Of a stretch of 64,000 nt of DNA, positions 1-64,000 are shown piece by piece. Source of the stretch: Methylosinus sporium (GTDB taxonomy: Bacteria > Pseudomonadota > Alphaproteobacteria > Rhizobiales > Beijerinckiaceae); the NCBI RefSeq assembly GCF_003113265.1, contig NZ_PUIV01000005.1, positions 62,001-126,000 on the forward strand. The letters run 5' to 3'. Each line of letters opens with the position of its first letter. The first letter of the stretch is position 1. The position numbers were made by a program, and so were the translations under genes. The notes under the pieces are model-generated. The model was not told the DNA's origin. It did not search any database and saw nothing but the letters and a program-made list of their open reading frames with translations.

Positions 1-900
1 GACGATCTCGCCAAGCTGCTCAGCATCGTCGCGCTCATCATCGTCGGCCTCTCCTATTTCGGCCTCGTCTTCCTGCCGCATTACACGATCCATCAGGCGA
101 CCGACATAGGCGAGCCGCAGCTCGCCGGCGATTGGCGCGGCGTCTTCGCCCATAAGAATGTCGCCAGCGCCGTCTTCTCCATGCTGACCTTCGTCGGCAT
201 TTTCGTGCTGCGCGCTGGCCGCACGGTCGAGGGATGGACGATTTTCATCCTCTCGCTCGTCTTCGTGCTCTGCTCGGGCGGCAAGAGCTCCACCGCCATT
301 TGTCTCACGACGATCGCCCTCTCCCTGCTCGCCGAGCGCACGCGCAATGTCGTCCTGTGGTCGATCATCGTCTTCTCGCCGCTGGCGCTGCTGAATTTTC
401 TCGGCATAGGCGCCATTCTCTTCCCGCAGCTCGGCGCCATCGCCGCGGCGCTGCCGCTCGACGCCACCTTCACCGGCCGCACCGATATTTGGACCTTCGC
501 CATTCCCAAAGCCGCCGAGACGCCGGTCTTCGGACATGGGCTCGGCGGATTCTGGGCCACTGCGGCGCTGCGCTTCGGCGGCGAGGACACGACGATCTGG
601 GCCGGCAACGCCGCCCATGCGCATAACGGATATCTCGACACTGTGCTGGCTATGGGCGTGCCGGGGCTGGCCTTCACCTTCGCGGCGCTGATCGTGCAGC
701 CCGCGCGCGACGTTCGGCGCGTCTGCGCGCGCGGCGACGAGCCGGCGGTGTCTATGCTGTTCCTGCAGATCTGGATGTTCGGCCTTTATCTCAACTCGCT
801 CGAGAGCTTTTTGTTCGAGCGCGCCAATCCGAGCTGGATCGCCATGCTCTTCGCCTTTTTCGGCATTCGCTTTCTCGCCGAGTTCCGGATTCGCGCCTGA
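1..900 (+). CDS. O-antigen ligase / exopolysaccharide polymerase family protein, 5'-truncated
   Basis: The reading frame is open from the first base of the window, so the true start lies upstream. About 299 residues are visible and are rich in membrane helices. Two features typical of the WaaL/ExoQ/Wzy superfamily can be read: a periplasmic-loop motif GDWRGVFAHKN and a downstream AHNGYLDTVLAMG segment after GHGLGGFW. Such proteins act in the inner membrane and join or polymerise undecaprenyl-linked oligosaccharides on the periplasmic side. The gene ends 18 bp before the convergent MFS gene. The choice between O-antigen ligase and exopolysaccharide polymerase cannot be made without the upstream glycan genes. 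Confidence 0.8.
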   Translation, partial: DDLAKLLSIVALIIVGLSYFGLVFLPHYTIHQATDIGEPQLAGDWRGVFAHKNVASAVFSMLTFVGIFVLRAGRTVEGWTIFILSLVFVLCSGGKSSTAICLTTIALSLLAERTRNVVLWSIIVFSPLALLNFLGIGAILFPQLGAIAAALPLDATFTGRTDIWTFAIPKAAETPVFGHGLGGFWATAALRFGGEDTTIWAGNAAHAHNGYLDTVLAMGVPGLAFTFAALIVQPARDVRRVCARGDEPAVSMLFLQIWMFGLYLNSLESFLFERANPSWIAMLFAFFGIRFLAEFRIRA

Positions 901-918
901 GCCGCCGCGGCTCGACGC

Positions 919-2241
919 TCAGCGGATGCGCTCCGCGTCTATGCGCGAGGCCGAGCGCGTCTCCGGCATACGCGAATAGACGATCAGCGAGCAGAAGATC
1001 GCAGCGCTGACATAATAATAGAACCAGCTCTCGCGCCCCTCGCTCTTGAACCAGAGCGCGACATATTCGGCCGTGCCGCCGAAGAGGGAGACGGCGATCG
1101 CGTAGGGCACGGCCACGCCGGTCACGCGCACCGAGGCGGGGAACAGCTCCGCCTTCACCAGCGCATTGATCGACGTATAGGCGCCGACGATTAGCCAGCC
1201 CGCCAGCACCAGCGCGAAGGCCGTCCAAGGATCGCGCGCGGTCTGGATCGCCGTCATCAGCGGCGCGGTGAAGAGCGTCCCGAGCACGCCGAAAGCGATG
1301 AGCAGCGGGCGCCGTCCGATGCGATCGGATAGAGCGCCATAGGCCGGCTGCAGCGCCATGGCGAAGACGAGCGCGCCGGCGCTGATCCATGTCGTCTGCG
1401 CATCGCTCAGCCCGGCGGAGAGCTTCAGGAACTTCTGAATGTAGGTGGTGTAGACATAGAAGGCGAGCGTGCCGCCCATGGTCAGCCCGACCACGGTCGC
1501 CGCCTCGCGCGGATAGGATAAGAGCGCGCGCAAGGAACTGCGCTGCCGCGGCGCGGCCTCGGAAGCGAAAGCCTCCGTCTCCTCGAGATCGCGCCGCATG
1601 ATCAGCGCGAACAGCGCCAGTCCCGCGCCGATGGCGAAAGGAACGCGCCAGCCATAGGCGCGCAACTCCTCCGGCGTGAAGACGAGATTTTGCAGCACGA
1701 GCAGCACGATGAGCGCCGTCAGCTGTCCGCCGATGAGCGTGACATATTGAAAGCTGGAATAGAATCCGCGCCGGCGCGAGGCCGCCATCTCGCAGAGATA
1801 GGCGGCGGAGGAGCCATATTCGCCGCCGAGGCTGAGCCCTTGCAGCAGCCGCGCGAAGAGGAGCAGCGCCGGCGCCGCCTCGCCTATGCTCGCATAGTCG
1901 GGCGTGGCGGCGACGATGAGCGAGCCGAGGCACATCAAAAGAACGGACAGCGTCAGCGCGCGCCGGCGCCCGAACCGATCGCCGATCTCGCCGAACAGCG
2001 CGCCGCCGATCGGCCGCATGAAGAAGCCGAGCGCGAAGACGCCGGCGCCGGACAGCATTTGCGCGACCGGATCGTCGCCCGGAAAGAAAGAATTGGCGAA
2101 ATAGAGCGAGAAGGCCGAATAGACGTAGAAATCATACCATTCGACGAGATTGCCGAGCGAGCCGATGACGATCGCCTTCAGCCGGCGCGCGGCCTCGGCG
2201 AGGCTCTCCTCCTCGAGCGTTTCCTCGCGCGCGTCAGCCAA
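919..2241 (-). CDS. MFS transporter, metabolite:H+ symporter (KgtP/ProP-like)
   Basis: This 440-residue protein has about twelve hydrophobic segments. It has the N-terminal signature of the metabolite:H+ symporter branch of MFS (GNLVEWYDFYVY, then RPIGGALFGEIGDRFGRRR). It probably imports a dicarboxylate or a compatible solute such as proline/betaine; the substrate cannot be read from sequence. The start is a TTG codon at 2241, with GAGGA about ten bases upstream and no better in-frame start nearby. A perfect 13-bp hairpin lies directly upstream of the start. The gene is divergent from the two-component pair that follows on the plus strand. Confidence 0.85.
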   Translation of the reverse strand: MADAREETLEEESLAEAARRLKAIVIGSLGNLVEWYDFYVYSAFSLYFANSFFPGDDPVAQMLSGAGVFALGFFMRPIGGALFGEIGDRFGRRRALTLSVLLMCLGSLIVAATPDYASIGEAAPALLLFARLLQGLSLGGEYGSSAAYLCEMAASRRRGFYSSFQYVTLIGGQLTALIVLLVLQNLVFTPEELRAYGWRVPFAIGAGLALFALIMRRDLEETEAFASEAAPRQRSSLRALLSYPREAATVVGLTMGGTLAFYVYTTYIQKFLKLSAGLSDAQTTWISAGALVFAMALQPAYGALSDRIGRRPLLIAFGVLGTLFTAPLMTAIQTARDPWTAFALVLAGWLIVGAYTSINALVKAELFPASVRVTGVAVPYAIAVSLFGGTAEYVALWFKSEGRESWFYYYVSAAIFCSLIVYSRMPETRSASRIDAERIR

Positions 2242-2247
2242 TCCGTC

Positions 2248-2279
2248 CTCGCCTCTCGCGCCATGTCGCGAGAGGCGAG
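2248..2279. promoter_or_regulatory. Perfect 13-bp inverted repeat upstream of the MFS start
   Basis: Positions 2248-2260 and 2267-2279 are exact reverse complements separated by six bases. The repeat ends seven bases from the MFS start codon and covers its likely ribosome-binding site. It could be an operator or an mRNA hairpin. The region between the two divergent genes (2242-2555) holds no other convincing element. Confidence 0.45.
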
Positions 2280-2555
2280 GCGCGAGAGACTTATGGGCCG
2301 GCCCCGTCTTCGACGCAAATCAGCGCGTCGAACCCGCGCGAAGCGCCGCAAAGGCGATCCCGCGTTTCCGCCGTTTTTCCGCTCCGCCGCGCGCCGTTTC
2401 ACGAGCGAGGACGGCTCGTCCCAAAAATGGCGGAAAAACGCCTTGCTCGCGCCCTCCCTGGATTCGACCTGGAAACGATCGAGACATATTCGCGGGATAG
2501 GTCTCGATCCGACGCGACGGACACGCCGCCGCGCGACCCCGCAGGTGCGCTCGAC

Positions 2556-3275
2556 GTGACCAAGACAGACGCAATTCTCCTGGTCGAGGACGATTCCGAA
2601 ATCGGCGATTTGATTTCTCGCTATTTGCAGACCCATCAGATCGACGTCGCCCTCGTCGCCGATGGGGCGGCGATGGACGCCGCGCTCGCGCGGCGCGAGT
2701 TCGATCTCGTGATCCTCGATCTCAATCTGCCGGGCGAGAACGGCCTCTCCATCTGCCGCAGGCTGCGCGCCGACCGCAATCTGCCGATCGTCATCGTCAC
2801 CGCGCAGGGCGAGGATGTCGATCGCATTCTCGGGCTGGAGATGGGCGCCGACGATTATCTGGTGAAGCCCTTCAATCCGCGCGAATTGCTCGCCCGCATC
2901 CGCTCCGTGCTGCGCCGCGCGCGCGCCGCCTTCGCCGGCCGCGACGAGACGAGCTCGCGCTATTATCTCTTCGAAGGCTGGCGCGTGGACATAATGGCGC
3001 ATCAGGTGACGACTCCCGCCGGCACCAAAGTGGCGCTGACAAGCGCCGAATTCGATCTTCTCTATGCGCTGTGCGAGCGGCCCAATCGCGTGCTGACGCG
3101 CGATCAGCTGATCGATCTGACGCATGGACCGACCGCCGGCCCCTTCCAGCGCAGCATAGACGTGCTCATCAGCCGGCTGCGCCAGAAGATGGAGAGCGAT
3201 CCCAAAAATCCGCGCTATATTCAGACCATTCGCTCGGAGGGCTATTTGTTCACGCCGCAGGTGGTGCGCGCGTGA
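2556..3275 (+). CDS. OmpR-family response regulator
   Basis: A receiver domain (about residues 1-120) shows the acidic pair after LLVE and a phospho-acceptor Asp in LVILDLNLP. A winged-helix OmpR/PhoB output domain follows, with a typical RPNRVLTRDQL segment. The GTG at 2556 is preferred because it puts the receiver strand at the N-terminus. An ATG at 2427 would add 43 low-complexity residues. The gene shares a four-base GTGA overlap with the sensor kinase downstream, so the two are translationally coupled and form one two-component system. The regulated genes are not known; the adjacent divergent transporter is a possible target. Confidence 0.88.
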   Translation: MTKTDAILLVEDDSEIGDLISRYLQTHQIDVALVADGAAMDAALARREFDLVILDLNLPGENGLSICRRLRADRNLPIVIVTAQGEDVDRILGLEMGADDYLVKPFNPRELLARIRSVLRRARAAFAGRDETSSRYYLFEGWRVDIMAHQVTTPAGTKVALTSAEFDLLYALCERPNRVLTRDQLIDLTHGPTAGPFQRSIDVLISRLRQKMESDPKNPRYIQTIRSEGYLFTPQVVRA

Positions 3276-4699
3276 GACGATTCTGGCGCACGCTGCGGCC
3301 CGATCATCTCGCCGGACAGATCGCCATTCTGGTGCTCGCCTCCATCGTGCTGTTCCACCTCTGCGTGATGATCGCGGTGCAATTCGTCCACGCCGAGCGA
3401 CATGCGCGCGAGGAGCGATCGGATGTCGCTTCTGTCGAGACCGCTTCCGCTCTCGCCTGGGCCCTCGATCTCGCATCCGTCGCCGACCGCGAGCGGCTCA
3501 TCGCCGCGTTCGACGATCTCGCCCATGGACTGCGGCCGAGCCTCGCCGCCGAGCATCCGCCCGCGGCTCGGGCCGCCCGCGCCGAGCCTTCGCCGACCGC
3601 GTTGCGCGGGCGCCTGTGGCCCGGCGCGGAGGTCTTCGGTATCGCGCCCGATGGCCGTCGTCTCGCCATAGCGCTGCACAAAGGCGGCTATCTGACGCTC
3701 ACGCCGGTTTCGCGCGAAGGGCGACGCGAGGGTTTCGGCGACGGCGGCCCGCGCGTGCCGCCGCCGGAGGAACTGCCGCCGCCGCTGGGTGGTCCGGGGC
3801 CGCACGCGCCGCCGATGATGGGCGTCTGGCTCGCCTCCGCGTTCTTCTTCCTCATCTGCGCCGCCATATTGACGTTCTGGACGTCGAGCGCGGTCGTCGC
3901 GCCGCTGGTCGAGCTCGCCCACAGGGCGGAGAAATTTCCGAGCGACTCGGGCGAGAGCGAGCCGCTGGTGGAAAAAGGCCCGCAGGAGGTGCGCGATCTC
4001 ACGCGCTCGCTCAACCGAATGCAGGCGCGCATCTATTCGATGATCGCGGCGCGCTCGCGCGTCCTGGCGGCGATCAGCCATGATCTGCGCACGATCATCA
4101 CGCGAATGCGGCTGCGCGCCGAATTCATCGACGACGAGGCCTTGCGCGCCAAAATGCTGCATGACGTCGATCTCATGGATTCGATGCTCTACAAGAACCT
4201 CCTCTTCCTGCGCGAGGAGCGCTACCGCCACACGCATGAGATCGTCGATCTCGACAGCGTGCTGCAGACGGTCGCCGATCAATTCGCCGATCTCGGCCAT
4301 GACGTCGCCTATGAGGGCGACGGGCGGCGCATGGTGATCGGCTCGCTCACCGATCTGCAGCGCGTCTTCGCCAATCTCATCGAGAACGCCGTCGCCCATG
4401 GGCGCCACATCGTCATATCGGTGGCGCGCGGCGCCGATGAGGGCGTCCAGATCGACGTCTCCGACGATGGTCCGGGCATTCCCGACGCGGAGAAGGACGA
4501 GGTCGTCGAGCCCTTCGTGCGCGGCCGGCCGGGGCGCAATCTCAATGAGCACGCCGGCTTCGGCCTCGGCCTCTCCATCGTGCGCGCGCTGGTCGAGGAG
4601 GCCGGCGGCTCCCTCCGCCTGCTGGACCGCGAGCCGCATGGGCTGGTAGCCAGGGTGACGCTGCGGCCGGCCGAAAAAGCCGAGGCCGGGGCGGCCTGA
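3272..4699 (+). CDS. EnvZ-like sensor histidine kinase
   Basis: The 475-residue protein starts with GTG inside the stop of the response regulator. It has a first membrane helix at about residues 12-36, a periplasmic region ending in a proline-rich stretch, and a second helix at about 185-208. A HAMP segment, a HisKA domain (H270 in AISHDLRT) and an HATPase domain (NLIENAVAHG, DDGPGIPD, GFGLGLSIV) follow. The H-box reads HDLRTII instead of the usual HDLRTP, so the conserved proline is missing. That proline is linked to phosphatase activity in this family, so the kinase/phosphatase balance may differ. The periplasmic region suggests a cell-envelope signal. Confidence 0.88.
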   Translation: MRRFWRTLRPDHLAGQIAILVLASIVLFHLCVMIAVQFVHAERHAREERSDVASVETASALAWALDLASVADRERLIAAFDDLAHGLRPSLAAEHPPAARAARAEPSPTALRGRLWPGAEVFGIAPDGRRLAIALHKGGYLTLTPVSREGRREGFGDGGPRVPPPEELPPPLGGPGPHAPPMMGVWLASAFFFLICAAILTFWTSSAVVAPLVELAHRAEKFPSDSGESEPLVEKGPQEVRDLTRSLNRMQARIYSMIAARSRVLAAISHDLRTIITRMRLRAEFIDDEALRAKMLHDVDLMDSMLYKNLLFLREERYRHTHEIVDLDSVLQTVADQFADLGHDVAYEGDGRRMVIGSLTDLQRVFANLIENAVAHGRHIVISVARGADEGVQIDVSDDGPGIPDAEKDEVVEPFVRGRPGRNLNEHAGFGLGLSIVRALVEEAGGSLRLLDREPHGLVARVTLRPAEKAEAGAA

Positions 4700-4838
4700 T
4701 CGGCGCCCGCGCCTGCGCTGTCTGGTCGCGGCCCCTCGGCGCGACCCGCGATTCTCGGCGGCGCGGATTCGTGGTCTCATGGTTCTTCTGCGAGTCGGGC
4801 GCGCCGCCCGGCACGCCGAAACCGAGGAGGAGCCCCGC

Positions 4839-5204
4839 ATGAAACTCTCGCGCCGCCTCTTTGCGCCGCTGGCCCTGGCCGCGGGCTTTTGCGCGCCGGC
4901 CGCCGCCGGCGACGCCGCCCATGGCAAGCGCATCGCCGAGCGCTGGTGCTCCGCCTGCCATGTGGTGACGAGCGCCCAGAAGACGGCCAACGCCGACGCC
5001 CCCTCCTTCGCCGACGTCGCCCAGCGCCGGACAGACGCGAAGGCTCTGGCCAATTTCCTCGTCGATCCGCATCCCAAAATGCCGGACATGCATCTGTCGC
5101 GGCGGGAGATCGACGATATCGTCTCCTATATCCGCAGCCTCGATCCGCGCCCGCGCGAGCCGGAGCAGGGCATTGACCGCTATGAACGGCCGAAAAACGG
5201 GTGA
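4839..5204 (+). CDS. Small periplasmic class I cytochrome c
   Basis: The predicted 121-residue protein begins with a Sec signal peptide ending near AAAGD. It has one haem-binding CSACH motif shortly after cleavage. The C-terminal IVSYIRSL helix is typical of monohaem class I c-type cytochromes, and a Met in the HPKMPDMH segment is a likely sixth ligand. The start ATG at 4839 has a strong GAGGAGG ribosome-binding site. A role in periplasmic electron transfer is likely; the partner is unknown. It stands alone between the sensor kinase and the TA pair. Confidence 0.85.
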   Translation: MKLSRRLFAPLALAAGFCAPAAAGDAAHGKRIAERWCSACHVVTSAQKTANADAPSFADVAQRRTDAKALANFLVDPHPKMPDMHLSRREIDDIVSYIRSLDPRPREPEQGIDRYERPKNG

Positions 5205-5265
5205 AGCGACAGAGGGCGCCTTCCATGATAGGCTCATGCCCCATGATCCTCGGCCGGAGCCGCTC

Positions 5266-5499
5266 ATGAAGGTCGAACTGACCCCCGACGCCGCCCAATG
5301 GGTGGAAGCCGCGCTGGCGGCCGGCCGCTTCGCGAGCGCGGAAGAGGCGATCCGCTACGCCGTCGATCGCATCAAGCTATCCGAGCTGCGCGCCGAATTG
5401 GCCGCGGCCGAGGCGGAAGGCGGAGCGTTCGGCGGCGACGAGGTGAAGCGCTTCGCGCGCGATCGTCTCGCCGCCGAGGAGCGGACGTCAGACCACTGA
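5266..5499 (+). CDS. ParD-like antitoxin of a type II TA pair
   Basis: This 77-residue protein has a ribbon-helix-helix-like N-terminus (MKVELTPDAAQWVEAAL followed by SAEEAIRYAVDRI) and an acidic, helical C-terminus. This is the pattern of ParD/CC2985 antitoxins. I chose the ATG at 5266 because GGAG sits seven bases upstream; an in-frame ATG at 5236 is possible. The gene ends one base before the toxin gene. It is expected to bind its own promoter and neutralise the toxin. Confidence 0.75.
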   Translation: MKVELTPDAAQWVEAALAAGRFASAEEAIRYAVDRIKLSELRAELAAAEAEGGAFGGDEVKRFARDRLAAEERTSDH

Positions 5500-5500
5500 C

Positions 5501-5839
5501 GTGACCCGGCTCGTCTATCGTGCTGCGGCTCGCCGCGCCCTGGCGGAAATCGCCGCCCATATCGCCCGCGAGAGCGGCAGTCGCTCCGTGGCGGAAAACT
5601 TCGTCGATAGGCTCGTCGCTTATTGTGAGAAGCTCGCATCCCTGCCGGGCCTACTCGGCCGGCCGAGGCCGGAGCTCGGCCGAGACTATCGCAGCATTCC
5701 CTTCGGAAATTATGTGATACTGCTGCGTTATGCGGATCAGGACGGCCCGCGCAGCCACCTATATGTCGTCCATATCATTCACGGCGCTCGCGACATCGAA
5801 GCTCTCCCTGAGCCATTCGACCGAGATCCCGAGGCTTGA
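5501..5839 (+). CDS. ParE/RelE-superfamily toxin
   Basis: The 112-residue protein starts with GTG one base after the antitoxin stop. It has the compact ParE/RelE fold signature: an N-terminal YRAAARRALAEIAAHIA helix, a central GRDYRSIPFGNYVILLRY beta segment and a C-terminal VVHIIHGARDIEAL strand. ParE members poison gyrase and RelE members cleave mRNA; the sequence alone does not settle which applies. The immediate antitoxin partner makes the TA assignment firm. Confidence 0.78.
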   Translation: MTRLVYRAAARRALAEIAAHIARESGSRSVAENFVDRLVAYCEKLASLPGLLGRPRPELGRDYRSIPFGNYVILLRYADQDGPRSHLYVVHIIHGARDIEALPEPFDRDPEA

Positions 5840-5912
5840 AAAATTTCGCCCCGCTGGACCCCCGCCGCGCGAGGCACTAATCAGTCCCGATCGCTCCACG
5901 GGACCTGAAACC

Positions 5913-6545
5913 ATGGCCTATGCGGTCAAGGAAGCCTTCAAGACGCTGCAGGGGGAGGGCCGCCATTCCGGGCGGGCCGCCGTCTTCTGCCGTTTCGCCG
6001 GCTGCAATCTGTGGAGCGGCCGCGAGGCCGACCGGGACGCCGCCGACTGCCGTTTCTGCGACACGGATTTCGTCGGCGTCGACGGCGAAAGCGGCGGCAA
6101 ATTCGCCGAGGCTCCCGCTCTCGCCGCGCATTTGGCGCGTCTCTGGGGCGAAAACCGCGAGCGGCGTTTCGTCGTCTTGACCGGCGGGGAGCCCCTGTTG
6201 CAAATCGACGCCGCGCTGCTCGATGCGCTCCATGCCGAGGGTTTCGAGATCGCGGTCGAGACCAATGGGACGATTCCCGTCCCGCCTGCGGTAGACTGGA
6301 TCTGCGTCAGCCCCAAGGCGGGCGCGCCGCTGGTCCAGACCAGGGGCGACGAGCTCAAGCTCGTCTATCCGCAAAAAGGCGCGGAGCCGGAGCTGTTCGA
6401 GGGGCTCGCCTTCGACCATTTCCTGCTCCAGGCCATGGACGGGCCGGACATATTGCGCAATACGAAAGCGGCGATCGACTATTGCCTCGCGCATCCGCGC
6501 TGGCGGTTCTCGCATCAGACGCACAAGGCTATCGGGGTGAAATGA
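5913..6545 (+). CDS. queE: 7-carboxy-7-deazaguanine synthase QueE
   Basis: QueE is a radical SAM enzyme that converts 6-carboxy-tetrahydropterin to 7-carboxy-7-deazaguanine in the queuosine pathway. The 210-residue product shows the atypical QueE cluster arrangement: a Cys in FCRFAGCNLWSG, an insertion of about fourteen residues, then CRFCDTDF. It also has the TGGEPLLQ SAM-binding motif. The start at ATG 5913 gives the standard AYAVKEAFKTLQGEG N-terminus. It overlaps queD by four bases (ATGA), so the two consecutive pathway steps are co-translated. Confidence 0.93.
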   Translation: MAYAVKEAFKTLQGEGRHSGRAAVFCRFAGCNLWSGREADRDAADCRFCDTDFVGVDGESGGKFAEAPALAAHLARLWGENRERRFVVLTGGEPLLQIDAALLDALHAEGFEIAVETNGTIPVPPAVDWICVSPKAGAPLVQTRGDELKLVYPQKGAEPELFEGLAFDHFLLQAMDGPDILRNTKAAIDYCLAHPRWRFSHQTHKAIGVK

Positions 6546-6919
6546 CGGTTCTGTTCGAAGTCTATCGGGAGTTCTGCTTCGAGGCGGCGCACGCCCTCTA
6601 CGACCCGGATCACCCGACCGGCGGGAAATACCGCAATCTGCACGGGCATTCTTTCCGCGTGCGGGTGACTTTGCGCGGCCCGCGCCAGGACGGCGACGAA
6701 TGGGTCATGGACCTCGGCAAGCTCGGCGCGCGGCTGCAGCAGCTGCGCGAGCGGCTGGACCATTCCTTCCTCAACGAGCTGGAAGACCTCGGCAAGCCGA
6801 CGCTCGAAAATCTCTGCGTCTATATTTGGAAGGACCTCGAGCCCTCGCTGCCGGCGATCCACGAGGTCGGCATTTTCCGCGACACTTGCAACGAAGGCTG
6901 CGTGCTGAAAAAGCCATGA
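6542..6919 (+). CDS. queD: 6-carboxy-5,6,7,8-tetrahydropterin synthase QueD
   Basis: This 125-residue protein belongs to the 6-pyruvoyl-tetrahydropterin synthase family. It shows the zinc-binding histidines (F-EAAHAL and NLHGHSF) and the LDHSFLN segment with the catalytic pocket. QueD makes the substrate of QueE from dihydroneopterin triphosphate. It follows queE with an ATGA overlap. Its stop abuts the hairpin that terminates the convergent sMMO operon. Confidence 0.93.
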   Translation: MTVLFEVYREFCFEAAHALYDPDHPTGGKYRNLHGHSFRVRVTLRGPRQDGDEWVMDLGKLGARLQQLRERLDHSFLNELEDLGKPTLENLCVYIWKDLEPSLPAIHEVGIFRDTCNEGCVLKKP

Positions 6920-6949
6920 AAAAAGCCTGCCCGAGTCGCCTCGGGCAGG
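6919..6949 (-). terminator. Rho-independent terminator of the sMMO operon
   Basis: A perfect 10-bp stem (6926-6935 with 6940-6949) with a four-base loop is followed, in the minus-strand direction, by a run of six T (6919-6924 on the complement). It lies about 57 bases downstream of the mmoC stop. The T-run exists only on that side, so it serves mmoC, although the stem may also slow transcription out of queD. Confidence 0.85.
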
Positions 6950-7006
6950 AAGTCGGGAGCCCCCGCTCGGGAGCGCGACCGAGCGAAGAAGGAAAAGGGC
7001 TCGGGC

Positions 7007-8038
7007 TCAGCCGCTCGCCAGGAATTTCTCGAGATAGACCTGCTCCTTGGGAACGCCGGCCGTCGCTGCGGCGTCGAAGGCGGCCTCGATCATGCCGGGC
7101 GGACCGCAAAGGTAGATGTCCGGCGCGCCGCGCAGCTTCTCGAGCTCGGCGCGCATGAGATCGATGACCGTTCCCTTGGCGACGCCATTCGCCTCCGTCG
7201 CATTGACGACCGCCACCTGCACATCGAGGCTCGGCATGGCCTTCTGCAGCGCCCTCAGCTCCTCGACATAGAAGAGCTCCTCATAATTGGTGACGCCGAA
7301 GAACAAGGTCGCCGGTTGCGGATCGGCTTCCTTTTTCAATTGCCGAATCATCGACAGAACGGGTGAGAGGCCCGTGCCGCCGGCGACGAAGAAGCGCGGC
7401 CGCTCGCTCTTGTGCAGAAAGAAGGAGCCGGCCGGCCCGCGCAGCGCGACGCGCTGGCCGACGCTCGCCTGCGTGCGCAGATAATTGGAGAAAGCGCCGT
7501 CCGGCAGCAGGCGGATGAAGAATTCGAGCCGACCATCCTCCGCGACCGAGGCCATGGAATAGGAGCGGCGCGTATGCGTGCCGGGAATTTCGATGTCGAC
7601 GAATTGCCCGGGAGCGAAGTTCAACGAGATGGGCGCTGCGCCATCTGCGGTGAGGGGCTGCAGCAGGAGCCGCACGACATTGGACGACACGCGATCGCAT
7701 TCGACGATCTCGGCGAGCCAATTGGTCTGGATCGCCTCGAAGGAGATGCGATCATAGGTGTAGGGCACGATGAGATGAAGGTCGCTGCGCGGAAAGGTGC
7801 GGCACAGCAGAACCTTTCCGTCCTCCTCCTCGTCCGGCGGCAGAGCCTGAACCTTGACGTCGATGAGCTCGTATTCGCCATCCGTGCAATCGGCCTTGCA
7901 GGTCGCGCAGCCGCCGGCGCGGCAGGAGGCGAGCAGAATGACGCTCTGACGAAGCCCCGCGGAAATGACGTCCTCGCTCGGTCCGCATTCGAACGAACAG
8001 GTTTCTCCGTCCTCAGTTTCGATGACGATCTGGTACAT
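7007..8038 (-). CDS. mmoC: Soluble methane monooxygenase reductase MmoC
   Basis: MmoC passes electrons from NADH through FAD and a [2Fe-2S] cluster to the hydroxylase. In the 343-residue product the N-terminal ferredoxin domain has the cluster cysteines C39, C44, C47 and C79. The FAD-binding domain has the RRSYSMAS motif. The C-terminal NAD domain has GGTGLSPVLSM and YLCGPPGM. It is the last gene of the operon, 18 bp after mmoD, and is followed by a terminator. The length and layout match known MmoC proteins. Confidence 0.97.
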   Translation of the reverse strand: MYQIVIETEDGETCSFECGPSEDVISAGLRQSVILLASCRAGGCATCKADCTDGEYELIDVKVQALPPDEEEDGKVLLCRTFPRSDLHLIVPYTYDRISFEAIQTNWLAEIVECDRVSSNVVRLLLQPLTADGAAPISLNFAPGQFVDIEIPGTHTRRSYSMASVAEDGRLEFFIRLLPDGAFSNYLRTQASVGQRVALRGPAGSFFLHKSERPRFFVAGGTGLSPVLSMIRQLKKEADPQPATLFFGVTNYEELFYVEELRALQKAMPSLDVQVAVVNATEANGVAKGTVIDLMRAELEKLRGAPDIYLCGPPGMIEAAFDAAATAGVPKEQVYLEKFLASG

Positions 8039-8056
8039 ACGTCTTTCGCCCTGTCT

Positions 8057-8392
8057 CTACTCTGGCTGAGCCAGCTCGTTCTTCGTCGAATCGTTCTGCT
8101 CATTGACGGGGATCGGCGTGCCGAGCGATTGCAGGAGCCGCTTGATCTCCGCGCTATTGTCGCCGGGCCGCTGCGCGGCCTCGTCCTGCCGCTTGAAGTG
8201 GCTCAGCACATGAGCGACCGCCTTGCGCGACGAATCGAAGGACAGCGAGCAACCTTCCTGGACGAATTCGCCGTCACGCAGGATTTCCCAACGCCACATA
8301 TAGTCGAGGTCGACCGTAAAGGCCTCGTAGCGCGCATCCGAATGAATCAGAATGCGCGACGCTTCGGTCGTCGGTTCCGCAGAATGCGCCAT
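8057..8392 (-). CDS. mmoD: sMMO regulatory/assembly protein MmoD
   Basis: MmoD is encoded between mmoZ and mmoC in all known sMMO operons. It binds the hydroxylase and inhibits it, and in Methylosinus it has been implicated in the copper switch. The 111-residue product contains the family-typical DLDYMWRWEILRDGEFVQEGCSL region. The ATG at 8392 is preceded by AAAGGAGAGG. A longer open frame upstream runs through the intercistronic hairpin and is not likely to be translated. Confidence 0.92.
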   Translation of the reverse strand: MAHSAEPTTEASRILIHSDARYEAFTVDLDYMWRWEILRDGEFVQEGCSLSFDSSRKAVAHVLSHFKRQDEAAQRPGDNSAEIKRLLQSLGTPIPVNEQNDSTKNELAQPE

Positions 8393-8420
8393 CGCATCCT
8401 CTCCTTTCGAGGAAATGACC

Positions 8421-8446
8421 TTCGGGCGGCGCACACGCCGCCCGAA
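8421..8446 (-). other. Intercistronic hairpin between mmoZ and mmoD
   Basis: A perfect 11-bp inverted repeat (8421-8431 with 8436-8446, four-base loop) lies in the 83-bp gap between mmoZ and mmoD. There is no T-run after it on the minus strand, so it is not a classical terminator. It may protect the upstream mRNA segment from 3' exonucleases, or lower expression of mmoD and mmoC relative to mmoXYBZ. Confidence 0.6.
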
Positions 8447-8475
8447 CGCATGGATCATTGTCGAAAGCGAAGCGA

Positions 8476-8985
8476 TCAGGCCTGCAGATGCAGGACCTTG
8501 ACGCCGCGCTCCTTGCGCAGACCCTCGAGAGGCGTGGCGTAATAATCGGTGTTGCGCAGCTCCATCAGAATGGTGCCCAGCGCCGCATCGGTGCGCAGGA
8601 ACACATTCACCGGCAGGACCGGCGGCTTGTAGAGCTGACGGAACTCGATATGGATGCGCTCCGCCGCATATTTGCTCTCGGCGGCCTTCATCTTGGCGAT
8701 CCAGGCGGCTTCCACCGCGGCGGCGTCCTCGCCGGTCGTCGCCTTGGTGACGAGATCCGCGACGGAGAGCTTCTCGGTCTTGAGCACCGAGAGACGCTCT
8801 TCGATCTTGCGCTCGATATATTGATAATCGACGTCGAGATCGTAGCTCTTGCGGAAGGGCGAGGAATAGGCGACGCGGAAGTCCTGAATGAACTTGGTCG
8901 CCTGGTCCACACTGTTCAGCTTGGCGATCTTTCCTTCCCACTCGGTGCGAGTGGAGTTCTCGTGGATCGGTTCTCTCTTCGCCAT
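8476..8985 (-). CDS. mmoZ: sMMO hydroxylase gamma subunit MmoZ
   Basis: MmoZ is the small structural subunit of the (alpha-beta-gamma)2 methane hydroxylase and binds no metal. The 169-residue helical protein has the expected family length and begins [16 protein letters not shown]. It lies 25 bp after mmoB in the canonical order. Nothing in the sequence looks degraded. Confidence 0.96.
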
Positions 8986-9010
8986 TGTGGCAATCCTTAT
9001 CGTCGACCGA

Positions 9011-9427
9011 TCAAATATCGGTCAGGGCGCGATCGAGGCCCATGAGTTCCGAGGTGATGGTGAATTTCGTGCCGAGCGTGTAGGCGCGGCCGACGGTCGA
9101 CGACACATTCACGAGAAGGTCGTAGACCGAGAACGGCTTGCCGAGCAGATCGGAGGCTTCGGCGGCGTCGATCTCGATCGCGCCATCGGCCTTGATCCAC
9201 CAGAATCCCGCCTTGTCCTCGACGACGATCGACGGATTCTTCGCCTTGCCGCCCTTGAGCACCATGTCCTCGATGATCGCGTCGATCTCGTCGCTCTTCA
9301 TCAGGACCAGAACCACGGCGTTGGACTCGTGGACGACCTGGTTCTCCTCGGCGAAGAACTCGTCCGCGAAGGCCTTGCCGGTCTTCTGCATGATGCCGGC
9401 GTTGTAAGCGTTATGCGCGCTAGACAT
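9011..9427 (-). CDS. mmoB: sMMO regulatory protein B, MmoB
   Basis: MmoB is the cofactorless coupling protein. It docks on the hydroxylase and controls substrate and oxygen access to the diiron site. The 138-residue product begins [20 protein letters not shown], with the flexible N-terminal tail that is needed for activity. It lies 15 bp after mmoY. Confidence 0.96.
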
Positions 9428-9442
9428 AGGAGCGTTTCCTTT

Positions 9443-10630
9443 TCAGTTCTTGAAGCCGGCGAGAACGGCGTCGACCTTCTGGTCCACGTCGATGTTGAAG
9501 CCGATCTTGTCGGCGTAATCGACTTTCCAATCGCCGAAGACGCGCTGCAGCGCTTCCGAGACGCCGGCGCGATCAGTCGCGCCCGCGACCTTCTCGACCT
9601 TGGCGTAGATGCCGACGAAATCCTTCAGCGCCGTGACCGAACGCGCGAGATAATGCTCAGTCCAGGCGTTGAGGAAGGTGCGGTTGTGCGCGCCGAATTC
9701 CGGATCATTGGCGAGGCAATAGACGAAGAGATCTTCGATCGCGCCGCGCGTGGTCTGGAAATAGGTCTGCGACTGCGCCGTGAAGAAGGGCGTCAGCGTG
9801 TCGCCATAGACGGTGGCGAGGCGCTGGAAGAACTCGCGACGGGCGAATTGGCCGAAGGTCGCGTCATAGACGGCGTGACCCGCCCAGAGGATCTCGTTCC
9901 AATCCTGAATGCCCTGCCAGATTTCTTCCACCGCGCCGCGCGCGCCAGCGTAGATCGGATCGGTGGTCCAGATCTTCTTCGGCACGTCCGTCGAAGCGTC
10001 GAAGCCCGGCACGAGCTTGGCGATGAACAGACGCTCCATCTGGATCATCTGCGCATTGTCGACCTTGTCGAGACCGGCGAAGGTCGCCGACTGACGGATC
10101 GTGTCCGACAGGCAGTCGCGGCCGACCGACGAATGGGCGTTGAACAGGCCATATTCGTTGTACAGCAGCGCGCCGTAATATTTGTTGAGGATCTCGTCGC
10201 GCCAATAGGCGTCGATGGTGCGGATCGAGCCCTCGGAAGAATAGGCGGCGAGGAAGCGCTGCGTGTAGCGCGCCTCTTCCGACTTGTCCTTCACATAGGG
10301 AGCGTGCCAGCGACGGGCCGGATCGCGATGGCGATACCAGTCGGTCGTGCGCAGCTCGGTGCTCTCATTGCCCCAGGACGGACGGCCGCCGTGGAACTTC
10401 TGAGTCCAATCGCCCCAATCGAGGCCGCCGGCGATCCAGTCGGGATTGGGCTGCGCATAGCAGGACAGCTGCTCATATTCCGACAGGCGCTTCCAGCGTG
10501 GCTGGATGAAATAATGATATTTGCGCTGCGTGTCGAGCGCGTGATCCGGAACCGCGGCGGCGATGATCGCCGCCCGTTCCGGATCGGTGAGACCTCGCTT
10601 CGTAACCTGAGAGCTCTGAGGCTGTGACAT
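9443..10630 (-). CDS. mmoY: sMMO hydroxylase beta subunit MmoY
   Basis: MmoY is the ferritin-like but metal-free beta subunit of the methane hydroxylase. It pairs with MmoX to form the canyon where MmoB docks. The 395-residue product has the usual length and composition, and no diiron motifs are present, as expected. It is separated from mmoX by a 132-bp gap containing a hairpin. In the related strain OB3b a second, sigma-70-type promoter has been reported before mmoY, which would fit this gap. Confidence 0.96.
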   Translation of the reverse strand: MSQPQSSQVTKRGLTDPERAAIIAAAVPDHALDTQRKYHYFIQPRWKRLSEYEQLSCYAQPNPDWIAGGLDWGDWTQKFHGGRPSWGNESTELRTTDWYRHRDPARRWHAPYVKDKSEEARYTQRFLAAYSSEGSIRTIDAYWRDEILNKYYGALLYNEYGLFNAHSSVGRDCLSDTIRQSATFAGLDKVDNAQMIQMERLFIAKLVPGFDASTDVPKKIWTTDPIYAGARGAVEEIWQGIQDWNEILWAGHAVYDATFGQFARREFFQRLATVYGDTLTPFFTAQSQTYFQTTRGAIEDLFVYCLANDPEFGAHNRTFLNAWTEHYLARSVTALKDFVGIYAKVEKVAGATDRAGVSEALQRVFGDWKVDYADKIGFNIDVDQKVDAVLAGFKN

Positions 10631-10700
10631 TTCAGACGTCCTCCACTAGGGATTTTTCGTGCTTCGTGCTTGTCGACGGGCGCATGTCGTCCGCCGAGAA

Positions 10701-10725
10701 CCCGGCGCGCGCGAAACGCGCCGGG
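10701..10725 (-). other. Intercistronic hairpin between mmoX and mmoY
   Basis: A perfect 9-bp inverted repeat (10701-10709 with 10717-10725, seven-base loop) lies in the mmoX-mmoY gap. It lacks a following T-run on the minus strand. It resembles the hairpin between mmoZ and mmoD and may act in partial termination, mRNA processing or stabilisation of the mmoX message. Confidence 0.55.
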
Positions 10726-10762
10726 AACCCGTTGCAATTCGACGCGAAGCGCCGAATGAAGA

Positions 10763-12343
10763 TCAGAATTTGGCGAGCGGATTGGGGAAGACGCAGCCCG
10801 CGCGCTTGATGTCCTCGAGCGTCCAGAGATTGTCGCCGCGCACGTGAGGCTGGGCGATCAGCGTCTTGCCGTCGGAGCGAACGCCATGGCCCTCGGCGAT
10901 CACTTCGGACAGTTCGCGTCCCTCATACTGCTCGAAGAGATTGTGGCACTCGTAGCGCTCCGGCTCCGACAGCCACATACGCTCACCCCAATCATCCGTG
11001 AGCGAATGCTTCTTGCCGTTGAACTCGTGCACGCGCAGCGAGCCGGAGCCCTTGGCGAGAGACGGGATGAACGGCACTTGCGAGACGCGGTCGATATAGA
11101 CGTCGTGACCGTTGGCAAGCAGCCAGGCGTAGGGGATGAACCCGCTCTTGGGATCCTCATAGCCGAGCTTCTTCCACTCATTGTAGATCTTGCCGTAGTG
11201 ATCGGCCCAGCCCGGGTAGTTCGCCTCGAACCACTCCTGATCCTCCTCGTCCGGCAGAGCCAGACGCGCGAAGCCGAGCGGCCACAGCGCATAGGCGGCG
11301 AGGGCGAGATCGTGATGGGCCCAATAGGCGTCCGTCTTGGCGTCGCGCAGCGAGCGGGGGCTCTCCACGCCATATTTGCCGAGGCGACCGATCCAGATTC
11401 CACCCCAATCCTCGTAGACCCAGCGGTTCCAGGTCTTCACCCACGGCTCGACCTTGAACTTCGAGCCATACTCGAACAGATAGCCGAGGGCCGGCGTGAA
11501 ATACTTCTGCTGCGTCCAGAAGGCGTTGTTGAGATCGGTGTTGAGATATTTGGCCGCCGCCGGATCATTGGCGATGGACACCACCGTCTGATAGCCGTTC
11601 GCCATATGCCGCAGCTCGTCGGTCTCCACCGACAGGAACACCGTCGGCGTGATCTCGTCGCCATTGGCCGAAGCCCATTCGGTGACGGCGACGATCAGCG
11701 GATTGGTGAAGCAGGCTTCGCCGACCAGCTGCAGATTGACCGAGCATTCCACGGCGTCGCCGGAGATGAAGCCGTCGGCGAAGACGCGCTTCATGCCCTT
11801 CCACAGCGGGCCGATCGCGCGGGTGCGACGGGCGTCATTGTGGCCGGCCGGATCGTGATAATGCTTGGAGTAATAGTGGTTGATGAAGGCGCACTGATGC
11901 GTGTGACGAATTTCGTCGAGCACCTGAGCGAGATAGCCGTTCTTCTGCTCGGCCGCGGTGGCGCTGTCCCACAGCATGGCCGAAGCGGCGATGGCGTTAT
12001 ACTCGCCGACCTCGAGGAAGTTCGAGATCACTTTCATGGTCTCGCCCCAGCGGGGATGCACCTTGTTGCCGGCGCCGAGACGGGTCAGACCATCGAGCAG
12101 AGTGCCGAACTGGCGCTCGTCCTTGGCCGCCTCCATGCGGGCGTATTCCTTGGCGATGACCTTGAACTGCTCCTTGGTCTGGTTCGCCATGTGATATTTG
12201 GTGGCGTATTTGGTGCGGTTTTCCTTGAAGTCCCAGTTGAAGCTCTGCAGCCACTTGTGGACCTCCTGCGGCTCGACGCCGACCGGAGCGCGGTTGACCT
12301 TCAGAGCATCGGTCGCCGCTTTTGTCGCGAGACTGATTGCCAT
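10763..12343 (-). CDS. mmoX: sMMO hydroxylase alpha subunit MmoX
   Basis: MmoX carries the diiron centre that oxidises methane to methanol. In this 526-residue protein all iron ligands are present at the classical positions: E114, E144, H147, E209, E243 and H246. The pocket residues C151 and T213 are also present. The two EXXH motifs read EIRH and ELRH. It is the first gene of the operon and has a sigma-54 promoter about 160 bp upstream. The sequence is almost the same as that of Methylosinus/Methylocystis MmoX as I recall it. Confidence 0.99.
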   Translation of the reverse strand: MAISLATKAATDALKVNRAPVGVEPQEVHKWLQSFNWDFKENRTKYATKYHMANQTKEQFKVIAKEYARMEAAKDERQFGTLLDGLTRLGAGNKVHPRWGETMKVISNFLEVGEYNAIAASAMLWDSATAAEQKNGYLAQVLDEIRHTHQCAFINHYYSKHYHDPAGHNDARRTRAIGPLWKGMKRVFADGFISGDAVECSVNLQLVGEACFTNPLIVAVTEWASANGDEITPTVFLSVETDELRHMANGYQTVVSIANDPAAAKYLNTDLNNAFWTQQKYFTPALGYLFEYGSKFKVEPWVKTWNRWVYEDWGGIWIGRLGKYGVESPRSLRDAKTDAYWAHHDLALAAYALWPLGFARLALPDEEDQEWFEANYPGWADHYGKIYNEWKKLGYEDPKSGFIPYAWLLANGHDVYIDRVSQVPFIPSLAKGSGSLRVHEFNGKKHSLTDDWGERMWLSEPERYECHNLFEQYEGRELSEVIAEGHGVRSDGKTLIAQPHVRGDNLWTLEDIKRAGCVFPNPLAKF

Positions 12344-12499
12344 GCTTCTTCCTCCTCACAGACTTTTTGTTTCTCGGATCGACGACTTCGTCTGCAGTCG
12401 CAGATCCGAACGTGAGCGCCGCTTTCCAAACTTTCGAAATGGAAACTTCGATGTCGTCTGCAATTCATCTATTGCGGAAGCGACGACGCTTATTGTTAT

Positions 12500-12515
12500 G
12501 GCAAGCCTCGTGCCA
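12500..12515 (-). promoter_or_regulatory. Sigma-54 (RpoN) promoter of mmoXYBZDC
   Basis: Read on the minus strand, 12515-12500 is TGGCACGAGGCTTGCC. This matches the -24/-12 consensus TGGCACG-N4-TTGCW except at the last base. Transcription should start near 12489, giving a leader of about 145 bases before mmoX. MmoR, a sigma-54 activator, is encoded just upstream. Control of mmoX by RpoN and MmoR is established in Methylosinus. Confidence 0.88.
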
Positions 12516-12658
12516 CTGATGGTGATTTTGCGGAATCATAGAGTTTGCAAGGGATTCGCAACGATCGTGAAAGAGATACGACGTGAGCGCGGGAATATTC
12601 GAAGGCGGCGCTCGATACAGTTGTCAAATAAGCATACGCACGAATTTCATCGACTGTT

Positions 12659-12695
12659 TCGATCGCCGCGATCCATGCATGGTCGCGGCGATCGA
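12659..12695. promoter_or_regulatory. Long palindrome between mmoG and the mmoX promoter
   Basis: Two exact 13-bp arms (12659-12671 and 12683-12695) flank an 11-base spacer that itself contains the palindrome CCATGCATGG. The element begins nine bases after the mmoG stop, so it could be an mmoG terminator, but no T-run follows on the minus strand. Its centre is about 160 bp upstream of the -24 element. That is the usual distance for an activator site of a sigma-54 enhancer-binding protein, so it is a candidate MmoR site. The rest of 12344-12703 holds no open frame that I can support. Confidence 0.6.
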
Positions 12696-12703
12696 GGGCC
12701 TGA

Positions 12704-14386
12704 TCAGGCGCGTGGATCTTCGCGCGTTTCGGCGGCGCGGCGCGCATCGAATCCGAATGTCGGATCGCTCGGTGGAATATGCGTCACCGCGCATTCCACC
12801 GTCATCAGCGAGGAGGCCGTCGCGACCGCGTTGCGCAATGCGAGACGCGTGACGCGCACGGGATCGATGACGCCGGCGGCGAAGAGATCGCCGCAAGCGC
12901 CGCTGCGCATATCCATTCCCCAGAAATCGTCATTCGATCGCCGCAGCTCGAACAAAAATTCATCGGCGTCGACGCCGGCGTTGGCGGCGATGCGCCGTAT
13001 CGGCTCGTCGAGCGCGGCGCGCACGATGGCGACGCCATGGTCCTGATCGAGATTGTCGCCGCGCAGCTCTGCGAGAGCGGCGCGCGCGCGATAGAGTCCG
13101 ACGCCGCCGCCGGCGACTACGCCGTCATTCTGCGCTGAGCGGGCGGAATTGAGCGCATTCTCGATTCTCTGCATACGCTCCTTGATGACGATGTCCGACA
13201 AGCCGCCGGCGCGGATCGTCGCCATTCTGCCGGACAGGGCTTTTATGCGCGTCTGCAGATTTTGGAGCTCGTGGCGCTTGCCGCTCGGCGAGCCTTTGGA
13301 GCCGTCGCCTTCGACGATCCAATCGGCCTGACGTTTCGCCGAAGCGAGGCGATCGGCGATGACGGCGGCGTCGCCTTCGCCGCCGATGACCAGCGTATCG
13401 TCCTCGCGCACGACGACGCGTCGCGCGCGGCCGAGATGCTCGATCGTGACATTGGAAATATCTTCGCCGAACGCCTCCATGATCGCGCGGCCGCCGGTGA
13501 GCGCGGCGAGATCGAGAAGATATTCGTAGCGACTGTCGCCATAGCCCGGCCCCTTCACGGCGATGGAGCAGAGATTCTTGCGAATGTGATTGAGCAAGAG
13601 TCCGGGAAGCGCTTCCTCCGCTATGTTTTCCGCGACGACGAGCAGGCTGCCGCCGCGACGCCGCACGAGCTCGAGCGCTGGCACCAGCTCGGAAAATTCA
13701 TTGATGACGCGATCGTAGATGAGAATATAGGGATTCTCGAGCTCGGCGATTTTGCGCGCGCTGTCGGTCATGAAATAGGGCGAGCGATAGCCCTGTTCCC
13801 AATGCATTCCTTCGACGGATTCGATCTCGTCGGTCACGCCATTGCCGAGCTCGACATCGACGACGCCGCCGTCGCCGGCGATCTCCAGCGCTTCCGCGAC
13901 GATCTCGCCTATGCCTTCATCGCCGCCGGCCGCGAGAGTCGCGACATGAGCGAGCGAGCGCCGATCGTCGCAACGACGCGAACGGCGCAAAAGGTCGGCC
14001 TCGACCGCGCGCGCGGCGCGCTCCATGCCGAGCGAGACGTCGCGCGGATTCATGCCGGCGGCGAGCGCTTTTCGCGTTTCCGCGGCGACGCGGTGCGTCA
14101 GCACGACAGAGGTCGTCGAGCCGTCGCCCGCTTCTTTGGCGACCGTCGTCGCCATTTGGCGCACCAGCGTTATGCCGACGCTCTCCATGCGTCCGGCGGC
14201 TTCGACCGCCTGCGCTACTGTGGCGCCGTCCTTCGTCGCGACCGGCGGCAAGCCGGAGGCGCGATGCTCGATGACGACATTGCGGCCGCATGGCCCGAGC
14301 GTCACGCCGACGGCGTTTGCGAGAACGTCGACTCCATCGAGCAGCTTTTTGCGAACGGGGTCGCCGAAGCGAATATTCCTGGCCAC
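12704..14386 (-). CDS. mmoG: GroEL-like chaperonin MmoG
   Basis: MmoG is a GroEL homologue required for sMMO expression, thought to fold MmoR and/or the hydroxylase. The 560-residue product has GroEL landmarks: a VGVTLGPCGRNVVIE nucleotide-binding segment, KDGATVAQAVE, and GDGSTTSVVL. It starts with GTG at 14386, with GGAGGA eight bases upstream. It lacks the Gly-Gly-Met tail of housekeeping GroEL. It lies between mmoR and mmoX on the same strand, the arrangement described for Methylosinus. Confidence 0.94.
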   Translation of the reverse strand: MARNIRFGDPVRKKLLDGVDVLANAVGVTLGPCGRNVVIEHRASGLPPVATKDGATVAQAVEAAGRMESVGITLVRQMATTVAKEAGDGSTTSVVLTHRVAAETRKALAAGMNPRDVSLGMERAARAVEADLLRRSRRCDDRRSLAHVATLAAGGDEGIGEIVAEALEIAGDGGVVDVELGNGVTDEIESVEGMHWEQGYRSPYFMTDSARKIAELENPYILIYDRVINEFSELVPALELVRRRGGSLLVVAENIAEEALPGLLLNHIRKNLCSIAVKGPGYGDSRYEYLLDLAALTGGRAIMEAFGEDISNVTIEHLGRARRVVVREDDTLVIGGEGDAAVIADRLASAKRQADWIVEGDGSKGSPSGKRHELQNLQTRIKALSGRMATIRAGGLSDIVIKERMQRIENALNSARSAQNDGVVAGGGVGLYRARAALAELRGDNLDQDHGVAIVRAALDEPIRRIAANAGVDADEFLFELRRSNDDFWGMDMRSGACGDLFAAGVIDPVRVTRLALRNAVATASSLMTVECAVTHIPPSDPTFGFDARRAAETREDPRA

Positions 14387-14457
14387 GACACTAATCCTCC
14401 ACTGATGCGCGGCGCCGCCGCGGCGTCGCGCGCGTTTCCTTCGTTTTTTCGTTTCGC

Positions 14458-14793
14458 TTATTTTTTCTTGGGCTTGTCGAAAGCCGTAATGTCGATGTCC
14501 TCACGTCCGGCGTTGAGCGTCATCGCGCTGCGGCCCGCCGCCACACGGCGCGCGCGGTTGCGCTCGACGCGTATCCAGACGGAGATCAATCGGCGATCGT
14601 CGAAATCGAGCGTGCGACGTATTTCCTCTATGTCGACAGGCTCGAATTCCCGGCGCAGATAGGCCGCGAGTTCTCGCACGCGCTCCTCGCCGATGACTTC
14701 TTTCAGACGCTCTTCCTCTTCCGCGAGCTCGCGCAGAGAGGCGTCGAGCGCGCGGGCGGCTTCTTCGATAAAATCGCGGTCTTCCGGTCCCAT
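14458..14793 (-). CDS. Unknown 111-aa protein between mmoR and mmoG
   Basis: I do not recognise this protein. It is highly charged, with a long helical, Glu/Arg-rich first half that could form a coiled coil (LRELAEEEERLKEVIGEERV) and a lysine-rich end (DKPKKK). No signal peptide or membrane segment is visible. The start at 14793 has a good GAGGTGA ribosome-binding site that overlaps the mmoR stop, so translation is probably coupled to mmoR. The gene ends 71 bp before mmoG. Its place suggests a role in sMMO regulation or assembly, which is inference only. Confidence 0.7.
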   Translation of the reverse strand: MGPEDRDFIEEAARALDASLRELAEEEERLKEVIGEERVRELAAYLRREFEPVDIEEIRRTLDFDDRRLISVWIRVERNRARRVAAGRSAMTLNAGREDIDITAFDKPKKK

Positions 14794-14797
14794 CGCG

Positions 14798-16942
14798 TCA
14801 CCTCTTGGAGACGATGCGCCGATCGCTTCGCAAGCCGTAGCGCGCCATTTTATGGTAGAGCGTCGCTCTGGTGATGCCGAGGCTGCGCGCCGCTTTGGCG
14901 ATATTGCCTTTGCTCGAGGCGAGCGCATGTCGAACGGCGCGCGCCTCCCAATCGGAGAGGTCGAATCCGGCTTCGAGCTCGACTGTTTCGTCGACATTGG
15001 CGTCTTGTGACTCGGCGTCGGTCACGCGCTGATCGAAGTCGAGCTCCTGTAGAAAATCGATCGGAAGATCGTCGATCTCGATGACCGGGCCCTTGGCGAC
15101 GGCGATGCTGGAGCGCAGCACATTGCGCGCCTCGCGAATATTGCCGGGCCAGGGATGCTTGAAGAATATGCGCCAGACTTCATCGGAAAAGCGCAGATCT
15201 TCCGCCGATCCCAGCGCGTCTCGCTCGAGGCGGAACAATTGCGACAGCAGCCCGAGGCGATCGGGCCGCTCGCGCAGCGGCGGCAGCCATAGCTGCACGC
15301 CGTTGAGGCGATAGTAGAGATCGCGGCGAAACGCGCCTTTTTGCACCATCTCCTGCAGGCTGCGATTGGTGGCGGCGACGACGCGCACATCGACGCGGAT
15401 CGGCTTGCTGGAGCCGATCGGCACGACCTCGCTGGAGTCGAGCACGCGCAGCAGCGTCGCTTGCAGATCGGCGGCCATGTCGCCGATTTCGTCGAGGAAC
15501 AATATGCCTTTGTCGGCCTCGACGAATTTGCCGGATTTGCCCTTTGCGCGCGCGCCGGTGAAGCTGCCGCCCTCATAGCCGAACAATTCGCTCTCGATCA
15601 GCTCGCGCGGAATGGCGGCGCAATTGATGGCGACGAGCGGACGCTCCTTGCGCGGCCCGCCGGCGTGCAGGCGGCGCACCAGATAATCCTTGCCGACTCC
15701 GGACTCGCCGGTGATGAGGATCGGAATATTGCGCTCCTGCAAGCCGGCCGCCTTGCGCAGCGCCGTCTCCAGCACGCTGTCGCTCCAATCGCGCTCGGCG
15801 TCGGGCCCGCAGGGCGCGGCGTCGGCGCGGTCGGGCGCGCGGCGAGCCGATGAGGCGGCGCCGTCGCGCCTCGGACAGCGATGCGCTTCCGCATAGAGCG
15901 GACGGCCGTTGCGATCGGGGAGCGATAGGATGCGGCCGCCTTCATGCGCGGCGATCAGCGCCGGCAGATCGACGCCGAGCGCGGTCGCCGCGCGCGCGCC
16001 GACGAGCGCGGAATAGCCGCCGCCGAGCGCCTCGACGGCGGCGCGGTCGACGCCGCGAACATATCCGTCGGCGCCGACGAACACGCGGCCTTCGTCGGCG
16101 AAACGCGCATCCGCTTCGCCGATCGCGCGCAGGCGCAGCAGATAGCCGTCGGCGGCGAGGCGGTCGAACAGGCTCGCCTCCAGCATATGGCGCGCGATCT
16201 TCAGAAATCCGAGGGCGAGCTTGGCGGCGTCGCGCCGATCGGAGATCATGCCGAGGATCGCGCAGAGCCCGCCGTCGGGCGCGACGATGGGACAGCCGGC
16301 GGTCGCGAAGCGATGCAGCGCGCCGTTGAAATGCTCCTTGCCGTCGAAGGCGACGGGCTCGCGCAACAGGCTCGCCGTGCCGACGCCATTATTGCCGAGG
16401 CTGGCCTCGCTCCAATCGGCGCCGATGCGGCCGATCTGCGCGCCGCCGGCCGTTATGCGCGAGCCGGAGTCGAGCAGATGCACGACGGCGCCCGCCGGAT
16501 CGGCGAGCAGCAGCGCGACATTGGTCTCGTCGAGCAGCGTGCGCAGATCATAGACCAGCGCCGAAAGATGCCCGGCGACGCCGCCGAGCGAATTGCGGCG
16601 CCAGCCGTCGAGCTCCGAGGCGCCGCTCTCGAGGCGGCGCTGGCGCGGCGCGAATTCCGCGCCGGGGGGCAGAGCATGGTCGTCGACGCAGCGCGCCCAG
16701 GCTTCCGCGACCTGCGGGCGCACCCAATCGGCGCCGGCGGGCGCCTGGCCGGTCTGCTTCATCCAGTCCCAGGCGACGCCCGGCCGATCGACGCCGTAGA
16801 AGCCGGTCTCCTCGGCGCCGCGCAGAGCGGCGACGGAGGCGGCCGCGCGATCGAGCAAGGGGGATCTCATTGCCATATCGCTCAAAAGCGATCCTCCCGA
16901 ATTGTGACGTGTTGCGCCGGGCGTCCGCGCCGGGGCGCTCAT
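14798..16942 (-). CDS. mmoR: Sigma-54-dependent activator of sMMO genes, MmoR
   Basis: MmoR activates the sigma-54 promoter of mmoX. The 714-residue product has an AcoR-like N-terminal region with a GAF-type sensor (roughly residues 130-260). A central AAA+ domain carries Walker A GESGVGKD near residue 415 and Walker B LFLDEIGD near 475. A Fis-type helix-turn-helix at the C-terminus reads KGNIAKAARSLGITRATLYHK. The sigma-54 contact loop reads GSFTGA, not the usual GAFTGA. The ATG at 16942 has no clear ribosome-binding site and sits 10 bases after a strong hairpin. An in-frame ATG at 16876, preceded at 15 bases by GGGAGGA, is an alternative start. Confidence 0.93.
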   Translation of the reverse strand: MSAPARTPGATRHNSGGSLLSDMAMRSPLLDRAAASVAALRGAEETGFYGVDRPGVAWDWMKQTGQAPAGADWVRPQVAEAWARCVDDHALPPGAEFAPRQRRLESGASELDGWRRNSLGGVAGHLSALVYDLRTLLDETNVALLLADPAGAVVHLLDSGSRITAGGAQIGRIGADWSEASLGNNGVGTASLLREPVAFDGKEHFNGALHRFATAGCPIVAPDGGLCAILGMISDRRDAAKLALGFLKIARHMLEASLFDRLAADGYLLRLRAIGEADARFADEGRVFVGADGYVRGVDRAAVEALGGGYSALVGARAATALGVDLPALIAAHEGGRILSLPDRNGRPLYAEAHRCPRRDGAASSARRAPDRADAAPCGPDAERDWSDSVLETALRKAAGLQERNIPILITGESGVGKDYLVRRLHAGGPRKERPLVAINCAAIPRELIESELFGYEGGSFTGARAKGKSGKFVEADKGILFLDEIGDMAADLQATLLRVLDSSEVVPIGSSKPIRVDVRVVAATNRSLQEMVQKGAFRRDLYYRLNGVQLWLPPLRERPDRLGLLSQLFRLERDALGSAEDLRFSDEVWRIFFKHPWPGNIREARNVLRSSIAVAKGPVIEIDDLPIDFLQELDFDQRVTDAESQDANVDETVELEAGFDLSDWEARAVRHALASSKGNIAKAARSLGITRATLYHKMARYGLRSDRRIVSKR

Positions 16943-16952
16943 GCGATGGCCG

Positions 16953-16981
16953 GCGCCCGCCGTCGCTTCGACGGCGGGCGC
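16953..16981 (-). promoter_or_regulatory. Strong hairpin immediately upstream of mmoR
   Basis: A perfect 13-bp stem (16953-16965 with 16969-16981) with a three-base loop lies in the 65-bp gap between the DUF1097 gene and mmoR, ten bases from the mmoR ATG. No T-run follows on the minus strand. It may be an incomplete terminator or attenuator for read-through from the copper-related genes upstream, or a structure that limits mmoR translation initiation. Confidence 0.55.
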
Positions 16982-17007
16982 GCTTTCGACGTCGTAGCGG
17001 TCGGCGC

Positions 17008-17550
17008 TCAGCTGCGCGCGGCCGAGGGGGCTTTCTGGCCGGGCAGGGGCAGCTTCTGCAGCGCTTCGGCGAGCTGTTCGGCCGCATAGCCGAAGACGGC
17101 GCCCACGATCAGCGACAAGGCCGCCAGCAGCGCCGGATTATTCGGCGCGAGCGCGAGCAGGTCGTCGGCGTGCGTCGTCGCGAGCAGCGTCGCATAGGCG
17201 GCGAGGGAGACGGGCCATTCGGCGAGCGCCGGCAGCTTGGAGGCGAGCACGAGCAGGACGAGCGTCACCGCCACGGCGATGGCCGTCCAGGCGGCGACGC
17301 CGATCGTCTCGCCATAGGGCAGGCGCGTGGCGGCGACGAGCGCCACAGCGGCGAGCAGGACGCCGCACAGATGATGGGGGATCGACTTCTTGAGCCCCTC
17401 GAGCTTGCCGCCGAATTGCATATAGCCGGCCCAGCCGATGAGCGCGGCGAAGAGCTGCGCGCCATAGGATGCGGCGGGACCGAGCGCCAGAAATGCGGCG
17501 AGACCGCCGAGAGCGCCGACGCTCACGGCTCTAAAGGATGTGATGCTCAT
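17008..17550 (-). CDS. DUF1097-like inner-membrane protein
   Basis: This 180-residue protein has about five or six hydrophobic helices and the FGGKLEGLKKSIPHHLCGVLL region typical of the DUF1097/YcdZ family, whose function is unknown. The start ATG has GGAGG nearby. It lies 105 nt downstream of the DUF2946-like gene and 65 bp upstream of mmoR on the same strand, so a common transcript is possible. A role in transport is plausible, but nothing in the sequence names a substrate. Confidence 0.75.
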   Translation of the reverse strand: MSITSFRAVSVGALGGLAAFLALGPAASYGAQLFAALIGWAGYMQFGGKLEGLKKSIPHHLCGVLLAAVALVAATRLPYGETIGVAAWTAIAVAVTLVLLVLASKLPALAEWPVSLAAYATLLATTHADDLLALAPNNPALLAALSLIVGAVFGYAAEQLAEALQKLPLPGQKAPSAARS

Positions 17551-17655
17551 GACAATAGCCTCCAGCTGCGCGCGCGATCGAGGATCGGCGCAGATCGCAT
17601 GAATCCCTCGACGGCGCAGTGGTCCGTCGATCTTCGAAAAGGAGAGTGGGGGAGT

Positions 17656-18063
17656 TCAGGCGAGGCGCGCTGGGGGCGCGCGTGGGAACAGCGGCCGCAG
17701 CTCGGGCGCGGCGACGACGGCGTCGACGACATAGAGCGGCGTCGGCGCGCCGGAGAACATTTCGAGCGGAAGGATCGCGATGAGGACGCGTTCTTCCTCG
17801 CCGTCTATCGCCGAGCTGCAATGGAGAATGCAGCAGGGGCCGACATGATGGCTCTCGATCGGGGAAGAGTCGTTTTGCGAAGCGCGGGCGGAGTCGGCCT
17901 TGAAAGTCGCGCAGACGACGCCGGAGAATTGCCCGCTGTCGGCGGTGGCTCCGGCGGCGAAGCCGACGCCGACCATTTGCAGCAGGAACAGTAGCGCCGC
18001 GACCGAGCTCAGGGCCGCTCGCATGACGCTCGAATGTGTCCGGCCGAGGATTCGCAAGGTCAT
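17656..18063 (-). CDS. DUF2946-like secreted Cys/His protein with C-terminal RAPP (possible copper-sensing leader)
   Basis: The 135-residue protein starts with a hydrophobic signal segment (residues 15-37). It then has a metal-ligand-rich stretch, HHVGPCCILHC (C77, C78, C82), and ends with PRAPP (RAPP at 128-131) four residues from the stop. Small DUF2946 proteins with a Cys motif and a proline-rich end (CutF of Rhodobacter, CruR of Bordetella) are copper-responsive upstream ORFs that control downstream translation. RAPP is the arrest motif of ApdA/ApdP peptides. It follows the Sco1-like gene by 14 bp and precedes the DUF1097 gene by 105 bp. Family assignment is by pattern only; the start could also be the ATG at 18024. 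Confidence 0.65.
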   Translation of the reverse strand: MTLRILGRTHSSVMRAALSSVAALLFLLQMVGVGFAAGATADSGQFSGVVCATFKADSARASQNDSSPIESHHVGPCCILHCSSAIDGEEERVLIAILPLEMFSGAPTPLYVVDAVVAAPELRPLFPRAPPARLA

Positions 18064-18077
18064 ATGCTCTGAAGCGT

Positions 18078-19466
18078 TCAGATTTCGACGGTACGAGCGG
18101 CGCCTGCGAGCGTCAAGCGAGGCTCCCTCGCACACATGCGGCATGTTGTCGCGAGCGTGCGCCCACGCCTTCGTCTGCGCTCCGTTATGCGCCGCGCCCC
18201 GTTCCGCTTTTGTGGCGCACGCGCGCGGCGGATGAAATCCTTCAGCGCTTCGGCGGCGTCGCCGCCGCGATCCATGAAGGAGGCGACGCCGGACATGACG
18301 CCTTCGCGATCGACGAAATAGACGAGCGTGGTGTGGTCGATCGTATAGTCGCCGCCGTCGAGAGGAACCTTGCGATGATAGACGCGAAAGGCGCGCGCGG
18401 CGCGGTCGATCTCCTCCGGCGCGCCGCGCAGGGCGATGATGCGTCGTCCGAAGGAGGAGACGAAATCGGCGAGGCTTTCGGCGGTGTCGCGCTCGGGATC
18501 GAGAGTGACGAAGAGAATGTCGAAGCCGGCGCCGGAGGGATCCGCCTCATTGGCCGCGCGCGCGACCTCGAGCATCGTGCTGGGGCAGACTTCCGGACAA
18601 TGCGCGAAGCCGAAGAAGATGGCGTAGGGCCGGCCGAGCATGGTCGTTTCGTCGACGACGGCGCCATTGGTCGCGGTCAGCCTGAAGGCGGGCGAAAAGC
18701 CGCGCGCGGCCGCTTGCGTGTGCGGCGCGAGGCGCGGCGCGGCGGCGCTCGCCAGAACGATGGCGGCGGCGATGGCGATCCACCATCGGCGCGCGCCGAG
18801 CGCGGCGGGAAGGCGGCGTTCGCCGCCCGGCGCGGCGCGGGCGCCCGCCGGGCGGCTGGAGCGAGCGGAGCTCTCGGGCGGGATGGAGACCGATGCTCCG
18901 CTCGAACGACGAAGGCCGCGGCGGCGAATGAGGCGGCGAAAGCGCGCTGCGAGCCGCGCGCCGGTTCTCGGCGCGCGGCGCAGCGCTTCGACGAATGTGG
19001 TGCGTATGCGCGGCTCCACCTCTATGCCGCGCAGGCCGTCGGCGAGGCGCTCGACGGCGCTCTCCTTTTCCGCCGGCGTCGAATGACGTCCGATCTCGAG
19101 CCGGCGTCCGGCGGTCCTGATCTCGACCTGCAGATAGCGACGCGCGCGATCGAGACGCCGCTCGATGACGAGATCGGCGGCCTTGACGCGCCTTTGGTCG
19201 ATGAGCCGGCCGCGCACATAATGCGCGACGCAGACGACGCCATTCTCCACCGTCACGCGCTCGACGATTTCGCCGCGCTGCGCGGGCGCGTCGCCGGCGA
19301 GGCGGCCGCAGAAGGATGCGAGGCCGTTGGCGGCGCTCGTCGCCGCGCGCATCAAGAGCGAAGCGAATGTGCGCGGCGCGGCTGGCGCGGCGTCGGCGGC
19401 GGGATGGGCGGATCGCGGTTTCGTCGGCGCGGGCTGCGCGCAGGGCTCCGTCACGCAGGTCTCCAT
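18078..19466 (-). CDS. SCO1/SenC-family copper protein with long N-terminal extension
   Basis: Residues 255-420 form a Sco1/SenC thioredoxin-like domain with the copper ligands CPEVC (C290, C294) and a distal His in DYTIDHTTL (H378). Such proteins deliver copper to cytochrome oxidase or act as thiol reductases. The preceding 225 residues are unusual. They hold a charged domain I cannot assign and a linker. A single membrane helix at about 229-245 then anchors the Sco domain. Normal Sco proteins are about 200 residues; this one is 462. I prefer the ATG at 19466 over a TTG at 19493. A copper chaperone gene is divergent upstream. Confidence 0.8.
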   Translation of the reverse strand: METCVTEPCAQPAPTKPRSAHPAADAAPAAPRTFASLLMRAATSAANGLASFCGRLAGDAPAQRGEIVERVTVENGVVCVAHYVRGRLIDQRRVKAADLVIERRLDRARRYLQVEIRTAGRRLEIGRHSTPAEKESAVERLADGLRGIEVEPRIRTTFVEALRRAPRTGARLAARFRRLIRRRGLRRSSGASVSIPPESSARSSRPAGARAAPGGERRLPAALGARRWWIAIAAAIVLASAAAPRLAPHTQAAARGFSPAFRLTATNGAVVDETTMLGRPYAIFFGFAHCPEVCPSTMLEVARAANEADPSGAGFDILFVTLDPERDTAESLADFVSSFGRRIIALRGAPEEIDRAARAFRVYHRKVPLDGGDYTIDHTTLVYFVDREGVMSGVASFMDRGGDAAEALKDFIRRARAPQKRNGARRITERRRRRGRTLATTCRMCAREPRLTLAGAARTVEI

Positions 19467-19776
19467 TTCGCGGCGTCGTGTCGCGGCTCTCAATGTCGCG
19501 AGGTCTTATCGAAAACAGCAATTGCGCATATAGGTCAACGCGAAGGCGAATGATGTGGATGCGACCGGACGTCGCGTGCAGAAAGTGAACGACCATGCGT
19601 TCGATCGTGATCGTCGCAATGCGCGCGAAAGCGATACGTCTGTGCAGATTTCGATCCGAAATTCGCCGCTCGGCGCCTTTTCGCGCTATGTTTGTCGCTT
19701 CATGTGTCTCTCTGTGCGCTGGCGCCGAAGTTGCGGACCTCGCGCCTAGGGGCATGTTCAACAATCGGCTCGAGAC

Positions 19777-20274
19777 ATGATCACAGGCTCGCCGCGACGG
19801 CGCGACCTTCTATCCTCGATAGGATATGGAAAATTTTGCCTATTGCGGGCGCTCACGCTCCCGCTGCTCCTTTTTGCGACAGTGGCGCTCTCCGCGCCCG
19901 CCGCGATAGAGGTGGAGCGCGCCTGGTGCGCGACGCCCCCCAAAGGGGTGAGGATCGGCGCCTGCTATCTCGCCCTGCGCAACGACGGCAAGATCGAGGA
20001 TCGGCTGCTCGGCGTGGAGGCGGAGGCGGCCGGTCGGGTCGAATTGCATGTGACCAAGGTGGCCGACGGCGTCGGACGGATGCGGCCGCTCGCCGATGGG
20101 GTGGACCTCCCGCCCGAGTCGGTCGTCGATTTCCGCGAAAAGGGCTATCATCTCATGCTCGTCGATCTGCGCGGGCCCCTCGCCGAGGGCGAGACCATGC
20201 GCGGGACGCTGCGCTTCGAGCGCGCAGGGCCGCGGCCGGTGCTGTTCCACATCGAGCGGCCGGGCGCGCACTGA
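19777..20274 (+). CDS. PCu(A)C-type periplasmic copper chaperone
   Basis: The 165-residue protein has an N-terminal membrane/signal segment (about residues 20-42). A PCu(A)C domain follows with the ligand pattern H91-X10-M102-X22-H125-X-M127, the Cu(I) site of the family. These chaperones load CuA sites of cytochrome oxidase together with Sco proteins, which fits the divergent sco1-like gene. The 310-bp region between the two starts (19467-19776) should hold both promoters; I see no clear operator there. Confidence 0.85.
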   Translation: MITGSPRRRDLLSSIGYGKFCLLRALTLPLLLFATVALSAPAAIEVERAWCATPPKGVRIGACYLALRNDGKIEDRLLGVEAEAAGRVELHVTKVADGVGRMRPLADGVDLPPESVVDFREKGYHLMLVDLRGPLAEGETMRGTLRFERAGPRPVLFHIERPGAH

Positions 20275-20393
20275 ACCCGGCCGCGGCGTCGGCGTAGGAT
20301 TGCGACGCCACGGCGCGGCGCGGCGCGAAAATGATATAAGGGCGGAGCTTTGCCGTCGGCGGGCGACCGGCCAATTAGGGATGCCGTAAAGGG

Positions 20394-20768
20394 GTGGATG
20401 GCGGAGTCGACGGATACCTCTATTTCAAGCCGGACGGGAAGATCGCGGAAAAGGCCGTGGTCTCGGTCAAAGGCGGCGGCAATGTCGGCGTGGCGATGAT
20501 ACGCGACCTCATCGCCACGATCGAGCGCGAAGGCGCCAAAATCGGCGTGTTCCTCGCCCTCGAGGACCCCACGACGACCATGCGCCGGGAAGCGACGGCA
20601 GCCGGGCCTCACGAGAGTTCGATGCATGGCAAATTTCAACGAATTCAAATTCTCACGATCGAGGATCTGTTCGGGGGCCAAAAGCTGCATCGGCCCCGGA
20701 TCGACCCGAGCGTCTTCTGCAAGGCCAAACGCGAGACCTCGAGCAAACAAGGCGATCTCTTATTGTAA
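20394..20768 (+). pseudogene. Remnant of an adenine-specific DNA methyltransferase / type III Mod-like gene
   Basis: The 124 residues (GVDGYLYFKPDGK, then VKGGGNVGVAMIRDL) resemble the C-terminal end of large site-specific DNA methyltransferases found with ParB-like or type III restriction genes. The frame opens at a GTG with no ribosome-binding site and meets a stop 16 bases upstream. The catalytic domain is absent, so this is most likely a decayed fragment left by a deletion. No partner restriction gene is near. The link to the family is from memory of its C-terminal sequence. Confidence 0.6.
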
Positions 20769-20908
20769 CCACTTCGTCATGAATATGACGCAAAAACGGG
20801 CGGAGCCTTTTGCGCCCGTCTTTGCGGCGACAAAATCCCTCCCATAGTGGGGTTCATCCCGCATTCAGCCGGAGTGCGGGATAGGATCGGCCTTCGCTCT
20901 CATGCTAG

Positions 20909-23900
20909 ATGAGCGCGGATTTCCCGCGGATATGTCACGCAATGAATGAGTTGAACCCCAGTTTCGCGCAGAGCTCGCGTCTCGACGAGAATGCGGAGAT
21001 CGCCGAGGACGAGGCGCGCAACGCGACGGCGAGGGCCGTGATGCGCGGCGCGGTCATGCCGCATCTGCTGCGCGACGAATTGCTCTGCGAGATTTTCGCG
21101 GCCCGCGTCGCGGCGACGCCCAATGGGCTCGCCATGGCGACTTTGGAGCGGCGGTTCACCTATCGCGAGGTGGACGCGCAGGCCTCGGCCATCGCCTGCG
21201 GCCTTTCGGCGCGAGACATCGGGCCCGGCGACGTCGTCGGCCTTTGGGGCGCGCGCGGGCCGGAGCTGCTGATCGCCCAGATCGCCATCGCCAAGACCGG
21301 CGCCGCCTGGCTGCCCTTCGACGCCGACGCGCCGGTCGACCGCATCGCGGTCTGCCTCGCCGACGCGGGCGCCAAGGCGCTGCTGACTTCGGCCGCTTTC
21401 GCCGCCAAGGCCGCCCCGTCGGTCTCGGTCGAGACGCTGGTCGATGAAGAGATCGCGGTCGCCGGCGGCCTCTGCCCCGATCCGCGTGGGCTCGGCGCGA
21501 CGGGCGACCATGCGGCCTATCTCATCTACACCTCCGGCTCGACGGGGACGCCCAAGGGCATTGTCGTCACCGCGCGCAACATCTGTCATTATCTGCGCTC
21601 GGCCAATGAGATCTATCGGATTTCCGCCTCCGATGTGGTGTTCCAGGGCGCGTCGGTCGCCTTCGACCTCTCCATGGAGGAGATCTGGATTCCCTATCTC
21701 GCCGGCGCGTCGCTCTTTGTCGCCACGCCGCAGATCATCGGCGAGACCGAGGCGCTGCCCGATATTCTGGAGGAAGCCGGCGTCACCGTGCTCGACACTG
21801 TGCCGACGCTGCTCGCCGCCATGCCGCGCGACGTCGCGACGCTGAGGAAGATCGTGCTCGGCGGCGAGGCCTGCCCGCCTTCGGTGGCGGAACGCTGGGC
21901 GCGCGCCGGCCGCACCATTTTCAACAGCTACGGTCCCACCGAGGCGACGGTCGTCGCCACCGTCTCCGAGGTCTGGCCCAATGAGACGGTGACGATCGGC
22001 AAGCCGATCCCCAATTACAGCTGCTATGTCGTCGATGAAAATCTGGCGCTGCTGCCGCCGGGCGCGGAGGGCGAGCTGCTGATCGGCGGCCCGGGCGTCG
22101 CCCAAGGGTATCTGCGCCGCGACGAGCTGACCGCCGAGAAGTTCATTGCCAATCCTTTCCCCTCGGACGGCTCCGATCCGATCCTCTATCGCTCCGGCGA
22201 CGCGGTGATTCTGGACGAGAACGGCGATCTGCATTTTCGCGGCCGCATTGACGATCAGGTGAAGATCAGGGGCTTCCGCGTCGAGCTGGGCGAGATCGAA
22301 TCCGTGCTCTCGCGCCTCGACCATATTCGTCAGGCGGCGGTGGTTCTGCGCAATGAGAATGGGTTGGACGAGCTCGTCGCCTTTCTCGTCGGCGCGACGG
22401 CCGTGTCGCCGGATCCGCGCGACCTGCGCGCCAAGCTGCGCGAGTTTCTGCCCTCCTATATGGTTCCGGGCCGGTTCGAGGTCGTGACCTCGCTGCCGCG
22501 GCTCTCCTCCGGCAAGGTGGACCGCAAGGCGCTGAAGCGGGCGCCGCTGACCGCCCCGCTGATCGACACAGAGGCGCAGGAGGAGCCGCGTACCCAGACG
22601 GAGGCCGCGCTGCTCGACGCCGCCAAGCGCGTGTTGCCGCCAGGCGCCATCCCCTTCGACGCCGATTTCTTCACTGATCTCGGCGGCCATTCGCTGCTCG
22701 CCGCGCGCTTTGTGTCGGTGGTGCGCGAGACGGCGCATCTCGCCTCGATCACGCTGCAGGACCTCTATTCCGAACGCAATCTGCGCGCCCTCGCCGCTCA
22801 TCTCGACGGCAAGGCGTCGCTCGCCGGGCCGCCGCGCGATCTCTCCTTCACGCCGCCGCCGCTGCTGCGGCGTTTCCTCTGCGGTCTCGCCCAGGCGGCG
22901 GCGCTGCCTTTCATCCTCGCTTTCGTCACCTCGCAGTGGCTCGGCGTCTTCGTCTCCTATCAGCTGCTCACTTCGCCGGACGCGAACATCCTCGAGGAAG
23001 TGGCGGCGCTGCTCGGCGTCTATATGTGCGTCAACATCGCCACTGTGGCGGTGTCGATCCTCGGCAAATGGCTGGTGATCGGCCGCACCAAGCCGGGGCG
23101 TTACCCGCTCTGGGGCGTCTATTACTACCGCTGGTGGTTGGCGCAGCGCCTCATTGGCCTCACCCACGCCAAATGGTTCCAGTGCTCGCCCTTGATGCGC
23201 CTCTATCTTTCCGCGCTCGGCGCGAAGATCGGCGCAGACGCCATCATCGGCGAATTGGACGTCGGCGCGATCGATCTCGTCAGCATCGGCGATGGCGCGA
23301 GCCTCGGCTCCAAGCTGAAGCTCGCCAACGCCCGCGTCGTCGGCAATGAGCTGATCATCGGGACGATCGACATTGGCGCGGACGCCTATGTCGGCACCTC
23401 CTGTGTGATCGAGGAGAATGTCGTCATCGGCGAAGGCGCGGCGCTCGAGGATCTGACCTCGGTTCCCGCCGGCTCGCATATCGGCGCCTATGAGATTTGG
23501 GACGGCTCGCCGGCGCGCTACAAGGGCGATGTCGACGCCCGCTCGCTCGATCCGCAATCGACGGCCTCCACGCCGCAACGGCTCACCATGGGCTTTATGT
23601 TCACCGTGCTGGTGCTGGCGCTGCCGCCGCTCGGCCTGCTGCCGATCTTCCCGGCCTTTTGGGTGTTCGACCGTTTCGACAATTGGCTCGGCATAACGGA
23701 TGTCGATCACGCCCTCTATCTCGCCGCCATCCCCGCGTTCGCCTGGCCGACGGCTTTCGTTCTGGTGCTCGTCACCGTGGCCTTCATTGTGGCCTTCCGC
23801 TGGATCGTGCTGCCGCGCGTCTCGGAGGGGACCTATTCGGTGTGGTCGGGCTTCTATCTGCGCAAATGGGCGGTGGCGCTGGCGACAGAAGTGACGCTGG

Positions 23901-25042
23901 AGACGCTCTCCTCGCTGTTCGCCACGCTCTACATGCGGACCTGGTACCGGCTGATGGGCGCCAAGATCGGCAAGGATTCGGAGATTTCGACCAATCTCTC
24001 CGGCCGCTACGATCTCGTTGAGATCGGCGAGAAATGCTTCATCGCCGATGAGGTGGTGCTCGGCGACGAGGATATGCGCCGCGGCTGGATGTATCTGAAG
24101 AAGGTGAAGACCGGCGCGCGCGTCTTCGTCGGCAATGACGCCGTGGTGCCGCCGGGCTCCGAGATTCCCAATGGCGCGCTGATCGGCATCAAATCCAAGC
24201 CGCCGGCCAATAGCGAACTCTCCGAGGGCGACACCTGGTTCGGCTCGCCGCCGATGAAGCTGCCGGTGCGCCAGACCTTTGACGGCGGCGGCGCCGCCTG
24301 GACCTATCAGCCGCCCTTCTGGAAAAAAGCGGCGCGCGCCGTCTATGAGGCGATCAACGTCTCGTTGCCGACCATGCTGTTCATCACTTTCGGCACATGG
24401 GCGGTGGAGAGCTTCGGCCAGAAGCTCATCGACGGCGATTATTTGTCGGTGTTCTGGCTGTTCGTGCTGTCATCGACGCTGATCTCGCTCGGCATGACGC
24501 TGGTCGTGGTGGCGGTGAAATGGCTGACCATGGGGCGCTATGAGCCGCAGGTGAAGCCCATGTGGTCCTTCTGGGCCATGCGCACCGAGGCCTGCGCCGT
24601 GCTCTATTGGGGCCTCGCCGGCAAAATATTGCTCGAGCATTTGCGCGGCACGCCCTTCCTGCCCTGGATGCTGCGCCTGTTCGGCTCGAAATTCGGCAAG
24701 GGCGTGTTCATGGACATGACCGACATCACCGAATTCGACTGCGTGAGCGTCGGCGACTATGCCGCCCTCAATCAGGTGGCGGCGCTACAGACGCATCTCT
24801 ACGAGGATCGCGTCATGAAGGTCGGCCGCGTCGAGATCGGCCGCGGCGTCACCGTCGGCGCCGGCTCCACCGTGCTCTACGACACCCATGTCGGCGATTT
24901 CGCGCGGCTCGGCCCGCTCACCGTGGTGATGAAGGGCGAGAAGATTCCGGCGCATTCCGAATGGATCGGCGCGCCGGCCGAGCCGGCCGCGACGGCGCAA
25001 GTCGCGGTCGCGCCCGAGCGCGCGGCCAGCAAAGCGGCGTGA
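20909..25042 (+). CDS. Pls/PosA-like single-module NRPS with acyltransferase-like C-terminus
   Basis: The 1377-residue protein has an adenylation domain (about 55-555; core motifs YTSGSTGTPKGI, YRSGDAV, GRIDDQVKIRGFRVELGEIE). A peptidyl-carrier domain follows with the attachment site in DLGGHSLLAA (Ser near 594). The long C-terminal half has about six membrane helices interleaved with three left-handed beta-helix (hexapeptide repeat) segments. No condensation or thioesterase domain is present. This is the architecture of epsilon-poly-L-lysine synthetase (Pls) and its relatives, which make homopolymers of amino acids. The amino acid used cannot be read reliably. An in-frame ATG at 20942 is an alternative start. 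No tailoring genes flank it. Confidence 0.85.
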   Translation: MSADFPRICHAMNELNPSFAQSSRLDENAEIAEDEARNATARAVMRGAVMPHLLRDELLCEIFAARVAATPNGLAMATLERRFTYREVDAQASAIACGLSARDIGPGDVVGLWGARGPELLIAQIAIAKTGAAWLPFDADAPVDRIAVCLADAGAKALLTSAAFAAKAAPSVSVETLVDEEIAVAGGLCPDPRGLGATGDHAAYLIYTSGSTGTPKGIVVTARNICHYLRSANEIYRISASDVVFQGASVAFDLSMEEIWIPYLAGASLFVATPQIIGETEALPDILEEAGVTVLDTVPTLLAAMPRDVATLRKIVLGGEACPPSVAERWARAGRTIFNSYGPTEATVVATVSEVWPNETVTIGKPIPNYSCYVVDENLALLPPGAEGELLIGGPGVAQGYLRRDELTAEKFIANPFPSDGSDPILYRSGDAVILDENGDLHFRGRIDDQVKIRGFRVELGEIESVLSRLDHIRQAAVVLRNENGLDELVAFLVGATAVSPDPRDLRAKLREFLPSYMVPGRFEVVTSLPRLSSGKVDRKALKRAPLTAPLIDTEAQEEPRTQTEAALLDAAKRVLPPGAIPFDADFFTDLGGHSLLAARFVSVVRETAHLASITLQDLYSERNLRALAAHLDGKASLAGPPRDLSFTPPPLLRRFLCGLAQAAALPFILAFVTSQWLGVFVSYQLLTSPDANILEEVAALLGVYMCVNIATVAVSILGKWLVIGRTKPGRYPLWGVYYYRWWLAQRLIGLTHAKWFQCSPLMRLYLSALGAKIGADAIIGELDVGAIDLVSIGDGASLGSKLKLANARVVGNELIIGTIDIGADAYVGTSCVIEENVVIGEGAALEDLTSVPAGSHIGAYEIWDGSPARYKGDVDARSLDPQSTASTPQRLTMGFMFTVLVLALPPLGLLPIFPAFWVFDRFDNWLGITDVDHALYLAAIPAFAWPTAFVLVLVTVAFIVAFRWIVLPRVSEGTYSVWSGFYLRKWAVALATEVTLETLSSLFATLYMRTWYRLMGAKIGKDSEISTNLSGRYDLVEIGEKCFIADEVVLGDEDMRRGWMYLKKVKTGARVFVGNDAVVPPGSEIPNGALIGIKSKPPANSELSEGDTWFGSPPMKLPVRQTFDGGGAAWTYQPPFWKKAARAVYEAINVSLPTMLFITFGTWAVESFGQKLIDGDYLSVFWLFVLSSTLISLGMTLVVVAVKWLTMGRYEPQVKPMWSFWAMRTEACAVLYWGLAGKILLEHLRGTPFLPWMLRLFGSKFGKGVFMDMTDITEFDCVSVGDYAALNQVAALQTHLYEDRVMKVGRVEIGRGVTVGAGSTVLYDTHVGDFARLGPLTVVMKGEKIPAHSEWIGAPAEPAATAQVAVAPERAASKAA

Positions 25043-25065
25043 AGGTGGGGCGCGGCTCTCGCGCT

Positions 25066-25419
25066 TCAATCCTCGGCTTCGATCCTGTCGCCGCGCGTCG
25101 AGGGAAGCGAGATCACCAGAAATTCCGCATCCTCGTCGCCGTCGTTGCGGACCCGATGCGCCGTTCCCGGCGCGATCTCGACGCCTTGTCCTGACGTTAC
25201 GACGCAGCAGACGCCGGCGATCTCGAAACTGAGGGCGCCGCGCAGAACAAAGAAGAATTGCCGCGCTTTTTCATGAATATGGCGCGTCTCGGCGCGGCCC
25301 GCCGGCATAAGCTCGAGAATGACGCCGAGATCGCGCCGATCGACGAAGCGCCAGCCTTCGCAATCGCCGCCCCACAGATAATGCTCGACGTCCTCCTTGC
25401 CGACGACGCTCATTTGCAT
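25066..25419 (-). CDS. Cupin-domain protein
   Basis: This 117-residue single-domain protein has the cupin motif 1 region (ETRHIHEKARQFFFVLRG) and motif 2 (EIAPGTAHRVRNDGD), with the metal-ligand histidines present. It starts at ATG 25419. Small cupins of this type may be sugar isomerases, dioxygenases or ligand-binding proteins; the context of DinB and RraA-like neighbours does not decide. It lies 14 bp after the DinB-like gene on the same strand. Confidence 0.8.
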   Translation of the reverse strand: MQMSVVGKEDVEHYLWGGDCEGWRFVDRRDLGVILELMPAGRAETRHIHEKARQFFFVLRGALSFEIAGVCCVVTSGQGVEIAPGTAHRVRNDGDEDAEFLVISLPSTRGDRIEAED

Positions 25420-25433
25420 TCGCCCTCCGCGCC

Positions 25434-25931
25434 TCACGACATGAAGATCAGATCGGTGTCCTGCGGGCGCGCGCCGGCCGCGGTCAGCATCGCATGGACC
25501 TGTCCGCGATGATGGGTCTGATGGTTGAAGAGATGAACGATGACGAGCTTGCGCGGCTTGACGATATCCATCTGCTTGGCGCCCGAATACCAGGAGAAAT
25601 CGCCATCGAGCGCCGCTTCGTCGAAGGCGTCCGCAAAGGCGATCAGCCGCGCGTCCATCGCCGCGCGCTCCGACTTCATGACCGCCCAATCGGCGCGAAA
25701 GGAGGCGGAGTCGGCGATCGATACATTCGGATTCGGGTCGCCGGCGAGGCGGCTCATCCACATGGCGTCCGCCCAGAGCAGATGATTCAGCGTGCCATGG
25801 ATCGATTTGAAAAAGGCCCCGCGATCGGCGCGCCGCGCCTCATCCGAGAGCGTATCGGCCACCGCAAAGAGGCTCTCGTTCTGCCAGGCGTTGTAGCGCG
25901 CCATTTTCGGCGCGAAGGCGGGGGTGATCAT
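25434..25931 (-). CDS. DinB-family protein
   Basis: This 165-residue four-helix-bundle protein has the DinB signature histidines in SIHGTLNHLLWAD and in VHLFNHQTHHRGQ, which form the metal site. DinB/YfiT-like proteins are often metal-dependent thiol transferases or stress-induced proteins of unknown substrate. It sits between the cupin and the RraA-like gene on one strand, with short gaps, so the three may be one operon. Confidence 0.85.
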   Translation of the reverse strand: MITPAFAPKMARYNAWQNESLFAVADTLSDEARRADRGAFFKSIHGTLNHLLWADAMWMSRLAGDPNPNVSIADSASFRADWAVMKSERAAMDARLIAFADAFDEAALDGDFSWYSGAKQMDIVKPRKLVIVHLFNHQTHHRGQVHAMLTAAGARPQDTDLIFMS

Positions 25932-25942
25932 TTTTCGGGCTC

Positions 25943-26635
25943 CTATTCCTCGACAGCGCCGCCGACGGCGCGCAAATGCGCCCTGAAGCTGAAATCCGGC
26001 TCGGCCGCGCGACGGGCGAGATAACCCCGGAAGCCGACCTGCGCGCGAAAACTCTCGCCCTCCCGCATTCGAGCGGCCTGCCCGCGCTCACGATCTCTCA
26101 CTTTTTCAGCGAGGAGGACAATATCCGTCATGCGATCGAGCGGGAGAAAGATGGCTCCGTCTTCGTCCGCGACGACGAGATCCATCGTCGTCGCCACGAC
26201 GGAACCGATGCGCGCCGCGGTCATTGCATCGGCCGGGCGCGGGTCGAGGCGCCGCGGCCCTGCGGGGATCGCGCCGAGGGAGAAGAGCGGCAAGCCGATT
26301 TGCTCGAGATCGGCCGTGTCTCGATGCAGGCCCCAGATCAGCACGCCCGCGAAACCGGCCTGCTGCAGCTCCAATGCGACAATATCGCCGACGCAGGATT
26401 CATCGAGCCGGCCGCCATTGTCCACGACGAGCACATCGCCCGCGCAATTTTCCGAGATCGCTTCGAGAAATACATCGACGCTGCCGACATGGCGCACAGG
26501 TCGCGCGCGACCGGCGACGCGCATTCCCGAAACGAGCGGCCGCAATCCGCTCGGCGCGCAACGAACCTCGACGCCGAGGCGGATGCAGGCGTCGGCGAGA
26601 TGCGCAGTGGTCAGGGTCGAAAGTCGCTCGAACAT
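25943..26635 (-). CDS. RraA-like / 4-hydroxy-4-methyl-2-oxoglutarate aldolase family protein
   Basis: The 230-residue protein has the RraA fold signatures: a STLTTAHLADACIRLG N-terminus, GDVLVVDNGG, GFAGVLIWGLHRD, and DLVVADEDGAIFLP near the C-terminal third. Members are divalent-metal aldolases/decarboxylases of 2-oxo acids or inhibitors of RNase E. The WG-HRD element at the position of the usual G-RD motif is seen in the non-RraA, aldolase-like branch. The exact substrate is unknown. Confidence 0.75.
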   Translation of the reverse strand: MFERLSTLTTAHLADACIRLGVEVRCAPSGLRPLVSGMRVAGRARPVRHVGSVDVFLEAISENCAGDVLVVDNGGRLDESCVGDIVALELQQAGFAGVLIWGLHRDTADLEQIGLPLFSLGAIPAGPRRLDPRPADAMTAARIGSVVATTMDLVVADEDGAIFLPLDRMTDIVLLAEKVRDRERGQAARMREGESFRAQVGFRGYLARRAAEPDFSFRAHLRAVGGAVEE

Positions 26636-26799
26636 TCGGGTCGCTCTCTTTTCGAATGCAGACGGAGAGATGATAGGCGATCACGAGAGCGGCGTCATTT
26701 GACCCGGCCTGGAGAGGCGCCTACAAACTCGCTTCCGACCGGATGGAGCTGCGCGTCAGCGCCGCTTGCGCCGCCATACCCCGATCCTCGGCTGTCCCA

Positions 26800-27888
26800 A
26801 TGTCCCACAACAGTTTCGGCCATCTCTTCCGCATCACCACTTTCGGCGAGAGCCATGGGCCGGCGCTCGGCGTCGTCGTCGACGGCTGCCCGCCGGGGCT
26901 GGAACTGACCGAGGCCGAGATTCAGTCCTTTCTCGACAAGCGCAAGCCCGGCCAGTCGCGCTTCACCACGCAGCGGCAGGAGGCCGATGCGGTGAAGATT
27001 CTCTCCGGCGTCTTCGCCGATTCCGCCGGCCGCCAAGTGACGACCGGGACGCCGATCGCGCTGCTGATCGAGAACACCGACCAGCGCTCCAAGGATTATA
27101 GCGAGATCGCCGAGAAATACCGCCCCGGCCACGCCGATTACGCCTATGACGCGAAATATGGCATTCGCGATTATCGCGGCGGCGGGCGCTCCTCAGCGCG
27201 CGAGACGGCCGCCCGCGTCGCCGCCGGCGCTGTGGCGCGCAAAGTGCTCGCGGGCGTCACCATACGCGGCGCTCTGGTGCAGATCGGCCCGCACAGAATC
27301 GACCGCGCCCGTTTCGACTGGGCGGAGGTGGACAACAACCAGCTGTTCTGCCCCGATGCGGAGACCGCGAAGCTCTGGGCCAATTATCTCGATGGCGTGC
27401 GCAAATCTGGGTCATCGATCGGCGCGGTGATCGAAGTGGTGGCCGAAGGCGTTCCCGCCGGTTGGGGCGCGCCCATCTATGGCAAGCTCGACTCCGATCT
27501 CGCCAGCGCCTTCATGTCGATCAATGCGGTGAAGGGCGTCGAGATCGGCGCCGGCTTCGCCGCGGCCGAGCTCTCCGGCGAAGCCAACGCCGATGAGATG
27601 CGCGCGGGGCCGGACGGCGAGCCCCAGTTTCTCTCCAATCAGGCCGGCGGCGTGCTGGGCGGCATATCGACCGGCCAGCCCGTCGTCGCGCGCTTCGCGG
27701 TCAAGCCGACCTCATCCATTCTGACGCCGCGCCGCACCATCGATCGCAACGGCCAGGAGACGGAGATCGTCACCAAGGGCCGCCACGACCCCTGCGTCGG
27801 CATACGCGCCGTGCCGGTGGGCGAGGCGATGATGGCGATTGTGCTGGCCGACCATTTCCTACGGCACAGGGGGCAGGTGGGCGGGTAG
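26800..27888 (+). CDS. aroC: Chorismate synthase
   Basis: AroC makes chorismate from 5-enolpyruvylshikimate-3-phosphate, the last common step of aromatic synthesis, using reduced FMN. The 362-residue protein shows all family signatures: [15 protein letters not shown] near the N-terminus, [14 protein letters not shown], and [19 protein letters not shown]. The start ATG 26800 gives the usual [11 protein letters not shown]-terminus; a longer open frame upstream is unlikely to be coding. Confidence 0.96.
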
Positions 27889-27927
27889 GGGCCGATTGCG
27901 TCAGAAACACCACTATGGTAGTTTTCT

Positions 27928-28245
27928 ATGTCTGAGAAGCGGAAGCCGTCGCATGACCTCGCGCGCTTCAAGCAAATTTGTGGCGACCCGGATCGGCTGA
28001 CGATCACCCGCGCGGCGCTGACGTCTGCGGCGCGCCTCGGCTTCGGACGCATCGAGATCGCTGCGACTATTAGGAGCATGGAGCGGCGGCATTTTTACAA
28101 GTCGATGACGTCCTTCGCCAATCATCGTCAATGGCAGGATGTCTATCGCACGCCGTCATCCGCGGGCGTGATCTATGTAAAGTTTAGCGACGACGTCGTG
28201 ACCGAATTCATTCTGTTGTCGTTCAAGGAGAAAGACGATGGATGA
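27928..28245 (+). CDS. MqsR-like toxin
   Basis: The 105-residue protein matches the MqsR family of mRNA interferases: a conserved centre around RRHFYKSMTSFANHRQWQDVYR and a C-terminal IYVKFSDDVVTEFILLSFKEK. MqsR cleaves mRNA mainly at GC-containing triplets. Unlike most TA modules, and as in mqsRA, the toxin gene comes first and overlaps the antitoxin gene by eight bases. Confidence 0.8.
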   Translation: MSEKRKPSHDLARFKQICGDPDRLTITRAALTSAARLGFGRIEIAATIRSMERRHFYKSMTSFANHRQWQDVYRTPSSAGVIYVKFSDDVVTEFILLSFKEKDDG

Positions 28246-28660
28246 GCGCATATCGCCATTGACGGGCCGGACTCTGAAACGAGATGTCCGCCCTTTGGAG
28301 CTGCGCTACAAAGGGCTCTCCGTCAGCATCGATATGCCCGGCTGGTATGGCGAGGATGATGAGGACGCGCTGCATTCCGGCGAGGATATGAAGGTCTCCG
28401 ATCGTGCGCTGTGCCGCTTGAAGGCGCGCGCCGAAGGTTTGCTGCAGGCCGAGGACATCCGCCGCATCCGCAAGAAGCTCGGGCTCACGCAGAAGCGCGC
28501 CAGCGAGATCATCGGCGGCGGCGCCAACGCTTTTCAAAAATATGAGGCCGGGGACATTCTCGTCAGCCGGGCGATGAGCAATCTGCTTCTTTTGCTGGAT
28601 CGCCAGCCAGATTTGCTGAAAGTGATCGAGGAGACAGGCGGGGAAGCGAGCGCGGCGTGA
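28238..28660 (+). CDS. MqsA-like antitoxin without the zinc-site cysteines
   Basis: The 140-residue protein has an Xre-type helix-turn-helix in its C-terminal half (IRRIRKKLGLTQKRASEIIGGG) followed by NAFQKYEAGDILVSRAMS, both typical of MqsA. The N-terminal part keeps the fold pattern (SPLTGRTLKRDVRPLELRYKG). It has no Cys where MqsA carries its CPxCG/CxxC zinc ligands. It should bind the operon promoter and neutralise the toxin. The ATG has an AAGGAGA site inside the toxin gene, and its stop overlaps the next gene by four bases. Confidence 0.78.
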   Translation: MDERISPLTGRTLKRDVRPLELRYKGLSVSIDMPGWYGEDDEDALHSGEDMKVSDRALCRLKARAEGLLQAEDIRRIRKKLGLTQKRASEIIGGGANAFQKYEAGDILVSRAMSNLLLLLDRQPDLLKVIEETGGEASAA

Positions 28661-29664
28661 CCGTTTCGCTCACGCGTCGCGCGCTCTGCTTCGGGGCGCC
28701 CATGGCCATGATCGGGCGCGCTGTCGCCTCGGAATCGTCGACCCTCGTCGTCACCCACGCTTCCGGCCTCGCGCATGAGGTCGGCGCAGGCCGTCCCGAC
28801 CAGCCCGAGCGGCTGCGCGCCATAGCCGCCGCCTTGGATGCGGATCATTTCCCCGCGCTGCGCCGTGCGGAAGCCCCGGCAGCTGCACGCGAGGCGATAC
28901 TCGCCGTTCACGCGCCTTCTCTGCTCGAGCGTCTCGAGAAAGCCGCGCCGCAAAGCGGGCTCGCGACGCTCGGTCCCGATATCGTCATGAGCGCGGGCTC
29001 GCTCGAGGCCGCGCTGCGCGCCGCCGGAGCCGCGACCTTCGCCGTCGACGCGGTGATGCGCAAGGCCGCCCGCAACGCTTTCGTCGCCATGCGCCCCCCC
29101 GGCCATCATGCAACGCGCGACGCCGCAATGGGCTTCTGCTTCTTCAACAATGCCGCCATCGCGGCGCATCACGCCATCGCGGCCCATGGCGCCGAGCGCG
29201 TCGCCATCGTCGATTTCGACGTGCATCACGGCAATGGATTGCAGGATATCTTCTGGTCGGACCGAAAGGTCCTCTATTGCTCCTCGCATCAATCGCCGCA
29301 TTATCCCTTCACCGGCGCCGCGAGCGAGCGCGGCGCGCATGACAACATCGTCAACGTCCCGCTCGCCAAAGGCTCCGGCGGTGTGGAATTCGCGCAGGCT
29401 TGGACGCAGGCGATTCTCCCGCGCCTCGACGATTTTGCGCCGGACATCCTCCTCATTTGCGCCGGTTTCGACGGGCATTTGCACGATCCTCTCGGCGGCT
29501 TGCGCCTGCAAAGACAGGACTTCGCCGAGCTTACGCTGCGCCTCGCAGAGATCGCCGCGCGCCGCTGTGACGGGCGCGTCGTCTCATTGCTCGAGGGCGG
29601 CTATCGGCCGGACGACCTCGCCGCCTGCGTCGCCGCTCACATCGGCGCGCTGATGGGAGCGTGA
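28657..29664 (+). CDS. Histone deacetylase-like amidohydrolase, possibly exported
   Basis: The 335-residue protein is a class II histone deacetylase/acetylpolyamine amidohydrolase-type zinc enzyme. It has RPPGHHA, the zinc motif DFDVHHGNG and LICAGFDGH. Bacterial members remove acetyl groups from polyamines, acetoin-related proteins or other amides. The GTG start at 28657 overlaps the antitoxin stop (GTGA). The N-terminus (SLTRRALCFGAPMAMIGRAVAS) looks like a twin-arginine signal, which would be unusual for the family. A start at a later ATG (28702) would remove the arginines. Confidence 0.85.
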   Translation: MTVSLTRRALCFGAPMAMIGRAVASESSTLVVTHASGLAHEVGAGRPDQPERLRAIAAALDADHFPALRRAEAPAAAREAILAVHAPSLLERLEKAAPQSGLATLGPDIVMSAGSLEAALRAAGAATFAVDAVMRKAARNAFVAMRPPGHHATRDAAMGFCFFNNAAIAAHHAIAAHGAERVAIVDFDVHHGNGLQDIFWSDRKVLYCSSHQSPHYPFTGAASERGAHDNIVNVPLAKGSGGVEFAQAWTQAILPRLDDFAPDILLICAGFDGHLHDPLGGLRLQRQDFAELTLRLAEIAARRCDGRVVSLLEGGYRPDDLAACVAAHIGALMGA

Positions 29665-29772
29665 TCTTCCGTCCCCGCCCGGCGCGTGCGCGGGCGCACA
29701 TCAATGACGATCTCGATCATGGGATCTCTGCGCATAGAGACGCCGTGCAACAATTGGCGATGGGAGAGGACA

Positions 29773-30084
29773 ATGGAACTCGGCAGGAGCGAATGGAGCG
29801 AGGCTCGCGCGCATATGATCGGCAAGCGCGCGCTCATCGGTCTCACCCGCGTGACGCCGCATGGCAAGGTGCTGCGCCAGATGTTCGGCACGATCGCCGC
29901 GATCGACGGAACCGGCGTCGATATAGAGCTCGAAGGCAAGGACGCCGGCCGCAAGGTCCGCTTGCCGCCGGACCTCGGCCGCTTCCGCATCGCCGGCCCC
30001 GGCGATTATCTGCTGTGGGAGACGGGCGAGATTCTCGCGGACCCGGATTTCGTCGGCGCCTTCACCGTCAACGAAGCGGCGTGA
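29773..30084 (+). CDS. Hypothetical 103-aa protein
   Basis: I do not recognise this small soluble protein. The start ATG 29773 has a GGGAGAGGA ribosome-binding site. The sequence GKVLRQMFGTIAAIDGTGVDIELEGKDAGRKVRLPPDLGRFR looks like a small beta-barrel, as in SH3-like or translation-factor KOW-type folds, and ends in GDYLLWETGEILADPDFVGAF. No signal peptide is visible. It follows the HDAC-like gene by 108 bp and is convergent with the DUF2233 gene. Confidence 0.65.
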   Translation: MELGRSEWSEARAHMIGKRALIGLTRVTPHGKVLRQMFGTIAAIDGTGVDIELEGKDAGRKVRLPPDLGRFRIAGPGDYLLWETGEILADPDFVGAFTVNEAA

Positions 30085-30094
30085 GCGGCGCGCG

Positions 30095-30847
30095 TCAGCG
30101 CGCCCGTTCGACGACGCCGACGATCGGCCCCATGGGGCGGAAGCGATCGTGCCTAGACAGCGAAGGCGCATAGAGCGCTGAGATCGAGCCGTCGAGGAAG
30201 AGCGCGTCTGGACATTTCAAGCGCTCGCGAAAGAGAGTCGCGAAAGCGTGGAATGTCACCGGTTGGTTGGAGATGGCGAAAGCGACGATATGGCCGTCGC
30301 GCACGCCGACGCCATTGCGGATCTTCATCGACGTTCCGCTCTCATGGATACGCGGATTAATGCGTCCTCCGAGGGCCAGCATCGGCCCCGATTGCGTCGC
30401 ATAGGCGGGATGCAGCCGCTCTTTGAGAAAACGCTGCGTCTCGGTGACGCCGGCGCGCGCGCCCTCCACCCAGAAAATCCCATTGGGCTTCATATGGAAA
30501 TTGCCGACGCCCGAATGGGTGTTGGCGCTTTTCTCCATATGGCCGCCTTCGACATAGAGTCCGATCGGCAGGCGCCGCTCGTCATACATTCCGGCGTTCA
30601 TCGCGAAGAGGAGCTTTTCGCCCTTCTGTGCGAGCGCGGCGTCGAGCGCCGAGAAGGAGCCATAGACCTCGCCTTTCGCATCGGCGAGGAAGAGGCGAAT
30701 GGAATCGCCGCGCGTGTCGAAGACGCAGATGGTGTAGCTCGCGCCCGCATCCTCCACATCCTGACAAGGATTGCGCGTCGCCGCAGCCGCGGGCGAGGCG
30801 AAGAAGAGCGAGAGGGCGAAGGGCAGGAGGCGGCGAAGCGGAATCAT
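30095..30847 (-). CDS. DUF2233/NAGPA-like phosphodiester glycosidase, secreted
   Basis: The 250-residue protein begins with a Sec signal peptide ending near SPAAAAT. It has the NAGPA/DUF2233 signatures LLFAMNAGMYDERRLPIGLYVEGG and CPDALFLDGSISALY. The family includes the enzyme that uncovers mannose-6-phosphate and related phosphodiester glycosidases; bacterial members act on envelope glycans or exopolysaccharide. The gene stands alone and is convergent with the hypothetical gene before it. Confidence 0.8.
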   Translation of the reverse strand: MIPLRRLLPFALSLFFASPAAAATRNPCQDVEDAGASYTICVFDTRGDSIRLFLADAKGEVYGSFSALDAALAQKGEKLLFAMNAGMYDERRLPIGLYVEGGHMEKSANTHSGVGNFHMKPNGIFWVEGARAGVTETQRFLKERLHPAYATQSGPMLALGGRINPRIHESGTSMKIRNGVGVRDGHIVAFAISNQPVTFHAFATLFRERLKCPDALFLDGSISALYAPSLSRHDRFRPMGPIVGVVERAR

Positions 30848-30885
30848 GCGCGGATCATAGCATGACCGCCGCGCCGCCCGCAGCG

Positions 30886-31455
30886 TCAGCTGCGCGCATC
30901 GGGCGGCGTCGCCGCGCCCGGGCCGAGCGAGCGCTGCAAGATCACCGAATCCGTCCAGCGGCCGAATTTGAAGCCGACGCCGGAAAGATATCCGGCCTGC
31001 CGAAAGCCGATCGCCTCATGCAGCTTCAGCGACGCCTCATTGGAGGCGTCGACATAGCCGATCATTTGCCGAAATCCCGCCGCCGCGCAGGAATCGACGA
31101 GCGCTTGCAGCAGCAGCTGGCCGACGCCGCGATGCAGATGGCGCGGATCGACATAGATCGAATGTTTGACGACGTAGCGATAGGCCGGCCGCTTACGAAA
31201 CGGCACGACATAGGCGTAGCCGAGCACGGCGCGCTCATGCTCGGCGACGAGATGCGGCAGGCGATGATTGCCCATATTCTTGCGTCGGCGCTTCAAATCC
31301 TCCTTCTGCGGCGGCTCGTAGAGCGGCGCCTCGGATGGATCGAGCCCTTTGCGCACATGCTGCAGATAGATCGCCAGCATGGCGTCGACATCCTCGTCGC
31401 GCGAGGGGCGCACGAGGATCGTCGCGCGTTCGGCGCTCGCTTCTGTCATGCTCAT
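30886..31455 (-). CDS. GNAT-family N-acetyltransferase
   Basis: This 189-residue protein has GNAT motif A (KHSIYVDPRHLHRGVGQLLLQAL) and motif B (ASNEASLKLHEAIGFRQAGYL). It resembles the phosphinothricin acetyltransferase-like branch. The ATG at 31455 overlaps the decarboxylase stop by four bases (ATGA), so it is translationally coupled to an amino-acid decarboxylase. Acetylation of the amine product (for example a polyamine) is an attractive but unproven role. Confidence 0.82.
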   Translation of the reverse strand: MSMTEASAERATILVRPSRDEDVDAMLAIYLQHVRKGLDPSEAPLYEPPQKEDLKRRRKNMGNHRLPHLVAEHERAVLGYAYVVPFRKRPAYRYVVKHSIYVDPRHLHRGVGQLLLQALVDSCAAAGFRQMIGYVDASNEASLKLHEAIGFRQAGYLSGVGFKFGRWTDSVILQRSLGPGAATPPDARS

Positions 31456-33809
31456 TCCTGCACCACATAAGTGTAGAGCCGCATCTTCGCCTCGCCGTTC
31501 CACTGCTTGTAGAGGCCCTGGATCTCATAATCGAAGCCGGGGAAGAGATTGGCGCTGCGTTCGAACATGCGCAAATATTCGAGCATGGGCCGCGCCTGCG
31601 CGCCCAGCCGCTCGCCCGGAACGATCGTCGCAATGCCCGGCGGATAGATGACGAAGAGCGTCGTCGCTATGCGGCCTTCGATCTCGTCGATCGGCAGGAA
31701 ATCCACATCATTGCGCACGAGGCGCAGATATGCCTCACGCGGCGTCATCGCCATTTCGGGGAGATGCTCCTGCCGGAATTGCGCCTGCTGCAGAGCGCTG
31801 GCGTTCGCCTCCTTGAAGAAGCGATGCATATCGGCGCAGAGATCGCGCAGCCGCACGCCCCTGTAGCGCGCGGCGCGGCGTGCGACGAATTCGGGAATGA
31901 CGTCCTGCAGCAGCGCATTATCGTCATGCAGGCGCTTGAAGGCGACGAGCGAGGAGACGAGCGTGCCCGCCTTGCTGGATTCGACGCCCGGCGTCAGCAG
32001 GAAGAGCAGAGAGTTGAGGTCGTTCTTCTCCGGCACGATGCGGTTCTCGCGCAAATATTGCGCGACGATCGGCGCCGGGATTCCATGATCGGCATAGGCG
32101 CCGGTCTCTCGATCGAAGCCCGGCGTCAGCAGAGTGAGCTTGGCCGGATCGGTGATGGCGAATCCCGCCGCCATATTGGAGAATCCATGCCAGCGCGCAT
32201 CCGGCGCGAGCGCCCAGAATTCGGGATTGCGCGCGAGCTGATCGGTGGACACGCTCTCCCAGGGAACGCGATGCGCGCCCGATTCGCGCGCGGCGTCTGG
32301 AATGGAGACCCAATCGGGCGCGAAAGGATCGAAGAACCAGCGCCGCGCCGGGTCCTGCTCCTTGGCCTCGAATTCGCGCCGCACGGCGCGCAGCTTCTTG
32401 CGCAGCTCTATGCCGAGCCGAATCGTGTCGTCCCACAAAAGCTCGCCGGAGCGGCCCTTCATCATCTGCGCGCCGACATCCAGCGAGGCGAACAGCGGAT
32501 AGAAGGGCGAGGTGGAGGCGTGCTGCATAAAGCCTTCGTTGAAGCGGCGATGTTCCACGCGCCGCCGCTGGCCCTTTATATGGCGATCGCGCACATGGAT
32601 TTGCGAAGCCTGCGAGAAGCTGGCGAGCTGCTTATGCGTCGATTGCGTCGCGACGATTCCGGGCGACGCCTCGGTGAGGTTCTTGAGCCCCATCGCATAG
32701 CGCCGCTCATAGAGCGGATGAAACTTCATGAAGCCGGCCCAGGCTTCGTCGAAGAGAATGTAATCGCACAAATGGCCGATTTTGCCGACGATCCATTCGG
32801 CGTTATGGATGGTGCCGTCATAGGTGCATTGCTCGATGACCGCGGCGCGGAACGGCCTCTCCTTGCGCCAGGCGTCCTTGTCCTTCACCAGAGGATTGGC
32901 GCGAATGCGCTCGCGCAATTTCTCCTCGTCGAAGGCCTCGTGCTCGATCGGGCCGATGAGGCCATGCGCATTGCGCGTCGTCGGCAGAAAGATCGGGACG
33001 CCGCCGCCGAGCAGCAGGGCGCCATGATGCGCGGCCTTGTGATTATTGCGGTCGAACAGCACGAGATCGCCCTCGGCGACCAGATTGGTGAGCACGACCT
33101 TATTGGAGGAGGATGTGCCATTGAGAACGAAATAGGTCTTCTCCGCGCCGAAGATTTCGGCCGCCGCCTTTTGCGCGGCGAGCGCTGGCCCTTCATGGGT
33201 CAATAGATCGCCGAGCTCGACGACGGAATTGTCGAGATCGTCGCGGAACACGGCCTCGCCCAAATGCTCCATGAAGATGCGGCCGATCGGACTGCGGCTG
33301 TAGAAAATGCCGCCATTATGGCCGGGGCAGGTCCATAGCTGATTGCCCTCCTCCGCATAATCGACCAGCGCGCCGAAGAAAGGCGTCTTCAGCGTCTCCG
33401 CATATTGCTTCAGGCGCGAGACGAGATTTTTGGCGATGAACTCAGGCGTCTCCTCGGCGAGGAAGACATAGCCGTCGATGAAGTCCAACACCTCGACCGG
33501 AATATCCTCGAAGCGCTTGCGGCGAATGAGCAGCACGATCGGCATTTCGAGGCCGCGCTTGCGCATGAGATCGATGAGCGAGGCCGTCTTGCCCTCGAGG
33601 CCTTTCTTGCCCCAATCGACGACGAGGCAGCCGATGGCGGCGTCGGTCTGCACGACGATCTCGGCGTCCTCCACGCGGCGCGCGCGCACGACCTGAAAGC
33701 CCATGCTCTCGATCGCCGCGATGATCTGATTGACGCGCAGCCCCTCGAGGTCATCGGCCTCGAAATTGGGCGCGGAGAAGAGGAAAGTGAAGCGGCGGGA
33801 GAAGTCCAT
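31452..33809 (-). CDS. Orn/Lys/Arg decarboxylase, biodegradative type
   Basis: This 785-residue PLP enzyme has an N-terminal response-regulator-like wing domain (about residues 1-130), typical of inducible acid-stress decarboxylases. The large PLP domain (FVLNGTSSSNKVVLTNLV, FDEAWAGFMKFHPLY, the PLP-lysine in TQSTHKQLASF) and the C-terminal domain follow. It makes cadaverine, putrescine or agmatine; which one cannot be read with confidence. The ATG 33809 start places the wing domain at the N-terminus. It is followed by an overlapping GNAT gene. No antiporter gene is adjacent. Confidence 0.9.
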   Translation of the reverse strand: MDFSRRFTFLFSAPNFEADDLEGLRVNQIIAAIESMGFQVVRARRVEDAEIVVQTDAAIGCLVVDWGKKGLEGKTASLIDLMRKRGLEMPIVLLIRRKRFEDIPVEVLDFIDGYVFLAEETPEFIAKNLVSRLKQYAETLKTPFFGALVDYAEEGNQLWTCPGHNGGIFYSRSPIGRIFMEHLGEAVFRDDLDNSVVELGDLLTHEGPALAAQKAAAEIFGAEKTYFVLNGTSSSNKVVLTNLVAEGDLVLFDRNNHKAAHHGALLLGGGVPIFLPTTRNAHGLIGPIEHEAFDEEKLRERIRANPLVKDKDAWRKERPFRAAVIEQCTYDGTIHNAEWIVGKIGHLCDYILFDEAWAGFMKFHPLYERRYAMGLKNLTEASPGIVATQSTHKQLASFSQASQIHVRDRHIKGQRRRVEHRRFNEGFMQHASTSPFYPLFASLDVGAQMMKGRSGELLWDDTIRLGIELRKKLRAVRREFEAKEQDPARRWFFDPFAPDWVSIPDAARESGAHRVPWESVSTDQLARNPEFWALAPDARWHGFSNMAAGFAITDPAKLTLLTPGFDRETGAYADHGIPAPIVAQYLRENRIVPEKNDLNSLLFLLTPGVESSKAGTLVSSLVAFKRLHDDNALLQDVIPEFVARRAARYRGVRLRDLCADMHRFFKEANASALQQAQFRQEHLPEMAMTPREAYLRLVRNDVDFLPIDEIEGRIATTLFVIYPPGIATIVPGERLGAQARPMLEYLRMFERSANLFPGFDYEIQGLYKQWNGEAKMRLYTYVVQE

Positions 33810-33994
33810 TCGAATCGGCCTGTGGCGCTGGCGGAGGAGAGGAGGCGTCGCGCACACACAGCCTTGTTAGATGACACAATCGTGACAGCGCTTCCTCGCT
33901 CGAAATTTGCGCAATCGGCCGCTTGCCGAAGGCGAGACCGCGGCCTAAGCTATGTAGCTACCCTATATAGCGTGGCGAGGAGGTCCCGATCGCC

Positions 33995-34975
33995 ATGCGC
34001 ATCGGCGTGTTCTGCACCTATGAGAACCCTGTCCGCGACTATAAGGCCTGCTTCGACGCGCAGACGCGTCTCGTGCGCCGCGCGGAGGAGGTTGGCTTCG
34101 AGGACGCCTGGGTCGCCGAGCATCATTTCGACGATGACGCCGTCAGCCCATCGATCTTGACGCTGCTCTCATATCTCGCAGGCGTCACCTCGCGCGTGCG
34201 GCTCGGCTCGGCGGCGGTGCTGCTCGCTTTCCGCAATCCGATTCAGGTGGCGGAGGATGTCGCGACCATCGACGTTCTCTCCAATGGCCGTTTCGATTTC
34301 GGCGTCGCCAGGGGCGGGCCCTTTCCGGCGCAGAACAAGCATTTTCACGCCGCCGAGGACGAGACGCGCGACATAACGCTGGAAGCGCTCGAGCTGATCG
34401 AGCGCCTGCTCTATGAGGATCGCGTCACTTTCTCCGGCGCGCATTTTCAGGTCGACGATCTCGCGTTCTGTCCCAAGCCGCTGCAAAAGCCGCTTCCGAC
34501 CTGGATCGCCACATCGACGCCGTCAGCGATCGAATATGCGGCGCGCAAGGGCTTCGGCCTGATGGCGGCCTCGCCCGCGCCGATCGCCAAGATCGAGCAG
34601 GCGGTCGCCGCCTATCGCGCGACGGGGCCGGGCGCCGATCCGCGTCTCGCTCTGGCGCGCTTCTATTACGTTGCGGAGACGCGCGAGCGCGCGCTCGACG
34701 AGGCTTTGCCTTTCATCGCCCGCTTCGCGGATCGTATGCGCGGCATCTTTCTCGCGCAGAACGCTCCGGCCTCATTCGATCCGGCGGAGATCGTCGAGCG
34801 TTCGCTGATCGGCGGATATGAGGAGATCGCCGAGAAGATCGTCGACATTCATCGGCGCCTCGGCGTTCGCTCGCTGCTGCTGAAGCCGGCGACCGCGAAT
34901 GAGCCGCGCGCGCTGGCGAGTCTCGACGATTTCACCGCGAAGATTCGCCCGCGGCTCGTCGCCGCCGCCGTTTGA
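33995..34975 (+). CDS. Luciferase-like (LLM class) flavin-dependent oxidoreductase
   Basis: The 326-residue protein is a bacterial luciferase-like TIM-barrel monooxygenase. An N-terminal RIGVFCTYENP strand, EHHFDDDAVSPSILTLLSYLA, and NGRFDFGVARGGPFP are the family marks. These enzymes use reduced FMN from a partner reductase. The ATG has a strong GAGGAGGT site. It is convergent with the REC-HK-REC gene, six bases apart. The substrate is unknown. Confidence 0.87.
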   Translation: MRIGVFCTYENPVRDYKACFDAQTRLVRRAEEVGFEDAWVAEHHFDDDAVSPSILTLLSYLAGVTSRVRLGSAAVLLAFRNPIQVAEDVATIDVLSNGRFDFGVARGGPFPAQNKHFHAAEDETRDITLEALELIERLLYEDRVTFSGAHFQVDDLAFCPKPLQKPLPTWIATSTPSAIEYAARKGFGLMAASPAPIAKIEQAVAAYRATGPGADPRLALARFYYVAETRERALDEALPFIARFADRMRGIFLAQNAPASFDPAEIVERSLIGGYEEIAEKIVDIHRRLGVRSLLLKPATANEPRALASLDDFTAKIRPRLVAAAV

Positions 34976-34981
34976 CGGCGC

Positions 34982-36568
34982 TCATGATCGCTCGGCGGCC
35001 TGCGCGAGAAATTTCTGTATGGTCTCGATCAGCCGCTCGACGTCCGCGGGCTTGCCGAGATGCGCGCTGTTCTGCAGCGGGATGCGGTCGGCGTCCGCCG
35101 GCCCGCCGCTCAGCACCAGCGCGGGCAGATCGTGATTGAGCAATTCGCGCAGACGGCGCACCACATGGGGGCCGTGAACGCCGTCGGGCAAATGATAATC
35201 GATGATCACCATGTCCGGCCGCGCGCGTCCATCGACGACGATCCGCGTCGCCGCATCGCCGTCGGCCGCGGCCAGAACGTCATGGCCCTCTGTCGTCAGC
35301 AGCAGCTCGAGCGAATCGCGCACATCGGGATCATCATCGACGATGAGGATGATTCCATTGCGGCGCTGCGGCGGGCGCGCCACTGCGCGGGCGTCGTCGT
35401 GGATGTCGATGGGGGGGCGGTGCTCGCTCGTGCAGTGGCGCGGCAACAGAATGTGAAAGCGCGTGCCTTGCGCATCGTCCGATTCGAATTCGATCGCTCC
35501 GCCATGCGCCAGCACGATCTGCCGGCAGATATACAGTCCGAGCCCGAGCCCGCGCAGGCGGTCGCCGCTGGCGAATGGCTCGAACAGCGCGTCGCGAAGC
35601 GCGCTCGGCACGCCGCGTCCTTCATTGCAGACGTCGATCGCCAGCCAGCCGGCCGAGACGCCGTCGATTCGCAGCGACACCGCCGCGCCCGCAGGGCTGT
35701 GCTCGACGGCGTTGCCGACGAGATTGGACAGGAGCTGAAGAATGCGGTCTATGTCCCAGGCTCCCTGCATGTCGCCGTCGAAATCCAGGCGAAGCCGGCT
35801 CTCGCGTCCGGCGAATTCATCGGCGATCTGCTCGACGATGCGCCGAAAATCGGCCGGAGCGGGGCGTATGGCGAGGCCGCCGCCCATTCTGATGCGCGTG
35901 AGGTCGAGAATCTGCTCGATCATCCGCGCCATGCGGCCGCCGCTCTGGCGAATGATGTGCAGCGCCTTGCGGTGGTCGTCGTCTTCGGCCTTGGTGAGCG
36001 AACGCTCGGCGGAGGTCAGAATGCTCTGCAGCGGATTGCGCAGATCATGCCCCAGAATGCCGACGAACATTTCGCGCATCCGCTCGATTTGCAACAGCTG
36101 CTGGCGCTGGCGCTCCAGCGTGACGAAGACGTCGACCTTGCTGCGCAACACCTGCTCGTCGATCGGCTTGAACAGATAATCGACGGCGCCGACCTCATAG
36201 CCTTTGAACATGCGCGAGACGTCGGGCGAATGCGCCGTCACGAAGACGATCGGCACATAGCGCGTCTTCTCGACGCCGCGCATCAGAGTCGCCAGCTCGA
36301 ATCCGTCCATCTCCGGCATATGCACGTCGATGATGGCGAGCGCGACGCTCTTTTCGAGCAGAATGTCGAGCGCGGCGCGGCCCGATTGCGCGGTGACGAT
36401 CTCGAATTCGTCGCAGCGCAGCATCGCCGCCATAGCGATCAGATTCTCGGGGAAATCATCGACGATGAGCACGACTGGAAGCTTGCCTGCGCCGCCGGCG
36501 TCGAAATCGGCGGCCGCTGGGCGCCTGCGGCCGGACGGGTTCGAGGAGTTTTCGATCGCTCTCATCAT
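34982..36568 (-). CDS. REC-HisKA-HATPase-REC hybrid kinase (cytoplasmic)
   Basis: The 528-residue protein has no membrane segment. An N-terminal receiver (about 30-150; Asp in LAIIDVHMPEMDG) is followed by a HisKA domain (H-box GILGHDLRNPLQS). An HATPase domain (LVGNAVEHSPAG, GLGLGLYICRQIV) and a C-terminal receiver (MVIIDYHLPDG) follow. Such kinases receive phosphate from an upstream kinase and pass it on. It is the last gene of a three-gene operon after the globin-coupled kinase and CheR genes, with four-base overlaps. A DNA-binding output protein is not encoded next to it. Confidence 0.88.
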   Translation of the reverse strand: MMRAIENSSNPSGRRRPAAADFDAGGAGKLPVVLIVDDFPENLIAMAAMLRCDEFEIVTAQSGRAALDILLEKSVALAIIDVHMPEMDGFELATLMRGVEKTRYVPIVFVTAHSPDVSRMFKGYEVGAVDYLFKPIDEQVLRSKVDVFVTLERQRQQLLQIERMREMFVGILGHDLRNPLQSILTSAERSLTKAEDDDHRKALHIIRQSGGRMARMIEQILDLTRIRMGGGLAIRPAPADFRRIVEQIADEFAGRESRLRLDFDGDMQGAWDIDRILQLLSNLVGNAVEHSPAGAAVSLRIDGVSAGWLAIDVCNEGRGVPSALRDALFEPFASGDRLRGLGLGLYICRQIVLAHGGAIEFESDDAQGTRFHILLPRHCTSEHRPPIDIHDDARAVARPPQRRNGIILIVDDDPDVRDSLELLLTTEGHDVLAAADGDAATRIVVDGRARPDMVIIDYHLPDGVHGPHVVRRLRELLNHDLPALVLSGGPADADRIPLQNSAHLGKPADVERLIETIQKFLAQAAERS

Positions 36569-37395
36569 TTCACCCGATAGATTTGCTCGTCGGTCGAAAG
36601 GTGTTCGAAAAAAGCCGCATGACGTGAAAAGGCGAGCGACTCGTTCGACCCGAGGCCGATGAAGCCGCGCGGGCAGAGCGATTCGCGAAACAATCCGATC
36701 GCGCGATCCTGCAAGGTCCTATCGAAATAGATGAGCACGTTTCTGCAGGAGATGAGGTGCATTTCCGCAAAGGCGGCGTCGGTCGCGAGGCTGTGGTCGC
36801 AAAACAAAATGCGCTGCTCTAGGAAGGGGGCGACGCTCGCGCAGGCGCCGCGGGCGATGAAATAATCGGAGAGCGACGCGCGTCCGCCGGACCGGCGATA
36901 ATTTTCGGCGAAGCCGCTCATGCGGAAGAGCTCATAGGCGCCGGCCTGCGCGATCGCCATGCTCTCTTTGTCTATGTCGGTCGCATAGATCAGCGCGCGC
37001 TCGAGCAGCCCCTCCTCATGCAGGAGAATGGCGATGGAATAGGCCTCCTCGCCGGTTCCGCAACCCGCCACCCAAATGCGCAGCGACGGATAGGTCGCGA
37101 GATGCGGCGCGACGGTCTCGCGCATATGCCGATAGTGGCTGGGATCGCGAAAGAGATCGCTCACCTGAATCGTCAGATAGCGGAGCGCCTCCGCGAAAGC
37201 GCCGGGATCGTGGACGATGCGGTCCAGAAGATCGGTGATGGTCGCGCAGCGCAGCGCGATCTGCGCCCGCGCCACGCTCCGGCGCAGCGAGGAGCGCGCA
37301 TAGCCGCGAAAATCGTGCTGATAGAGCCGGTAGATGGCCTCCAACAGGAGGTCGAGCTCAATCTCGGCTTTCTCGTCGGAATCGAGAGCGATCAT
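36565..37395 (-). CDS. CheR-type protein-glutamate methyltransferase
   Basis: The 276-residue protein has the CheR N-terminal helical domain and a SAM-binding domain (LRIWVAGCGTGEEAYSIAILL; later MHLISCRNVLIYFD). CheR methylates chemoreceptor glutamates. Here it lies between two hybrid kinases with ATGA overlaps on both sides, and no receptor gene is nearby. This is the pattern of CheR proteins recruited to stress or biofilm signalling modules. It lacks tetratricopeptide additions. Confidence 0.9.
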   Translation of the reverse strand: MIALDSDEKAEIELDLLLEAIYRLYQHDFRGYARSSLRRSVARAQIALRCATITDLLDRIVHDPGAFAEALRYLTIQVSDLFRDPSHYRHMRETVAPHLATYPSLRIWVAGCGTGEEAYSIAILLHEEGLLERALIYATDIDKESMAIAQAGAYELFRMSGFAENYRRSGGRASLSDYFIARGACASVAPFLEQRILFCDHSLATDAAFAEMHLISCRNVLIYFDRTLQDRAIGLFRESLCPRGFIGLGSNESLAFSRHAAFFEHLSTDEQIYRVK

Positions 37396-40300
37396 TTCGG
37401 TATCCAGACGCGGATCAGCGACAAGAGCTTTTCTATATCGATCGGCTTCGAGATATAATCATTGGCGCCGGCCGAGAGACATTGCGCTCTGTCGTCGGGC
37501 ATGGCCTTGGCGGTCAGAGCGATGATCGGCAGCGCGGCCTTGTCCTCGCGTTCGCGGATCGCGCGCATCGCCGCCAGCCCGTCCATCTCCGGCATCATCA
37601 GATCCATCAGCACGAGGTCGATGGCCGGATCGCGATCGATGCGCTCCAGCGCTTCTCTGCCGTTGCGGGCGATCTGCACCGCCACGCCTTCGCGCTCGAG
37701 CACGGCCGTCAGCGAGAATATATTGCGGACGTCGTCCTCGACCAGCAGAAGGCGGCGGCCGTCGAGCACGCTGTCGCGGCGGCGCGCGATCTCGAGCATA
37801 TGCTGCTGTGCGGGAGACAGCTCAGATTCCGCCTGATGCAGGAACAGCGTCGTCTCTTCGATGAGGCGTTCCGGCGAGCGCGCGCCTTTGACGATGACGG
37901 ATTTCGACAGTCGCCGCAGCTTCTGCTCCTCGTCGATGCTGAGCGAGCGCGCCGTATAGACGATCACCGGCGGCGCCGAGAGCGTCTCGTCGCGGCTCAT
38001 GCGCTCCAGAAATTCGAAGCCGCTGACGCCCGGCAGCATCAGATCCAGAACGACGCAGTCGAAGGCGCGCGCCGCGACCTCGCGCAGAGCCTCCTCCGCC
38101 GTCGCGACGGCGACGAGCTCCACATCGGCAGAGGACAGAAGATCGATCAGCGCGGCGCGCTGAACGCCTTCGTCCTCGACGATCAAGATCGATCTCTTCT
38201 CGCGCTGCATCCGGTCTTCCAACAGGCGAAAAGCCGAGACGAGCTGTTCGCGCTTGGCCGGCTTCAATATGTAGCCGACAGCGCCCATCTCCAGCGCAAC
38301 CTTCTGATAATCATGCACCGAAACCACATGGATGGGCGTATGGCGGATCGCCGAGTCGCGCTTCAAAAGCTCGAGCACGGCGAGGCCCGATTGATCTGGA
38401 AGCCCGATGTCGAGCACCACCGCCTCCGGCCGGAATTGCCGAGCCAGCAGCAGCGCATCGCAGGCCGCGCTCGCGACGATGCATTTGAAGCCGAGCTCGC
38501 GCGCGAGATCGCGGAGGATTTCCGCAAAGGCGGGATCGTCCTCGACGATCAGCGCGATGCGGCGCGAATCGGCGATGGCGTCGCGGTCGTCGGCGATCGG
38601 CGCCGGCGCGCGTTCCGCGGCGGGCGGCGGCGCCTCTTCGCGCCGCGCGACGGGCCGGATCGGCCCGCCATCGGCGCGCAGCGGCAGCAGCAGAGTGAAT
38701 ATGCTGCCGCGTCCCGGCGCGCTGCGTACCGCGAGCCAGCCACCCAGCAGCTCGGTGAATTCGCGCGAGATGGAGAGGCCGAGGCCGGCGCCGCCGAATT
38801 GGCGGTTGATCGCGCCATTGGCCTGGCGAAAGACCTGGAAGATCGCCTCTTGCTGATCCTCGGCTATGCCGATGCCGGTGTCTTCCACGATGAAGGCGAG
38901 GCGCTGCGAATCCTCTCGCCGCACGGTGAGGCGCACGCCGCCGCGCTCGGTGAACTTCACGGCGTTGGCGAGCAGATTGGAGAGAATCTGCTGCAGGCGT
39001 TGGCGATCGGTGTCGAATGTCTCGGGCGCGCCGGGCTCTATCACGACGGAAAATTGCAGCCGTCGCTCCGCCGCCAGCGGCTCGAAACGGCGTTCGAGAT
39101 CGGCGAGCAGCGGCGCGATCGCCGTCGGCTCTATATCGAGCTCGATCTTGCCGGCCTCGATCTTGGAGAGATCGAGAATGTCGTTGATGAGCACGAGAAG
39201 ATCATTGCCGGCCGAATAGATGCTCTGCGCATATTTGATCTGCTCGGGCGCGAGATTGCCGTCGCGATTGTCGACGAGCAGCTTGGCCAGAATGAGCGAG
39301 CTGTTGAGCGGCGTGCGCAGCTCATGCGACATATTGGCGAGAAATTCCGATTTGTAGCGGCTCGTGCGCTCGAGCTCCTCGGCCTTTTGCCGTAGCGCCG
39401 CTTCGGTCGCCAGCAGATTTTCCTTCTGCAGTTCGAGCGCCCGCGTATGCTCCTCCAGCGTGTCGTTGACTTGGCGCAACTCCTCCTGCTGCGCCGTGAG
39501 CTCTTCGCCTTGCGCGCGCGATTCCTCCAGCAATTGCCCTATGCGCGCCCGCGCCTCGGCGGAGCTGATCGCCTGTCCGACGCTGGTCGTGACGCAATCG
39601 AGAAACCCGAGGCGCTTCTCGCAAAAGGGCGTGATCGCGCCGAGCTCGATGACGCCGCGCGTCTCGCCCTCGTGCAGCAGCGGAAAGATCACGAGATGGC
39701 GAGGCGGCGTTTCGCCGAGGCCCCAATGGATGGCGAAGCCGTCCTCGGGAATGTCGCTCACCATCAGACGCCGTTTCTCCAGAGCGACCTGGCCCACCAG
39801 CCCCTCGCCGAGCCGCCATCGCTCGCGCATTCCAGAGGCGGCGGCGTAGGTTCCGGCGAGCCGCAGCGTCGCGCCGCCGTCCTCGACCACATATTGCGCG
39901 CCGACCTGCGCATTCAGCGCCCGGCACAGCAGCGAGAGCACGCGATGCGCCAGCTCGCGCATCGTCGGATTGCCGCTCATCGCCTGGCCGAGCGCGGTTT
40001 CGTTCTCGGCGAGCCACATCTGGCGCTCGTTGCGCTCCGCGGCCTCGCGCAGCGCCCGAGTCATCGTCTGCAGCGATTTCCCGAGCTGATCCTTCTCGCT
40101 GCGCGGCGCCGGCTGCGCGGAATAATCGCCGCCGGCGATGGCCTCCATCTCGCGAGCGACGCTGCGCAGGCTGTCGACGAGCTCATTGAGCGAAAGCCCC
40201 AGAATATCGCCGGGGCCGGCGAGCTCTATATGGCGTTCGAGATCGCCTTCCGTCACCGCCCGCATCACGCTGGCGACATGGTGCAGGCGCTCGCGGTGAT

Positions 40301-40802
40301 CCTCGAGGTTCTGCGCCGTCAGCGCGCCGTAAGTGTCGACGACGACCGCCGAGTCGAAAGCGATCAGCTTGCGCACCGACAGAGCGGCGGTCTGGTTCTC
40401 GCGCAATCGCTCGTCCGTCTCGATCGCGCGGCGCAGCCAGGCCGAGACATATTCCATGGCGAGCAGATAGATGAGCAGGCCGAGCTCGATGCGGGCGTGG
40501 GTCCGTCCGATGACGCGGCGACGCTCGACATAGGCGTCGTCGACCTCCGCAGCGAGAAAATCCGTCCAATAGCTCTGCTGCTGCGCCTTCACGCGCCGCA
40601 GGACGTGCGGGTCCACGAAAAAACGCGCGAAATCGGAGAAGCCGTGCAGCCAGGCGTAGAAGTCCTCGATCATTTCCGGCACGCGCGGAGACAGCGCCGC
40701 GCCGACGAAGCGCACATCGGCGAAGGTCGCTTCGTCGAGCCCGTGCGACGTGCGAAGCGAGGCCTGGTCCACCAGAAAGGCGCTCGTCTCGCCAGGGGAC
40801 AT
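37392..40802 (-). CDS. Globin-coupled hybrid sensor histidine kinase with three receivers
   Basis: This 1136-residue cytoplasmic protein begins with a protoglobin-type sensor domain (about 1-180). H102 in [10 protein letters not shown] is the probable proximal haem ligand. A HAMP-like segment (about 185-270), a GAF domain (about 280-430), a coiled coil, HisKA ([11 protein letters not shown] near 490) and HATPase ([14 protein letters not shown]) follow. Three receivers come last ([30 protein letters not shown]). It probably senses oxygen or another haem ligand and feeds a phosphorelay with the two downstream partners. A sigma-70-like promoter lies about 150 bp upstream. Confidence 0.87.
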
Positions 40803-40950
40803 TATGTTTCTCCGTGCGAGAAAGCGCCGTTTCGGGCGCGTCCGAAAGGTCCGGAATCTTCGCGCGCCATTGGGGGCGGGACGCGGTGATAAAGCATTAC
40901 GGCCGCGAAAACAGTCCGAACGGACGTCGAAACGACCGTTCGTCTCGCAT

Positions 40951-40978
40951 GGTATAAATATTGGAATTGTCGCGTCAA
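40951..40978 (-). promoter_or_regulatory. Putative sigma-70 promoter for the globin-coupled kinase operon
   Basis: On the minus strand TTGACG (complement of 40973-40978) is followed after 16 bases by TATACC (complement of 40951-40956). This would give a leader of about 140 bases. A 7-bp inverted repeat (40917-40923 with 40936-40942) lies just downstream. The whole gap 40803-41157 contains no supportable gene. It is more AT-rich toward 41040-41110, where a short palindrome (41091-41103) precedes the MoxR gene and may belong to its promoter. Confidence 0.35.
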
Positions 40979-41157
40979 TAGGCCGCGCTCTCGCCGCCGC
41001 GCCGACGGCGCGCCGGGACGGCGGGACCGCCAGAGGCCCCGACCTGGACGGAATTCTATGAATAAACGGGAAAATTGCCCATCTAATTTAGATAATTGTC
41101 CCTCGACAGCGCGCGCCGCAGAGGCGAAAGTCTTTTGCCGCCGCGCCACAGAGTCCG

Positions 41158-42171
41158 ATGGACAAACGCATGAATCCTATGGAACCGCTTCGCTTTTCCT
41201 CTCGAGGCCGGGTCGGCGAGCCGGGCGCCCGGTTCGCGGAGATCAGGACATATCTGCAATCTCGCCTCATCGGCGCGGATGCGCTGGTCGAGCGCCTGCT
41301 GATCGGCCTCGTCGCCGACGGCCATGTGTTGCTCGAGGGCGCGCCGGGATTGGCCAAGACGCGCGCCGTCAAGCTGCTCGCGCGCGCTTGCGATCTTACT
41401 TTCGCGCGCATTCAATGCACGCCTGACCTCATGCCCGCCGACATCACCGGCACGTCGATCTGGCGACAGGACAGAAGCGTCTTCGAATTTTCGGCGGGGC
41501 CGATCTTTCATTCGCTGCTGCTCGTCGATGAGATCAATCGCGCGCCGCCCAAAGTGCAATCGGCGCTGCTCGAGGCCATGGCCGAGCGTCAGGCGACCAT
41601 CGCCGGCGCGACCCATATGCTGCCCGATCCTTTCATGACCGTCGCGACGCAAAATCCGATAGAGCACGAGGGCACGTTTCCGCTGCCGGAGGCGCAGCTC
41701 GATCGCTTCATGCTTCATGTCGAGCTCGCTCTGCCCGATGTCGCGACGGAGCGCCGCATTCTCGATCTCGTCGAGCGCGAGGATCAGGGCGAGGCCGTCG
41801 CGCCGCCTGCGGCGTTGGAGGCGGAGGAGATCGCCGCCGCGCGTCATGCGGCGCGATCGGTTCATCTCTCCCCGGCGGTGAAGGATTATATCGTGCGCCT
41901 CGTCGCCGCGCCGCGCGATGCGGGCGTCGCGCCGGAGCTCGCGGCGAAGATCGCGCATCCGTCCTCGCCGCGCGGCACTCTGGCGCTCGCCGCCGCCGCC
42001 AAGGCGCGCGCCTTTCTGGATGCGCGCGATTATGTCGCGCCGCAGGATGTGAGCGCGCTCGCCGTCGACGTTCTCTCGCACCGCACCATTCTCGGCTGGC
42101 GCGCGCTGGCCGAGGGCGAGACGCCGCGCGACGTCATTCGCGCCTATCTCGAAATGGTTTCGCCTGCATGA
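41158..42171 (+). CDS. MoxR-family AAA+ ATPase
   Basis: The 337-residue protein has the MoxR signatures: Walker A LLEGAPGLAKTRA, Walker B LLLVDEINRAPPKVQSALLEAM, and TQNPIEHEGTFPLPEAQLDRF. MoxR proteins are chaperone ATPases that work with VWA partners to activate or assemble metal enzymes such as methanol dehydrogenase. It is the first gene of a seven-gene operon whose members overlap by a few bases. An ATG at 41170 is an alternative start. Confidence 0.93.
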   Translation: MDKRMNPMEPLRFSSRGRVGEPGARFAEIRTYLQSRLIGADALVERLLIGLVADGHVLLEGAPGLAKTRAVKLLARACDLTFARIQCTPDLMPADITGTSIWRQDRSVFEFSAGPIFHSLLLVDEINRAPPKVQSALLEAMAERQATIAGATHMLPDPFMTVATQNPIEHEGTFPLPEAQLDRFMLHVELALPDVATERRILDLVEREDQGEAVAPPAALEAEEIAAARHAARSVHLSPAVKDYIVRLVAAPRDAGVAPELAAKIAHPSSPRGTLALAAAAKARAFLDARDYVAPQDVSALAVDVLSHRTILGWRALAEGETPRDVIRAYLEMVSPA

Positions 42172-43085
42172 GCGCGGCGGAGGAGCGCGTCGTCGGCGTC
42201 GATCTCGACGTCGAAGCCTTGATGCGTCTGCGGCTGCTCTTTGCGCGCAGCGGCGCGCAAAGAGCAGCCGCGGCGGCGCCTTTCGGCGGTCTGGCGCAGC
42301 GTCGGCGCGGTCGCGGCGCGGAGACCTATGATGTTCGGCCCTGGTCGGACGGCGACGATATTCGAAACCTCGATCGCAACGTCACCGCCCGCACCGGCGC
42401 GCCGCACGTGCGTAGCTTTCACGACGAGCGCGAGCGCTCCGTGCTTTTTCTCGTCGATTTTCGGGCGCCCATGTTGTTCGGCACGCGCCGCGCCTTTCGC
42501 TCCGTCGCGGCGGCGGAGGCCGCCGTCGCCGCGGCCTGGCGCGTGATCGAGCAGCGCGGCCGTGTCGGCCTCTGCGCGATCGGCGCCGATGGGGCGCGCT
42601 GTTTCGGTTGGGCGGCGGGCGCGCGCGGCCTTCCGCCGCTCATCGTCGCGCTCGTCGAGGCGCATCGCGCGGCGCTCTCGGACAATGGCGAAGCGGCCGG
42701 GCCGTCGCTCGCCGCGGCGCTCGAGCAAATGGAGAGCGTCGGCGGATCATCGGCCGTCAGTCTCGCCAGCGCGCTGGATTTTCCGGGCGAGGCTTTCGAC
42801 GCCATAGCCGCGCGCCTCGCGCGGCGGCGCGATCTCTCCGTGCTGCTGATCGCCGATCGTTTCGAGCTGGCGCCGGCGCCCGGCCTCTATCCGTTTCGCA
42901 CGCGCGAGGAAGAGGGAACGCTGCGCATTGCGCAGGGCGCGGCGCCGGCGCCCGACCAGCGGCCGGCGCGTCTGCGCCGGCTCGGCGCACGTGCGCTCGA
43001 GGTCGACGCCGGCCTCGAGGCCGAGGCGGTCGCCCGCCTTCTCGAGCGTTTCGATATGGAGCGTTTCGATGGCCGATCCGTCTGA
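42168..43085 (+). CDS. DUF58-domain protein (MxaS-like)
   Basis: The 305-residue protein has the DUF58 core: RRRGRGAETYDVRPWSDGDD followed by IRNLDRNVTARTGAPHVR, then a VWA-like DFRAPMLFG segment. DUF58 proteins are standard partners of MoxR ATPases; in the methanol dehydrogenase cluster the equivalent is MxaS. The start overlaps the MoxR stop (ATGA). Confidence 0.88.
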   Translation: MSAAEERVVGVDLDVEALMRLRLLFARSGAQRAAAAAPFGGLAQRRRGRGAETYDVRPWSDGDDIRNLDRNVTARTGAPHVRSFHDERERSVLFLVDFRAPMLFGTRRAFRSVAAAEAAVAAAWRVIEQRGRVGLCAIGADGARCFGWAAGARGLPPLIVALVEAHRAALSDNGEAAGPSLAAALEQMESVGGSSAVSLASALDFPGEAFDAIAARLARRRDLSVLLIADRFELAPAPGLYPFRTREEEGTLRIAQGAAPAPDQRPARLRRLGARALEVDAGLEAEAVARLLERFDMERFDGRSV

Positions 43086-43518
43086 TCTGCTCCAGCAATT
43101 GCGGCCCCTGCGCGCGCCGCCGCCGGATGGAGCGGCGGAGATTCTGCTCATGGCGCTCGTCGGTTCCCTCGCCGGCGCCATGCTGGCGCTCGCCTTGCGG
43201 TTCTGGCGCGAGCATCGCCGGCCTCTGCGTCGCGCGGCGCTCGCTTCTCTCGCCGATACGCGCGCGCTGCCGGCCCCGGAGCGACTCGCGGCGCAAGCGA
43301 AAATGCTGCGTGATCTCGTCGGCGCGCTCGATGGCGGCGCCGCGCGTCTCCATGGCGACGCTTGGCTCGCGCGGCTCGATAGGTTCTTCGCGACGACCCT
43401 GTTCAGCGAAGGGGAGGGCCGCGCTTTCGGCGACGCGCTCTATCGTCCGCGCGCCGACGATCCGAGCGAGACGCTGGATCGCGCCTTGCAAAAACTCTTG
43501 TCGAGGCTCGATCGATGA
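43069..43518 (+). CDS. DUF4381-like single-helix membrane protein
   Basis: The 149-residue protein has a short N-terminus with LLQQLRPLRAPPP, one membrane helix (about residues 22-42) and a charged cytoplasmic tail. This is the pattern of DUF4381 proteins found between DUF58 and VWA genes. It overlaps the DUF58 gene by 17 bp and the next gene by four. It probably bridges the VWA proteins and the MoxR complex at the membrane. Confidence 0.78.
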   Translation: MADPSDLLQQLRPLRAPPPDGAAEILLMALVGSLAGAMLALALRFWREHRRPLRRAALASLADTRALPAPERLAAQAKMLRDLVGALDGGAARLHGDAWLARLDRFFATTLFSEGEGRAFGDALYRPRADDPSETLDRALQKLLSRLDR

Positions 43519-44480
43519 GCGGGCTCGAACTGGCGACGCCTCTCGCTCTCATTCTCTTGCCGGCGCCCTGGCTGCTGCGCCTTCTGCTCGGCGGCGACGC
43601 GGCGCCGGGCGGCGGATTGCCATTGCCGGCGACGATGCGCGAGCGGCTCGGCGCCGGCGCTTCGACGAGCCGATCGCGTCTCTCTCGGTCCGCGATCATC
43701 CGAGCGCTCGCCTGGATCGGACTCGTGCTCGCACTGTCGGGACCACGGATCGCGGGCGCCGTCGCCGCTCTGCCGGCCGCTGGTCGCGACATCATGCTCG
43801 CGCTCGATCTCTCCGGCAGCATGACGAAAACCGATTTCGAATTGAACGGCGCCGCCGCGAGCCGACTCGCCGTGCTGAAACATTTCGGCGCGGAGCTGAT
43901 ACGCCGTCGCGCCGGCGATCGCATCGGCCTCGTCGTTTTCGCCGAGACCGCTTTCGCTGCGGCGCCGCTGAGCTTCGATCTTCGCGCGGTGAGCGCCGCG
44001 CTCGAGGAAATGGAGATCGGCCTCGTCGGCCGCTCCACAGCGATCGGCGAAGCGCTCGGTCTCGCGCTGAAGCGTCTTTCCGATTCGACGGCGCCGTCGC
44101 GCGTCGTGATTCTCCTATCGGACGGCGCCAATAACGCCGGCTCCAGCGAGCCCGTCGCCGTCGCCGAACTGGCGCGCGCCATGGGCGTAGACATCTTCAC
44201 CATCGGCCTCGGCGTGAATGACACTGTCGCCGATCCGGCCGACACGGACGCCGTCGATTTCGTCGCTTTGCAACATATCGCCGAGATCGGCGGCGGCGCC
44301 GCCTTTCGTGCGCGCACAGGCGCGGAGCTCGACGCTGCGACGCGCGCTATAGAGGCGCTGCTCGCCAGCCCCGCGCCGGCGCCGCCGACGATCATCTATC
44401 GCGAGCTGTGGATCTATCCGGGCGCGCTCGCTTTCCTCGCGGCGACGGCGCTCGCGCTCGCGACGAGGGAGCGGCGATGA
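43515..44480 (+). CDS. VWA-domain membrane protein, BatA/MxaC-like
   Basis: The 321-residue protein has two N-terminal membrane helices and a VWA domain with an intact metal-ion-dependent adhesion site (LALDLSGSMTK, later VILLSDGANNAG). A C-terminal helix follows. BatA/MxaC proteins act with MoxR in envelope stress resistance or metal-enzyme maturation. Start and stop overlap its neighbours by four bases each. Confidence 0.88.
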   Translation: MSGLELATPLALILLPAPWLLRLLLGGDAAPGGGLPLPATMRERLGAGASTSRSRLSRSAIIRALAWIGLVLALSGPRIAGAVAALPAAGRDIMLALDLSGSMTKTDFELNGAAASRLAVLKHFGAELIRRRAGDRIGLVVFAETAFAAAPLSFDLRAVSAALEEMEIGLVGRSTAIGEALGLALKRLSDSTAPSRVVILLSDGANNAGSSEPVAVAELARAMGVDIFTIGLGVNDTVADPADTDAVDFVALQHIAEIGGGAAFRARTGAELDAATRAIEALLASPAPAPPTIIYRELWIYPGALAFLAATALALATRERR

Positions 44481-45388
44481 TCGACTTCGGCGATTACGCT
44501 CTGCTGCGCCCGCTCTGGCTGCTCGCTTTGCCGGCGCTGGCTCTGCTTCTCGTCGCGACGCGACGTCGCGATGCGCTCGGCGATTGGCGCCGCGTCATCG
44601 ATCCGGCGCTCCTCGCTGTCATTTCGCGTCGTCACAAAATCGCCGGCGCGACGCGGCGCGACGGCCCGCTTTTTGTCGGCGTCGCGCTCATCGCGCTCGC
44701 GCTCTGCGGGCCCGCGATGAAAACTCCGGGCGCCGAACAATTTCGCAATCTCGACGCCACGTTGATCCTGCTCGACGTGTCGCGCGCCGAGCGCTTGCCG
44801 CAGGGCGTGGCGGCGGCGCAATATCTCATCGAGCGTTCCGGCGCGCGCCGGCTCGGCCTCGTGCTCTATGCCGGCGACGCCTATCTCGCGAGCCCGCTCA
44901 CCGACGATGCGAAATCGCTCCAATCCCTGCTCTTCGCAATAGACGATCGGACCGTTCCAGACGGCGGAGCAGAGCCCGACCGCGCGCTCGCCTTCGCCCG
45001 CCATCTGCTGCGCGAGACGCAGATTTTGACGGCCGATGTCGCGCTGATCTGCGACGGCGAGGGGTTAGATGCGCGCGCCGAACGTCTCGCGGCCGCGCTC
45101 GCGCGCGAAGGACACAGAGTGCACAGCCTCTTTGTTTCCGCCCGCTCCGGCGCCGATGCGCGCGATTCCTCGGGCCGCGCCGCGATGACATCGCTCGCCG
45201 CGGCCGGAGGCGGGCGCGCCGATGACGCGGCGCATCCGCAGGAGATCGCGCGCGCGATAGAGGCGCGCGGCGTCGCCCATATCGGCAGCGGCGAATTGCG
45301 AGCGCTCGCGTGGCGGGACTATGGGCGCTTCGTCCTTCTGCTCGCGGCGGCGCCGCTGCTGCTCGCTCTGCGCGGGAGGGGCGATTGA
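44477..45388 (+). CDS. VWA-like membrane protein with degenerate metal site, BatB/MxaL-like
   Basis: The 303-residue protein repeats the layout of the preceding gene: two N-terminal helices, a VWA-like domain and a C-terminal helix. The metal motif reads LLDVSRAERL, so the second serine of DxSxS is replaced by Ala. It may therefore not bind metal and could serve a structural role as partner of the BatA-like protein. The start ATG 44477 sits in an ATGA overlap. Confidence 0.82.
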   Translation: MIDFGDYALLRPLWLLALPALALLLVATRRRDALGDWRRVIDPALLAVISRRHKIAGATRRDGPLFVGVALIALALCGPAMKTPGAEQFRNLDATLILLDVSRAERLPQGVAAAQYLIERSGARRLGLVLYAGDAYLASPLTDDAKSLQSLLFAIDDRTVPDGGAEPDRALAFARHLLRETQILTADVALICDGEGLDARAERLAAALAREGHRVHSLFVSARSGADARDSSGRAAMTSLAAAGGGRADDAAHPQEIARAIEARGVAHIGSGELRALAWRDYGRFVLLLAAAPLLLALRGRGD

Positions 45389-46239
45389 GCGCGCATCGTC
45401 GTAGGAGTGAGGCGCCGCGCCTCGGACCGCGAGCCTTCGGGCTCGCCCTGTTTTTCCTTATTTTATCGCTTCTCGTCGCTGGCTGCAGCTTCGGTCGACA
45501 GCTCGGCGGCCGCGCGCTTCTCGCCTCGGGGCTCGCCTCCGCCGCGGCGAATGTCTTCGCCGATCCGGCCTGGAAAGGCGCGGCCTTCTATTCCGCCGGG
45601 CGCTTCGAGGAGGCGGCCGCCGCTTTCGCGCGCGATGCCGACAGCGCCTATGATCTCGGCAATGCGCTGGCGCTCTCTGGACATTACAAGGAGGCCGTCG
45701 CCGCCTATGATCGCGCGCTGCGCGCCGATCCCGACGATGACGACGCCTCCTACAACAAATCGCTGCTGCTCGGCCTGATCGAGCGCGAGAGCGGCGGCGG
45801 CGACGCCAGGGCCAATTCGCCGGCCATGGGCCGGCAGCGCGCGCTCGGCAGTCTCGACGACGACAAGGGTGGAGGCGGGGAGGGCGCCGCGGGCGAGCGC
45901 GAGACGAGTTCGCGGCCGGGCGATCGCGGCGGCGCCAAAGCCTCGAAGCTTGGCAAGGGCCAGGAGGAGTCGGCGGAGAGCGGCGCCGGCGCGACGGGCG
46001 CTGTCGGAGCCTCGGAGGGCGCCGGCCGCACCGGCGGGCAGAGGATCGACGTCGCTGCTCTGCTGCACGAGCGCGACCGCCGCGTGCGCCGCCGGCTGGA
46101 GGCGCGCTCGGTGCGGCCGAGCGCCGACTGGCTGCAAAATCTCGACGACGATCCCGGCCGCTTTCTGAAGCTGCGCATCGCCGCCGAAAAGGCGCGGCGG
46201 CTGCGCGCCGGCGGCGGCCCGCTGGAGGAGGACGATTGA
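45385..46239 (+). CDS. TPR-containing lipoprotein-like protein, BatC-like
   Basis: The 284-residue protein starts with TTG inside the previous stop (TTGA). It has a hydrophobic N-terminus ending in LLVAGC, which fits a lipobox. Two tetratricopeptide-type repeats (FYSAGRFEEAAAAFARD, LALSGHYKEAVAAYDRAL) follow, and then a Gly/Glu/Ser-rich low-complexity region. This matches BatC-like proteins of aerotolerance operons. A later start would remove the lipobox. Confidence 0.75.
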   Translation: MSAHRRRSEAPRLGPRAFGLALFFLILSLLVAGCSFGRQLGGRALLASGLASAAANVFADPAWKGAAFYSAGRFEEAAAAFARDADSAYDLGNALALSGHYKEAVAAYDRALRADPDDDDASYNKSLLLGLIERESGGGDARANSPAMGRQRALGSLDDDKGGGGEGAAGERETSSRPGDRGGAKASKLGKGQEESAESGAGATGAVGASEGAGRTGGQRIDVAALLHERDRRVRRRLEARSVRPSADWLQNLDDDPGRFLKLRIAAEKARRLRAGGGPLEEDD

Positions 46240-47540
46240 TGGCGACGCGTCTCGTCCTGCTTTTTTGCCTGCTGCTTCTCCCCTTCTCGCGCGCCGCCGC
46301 GCAGGAGGAGCCGCCCTTCGGCCGCGTCGAGCTGCGCGTCGAGACGCAAGCGGAAATCTCCACTGAGACGCCCTATGTCGGCGAGCCGCTGCGGCTGGTG
46401 ATCCGCTCCGCCATACGCGGCCATGTGCTGCTGGATCATATCATCCAGCCCTCGCTCGTCGATTTCGATTGGCAGCAATTCGGCGTCGACGCCTCCAGCG
46501 AGGAGATGATCGACGGTTTCTGGACGCCGGTGGTCGAGCGCGTGCTGATGATCTATCCGCTGCGCGCCGGACGGCTGACCATCCCGCCCTTCAAGCGCCG
46601 CATCGCCTATCGCATAGAGGAGAGCGGCAAGGTCGAGGCCGAATATGTCTCCGCGCCTCTCCAAATCGAGGTGCGCGCGCGTGACGCTCTCGTTCCGCCG
46701 AGCGAGAATTTTTTGCCGGCGAAGAGCCTGCGCATGACCGACGCCTGGGAGCCGGCTCCCGATAAAATCCCCTTCGGTGAGACGGCGCGGCGCACGCTGA
46801 CTGTGGAGGCCGAGGGCGTCACCGCCGACCGGCTGCCGGCGCTGCCCAATTTCCGCGCGCCGGGAATTATCACTTTCGCCGCGCCGGTGGAGCGGCGGAC
46901 CATCGTGACCGACAAAGGGCCGATCGCCCATGCCGTCTATCGCTGGAGCGTGCGCCCGGTGTCGGCGGTCCCGGCTTTCGCGCCGGCGATCCGCATCGCC
47001 TGGTTCGACGTTGCGACGCGGCGGATGCGCGAGGCGCTGGCGCCGGAGCGGCGCGTCGCCTTCGCCGAGGCGGGGCGCGAGCGGGTCGCCGCGCGGCTGC
47101 GCGAGAGCCCCGGCCTCACCGCGCCGCAGCCGCTCATCGCCGCTCTGGCGAGCTTCGTCGGCGCGGTGGCTCTCGTCCTGCTGCTCGGCTCTCTCCCGGC
47201 GCGACTTCTCGCACGCCGTCCGAGGGAGTTCGGAGCCTTGCGCCGCGCCGCCCGCGCGAAAGACGCCGCCGCCTTCCGCCACGCGGCCGCCCGCTTGGCG
47301 CAGGCCGATCCCGAACGCTGGCGCGAGATCGCCGCGCGCGCGGACATAGGCCCGGCGCTCGCGGCGCTCGAATGCGCGCTCTACGGGCGCGAGCCTCCCG
47401 AACCGCCGCCGCTCGCCCCGCTCGCGCGGGCGATCGCGGGCGCCTGGGCGGGAAAGGGCGGCGGCTTCGATGTTCTCGAAGGCTGCGCCTCGGCTATAGG
47501 CGCCGATACATCACGAACGCGTCGACGTAACCGCGGGTAG
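46239..47540 (+). CDS. BatD-like protein (oxygen tolerance family)
   Basis: The 433-residue protein has a Sec signal peptide ending in SRAAAQEE, a large periplasmic beta-rich region starting RVELRVETQAEIS, and one membrane helix at about 305-325. A cytoplasmic tail follows. This is the BatD layout. It closes the MoxR operon. The start ATG overlaps the TPR gene stop (TGATG). Its 3' end overlaps the convergent GNAT gene by 47 bp. Confidence 0.8.
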   Translation: MATRLVLLFCLLLLPFSRAAAQEEPPFGRVELRVETQAEISTETPYVGEPLRLVIRSAIRGHVLLDHIIQPSLVDFDWQQFGVDASSEEMIDGFWTPVVERVLMIYPLRAGRLTIPPFKRRIAYRIEESGKVEAEYVSAPLQIEVRARDALVPPSENFLPAKSLRMTDAWEPAPDKIPFGETARRTLTVEAEGVTADRLPALPNFRAPGIITFAAPVERRTIVTDKGPIAHAVYRWSVRPVSAVPAFAPAIRIAWFDVATRRMREALAPERRVAFAEAGRERVAARLRESPGLTAPQPLIAALASFVGAVALVLLLGSLPARLLARRPREFGALRRAARAKDAAAFRHAAARLAQADPERWREIAARADIGPALAALECALYGREPPEPPPLAPLARAIAGAWAGKGGGFDVLEGCASAIGADTSRTRRRNRG

Positions 47541-47976
47541 GATGGTGAAAAGCGAGCGGCAGCCGACCGACGATCTGAAAGCCCGACGATCGCCACAGGC
47601 GCACGGCGCGTTCGTTCGCGCTGACGACGAAGTTGAATTGCATGGCCCTATAGCCTCGGCTTCGCGCGTGCTCCAGAGAGTGCTCGCACATTCTGCGCGC
47701 GACGCCTCGGCCGGCTGCCGAGCCGCGCGTCATAAATCCGCAATTGCAGACGTGGCGCCCAGCGCCCGCTTGGTTGGGGCGCATGTAATAGGTTCCGAGG
47801 ATCGCGCCGTTCTCCTCGGCCACAAAGGTTTCTTTGTCCGCGCCGAGCCAGTAGGCGAGCGCGTCATCCTCGCTCATTTCTCGGTCGAGCGTATAGGTTT
47901 CGCCGGCCCGGATCACCGGCTCGACGATCGACCAGATTTCTGCGCGATCTTCTGCGGAGGCAAGGCGGATGAGCAT
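47494..47976 (-). CDS. GNAT-family N-acetyltransferase
   Basis: The 160-residue protein has a standard GNAT fold: an N-terminal IRLASAEDRAEIWSIVEPVI, a motif A region RGSAAGRGVARRMCEHSLEHA, and SANERAVRLWRSSGFQIVGRL. It belongs to the small acetyltransferases related to protein or amine acetylation; the substrate is unknown. It is convergent with the BatD-like gene. The 275-bp gap to the next gene on the plus strand holds no open frame I can support. Confidence 0.85.
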   Translation of the reverse strand: MLIRLASAEDRAEIWSIVEPVIRAGETYTLDREMSEDDALAYWLGADKETFVAEENGAILGTYYMRPNQAGAGRHVCNCGFMTRGSAAGRGVARRMCEHSLEHARSRGYRAMQFNFVVSANERAVRLWRSSGFQIVGRLPLAFHHPTRGYVDAFVMYRRL

Positions 47977-48251
47977 CGAGCATCTATAGGCGTTCTCGTG
48001 GATCTTCTGAAGCGCCTACGGCGAGGGGGCGCGGATTTACATATCGTCCAATTCACGCGACCTCCTGGCCGGAACGAGACCGGCAGGACCGCCCGGCAGC
48101 CTCATGAGGCCCTTTCTGGCGCCGCTTCTCGCTCACCCGACCCGATTGTCCCCGCCCGTTGACTTGCCGTAACGCTGCGTTCTAGGAATCCCTCCCACGC
48201 GGATTTTCGTCGGCCCTCGCCGATCGATCGCGCGGCGCCGGATCGTTCCCT

Positions 48252-48641
48252 ATGGCGGGTTTGCGCGGCAGAGGTTTTTCGTGGCGAGCGACGATCGTTC
48301 CGATCGCCGTTCTCGCGGCCTTGCTGCAAGCGCTTCTGCTCTTCGCCGCGATCGGCCCCGCCCATGCGCATCACGCCCCGCCGGGCCTCGCGCTCGCCTC
48401 CGCCGATTGCGGCGGCGCTGCGCATCCGGGCGAGGCGCCGGGGCCGCATTGCCCGCTGCATCCGCAATGCTGCTCGCTCGGAATGGCGAGCCTCGCGCCG
48501 CTGATCGGCGCCGTCCTCTCCATGCTGCTTCCCGTCGCTCCCGGCGAGACGATGACGCTCGGCGTCGCGGCCGAGCGCGGCGCGCATGGTCCCGCGCCGG
48601 CTCGTCCCTGGTCGTCGCGAGCGCCGCCCTTTCTCGGCTGA
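48252..48641 (+). CDS. DUF2946-like secreted Cys/His protein with C-terminal RAPP
   Basis: The 129-residue protein has a signal-like segment (residues 12-38, ending near PAHAHHA) and a Cys/His-rich centre (PHCPLHPQCCS with C67, C73, C74). It ends SSRAPPFLG, with RAPP at 123-126, three residues from the stop. It resembles the second DUF2946-like protein of this window (17656-18063) in size, layout and end. It lies 118 bp upstream of the ECF sigma gene, which has no clear ribosome-binding site of its own. A role as a copper-responsive leader is inferred from the DUF2946 proteins CutF and CruR and from RAPP arrest peptides. Confidence 0.65.
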   Translation: MAGLRGRGFSWRATIVPIAVLAALLQALLLFAAIGPAHAHHAPPGLALASADCGGAAHPGEAPGPHCPLHPQCCSLGMASLAPLIGAVLSMLLPVAPGETMTLGVAAERGAHGPAPARPWSSRAPPFLG

Positions 48642-48759
48642 TCCGGCGCAAGGCGCCGCCCGTCTCGCCATCATCCGCGCCTTCGCCCGCGCGGCCTCGC
48701 CAATTTCTCGCCGATGCGCGACCGTTCCCGGGCGCGTCGGCTCTCGCCGGACATAGTCG

Positions 48760-49260
48760 ATGTCGGATGAGAAATCGCGATTCTTCGCTCGTTTGTTTCT
48801 GCGCAGCCGGCGCGAACTCATCGGCTATTTCGCGCGCCGCGTCGGGCGCGAGGACGCCTCCGATCTGCTGCAGGAGACCTTTGCTCGCGCGTTGCGGAGC
48901 GAGCGTTTCGAGCTGGCGGCCGATCCGCCCTCGCTGCTGCAGCGCATCGCCGTCAATCTGGCGCGCGATCACGCCCGCCGCCGCCGCACCGAGGCCAGAT
49001 ATGTCGATTTCGACGCCGACGCCGAAATGGCCGTCGCGACCGGCGCCAGGCCCGACGCCCGCCTCGAGGCCGAGGAGAAATGGCGCCTGCTGCGCGAGGC
49101 CGTCGACGCCCTGCCGCCGCGCTGCCGCGACGTTTTTCTCCTCTATATGCGCGAGGGGCTCGGCCTCGGCGAGATCGCCGAGCGGCTGGGCGTTTCGCGC
49201 AATATGGCGCAAAAGCACATGCGGCTTGCCATGGCGCGCTGCTGGGCGGCGCTGGAGTAG
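48760..49260 (+). CDS. ECF (FecI-like) RNA polymerase sigma factor, MbnI-like position
   Basis: The 166-residue protein has sigma region 2 (ELIGYFARRVGREDASDLLQETFARAL) and region 4 (LPPRCRDVFLLYMREGLGLGEIAERLGVS). It is followed by fecR-like and TonB-receptor genes. This is the FecIRA arrangement for surface-signalled uptake, and in methanobactin operons the equivalent genes are mbnI, mbnR and mbnT. It presumably reads the repeated motif found before the next three genes. Confidence 0.88.
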   Translation: MSDEKSRFFARLFLRSRRELIGYFARRVGREDASDLLQETFARALRSERFELAADPPSLLQRIAVNLARDHARRRRTEARYVDFDADAEMAVATGARPDARLEAEEKWRLLREAVDALPPRCRDVFLLYMREGLGLGEIAERLGVSRNMAQKHMRLAMARCWAALE

Positions 49261-49274
49261 ATTTTTGCGCGAGC

Positions 49275-49303
49275 GACCTCCTTTTTCGCCGTTTCGCGCG
49301 TGG
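49275..49303 (+). promoter_or_regulatory. Repeated ECF-promoter-like motif, copy 1 (before the FecR gene)
   Basis: The 29-bp stretch starting GACCTCCTTTTTCGCCG lies 65 bp upstream of the FecR-like start. It is nearly identical to 50315-50343 and similar to 52982-53010. Such a repeat at three consecutive gene starts in a sigma/anti-sigma cluster suggests promoters read by the ECF sigma factor. Confidence 0.55.
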
Positions 49304-49367
49304 TGTTCGGGGCAGGCCGCCGCTCGCTCGCCTCGGGCGTCGGCGCGTCTCTGCGACGGGTGAGGTG

Positions 49368-50285
49368 ATGTCGAAGACGAAATCCGCCATTCGCGAGGCG
49401 GCGATCGATTGGTGGCTGCGGCGAAACGAGACGACGCTCTCGCGCAAGGAGCAGGCCGCCTTCGAGGCCTGGCTCGCCGCGGACGACGCCCATCGCGCCG
49501 CCTATGAGACGCTCGCCGCGCTCGGCGATTTCATGGCTCCGCGCTGGCCGGGCGCAGGGCCCCAGCGCAAGACGAAGCGCCGGCGGCGCAAGGCGGGCGC
49601 GGCGGCGGGCCTCGCTCTTCTGGCGCTGTTCTTCGCCGATGAGATCGCGCTGCGGCTCACGGCGGACGTCCTCACCGGCGCGGGCGAGACGCGGCAGGCG
49701 ACGCTCGCCGACGGCTCCCGCATGGAGCTCGATTCGCTCAGCGCCGTGGCTCTTCACTTTACCCAGAGCGAGCGGCGGGTGACGCTGATCGTGGGCGAGG
49801 CCTGGTTCGATGTCGCGCCCGATCCGGCGCGGCCTTTCGTCGTCGAGGCGGCGGGCGGAACCGCGACCGCGTTGGGCACGGCTTTCGACGTCGCCATAGA
49901 GAACGGCCGCGCGCGCGTGACTGTGACGAGCCATAGCGTGCGCGTCGCCGGCGGCGGCGGCGCGGTCACGGTCGAAGAGGGGCGGCAGAGCGCCTATGGG
50001 CCGGGCGAGGCGGCCGAGGCGCCCGAGCCCGTCGATCTCGCGCGCGCCACCGCCTGGCGGCGCGGCAAGCTCATGTTCGAAAATCGGCCGCTCGGCGAGG
50101 TGGTGCGCGCGCTCGGCCGCTATCATCGCGGCTTCGTTTTTTTTGCCGATCCAGCCTTGAGGGCGCGGCGCGTGACCGGCGTGTTCAACGCCCAGGACCC
50201 GATCGCCGCGCTCGACGAGATCGAGACGTCGCTCGGCCTCCATGCGACCCATGTCACCAAATATCTGACGATCGTGCACGAATAG
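49368..50285 (+). CDS. FecR-like anti-sigma factor / signal transducer
   Basis: The 305-residue protein has the cytoplasmic FecR N-terminus with two conserved tryptophans (AIDWWLRRNE, FEAWLAADDAHRAAY) and a single membrane helix at about 75-92. The periplasmic FecR domain follows (GETRQATLADGSRMELDS, FVVEAAGGTATALGTAFDV), with a C-terminal STN-like segment. It relays the signal from the TonB receptor to the sigma factor. The ATG has a GAGGTG ribosome-binding site. Confidence 0.9.
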   Translation: MSKTKSAIREAAIDWWLRRNETTLSRKEQAAFEAWLAADDAHRAAYETLAALGDFMAPRWPGAGPQRKTKRRRRKAGAAAGLALLALFFADEIALRLTADVLTGAGETRQATLADGSRMELDSLSAVALHFTQSERRVTLIVGEAWFDVAPDPARPFVVEAAGGTATALGTAFDVAIENGRARVTVTSHSVRVAGGGGAVTVEEGRQSAYGPGEAAEAPEPVDLARATAWRRGKLMFENRPLGEVVRALGRYHRGFVFFADPALRARRVTGVFNAQDPIAALDEIETSLGLHATHVTKYLTIVHE

Positions 50286-50314
50286 CCGCGGCGCGAGAAA
50301 TATTTTTTCGCGCC

Positions 50315-50343
50315 GACCTCCTTTTTCGCCGTCTGCCGCGTGG
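50315..50343 (+). promoter_or_regulatory. Repeated ECF-promoter-like motif, copy 2 (before the TonB receptor gene)
   Basis: The first 18 bases are identical to those of copy 1, and both copies end in CCGCGTGG/GCGCGTGG. It ends 51 bp before the receptor start codon, and the spacing to the gene start is similar for all three copies. Confidence 0.55.
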
Positions 50344-50394
50344 AGGCGCGAGACAGGGGGCGAAAACCGTCCCCGGCACGGAAGAGGCGGCGAG

Positions 50395-52923
50395 ATGGCG
50401 GGTCGGGAAAAACGCAACGGTTTCAGAACGGGCGAAGCAAGGATCGGTTCGACGCTGGCGATCGCCGCGATCGGCGCTCTGACGCTGGGTTCGGGAGTTT
50501 CGGACTCGCCGGCGCAGGCGGCTATTTCGCCGCAGGAGCGCTCCGGCCTCGTGCAGAACTATCGCATCCCTTCCGGCCCGCTGCCGGGCGCCTTGAACGC
50601 TTTCGCCGATCTCAACGGCTTGCAGATTCTCTATGACGCCGACGTCACCGGGCGATTGAGGACGGCGGGGCTCGACGGCGATTTCGCGGTGGACGAAGGG
50701 CTCGACCGTCTGCTGTCGGGAACGGGATTGTCGTGGCGCTTCGCCGCCAAGGGCAAGACCGTGTCGATCATACTGGCGCAGAACGATCGCGGCGTGACGA
50801 ATGACGCGATCGGTGCGGAGTCGCTGCCGGCGATCGACATCGGCGCCGACAGGGGGAAGGTGAAGCCCGCGGCGGCGGGCGCGCAGGGGCCGGGAGACAG
50901 ATCGACCGGATACAGGCCCAGCGCGACCGCGCCGACGACCTTGAAGACCGATGCTCCGCTGATGCAGACGCCAATGTCCATTCAGGCCGTGACGCGTCAG
51001 ACGATGGATGACCAGCAAGCGATCACTTTCAGAGACGCTCTCGTCTCCAATGTCAGCGGCGTCACTCTCACGCCGAATTTTTTCGACAATGTGGTCAAGG
51101 TTCGCGGCTTCCAGGCCAACACTTTCAAGAACGGATTGCTGGAGTTTCGCTTTCGGCATTTCGATACGACCAATCTGCAGTCGCTCGACGTCGTGAAAGG
51201 CCCGGCGGCCATGCTCTTCGGCCGTATGGAGCCGGGCGGTCTCGTCAATATGGTGGTCAAGCGCCCGCTGGAGACGCCCTATTATTCGGTGGAGCAGCAG
51301 ATCGGCTCCTACGGGCTGACGCGCACGATCGTCGACGCGACCGGGCCCGTCACGGACGACAAATCCATACTCTATCGTTTCAACGGCGAATTCTTCCGCT
51401 CCGGCTCCTATCGTGACGTCATCAACGATCGCAACGTCTTTCTGGCGCCGACGATCACGCTGCATCCGATCGAACAGTTCCGGATGAACATCGATTTCGA
51501 ATACGACAATAGAACCTGGGTCGACGATTTTCCGATCTATCCGGCCGTCGCCGGAGGCCCGGCCAATATTCCGCGCAGCCGCTATCTCTCGCCGGCCTTC
51601 ATCACCGCGCGATTTCCCGACAATATGGACAAGAAGCGCATCGCCTTTGACTGGACTTATGATTTCCTGCCGGGATGGAGCCTGACGAACCGTCTCAGCT
51701 ACTCCAATGCGGGATATCAGACCAATAATGGATTCCCGTTCGGATTCAATCAGGCGACTGGCGTTCTCTCTCGCTTTCTGACGTATCTCCCGGGCTACAC
51801 CGATAAGAATTTCGCGACGAATCTCGATCTGAAGGGAAAGTTCACGACTGGCCCGCTCGAGCATTCGATCCTGGCCGGCTTCGATTATTTCAACTATTTC
51901 ACGCCGATGTATGCGGGCCTGTCCGTTCTCGGCAGTTCGGTCAACATCTACGCGCCCAACTATTGGCAGTTCGAGAATCTCGCCCAGGCGCAGACATACA
52001 CCGTCCTCGGGCAGAAATGGACCGGCGTTTATGCGCAGGATATGATCTCCTTCCTCGACGACACGGTTCATGTGCTGCTCGGCGGGCGATACGACTGGGC
52101 GGAGACATGGCAGAGCCGCTACCGCACCTCCGCCGCACTCGCGAACGCGACCTATTGGGCGAGCTACGACAAAGGCTTCAGCCCGCGAGTCGCGGTCCTC
52201 TATCAGCCTTGGCCCTGGTTGTCGGTCTATGGCAATTTCACGCAGTCGCTGGGCGCGAACCAGGTCACGACGCAAGGTCTGACCTTGCAGCCGCAGAGAG
52301 GCGAGCAATTCGAGGGCGGCCTCAAGGCCGAATTCTTCGACAAGCGGCTGCTGCTCACAATGGCCTATTTCGACATCACCAAGACCAACGTCCCGGTGAC
52401 GGACCCGAGCAATGCGGCCAACACGCTCACCATCGGCAAGGCGCGCAGCCAGGGCTTCGAGCTCGATCTGACCGGGCGCATCGACGACAATTGGAGCGTC
52501 ATCGCCAATTACACCCATAATGATGTGCGAACCATCATCGGCACCGCCACCGATCCCGTCACCGCTTATAATCGCCAGATCGCGGTCGCCGGCAGCATTC
52601 TGCCGGGCAGCCCGCGCAACTATGGCAATCTGTGGGTCAAATATGACGCCGACGGCGATTTGCGCGGATTGAGCGTCGCGGGAGGCGTCAATGTGAGCTC
52701 GGACCAGCTCGGCGACCCGGCGAATTCCTTCGTCCTGCCGAGCTATGCGCTGCTCAACGGCATGATCGCCTATACGACGACGGTCGCCGGTTTCAACGTC
52801 ACCGCGCAACTGAACGTCAAAAACATCACCGACACGGTCTATTACCCTTCGGCGGGCAGCCGCACGACGATCATGACCGGGGCGCCGCGTACCTTCTTGG
52901 GCTCGCTGCGCGTGGAGTTCTGA
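50395..52923 (+). CDS. TonB-dependent receptor with STN signalling domain (FecA/MbnT-like)
   Basis: The 842-residue outer-membrane receptor has a signal peptide and an STN domain (IPSGPLPGALNAFADLNG, about residues 55-125) that contacts FecR. The plug domain (SIQAVTRQTMDDQQAITFRDA; DVVKGPAAMLFGRMEPGGLVN) and a 22-strand-type barrel follow, ending in the C-terminal Phe of SLRVEF. It belongs to the siderophore-receptor group. MbnP/MbnH genes downstream suggest that the ligand is a copper complex such as methanobactin, not an iron siderophore. That is inference from context. Confidence 0.9.
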   Translation: MAGREKRNGFRTGEARIGSTLAIAAIGALTLGSGVSDSPAQAAISPQERSGLVQNYRIPSGPLPGALNAFADLNGLQILYDADVTGRLRTAGLDGDFAVDEGLDRLLSGTGLSWRFAAKGKTVSIILAQNDRGVTNDAIGAESLPAIDIGADRGKVKPAAAGAQGPGDRSTGYRPSATAPTTLKTDAPLMQTPMSIQAVTRQTMDDQQAITFRDALVSNVSGVTLTPNFFDNVVKVRGFQANTFKNGLLEFRFRHFDTTNLQSLDVVKGPAAMLFGRMEPGGLVNMVVKRPLETPYYSVEQQIGSYGLTRTIVDATGPVTDDKSILYRFNGEFFRSGSYRDVINDRNVFLAPTITLHPIEQFRMNIDFEYDNRTWVDDFPIYPAVAGGPANIPRSRYLSPAFITARFPDNMDKKRIAFDWTYDFLPGWSLTNRLSYSNAGYQTNNGFPFGFNQATGVLSRFLTYLPGYTDKNFATNLDLKGKFTTGPLEHSILAGFDYFNYFTPMYAGLSVLGSSVNIYAPNYWQFENLAQAQTYTVLGQKWTGVYAQDMISFLDDTVHVLLGGRYDWAETWQSRYRTSAALANATYWASYDKGFSPRVAVLYQPWPWLSVYGNFTQSLGANQVTTQGLTLQPQRGEQFEGGLKAEFFDKRLLLTMAYFDITKTNVPVTDPSNAANTLTIGKARSQGFELDLTGRIDDNWSVIANYTHNDVRTIIGTATDPVTAYNRQIAVAGSILPGSPRNYGNLWVKYDADGDLRGLSVAGGVNVSSDQLGDPANSFVLPSYALLNGMIAYTTTVAGFNVTAQLNVKNITDTVYYPSAGSRTTIMTGAPRTFLGSLRVEF

Positions 52924-52981
52924 TCGGAGGGCGCTGCGGGACGGGAGATTCATGCTCGCTGCAAAAAAAATCTTTCGTCCC

Positions 52982-53010
52982 GAGGTTCCTTTTCGCCTAT
53001 TCGCACGTCT
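52982..53010 (+). promoter_or_regulatory. Repeated ECF-promoter-like motif, copy 3 (before mbnP)
   Basis: Aligned without gaps to copy 1, 20 of 29 positions agree, including TTTTCGCC and the CGT near the end. It ends 73 bp before the MbnP start, which has its own GGAGGAAG ribosome-binding site. Confidence 0.45.
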
Positions 53011-53083
53011 TATAAGATAGGCGGCGCCCTCGAAAATTTTTGCGGACGGCGGAACGCCCGGCCGAAGAGCGGAGGAAGTCGAG

Positions 53084-54061
53084 ATGCGGAAATTGCGATA
53101 TATCGGATTTGCGGCCGCGGCGGCCGGCTATTTTTGCGTTGTTTCCGTGTCGGCTCTCGCCGCCTCCGGCGAGGCGAAGCCGGTTTCCATCTCTTTCGCG
53201 CTGGTGAACGACGGCAAGGAGGTCGGCTGCGGCGCTCCGCTCGCCAATCTCGGGACCGGCCATCTTTCCGCCAAGCTCCACGAAGCGCGCCTTTATGTCT
53301 ACGGCTTCAAGCTGATCGACGCCAAGGGCAAGCGCACGCCGGTGGCTCTGGATCAGAGCGAATGGCAATATGGCGATGTCGCTCTGCTCGACTTCAAGGA
53401 TGCGCGCGGCGGCAATAGTCCCTGCACGCAGGGCAATCCAGCCAAGAATACGACCATCGTCGGCAAAGCGCCGGCGGGCTCTTATGTCGGCCTCGAATTC
53501 TCGGTCGGCGCGCCGGTGGAGACGATCGTCGACGGCAAGCCGGTCTCGATCAATCATTCCAATGTCGAGACTGCGGCGCCGCCGCTCGATGTGGTCGGCA
53601 TGGCGTGGAACTGGCAGGCCGGCCGCCGCTTCGTCACTTTCGAGGTCGATCCGGCGACGCCCGTCATCAAGGCGGACGGCTCCAAGACGCGCAGCTGGAT
53701 GGTGCATATCGGCTCGACCGCCTGCAAGGGCAATCCGGCGACCGGCGAGATCGTCGCTTGCGCGCATGAGAACCGCTTCACCGTCGCGCTCGATCGTTTC
53801 GATCCCAAGACGCAGCGCGTCGAATTCGATCTCTCCAAGCTCCTCGAGAATTCCGACATCGTCGCCGACAAGGGCGGCGCGGTCGGCTGCATGAGCGCGC
53901 TCGACGATCCCGAATGTCCGGCTGTTTTCTCTGCGCTCGGCCTCAATCTCGGCGACAGCGCCGCGGGCGCCGGCGACGCCGGCAAGCAGACCAAGCCCGG
54001 CGTCTCGCCGATTTTCAAAGTCGGCGCGACGGCGGCGAAAGTCGTGGGCGCGAAGCAATGA
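53084..54061 (+). CDS. mbnP: MbnP-family periplasmic four-Cys copper protein
   Basis: The 325-residue secreted protein (signal peptide ending near ALAAS) matches the MbnP/metallo-mystery-pair four-Cys family. It has a SISFALVNDGKEVGCG N-terminus, cysteines C49, C114, C214 and C226, and the Trp-rich GMAWNWQAGRRF block. MbnP works with MbnH, which oxidises a Trp of MbnP to kynurenine, creating a copper site. The partner gene follows with an ATGA overlap. These pairs occur in methanobactin operons and also elsewhere next to copper genes. Confidence 0.9.
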   Translation: MRKLRYIGFAAAAAGYFCVVSVSALAASGEAKPVSISFALVNDGKEVGCGAPLANLGTGHLSAKLHEARLYVYGFKLIDAKGKRTPVALDQSEWQYGDVALLDFKDARGGNSPCTQGNPAKNTTIVGKAPAGSYVGLEFSVGAPVETIVDGKPVSINHSNVETAAPPLDVVGMAWNWQAGRRFVTFEVDPATPVIKADGSKTRSWMVHIGSTACKGNPATGEIVACAHENRFTVALDRFDPKTQRVEFDLSKLLENSDIVADKGGAVGCMSALDDPECPAVFSALGLNLGDSAAGAGDAGKQTKPGVSPIFKVGATAAKVVGAKQ

Positions 54062-55245
54062 GGGGGGCGCCGTTCTTCGGACTGACGCTCGCCGTCGCGG
54101 CGGCCTTCGCCGCCTCGGCCGAGCCGGCCAAACAGGCGGCCGACAAGCAGACAGCGGCCGAGCAGACGGAATGGAAATGGGAGCTTCCCAAATATATTCC
54201 GCCGCCGCGCGTCCCCGCCGACAATCCCATGTCGGAAGAGAAGTTTCAGCTCGGACGGCGCTTGTTCTTCGACAAGCGCGTCTCCGGCAATGCGACGATC
54301 TCCTGCTCCTCCTGCCATTTGCAGGAGCGCGCCTTCACCGACGGGCGCGTCGTCAGCGTCGGCTCCACCGGCGACAAGACGCCGCGCAATGCGCCGTCCA
54401 TCGTCAATTCGGGTTGGCGCGCGACGCTCACCTGGGCCAATCCGGCGCTGGTGACGCTGGAGCGCCAGATGGAGAATCCGCTCTATGGCGAGCGGCCGAT
54501 CGAGATGGGCGTCAATGACGCCAATAAGGCGGAAATCGTCGCGCGCTTCCGCAATGATGCGGATTATGTGAAATGGTTCGCCGCCGCTTTTCCGGAAAAG
54601 AAGCCGGCCGAGCAAATCTCTTTCGAGACGATCATCAAGGCGATCTCGGCGTTTCAGCGCGGCGTCGTCTCCTTCGACAGCCGCTACGACCAATATTTGC
54701 AAGGCAAGATCAAGCTGACGGAGGCGGAGCAGCGCGGGCACGATCTTTATTTCGGCGAGAAGGCGGAGTGTCATCACTGCCATGGCAGCGTCGATCTCGA
54801 CGATCAATTCGTGCATGCCAAGACGCGCGAGGCGGAAACGCCTTTCCACAATACGGGCCTCTACGACATAGACGGCAAAGGCGCCTATCCAGAGCCCAAT
54901 CGCGGCCTCTATGACGTGACGCAGGACCCGGACGATATGGGCAAGTTCCGCGCGCCGAGCCTGCGCAACATAGCGATGACCGCGCCCTATATGCATGACG
55001 GGACGGTGGCGACGCTCGAAGAGGTCATCGATATCTACGCACGCGGCGGACGCAAGATCGAGACGGGGCCGGCCAAGGGCGACGGCGCGCTCAATCCGCT
55101 CAAGAGTCCGCTGATCGTCAAGATCGATCTTTCGCCACAGGAGAAGGCCGATCTGCTCGCCTTTTTGAAGGCGCTGACCGACGAGAGCCTGCTGACCTCT
55201 CCGCGTTTCTCCGATCCGTGGAAGGCGCAGGCGGCGAAGAAATAA
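54058..55245 (+). CDS. mbnH: MbnH-family dihaem MauG-like enzyme
   Basis: The 395-residue secreted protein has two c-type haem motifs, CSSCH (C83, C86, H87) and CHHCH (C238, C241, H242). It belongs to the cytochrome c peroxidase/MauG superfamily in the MbnH branch. MbnH forms a bis-Fe(IV) state and oxidises a tryptophan of MbnP. The segments FRAPSLRNIAMTAPYMHDG and ARGGRKIE are family marks. It is coupled to mbnP by a four-base overlap and followed by a strong terminator. Confidence 0.92.
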   Translation: MRGAPFFGLTLAVAAAFAASAEPAKQAADKQTAAEQTEWKWELPKYIPPPRVPADNPMSEEKFQLGRRLFFDKRVSGNATISCSSCHLQERAFTDGRVVSVGSTGDKTPRNAPSIVNSGWRATLTWANPALVTLERQMENPLYGERPIEMGVNDANKAEIVARFRNDADYVKWFAAAFPEKKPAEQISFETIIKAISAFQRGVVSFDSRYDQYLQGKIKLTEAEQRGHDLYFGEKAECHHCHGSVDLDDQFVHAKTREAETPFHNTGLYDIDGKGAYPEPNRGLYDVTQDPDDMGKFRAPSLRNIAMTAPYMHDGTVATLEEVIDIYARGGRKIETGPAKGDGALNPLKSPLIVKIDLSPQEKADLLAFLKALTDESLLTSPRFSDPWKAQAAKK

Positions 55246-55250
55246 TTTCC

Positions 55251-55278
55251 GCGAGTCGCCATCGGCGACTCGCGTTTT
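55251..55278 (+). terminator. Rho-independent terminator after mbnH
   Basis: A perfect 10-bp stem (55251-55260 with 55264-55273) with a three-base loop is followed by GTTTT. It lies five bases after the mbnH stop and separates it from the convergent cupredoxin gene. Confidence 0.82.
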
Positions 55279-55308
55279 CGTTTCGATGGCGCGCGAAGGG
55301 AACGGGTC

Positions 55309-55623
55309 TCAGGGAATGACGGAGATCGTTCCGCTCATATGAGAATGCAGCCCGCAGCGAAAGGATACTTCGCCGGGGCGCGGCAGCGTGACGCGGAAGC
55401 TCTCGTCCTCGTCCATTTGCTCGGGCGAATGGAAGATTTCTTCCTTGCCCATTGCGCCGATGATCGAATGGGGCGCTTGATCGCGATTGACGAAGACGAT
55501 CGTATCGCCGGCTTTGACGGTGAGATGCGCGGGCGTGAATGCGAAATTTTCGATCCGCACCTCGGCCGCGACGGAAGGGCCGAACGAGAGAGCCAAAGCG
55601 GCGAGAAGAGCGCGCGTTCTCAC
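55309..55623 (-). CDS. Small periplasmic cupredoxin (plastocyanin-like)
   Basis: The 104-residue protein has a signal peptide ending near SVAAE and a cupredoxin domain with the type 1 copper ligands: His in QAPHSI and the C-X2-H-X2-M set in RCGLHSHM. It probably carries electrons in the periplasm or handles copper. It starts with GTG within the stop of the DUF1345 gene (GTGA), so it is the last gene of the prenyl synthase-DUF1345-cupredoxin unit. It is convergent with the MbnPH genes. Confidence 0.88.
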   Translation of the reverse strand: MRTRALLAALALSFGPSVAAEVRIENFAFTPAHLTVKAGDTIVFVNRDQAPHSIIGAMGKEEIFHSPEQMDEDESFRVTLPRPGEVSFRCGLHSHMSGTISVIP

Positions 55624-56342
55624 ACGAAGCCCGCAGCGATATTGACGGTGAGCGCCAGAACGGCCGTATTGAAGAAAAAGGCCAATACGCCGTGAACGAG
55701 CGCCACGGCGCGCATCGTCGCGGAAGAGATCGAGACGTCCGCCGTCTGCGAGGCGACGCCGATCACATAAGCGAAATAGAGAAAATCCATATAGCCTGGC
55801 TGCTGCGCGCCCGGAAAGATCAGCCCGCCGCGCAGTTCGGACGGTCGGTCCGGCGCGCTGGCGCGCTCGAAATAATATTCATGCGCATAATGGAGCGCGA
55901 AGGTCAGATGCACGAACAGCCAGGAGAGCACGACGGTCAGCACGGCGAGGGAAATATGCGCGTGCTTTGAAAATCCCTCGAGATTTTTGACCGGGCCGAG
56001 CTCGGCGACGATCGCGCCTATGGAGGCGCAGGCGGTGGCGATGGTCATCACCAGAATGACCAGCCGGCCCTCGTCCTGCAATTGCGCGCGGCGACGCATG
56101 GAGATCGGCGTCGAGCGCGCCATCAGCTCGGCCGAGAGCAGCAAATAGAGAGTGACGAAGACGTCCCAGCCGACGAGCGCGCGGGTGACTTCCCGCCAGC
56201 TCCCCGGCAATAGGAGACCGACGGCGGTTCCCGCGAGAACGCAGAAAAAAAGCCGGGCGCGCGCTTTGGCGACGCGCCACAGCAGCGGGCGGCGGCGGCG
56301 AGGACCGTTCGTCTCGCCGGAGAGGTTCAGCGCGCCGCTCAA
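55620..56342 (-). CDS. DUF1345-family membrane protein
   Basis: The 240-residue protein has about six membrane helices and the DUF1345 signatures SWLFVHLTFALHYAHEYY and GYMDFLYFAYVIGVASQTADV. The function is unknown. It starts with TTG inside the prenyl synthase stop (TTGA) and is followed by the cupredoxin gene with another overlap. The conserved histidines in the helices could bind haem or metal, but there is no direct support. Confidence 0.85.
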   Translation of the reverse strand: MSGALNLSGETNGPRRRRPLLWRVAKARARLFFCVLAGTAVGLLLPGSWREVTRALVGWDVFVTLYLLLSAELMARSTPISMRRRAQLQDEGRLVILVMTIATACASIGAIVAELGPVKNLEGFSKHAHISLAVLTVVLSWLFVHLTFALHYAHEYYFERASAPDRPSELRGGLIFPGAQQPGYMDFLYFAYVIGVASQTADVSISSATMRAVALVHGVLAFFFNTAVLALTVNIAAGFV

Positions 56343-57262
56343 TTGCTGCGCAACGCGACGAAGCGGGCGGCCTCCGCGAGCACGCCGGTCGCTGCGCCGA
56401 GGCCGGTCTCGCCGAGCGCTTCTATGGCGGCTTCCACCAGAGCGTCGCGCCGCTCGCGCGCCTTGTCGAGGCCGAGCAGGCCGATCAGCGTCGCCTTGTT
56501 GCGCTCGGCGTCCTTGCCGGCGCGCTTGCCGAGCGCGGCCTCGTCGCCCTCCGCGTCCAAAATATCGTCGGCGATCTGAAAGGCGGCGCCGAGCGCGTCG
56601 CCATAGCGGCCGAGCGCCGCGGCCACGGGCGCCGAGGCGCCGCCCAGAATGGCGCCGAAATCCACCGAGATCCGCAAGAGCGCGCCGGTCTTCATCGCTT
56701 GCAGGCGGAGCGTCTCCTCCTGCGAGAGCGGGCTCGAGGCTTTTTCGGCTTCGAGGTCCAGCGCCTGGCCGCCGACCATGCCGCCGAGCCCGGAGGCGCG
56801 CGCCAGCGCCAGCACCAGCCGCGCGCGAATTTGCGCATCGGCGTGGGTCGCCGGATCGGCGAGGACGTCGAAGGCATAAGTCAGCAGGCCGTCGCCGGCG
56901 AGAATGGCGGTCGCCTCGTCGAAGGCCTTGTGCGCGGTCGGGCGGCCGCGGCGCAGATCGTCGTCGTCCATGGCGGGGAGATCGTCATGGGCGAGCGAAT
57001 AGCAATGGATCATCTCGATCGCCGCCGCCGCGCGGCGCGCGCTCTCGCCCTCGACTCCGAAGAGCCGGGCGGATTCGAGCGCCAAAAAGGGCCGCAGCCG
57101 CTTGCCGCCGCCGAGCGCGACATAGCGCATCGCCTCGAGCAGCCGCGCCGGCCGGGCGATTTCGCCGGGAAGCGGCTCTGCGCCGAGCAGCGTGGCGAGC
57201 GTGGACTCGGTCGCGCCGGCGGCCTCGTCGAGGCGGCGGCGGAAGTCTGCGTCTTCGGTCAT
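56339..57262 (-). CDS. ispA: Farnesyl diphosphate synthase (short-chain polyprenyl synthase)
   Basis: The 307-residue protein has both aspartate-rich motifs (HDDLPAMDDDDLRRG and ADDILD) and KTGALLRISV. These are characteristic of IspA-type enzymes that make farnesyl or geranylgeranyl diphosphate from IPP and DMAPP. The ATG at 57262 is preferred; one at 57280 is possible. It starts the unit with DUF1345 and cupredoxin. No dxs gene is next to it. Confidence 0.93.
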   Translation of the reverse strand: MTEDADFRRRLDEAAGATESTLATLLGAEPLPGEIARPARLLEAMRYVALGGGKRLRPFLALESARLFGVEGESARRAAAAIEMIHCYSLAHDDLPAMDDDDLRRGRPTAHKAFDEATAILAGDGLLTYAFDVLADPATHADAQIRARLVLALARASGLGGMVGGQALDLEAEKASSPLSQEETLRLQAMKTGALLRISVDFGAILGGASAPVAAALGRYGDALGAAFQIADDILDAEGDEAALGKRAGKDAERNKATLIGLLGLDKARERRDALVEAAIEALGETGLGAATGVLAEAARFVALRSN

Positions 57263-57419
57263 AGCTGCGTCGCCGATCATGGGGCCCTTTCCCGAGAAAA
57301 TCATTCCATCTGGTCCCGACCTAACAAATTTGCGATCAATCCCCAAGTGGGGGAGCGCTAGGGGGAGCGGTCGGGGAACGGCCCGCGCAGGGGCGAGAGA
57401 CCACGAGGATACGGCAGAT

Positions 57420-58502
57420 ATGAGCGTTTCTTTATTCGAACCTTTTCGTCTCGGCGATCTTTCGCTGGCCAATCGCATCGTCATGGCGCCGCTGACGCGC
57501 CGTCGCGCCACACATGGGACCAACGCCGCCAATGCGCTGATGGCCGAGCATTACCGCCAGCGCGCCTCGGCCGGCCTCATCATCGCCGAGGCCTCGCAGA
57601 TTTCCCAGCAGGGGCAGGGCTACGCCTTCACCCCGGGAATCTATTCGCCCGAGCAGATCGCCGGCTGGCGCGAGGTGACGGACGCCGTTCATGGGGCCGG
57701 CGGCCATATCGTGCTGCAATTGTGGCATGTCGGGCGCGTGTCGCATGTCTCGTTGCAGCCCGGCGGCGGCGCGCCGGTCGCGCCCTCCGCCATCGCTACG
57801 ACGAAACAGGTGGCGATCGAGACGGGCTTTGTCGATTGCTCCGCGCCGCGGGCGCTGGGGCTGGACGAAATCCCAGGGATCGTCGACGATTATCGCAAAG
57901 CCGCGCGCAATGCGAAGGAGGCGGGTTTCGACGGCGTCGAGATTCATTGCGCCAATGGCTATTTGATCGACGAATTCTTGCGCGACGGCTCCAATGAGCG
58001 AACCGACGCCTATGGCGGATCGCCGCAAAATCGCGCCCGCTTCGGCCTCGAGGTCGCGGACGCCGTGCTGGAGGCTTGGGAGCCGTCCCGTGTCGGCGCA
58101 CGCATCTCGCCGGTCAGTCCGGTGCATGACATGGCGGACAGCGATCCGCAGACGGTCTTCGGCTATTTCGTGGAGAAGCTCGCGGAGAAGAAGCTCGGCT
58201 TCCTTCACGTTATCGAAGGCGCGACGCAAGGGCCGCGCGATGTCGCGCCTTTCGATTATCTCGCTTTGCGGAAGAGCTTTCCCGGCGCCTATATCGCCAA
58301 TAACGCCTATACGCTGGAGTTCGCCGAGGAGACGGTCGCGAGCGGGCGCGCCGATCTCATCGCTTTCGGCCGGCCGTTCATCGCCAATCCCGATCTCGTC
58401 GAGCGCCTGCGCCGCCGCGCGCCGCTCGCGGAGGTCGATCGCGAGACGATCTATGCGGCGGGCGCGAGAGGCTATACGGATTATCCGACGCTGACGGCGT
58501 GA
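57420..58502 (+). CDS. Old Yellow Enzyme-family NADH:flavin oxidoreductase
   Basis: The 360-residue FMN-dependent TIM barrel has the OYE marks: LANRIVMAPLTRRRA near the N-terminus, QLWHVGR and GFDGVEIHCANGYLIDEF. It also has SNERTDAYGGS and, at the end, the FGRPFIANPDL phosphate-binding segment. These enzymes reduce activated C=C bonds, nitrate esters and related electrophiles (NemA-like). The gene is single and ends at a hairpin shared with the convergent Met/His-rich gene. Confidence 0.92.
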   Translation: MSVSLFEPFRLGDLSLANRIVMAPLTRRRATHGTNAANALMAEHYRQRASAGLIIAEASQISQQGQGYAFTPGIYSPEQIAGWREVTDAVHGAGGHIVLQLWHVGRVSHVSLQPGGGAPVAPSAIATTKQVAIETGFVDCSAPRALGLDEIPGIVDDYRKAARNAKEAGFDGVEIHCANGYLIDEFLRDGSNERTDAYGGSPQNRARFGLEVADAVLEAWEPSRVGARISPVSPVHDMADSDPQTVFGYFVEKLAEKKLGFLHVIEGATQGPRDVAPFDYLALRKSFPGAYIANNAYTLEFAEETVASGRADLIAFGRPFIANPDLVERLRRRAPLAEVDRETIYAAGARGYTDYPTLTA

Positions 58503-58514
58503 GCCGACCGGCCG

Positions 58515-58543
58515 GGCTCGTTTCTCCTTGCGGGAAACGAGCC
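58515..58543. terminator. Hairpin between convergent OYE and Met/His-rich genes
   Basis: A 10-bp inverted repeat (58515-58524 with 58534-58543) with a nine-base loop lies between the two convergent stops. T-runs are weak on both sides, so termination efficiency is uncertain. Confidence 0.4.
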
Positions 58544-58553
58544 TGCCGAGGCG

Positions 58554-58850
58554 CTATTCCGCCTTGGGCGCCGTGTCCGGCGCATGGCCGTCATGGCCGC
58601 TCTCATGTCCGCCATCATGGCCCGCGCCATGGCCCTGATGCATGGATTTCATGTGATCCATCATCATCTGATCGTGCATCTGATGCATTTGACGCATCTC
58701 CTGCATCATCTTGCAGCAGCCGCCCCCATGGCCCTCGCCGTGCTCCTCCTGCGGAGCGGCAGGCTTGGTCTCGACAGTCGTCTCGGCGAGCGCCGGCGCG
58801 ATCGTCGCCGCCAGAAGAGCCGCCGCCAGTGTGGGAATGATATTCTTCAT
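58554..58850 (-). CDS. Small secreted Met/His-rich protein, probably metal-binding
   Basis: The 98-residue protein has a clear Sec signal peptide (residues 1-22, ending in APALAE). The mature part is dominated by Met and His, including a CC pair followed by repeated MMQEM/QMHQMH/MMMDHM elements and a tail of GHxxGH repeats. Thirteen or more His and a similar number of Met make copper binding likely. I know no named family for it. It lies beside the TonB receptor and near the MbnPH cassette, which supports a copper-storage or buffering role as inference. Confidence 0.75.
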   Translation of the reverse strand: MKNIIPTLAAALLAATIAPALAETTVETKPAAPQEEHGEGHGGGCCKMMQEMRQMHQMHDQMMMDHMKSMHQGHGAGHDGGHESGHDGHAPDTAPKAE

Positions 58851-59229
58851 CGCATCGCCCTCAGCTATTGCCGGCATCTCTATAGGAAGTGGTCGCCGGC
58901 AGGGTCGATCGCAATGCGTCGACATGTCCGACCCTCACATTAGCGCGTTGCGGGCGCGCGTCGAGATTGCGAAGCGATTCCTGCGCTATATTATGGATTC
59001 TTGCGCTCGCTTCTCGATCAATTCATTTCTCCCCCGTGTCTCGAGTGACCAACGGAGCGGCATTCAGCCCATATTTACGACAACTTAGTTCATTTTGTCG
59101 AACCCAGCCTATCCGTATAAATATAGTACAGTTATATAGCGATCTCGCCGCATGGCGGGCCTCGAGGCGGCGAGGCGCGGCGGCGGCTGGTCCGATCCGG
59201 GACCGAACCTCAATGCTCGGGACTCTCAA
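58851..59229 (+). promoter_or_regulatory. Intergenic region with AT-rich promoter-like tract before the TonB receptor gene
   Basis: This 379-bp gap separates the Met/His-rich gene from the divergent TonB receptor gene. It is clearly more AT-rich than its surroundings between 59070 and 59140. TTGTCG (59095-59100) is followed by overlapping TATAAA/TATAGT elements (59116-59127). The spacing is not ideal for any single pair. No copy of the ECF motif seen at 49-53 kb is present here. Confidence 0.35.
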
Positions 59230-61478
59230 ATGCCGTCTACTCCACGTTTTCGTTTCACTCGTCCAACTCTGCGCTCCAATGAGCGTTTGCTGCTGGTGGG
59301 CGGCTGCGCGCTGCTGCTTCCGACGCAGGTTCACGCCCAACCAGTGGAGCTGCCGCCGATCGATGTCTCCGCGCTACCGGCCGTCCAGCCGATGATCGGC
59401 GAAGGACGGCCGGAGGGCCATAAGGACTATCTCATCACGCGCAGCTCGACCGGCAGCAAAGCCGAGCTGCCGAACTCCTTTGTTCCACAGCATGTGACGA
59501 CGATCCCGCATAAGATCATCGAGGAGCAGGCCCCGCGCACCATCACAGAAGCGTTGCAGAATGTCTCCGGCGTCAGCAGCCCTTATCCCAGCTATTATCC
59601 GCTCGATCAGCTCACCAGCCTCTACATACGCGGCTTTCAAGTGAGCACGACCTTGCGCGACGGTCTTTGGGATCCGACGCCTTTCGGCAATGCTTGGATC
59701 GGCAATCTCGAGCGCGTCGAAGTTCTCAAGGGGCCTTCCGCTCTGCTCTACGGGGCCTATTCCGGCGATGTCGGCGGCGCGCTCAATCTCGTGACGAAGA
59801 AGCCGCTTTCCGATCCGCATGCGACGATCTCCTCGGAGTTCGACACCTATGGAACGCATGCCGTGTCCGCCGATCTCTCGACGCCGTTCGCCGACAATAA
59901 GGATTGGCTCGTGCGGCTCAACATGCACGAAGGCGGCCACAGGCTTTTCGCCGACGATACATTTTTCGAAAAGCGCCACATCTCCGGCATGTTGCAGGGG
60001 CAACTGACATCGCAGGACGCCATAACCCTCGAAGCCGAATATCGCTGGCAGAACACGCATCCCTATAGCGGCCAGCCGGGCTTTGTCACAGTGGGCAGCG
60101 GAGCCTCGGCGATTCTCGCGCCGCTCGCGCCGACTTCGCGTGACACGAATCTCTACGATCCGCGCTCCACCTATCGCTATCGCAGCGACGCGTTGCGCGC
60201 CGTCTACGAGCATAAGTTCGACGATAACTGGTCGTTCAAATCATCAGCGCAATACACGCTGACTTCGCGCGATACGGTGTCGATCACCGCGACGCCGAGC
60301 CTGCTTTCGAGCGGGGCCGAGAAATTCACGCAGTCCTATTCCGAGATTCGCATGGGGCCTGTCTATGCGGTGGACACGGACCAGATGCTGCATGGCCGTT
60401 TCTCGACCTTTGGATTCTCGCATGATCTCGTCCTCGGCGGGCGCTTCACCGACCAATGGTACAAGATGGACATGCGCAAGCCGACCAACAGCTTCTCGAG
60501 CTTTTATTTCAACGATCCGAACTATCCCAATTGGGGGGCGCCGGCGCTGAACGTCTATCAATATATGTTCGGCGATTCCGACACGCATCAGTTCAACGAA
60601 TATCTCAACGACGTCGTCTCCATCACGGACCAGCTGCGCCTCTCTGCCGGCGTAAATCTGGTGCAATATCGCTCCTTCTCGGAATCGGGCATGAATCCGC
60701 TGAAGATGTCCAGCTCCAAGTCGCGTGGTTCCGGAGTCGGGTGGCGCGTCGGCCTGCTCTATGATTTCCTGCCGGGCTTCACTGCCTATTCCGGCTACTC
60801 CACCACATTCAACCGCAATATCCGAACACGACGAATGACGGGACGATTCAGACTTTCGATCCGCTGAAGGGCGATCAAATCGAGTTCGGCGTGAAGGCAG
60901 ATCTCACCGACAAGCTCAGCGGCACGGCCTCGATCTATCAGATCGAGCTCGACAATGTGACGACGGCCGATCCCGATCCGACGCGAGCGACCAATGGCTA
61001 TAAGGTGCAGACGGGCAGGCAGCGTAGCCGAGGCGTCGAGATCGACGCGAGCTATAAGATCGCGCCGGGCTGGAATTTCCTGCTCGCTTATGGCCACACG
61101 GATGTACGCATCGTCGCCGATTCGAACTATGTCGTCGGCTCGCGCACGCCTTTCGTGCCGCAGGATACGCTGCGTCTGTGGAGCATCTATGAGGCACAGT
61201 CCGGCGACTTCGCTGGGCTTGGCTTCGGCGGCGGCATGAGATTCGTGGGCTCGCGCACCACCAATCTCGTCTCGCAGACGACGCCCAATCTGGTCGTGAC
61301 GCTCGGCGCCTATGCGACTTTTGATGCGCTCGCCTATTACAAATACGAGAACGCAAAGCTCAGTGTGAATGTGCGCAATCTCTTCGACGCGCGTTACCGA
61401 GAGGCGAGCCCCAGTTCCGCGTGGCTGTTCCCCTCTGAGCCGCTCAATGCGACTTTGCGTCTCGAAGTGACATTCTGA
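59230..61478 (+). pseudogene. TonB-dependent siderophore-type receptor, interrupted by a one-base frameshift
   Basis: The first frame encodes a signal peptide ending in THVHAQ-like sequence (LLLPTQVHAQ). A plug domain follows (ITEALQNVSGVSSP; RVEVLKGPSALLYG), with most of a barrel. It runs out of frame near codon 531. The barrel resumes at 60825 in another frame (NDGTIQTFDPLKGDQIEFG) and runs to a normal C-terminal Phe at 61478. One C is missing at about 60822-60824 (ATCCG where ATCCCG would restore Ile-Pro-Asn). There is no STN domain, so it would not signal to FecR. The rest is intact, so either the loss is very recent or it is a sequencing error. Confidence 0.85.
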
Positions 61479-61492
61479 TCGGCGCCCAAGAC

Positions 61493-61529
61493 GAAGCGAT
61501 CCATGGCGAGACGTCGGATCGCTTCTTTT
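61493..61529 (+). terminator. Rho-independent terminator after the TonB receptor gene
   Basis: A perfect 10-bp stem (61493-61502 with 61516-61525) with a 13-base loop is followed by TTTT. It lies 14 bases after the receptor stop. Confidence 0.72.
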
Positions 61530-61541
61530 GCGTGACGCGCC

Positions 61542-62135
61542 TCAGCTTTCTGGCTCGGCGACAGTCTCGCAGGAGACCGCGCGCAGGCGCTGCTCGGCGC
61601 GATCACGATCGCTCGCGCGCTTGGCCAGCGAGCGCATGAGCACGAAGCCGCGCATCGAAGGCGCTGTCACATGCACTTGGCTCGGCGGCGCTTCCTCGTC
61701 TTCTCCTTCCACCGCTTCGATCTGGCGCGCGTCGCCGACCAGCACGTCGATCTTGCCTTTGATCGCGGAGCGATCGGTCGCGGAATGAAAAACGCGGCCG
61801 GTGCGCGCATGAAAGGAGAGCGCGATCAATTCCTCGGGATCGGCGTCGGCGCGCACGCGCATCATCCCTTTGGAGAGATCGAAGAGACAGACGCCTTCGA
61901 CGAAAGCGGAATCTTCGAAAGGCATGACTTCCGCGCCCGGCGCGGCGCGCGGCAGCAGAGCGACGCCATTGGGCGTCGTCTCGGCGCTCTGCGCCGCCGC
62001 GGCGAGGCGCGCATAGGCGTTGCGCGGCGCGAGCTCCGGCATCAGCAGCACGGAGACGATATGAACGGAGCCCGCGACGCAGACGGTCGCGAGCGCCCAG
62101 GGCAGCCAGTCGAGATAGGTGCGAGATATTTTCAT
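61542..62135 (-). CDS. DUF1254-family membrane-anchored protein
   Basis: The 197-residue protein has one N-terminal membrane helix (about 10-32). A periplasmic domain follows that resembles the small alphaproteobacterial DUF1254 proteins (NAYARLAAAAQ, VCLFDLSKGMMRVRADAD). The ATG at 62135 overlaps the stop of the DUF1214 gene (ATGA). DUF1254 and DUF1214 are a conserved gene pair of unknown function in this class. A TTG at 62141 is an alternative start. Confidence 0.72.
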   Translation of the reverse strand: MKISRTYLDWLPWALATVCVAGSVHIVSVLLMPELAPRNAYARLAAAAQSAETTPNGVALLPRAAPGAEVMPFEDSAFVEGVCLFDLSKGMMRVRADADPEELIALSFHARTGRVFHSATDRSAIKGKIDVLVGDARQIEAVEGEDEEAPPSQVHVTAPSMRGFVLMRSLAKRASDRDRAEQRLRAVSCETVAEPES

Positions 62136-62704
62136 GCGCAATGCAGTTTCACGATCTTCGGAAATGTCGCGGGGTCGGGCGCCGATTCGATGTCGAGCGG
62201 CGTGTCATAGAGGCGCAGCACCAGCGTGAAAGGTTCTTTCGCTACAGGCAGCCAATTGCCCGGACGCGCCTGCGGGCCGATCTCGATCGCGAAGGCGCCG
62301 CCCTCGCGACGCAAAATTTCGCTCGAGGTGAAGGCGTGGCGACCGGCGGGATTGTCGATGAGCCGCCCCGCGGCGCTGGTCGCGCCGAGCGTCCAGAAGC
62401 GCGCCGTCGGCGTCGAGTCGGAGAGGCGGTAATCGCAACGTCCATCGAGCGGCGCGCCGTTCGAATCCGTATCAGCGAAAAAGGCGAGGCCTTGACCATG
62501 GCCGAGCGGCGCCTCGCCCGAGCGCGCCAGCACGGCGCGCGCATAAGGATCGATATCGGAGCCGCCGTGGCGCGGCCAGGCGGTCCAGGGCCCGACATGC
62601 ACCGCGCCGAAGCCGCGGCCGAGCCCGAGCGAAACGGCGGTGATCGCAAAGCCGAGCAGAAGACCCGCGATCATCACGGCGAAGGCCCGCACATAATTGA
62701 TCAT
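62132..62704 (-). CDS. DUF1214-family membrane-anchored protein
   Basis: The 190-residue protein has one N-terminal helix (about 5-27) and a periplasmic beta-rich domain with the DUF1214 pattern (DPYARAVLARSGEAPLGHGQG; LRLYDTPLDIES). It lies ten bases after the PBP1A gene and overlaps the DUF1254 gene, so the three are probably one transcript and may act at the cell envelope. Confidence 0.8.
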   Translation of the reverse strand: MINYVRAFAVMIAGLLLGFAITAVSLGLGRGFGAVHVGPWTAWPRHGGSDIDPYARAVLARSGEAPLGHGQGLAFFADTDSNGAPLDGRCDYRLSDSTPTARFWTLGATSAAGRLIDNPAGRHAFTSSEILRREGGAFAIEIGPQARPGNWLPVAKEPFTLVLRLYDTPLDIESAPDPATFPKIVKLHCA

Positions 62705-62714
62705 GCGAAATCCG

Positions 62715-64000
62715 TCAGCGCCGATCGGCGCGCTTGTCGGTGGGGGACGTCTGCGACGACGAGTCGGGGACGGAACGCTTCGGATCGTCGAATTTCATCT
62801 TGGACTCGATCTGGCCGAGCGCCTCCAGCGCGCCGCGCGACAGCGCCGCGGGACGCGCCGGCGCGCCGAGCTCCACCGTCTTGGGCTGAGCGGCCGCCGC
62901 CGCCGCGAGCGTCGCCGGCGAAGCGAGGCCGCGAATCGGCTTGATGGCTATGCCTTGATGCGCATAGGCCATGATGTCGCGCCATGTCTTCGCCGGCAAT
63001 GTGCCGCCGGTCATATTCGCCATACTCTCATTGTCGTCGTTTCCATACCACACGCAGCCGCCCAAATTGCCGGTAAAGCCGCAGAACCAGGCGTCCTTAT
63101 AGCCGTTGGTGGTGCCGGTCTTGCCGATCACGTCGACGCCCGGGCCGAGATTGGCGCGCCCGCCCGTGCCTTCGTCGATCACGCGCTTCATCATCGTGTC
63201 GAGCTCGGCGACTTTCTCGAAAGGCACGACCTGCTCCTGCGGCGGCGCGTCGCGATCATGCTGATAGAGAATCTCGCCGCGACTGTTGCGCGCCTCCACG
63301 GTGGCGTAGGGCGTCGTCTTCTTGCCGCCATTGGCGAAAGCGGCGTAGCCGGCGGCATGTTCGAGCAGGATCACATCGCTCTGCCCGACGGGCAGAGAGG
63401 GCGTATCCTCGAGCGGCGTGGTGATGCCGAGCTTGCGGCATGTGTCGATGATCTTGGCGCGGCCGGCGCGCGAATCGCCATTGCCGATCGCGATCGACAA
63501 TTGAATGGCGATGGTGTTGAGCGATTTGGCGAGCGCCAATGACAGCGGCAGCGAGCCGGCGTAACCGCCGCTGTAATTGTGGACGCAATAATTGCCGATG
63601 CAGGTCGGGCGGTCGGTGACGACCGTCGTCGGCTTGAATTTATTGGTCATCAATGCTGTGAGATAGACATAGGGCTTGAAGGAGGAGCCGGGCTGGCGCG
63701 CCGCCTCCGTCGCGCGATTGAACTGGCTCGCGCCATAGTCGCGCCCGCCGACGATGGCGCGCACGGCGCCGTCGAGCTCCATGAAGGCGGAGGCGCTCTG
63801 CTTGGCGCGATAGGCGCGGCCGCTCTCGCGCAGATTCTCCTCCACTACTTCGTCGGCGCGCTTCTGCACATTGGGATCGAGCGCGGTGCGGATCGTCAGC
63901 ACGCGGTCATCGCCGAACTTGCCGGCCTCGGCGAGGCGCTGCGCCTCCTTGAAGGCGAAGTCGAGATACCAATCCGGGCTCTGGTCGCGCTTGCGCTCGA
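62715..64000 (-). CDS. Penicillin-binding protein 1A family, C-terminal part
   Basis: The frame continues past the window end, so only the last 428 residues are seen. The transpeptidase domain has the serine motif QPGSSFKPY, the SLN motif (KSLNTIA) and KTGTTNGYKDAWF. A Cys pair in GNYCVHN and GGCVWY is present, and the C-terminal tail is hydrophilic and disordered. The enzyme cross-links peptidoglycan in the periplasm. The N-terminal glycosyltransferase domain is expected beyond 64000. Confidence 0.93.
   Translation of the reverse strand, partial: ERKRDQSPDWYLDFAFKEAQRLAEAGKFGDDRVLTIRTALDPNVQKRADEVVEENLRESGRAYRAKQSASAFMELDGAVRAIVGGRDYGASQFNRATEAARQPGSSFKPYVYLTALMTNKFKPTTVVTDRPTCIGNYCVHNYSGGYAGSLPLSLALAKSLNTIAIQLSIAIGNGDSRAGRAKIIDTCRKLGITTPLEDTPSLPVGQSDVILLEHAAGYAAFANGGKKTTPYATVEARNSRGEILYQHDRDAPPQEQVVPFEKVAELDTMMKRVIDEGTGGRANLGPGVDVIGKTGTTNGYKDAWFCGFTGNLGGCVWYGNDDNESMANMTGGTLPAKTWRDIMAYAHQGIAIKPIRGLASPATLAAAAAAQPKTVELGAPARPAALSRGALEALGQIESKMKFDDPKRSVPDSSSQTSPTDKRADRR

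Follow-up and report, generated by a model that had tools for sequence, protein, structure and literature searches.

The leader ORF and its genomic neighborhood

The window, i.e., the whole stretch of DNA analyzed here, comprises 64,000 nt of Methylosinus sporium (NZ_PUIV01000005.1), and all coordinates are positions in that stretch (Table 1). The first-pass annotation had described, on the minus strand at 18063–17656, an ORF with a signal segment, a CCxxxC/His cluster and RAPP four residues from its stop, positioned 105 nt upstream of a gene that was followed by mmoR on the same strand. The ORF and its position were confirmed, and the intervening gene was identified as one for a DUF1097 membrane protein. 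Downstream of this ORF, referred to as the leader hereafter, the order is DUF1097, mmoR, a small ORF, mmoG and mmoX. Read from ATG 18063, the leader has 135 aa; in the ORF listing, the frame begins at ATG 18144 (162 aa), a start that would lie within the 3' end of the SCO1 ORF. The start common to the relatives is TTG 18057, as found by comparison in nine of ten genomes and by reading in the tenth (G089). The start of mmoR is probably TTG 16885, which lies behind GGGAGG, rather than ATG 16942.

Table 1. Features of the leader–DUF1097–mmoR region in the window.
Feature	Position	Strand	Remarks
PCu(A)C copper chaperone	19777..20274	+	divergent from SCO1
SCO1/SenC copper-chaperone-like gene	18078..19493	-	directly upstream of the leader
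DUF2946-type leader ORF	17656..18057	-	133 aa from TTG 18057; ATG 18063 and ATG 18144 also in frame
CCILHC codons, putative metal site	17818..17835	-	Cys at -51, -50 and -46 from the R of RAPP
RAPP codons CGC GCG CCC CCA, candidate arrest site	17671..17682	-	four residues before the stop
Leader–DUF1097 intergenic region	17551..17655	-	105 nt
Hairpin directly 5' of the DUF1097 Shine-Dalgarno	17567..17592	-	kept in the 10-genome alignment
DUF1097 Shine-Dalgarno GGAGG	17559..17563	-	predicted partner of RAPP-region codons in most relatives, weakly in the window
DUF1097 membrane-protein gene	17008..17550	-	between leader and mmoR in 15/15 leader genomes
Hairpin in the DUF1097–mmoR gap	16952..16983	-	no U-tract by reading; same place in relatives
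mmoR, sigma-54-dependent activator	14798..16885	-	likely TTG 16885; ORF open from ATG 16942
mmoG, GroEL-like	12704..14386	-	follows mmoR and a small ORF
Sigma-54 promoter pattern upstream of mmoX	12501..12515	-	exact match; pattern scan

The leader begins with a hydrophobic stretch (by reading) and ends with RAPP, ARLA and the stop codon, and the distance from the last Cys of its CCILHC motif to RAPP is exactly 45 residues. Its designation as DUF2946-like in the first-pass annotation held with regard to family likeness, as the match covered nearly the whole DUF2946 profile (PF11162; positions 6–117 of 117) and eight of the ten members of the orthologue alignment, that of the window included, matched at E ≤ 0.01 (best, 2.5e-5). 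The score of 23.1 bits, however, fell 0.6 bits below the Pfam gathering cut-off of 23.7 bits. Antisense ORFs also cover the leader stretch, e.g., 16870–17994 (+).

The SCO1 ORF ends 14 nt before ATG 18063 on the same strand; given this closeness, the leader may not be the first gene of its unit. A simple consensus scan of the minus strand from 16800 to 19900 revealed no sigma-70-like site, and the pattern scan gave no sigma-54-like match in the vicinity of the leader. The sigma-54 pattern at 12501..12515 is presumably the MmoR-dependent promoter of mmoX. Several other properties of the neighborhood were noticed. The N-terminal part of the SCO1 ORF is long and matches DUF2244 weakly, below the cut-off, and its C-terminal tail is rich in arginine; the AlphaFold model of the DUF1097 protein has a pLDDT of 47. 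At 20909–25042 (+), a 1377-aa ORF reads as an adenylation-domain protein with repeated acyltransferase-like parts; it is found in the same place in four relatives with 94.8–96.2% identity.

Conservation and distribution of the leader

A search of 397 genomes of the family (E ≤ 1e-150) identified mmoR in 21 genomes from five genera. DUF1097 was directly upstream of mmoR in 15 of the 21, eight of the window's genus and seven of genus g18, and every mmoR genome of the two genera (8/8 and 7/7) keeps the order leader–DUF1097–mmoR. The named leader genomes are Methylosinus sp. Sm6, Methylocystaceae FeB_33 and Methylocystis sp. Sn-Cys, each of which was counted once. Conservation of the arrangement in genomes of the Methylosinus/Methylocystis type, which had been suggested as a check, was found in 15 of 15. 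In G089, mmoX runs the opposite way, yet the leader and DUF1097 still precede mmoR. The gap between leader and DUF1097 is 102–117 nt in the other nine of ten genomes (with the start chosen for G121). In each of the 14 remaining leader genomes, too, tblastn placed a SCO1 match ahead of the leader, and a PCu(A)C match was found in all other leader loci of the first batch examined except that of G089.

Conservation of RAPP and of the Cys residues had been named beforehand as the test on which the proposal could fail. All 15 leaders end with RAPP plus four residues and all 15 contain the Cys pair, the form of which varies by reading: 11 leaders have CCxxxC, two have just CC (G089 and G501) and two have CxxC (G512 and G558). 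Among ten aligned leaders, identity to the window leader drops to 36%, with H73, G75, C77, C78, L80, H81 and PRAPP invariant, and Cys residues are at -51, -50 and -46 in nine of the ten leaders measured. The dN/dS values were 0.18–0.49 in all seven pairs, and the leader is under purifying selection. Of the 2296 frames of at least 80 codons in 22 stretches chosen around mmoR and DUF2946 matches, 20 had RAPP within 12 residues of the end and 19 of these 20 had spaced Cys. Chance occurrence of RAPP in the leader was ruled out by this association together with its conservation in all 15 genomes.

Two other RAPP-ended frames were rejected as leaders. That in L074 (G040) is on the strand opposite to mmoR, lies over its start and is without the Cys motif, and that before DUF1097 in G419 was attributed to chance, with no tblastn match to the leader and no spaced Cys by reading. 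The leaders in L118, L119, L121 and L072, in which the Cys motif drifts and RAPP is fixed, constitute a natural series for metal-binding tests.

The copper genes next to the leader also permit a reading in which the product of the ORF is a stable copper protein of the periplasm and a partner of SCO1 and PCuAC, and RAPP is a family relic that regulates nothing. The position of SCO1 directly upstream on the same strand, with PCuAC adjoining, is consistent with this reading. Against it stands the constancy of RAPP, which keeps its distance of four residues to the stop in every one of the 15 leaders despite the drop in identity. RAPP-like motifs are, moreover, generally avoided in bacterial proteomes (PMC12992588), and the codons around RAPP are constrained at the RNA level in most relatives (see below). 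We consider such a periplasmic role highly improbable.

In the six other mmoR genomes of the family (G009, G040, G076, G116, G436, and G450), mmoX and mmoY precede mmoR on its strand, and no leader or DUF1097 match was found in the stretches read, which included one of the two mmoR copies of G436. When G009, G040, G076, and G116 were searched over their whole genomes, no relative of the leader reached E ≤ 0.01; a DUF1097 gene is located elsewhere in the genomes of G076 and G116. The particulate methane monooxygenase (pMMO) was found in all ten leader genomes tested and in none of these four genomes without the leader (0/4). In the two genomes of the window's genus that are without mmoR, pMMO is present and DUF1097 is absent. 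Thus, as far as tested, the leader, DUF1097 and mmoR occur together in genomes with both monooxygenases. This pattern separates one clade from the others and may reflect a single evolutionary event. A Skermanella genome (G126), found outside the family search, contains mmoR together with a pMMO-like B subunit but no leader. In Skermanella aerolata (L015), the genes form a mmoX-mmoY-mmoR-mmoG cluster, and the pMMO-like B subunit is elsewhere in the genome. To our knowledge, Skermanella is not a recognized methanotrophic genus.

The gap between DUF1097 and mmoR contains a hairpin of 9–14 pairs in nine of ten genomes (in three with one internal mismatch), and its sequence is unrelated in several of them; none was clear in G089. 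Against shuffles, the folding energy of the gap had z scores of -0.2 to -1.1 in half of the ten genomes and of -2.1 to -4.1 in the other half. The hairpin could end, process or stabilize the message. Doubt about the reach of the leader into mmoR arises mainly because this hairpin separates DUF1097 from mmoR, and it underlies the possibility of a genuine copper-responsive arrest leader whose control is restricted to DUF1097, with mmoR having its own promoter past the hairpin and the linkage being inherited. That the hairpin is often rebuilt with unrelated sequence, that mmoR is preceded by a strong GGGAGG/GGAGG of its own and begins with a conserved TTG, and that a DUF1097 relative in G419 stands without mmoR all agree with such restricted control. 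The fixed position of leader and DUF1097 before mmoR in 15 of 15 genomes, including G089 with its reversed mmoX, and the absence of DUF1097 from the two mmoR-less genomes of the genus argue against it, as do the lack of a U-tract in the hairpin (by reading) and gap folding that is not clearly below that of shuffles in half of the ten genomes. Control of DUF1097 alone is in our estimation unlikely, if not markedly so, and any control by the leader would probably reach past the hairpin into mmoR.

Codons around RAPP and the Shine-Dalgarno sequence of DUF1097

The Shine-Dalgarno sequence of DUF1097 is paired, in several of the minimum-energy folds, with codons at or immediately before RAPP, and the 10-genome consensus fold includes an outer stem from the codons immediately before RAPP. 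The hairpin directly 5' of the Shine-Dalgarno (helix 5) was paired in 93% of cells, with no change on both sides in the 10-genome covariation analysis. For the pairing test, the last 14 leader codons were replaced by synonymous draws (100 each; 60 each for the controls), in which the codon usage of seven window genes was used for all genomes, and the cost of opening the Shine-Dalgarno was the measure. The resulting z scores for masking were 0.2 (window), 2.1, 3.8, 5.7, 4.8, 3.8, 2.5, -0.3, -0.1, and 1.9 for the first ten genomes and 1.5, 1.8, 3.3, 1.2, and 1.8 for five added genomes. The observed cost exceeded the null strongly (z of 2.5 to 5.7) in G122, G120, G042, G119, G123, and G512, the first four of which gave the four highest values and are close relatives, hence not independent. 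The scores were weaker (1.2 to 2.1) in six genomes (Sn-Cys, G089, G466, G501, G533, and G558) and around zero in three (the window's own, G121, and G124).

The control pair DUF1097>mmoR gave z scores of -0.8, -0.6, -0.9, 2.0, 1.1, 2.5, -0.7, -0.1, and -0.2 in nine genomes, and mmoX>mmoY gave -0.8 in the only genome where the pattern located that pair. Seven other leaders of the window's genome also entered the test, one of which was without a Shine-Dalgarno; the scores of the remaining six were 2.1, -0.8, -0.1, 0.4, 0.3, and 0.1. The value of 2.1 belongs to C11b, which does not end in RAPP, and the other five, all below 0.5, indicate no codon bias for Shine-Dalgarno pairing.

The choice of codons in RAPP itself was also distinctive. 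RAPP is encoded by CGC GCG CCT CCA in G122, G120, G042, and G119, and its Pro codons are CCT CCA in five of the ten mmo leaders, while these two codons together account for 13 of the 187 Pro codons counted over seven genes of the window. CCG encodes the first Pro of RAPP in one of the ten mmo leaders versus ten of the 11 other leaders of the window's genome; the five added leaders contributed one further CCG (G501). These results suggest that, in most relatives, the codons at or just before RAPP were chosen to permit predicted pairing with the Shine-Dalgarno of DUF1097, a feature that is new here. The window's own sequence does not support the pairing by itself, which is extended to it by kinship. 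The opening costs calculated for the window were 4.3 (free) and 3.9 kcal (stalled), and 4.7 and 5.6 kcal in the longest context; a comparison of free and stalled energies alone is no test, because pairing mostly declines when 5' sequence is removed, and the null of synonymous codons serves as the test instead.

If a ribosome stalls at RAPP, its footprint should include the pairing codons at and immediately before this motif, which would provide a possible on-switch. Alternatively, Rho-dependent termination similar to that of CruR could take place between leader and DUF1097, with the Shine-Dalgarno pairing being incidental. It has the precedent of CruR (PMC9426467) and fits the window's own sequence, in which a pairing signal is missing. 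The C/G ratio of the leader is indeed raised (1.33, the highest among 14 ORFs compared), but no sign of a rut site emerged from the scan for C>G windows, in which the best 78-nt window of the leader (2.16) was not unusual and was matched or surpassed by those of SCO1, mmoX and a TonB-receptor-like ORF. Termination by Rho would also leave the codon bias in the relatives unexplained, and we regard a mechanism by Rho with merely incidental pairing as rather unlikely.

Kinship with CruR and CutF and a possible copper input to mmoR

CruR and CutF are copper-responsive upstream ORFs of the DUF2946 family (PMC9426467, PMC9973294). The kinship with them that the first-pass annotation had proposed was right; RAPP, however, is itself a hallmark of CruR (PMC9426467), so that the RAPP and DUF2946 clues are partly one. 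Like CruR (BP2923 of Bordetella pertussis), the window leader has RAPP a few residues before its stop, 45 residues between Cys motif and RAPP and a long gap to the next gene (162 nt for CruR and 105 nt here), and its hydrophobic N-terminus may be of the export type. CruR differs in that its Cys motif is CXXC rather than CCxxxC, that it is the first gene of its operon, a place that the window leader, with SCO1 close upstream, may not have, and that it acts by Rho, for which the window leader has no rut sign. Its targets also are genes for copper transport and homeostasis, in contrast to DUF1097 and a sigma-54 activator of methane oxidation (PMC9426467).

With CutF of Rhodobacter capsulatus, the leader shares the CxxxC motif, the form of a short and putatively exported protein, PP near the C-terminus and an RNA structure that masks the next Shine-Dalgarno, which is predicted here for most relatives. 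Signal peptide apart, the leader has all the features of CutF-like proteins (length below 150 aa, PP among the last 15 residues, CxxxC and a following gene at most 1000 nt away on its strand; PMC9973294), with 133–135 aa, a RAPPARLA end, CILHC and DUF1097 at 105 nt. Unlike the leader, CutF precedes the oxidase gene cutO, which is raised by copper, and the word RAPP is absent from the available CutF text (PMC9973294). For the leader, the masking strand is predicted to coincide with the candidate arrest codons or immediately precede them. SecM and ApdA/ApdP likewise have an arrest motif near the C-terminus that is set to free a downstream gene (PMC10951233), but they sense protein localization, not copper (PMC10951233, PMC9426467, PMC9973294). 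RAPP, spacing and context in the leader fit CruR, while CxxxC and the predicted Shine-Dalgarno masking fit CutF. By kinship and proposed function, the leader most likely belongs with the CruR/CutF class; it is not filed as a strict CruR because its score lies below the Pfam cut-off and its Cys motif has the CxxxC rather than the CXXC form.

Extending the behavior of these relatives to the leader, we propose, with moderate confidence, that it acts on the DUF1097-mmoR unit as a copper-responsive arrest leader of the DUF2946 (CruR/CutF) class. The ribosome translating the leader would pause at RAPP and cover the codons at and just before it, which in most relatives are the predicted partner of the DUF1097 Shine-Dalgarno. 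The Shine-Dalgarno so freed would allow expression of DUF1097 and, by read-through or coupling, of mmoR. Copper bound at the CC-LHC site of the nascent chain would release the ribosome, after which the Shine-Dalgarno would be masked, or Rho would gain access as in CruR, and less MmoR would be made. Under this scheme, the soluble methane monooxygenase (sMMO) would be switched on in the absence of copper and off in its presence, which is the sign of the known switch.

This copper sign is taken from CruR; that of CutF is the opposite. With the CutF sign, copper would strengthen the arrest and raise DUF1097 and mmoR, as might be expected from the CxxxC motif and from an RNA element that masks the downstream Shine-Dalgarno, both of which are CutF features (PMC9973294). 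RAPP and the 45-residue spacing are, on the other hand, features of CruR, and copper represses the mmo genes, with log2 changes of -8 to -15 (PMC12811070), so that an activator raised by copper would oppose the switch. This repression accords with the CruR sign, under which copper relieves the arrest and expression of the genes downstream falls, and we judge the CutF sign to be quite unlikely here.

The route by which copper reaches the sMMO genes is still debated, and a conserved leader before DUF1097-mmoR bears on this question. Methanobactin and MmoD have been named as parts of the route, as have MmoQ/MmoS in Methylococcus (PMC7994243). In Methylocella silvestris and Methyloferula stellata, MmoR is without a receiver domain and no kinase gene is beside it (PMC5874634). 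Among ten MmoR proteins scanned, no sensor domain in the N-terminal part exceeded the cut-off; the MmoR of G089 had sub-threshold PAS matches, and a sensor may lie inside MmoR. A difference in GAF domains between the MmoRs of methanotrophs reported previously (PMC5874634) was not reproduced with Pfam (0/10 MmoR) and was dropped.

The fixed place of the leader before mmoR in methanotrophs with both monooxygenases suggests an unrecognized copper input to the switch. More specifically, though only tentatively, the leader could be the missing copper input of the sMMO switch in Methylosinus/Methylocystis, in which the nascent peptide senses copper, the arrest codons double as the masking strand, and the supply of MmoR and of DUF1097 is set post-transcriptionally, ahead of the action of MmoR/MmoG at mmoX. 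If this is true, the CruR/CutF class extends from copper homeostasis genes to the metabolic switch that chooses the methane monooxygenase. No paper in the literature searched, which was largely open-access, links the CruR/CutF family to mmoR. The text on CruR, the only paper retrieved for methanotrophs together with DUF2946, mentions no DUF1097, monooxygenase or mmo, and methanotrophs appear in it once, in the reference list (PMC9426467). The text on CutF mentions no DUF1097, monooxygenase, Methylosinus or Methylocystis (PMC9973294), methane does not occur in PMC12992588, and neither DUF2946 nor an upstream ORF is mentioned in the main text of the paper that presents start and end maps for Methylosinus sporium 5 (PMC12403871).

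In addition to the leader before mmoR, the window's genome contains other DUF2946 leaders. Eleven DUF2946 matches, the window leader included, were found at E ≤ 10, and a further search added one. Nine of the eleven other leaders read end in RAPP (C11b and C22 do not), and their Cys pair is mostly between -44 and -56. They resemble the mmoR leader in having RAPP near the stop and the Cys pair and differ in the next gene, which, where known, is that of a TonB receptor, an ECF sigma factor or ExbB. By Pfam, the genes after ten of these leaders included three for ECF sigma factors, four for TonB receptors (one after C11b), one for ExbB and one without a family; next to the tenth leader, the closest paralogue C11c, is a GGDEF protein gene on the other strand. 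Among the leaders read with a same-strand next gene of known family, the mmoR leader alone is not before TonB-linked uptake genes. The closest paralogue (44% identity; L086, about 8700–8340, minus strand) has no gene found directly after it on the same strand and, by reading, a terminator-like hairpin with a T-run about 300 nt further on.

A second leader of the DUF2946 type is in the window at 48186–48641 (+), a locus unlisted in the Pfam profile search of the genome. It ends in RAPPFLG and lies 118 nt before an ECF-sigma-like ORF, which is followed, by reading, by FecR-like and TonB-receptor-like ORFs (50395–52923). Two more RAPP-ended frames with spaced Cys, ending at 8167 (+) in L077 and at 5529 (+) in L083, are beside other leaders. 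At least nine RAPP-ended DUF2946 leaders besides that of mmoR are present in the genome, in ten stretches (L077–L086). Most of them precede genes for TonB receptors, ECF sigma factors or ExbB, and they constitute a large leader-linked uptake set.
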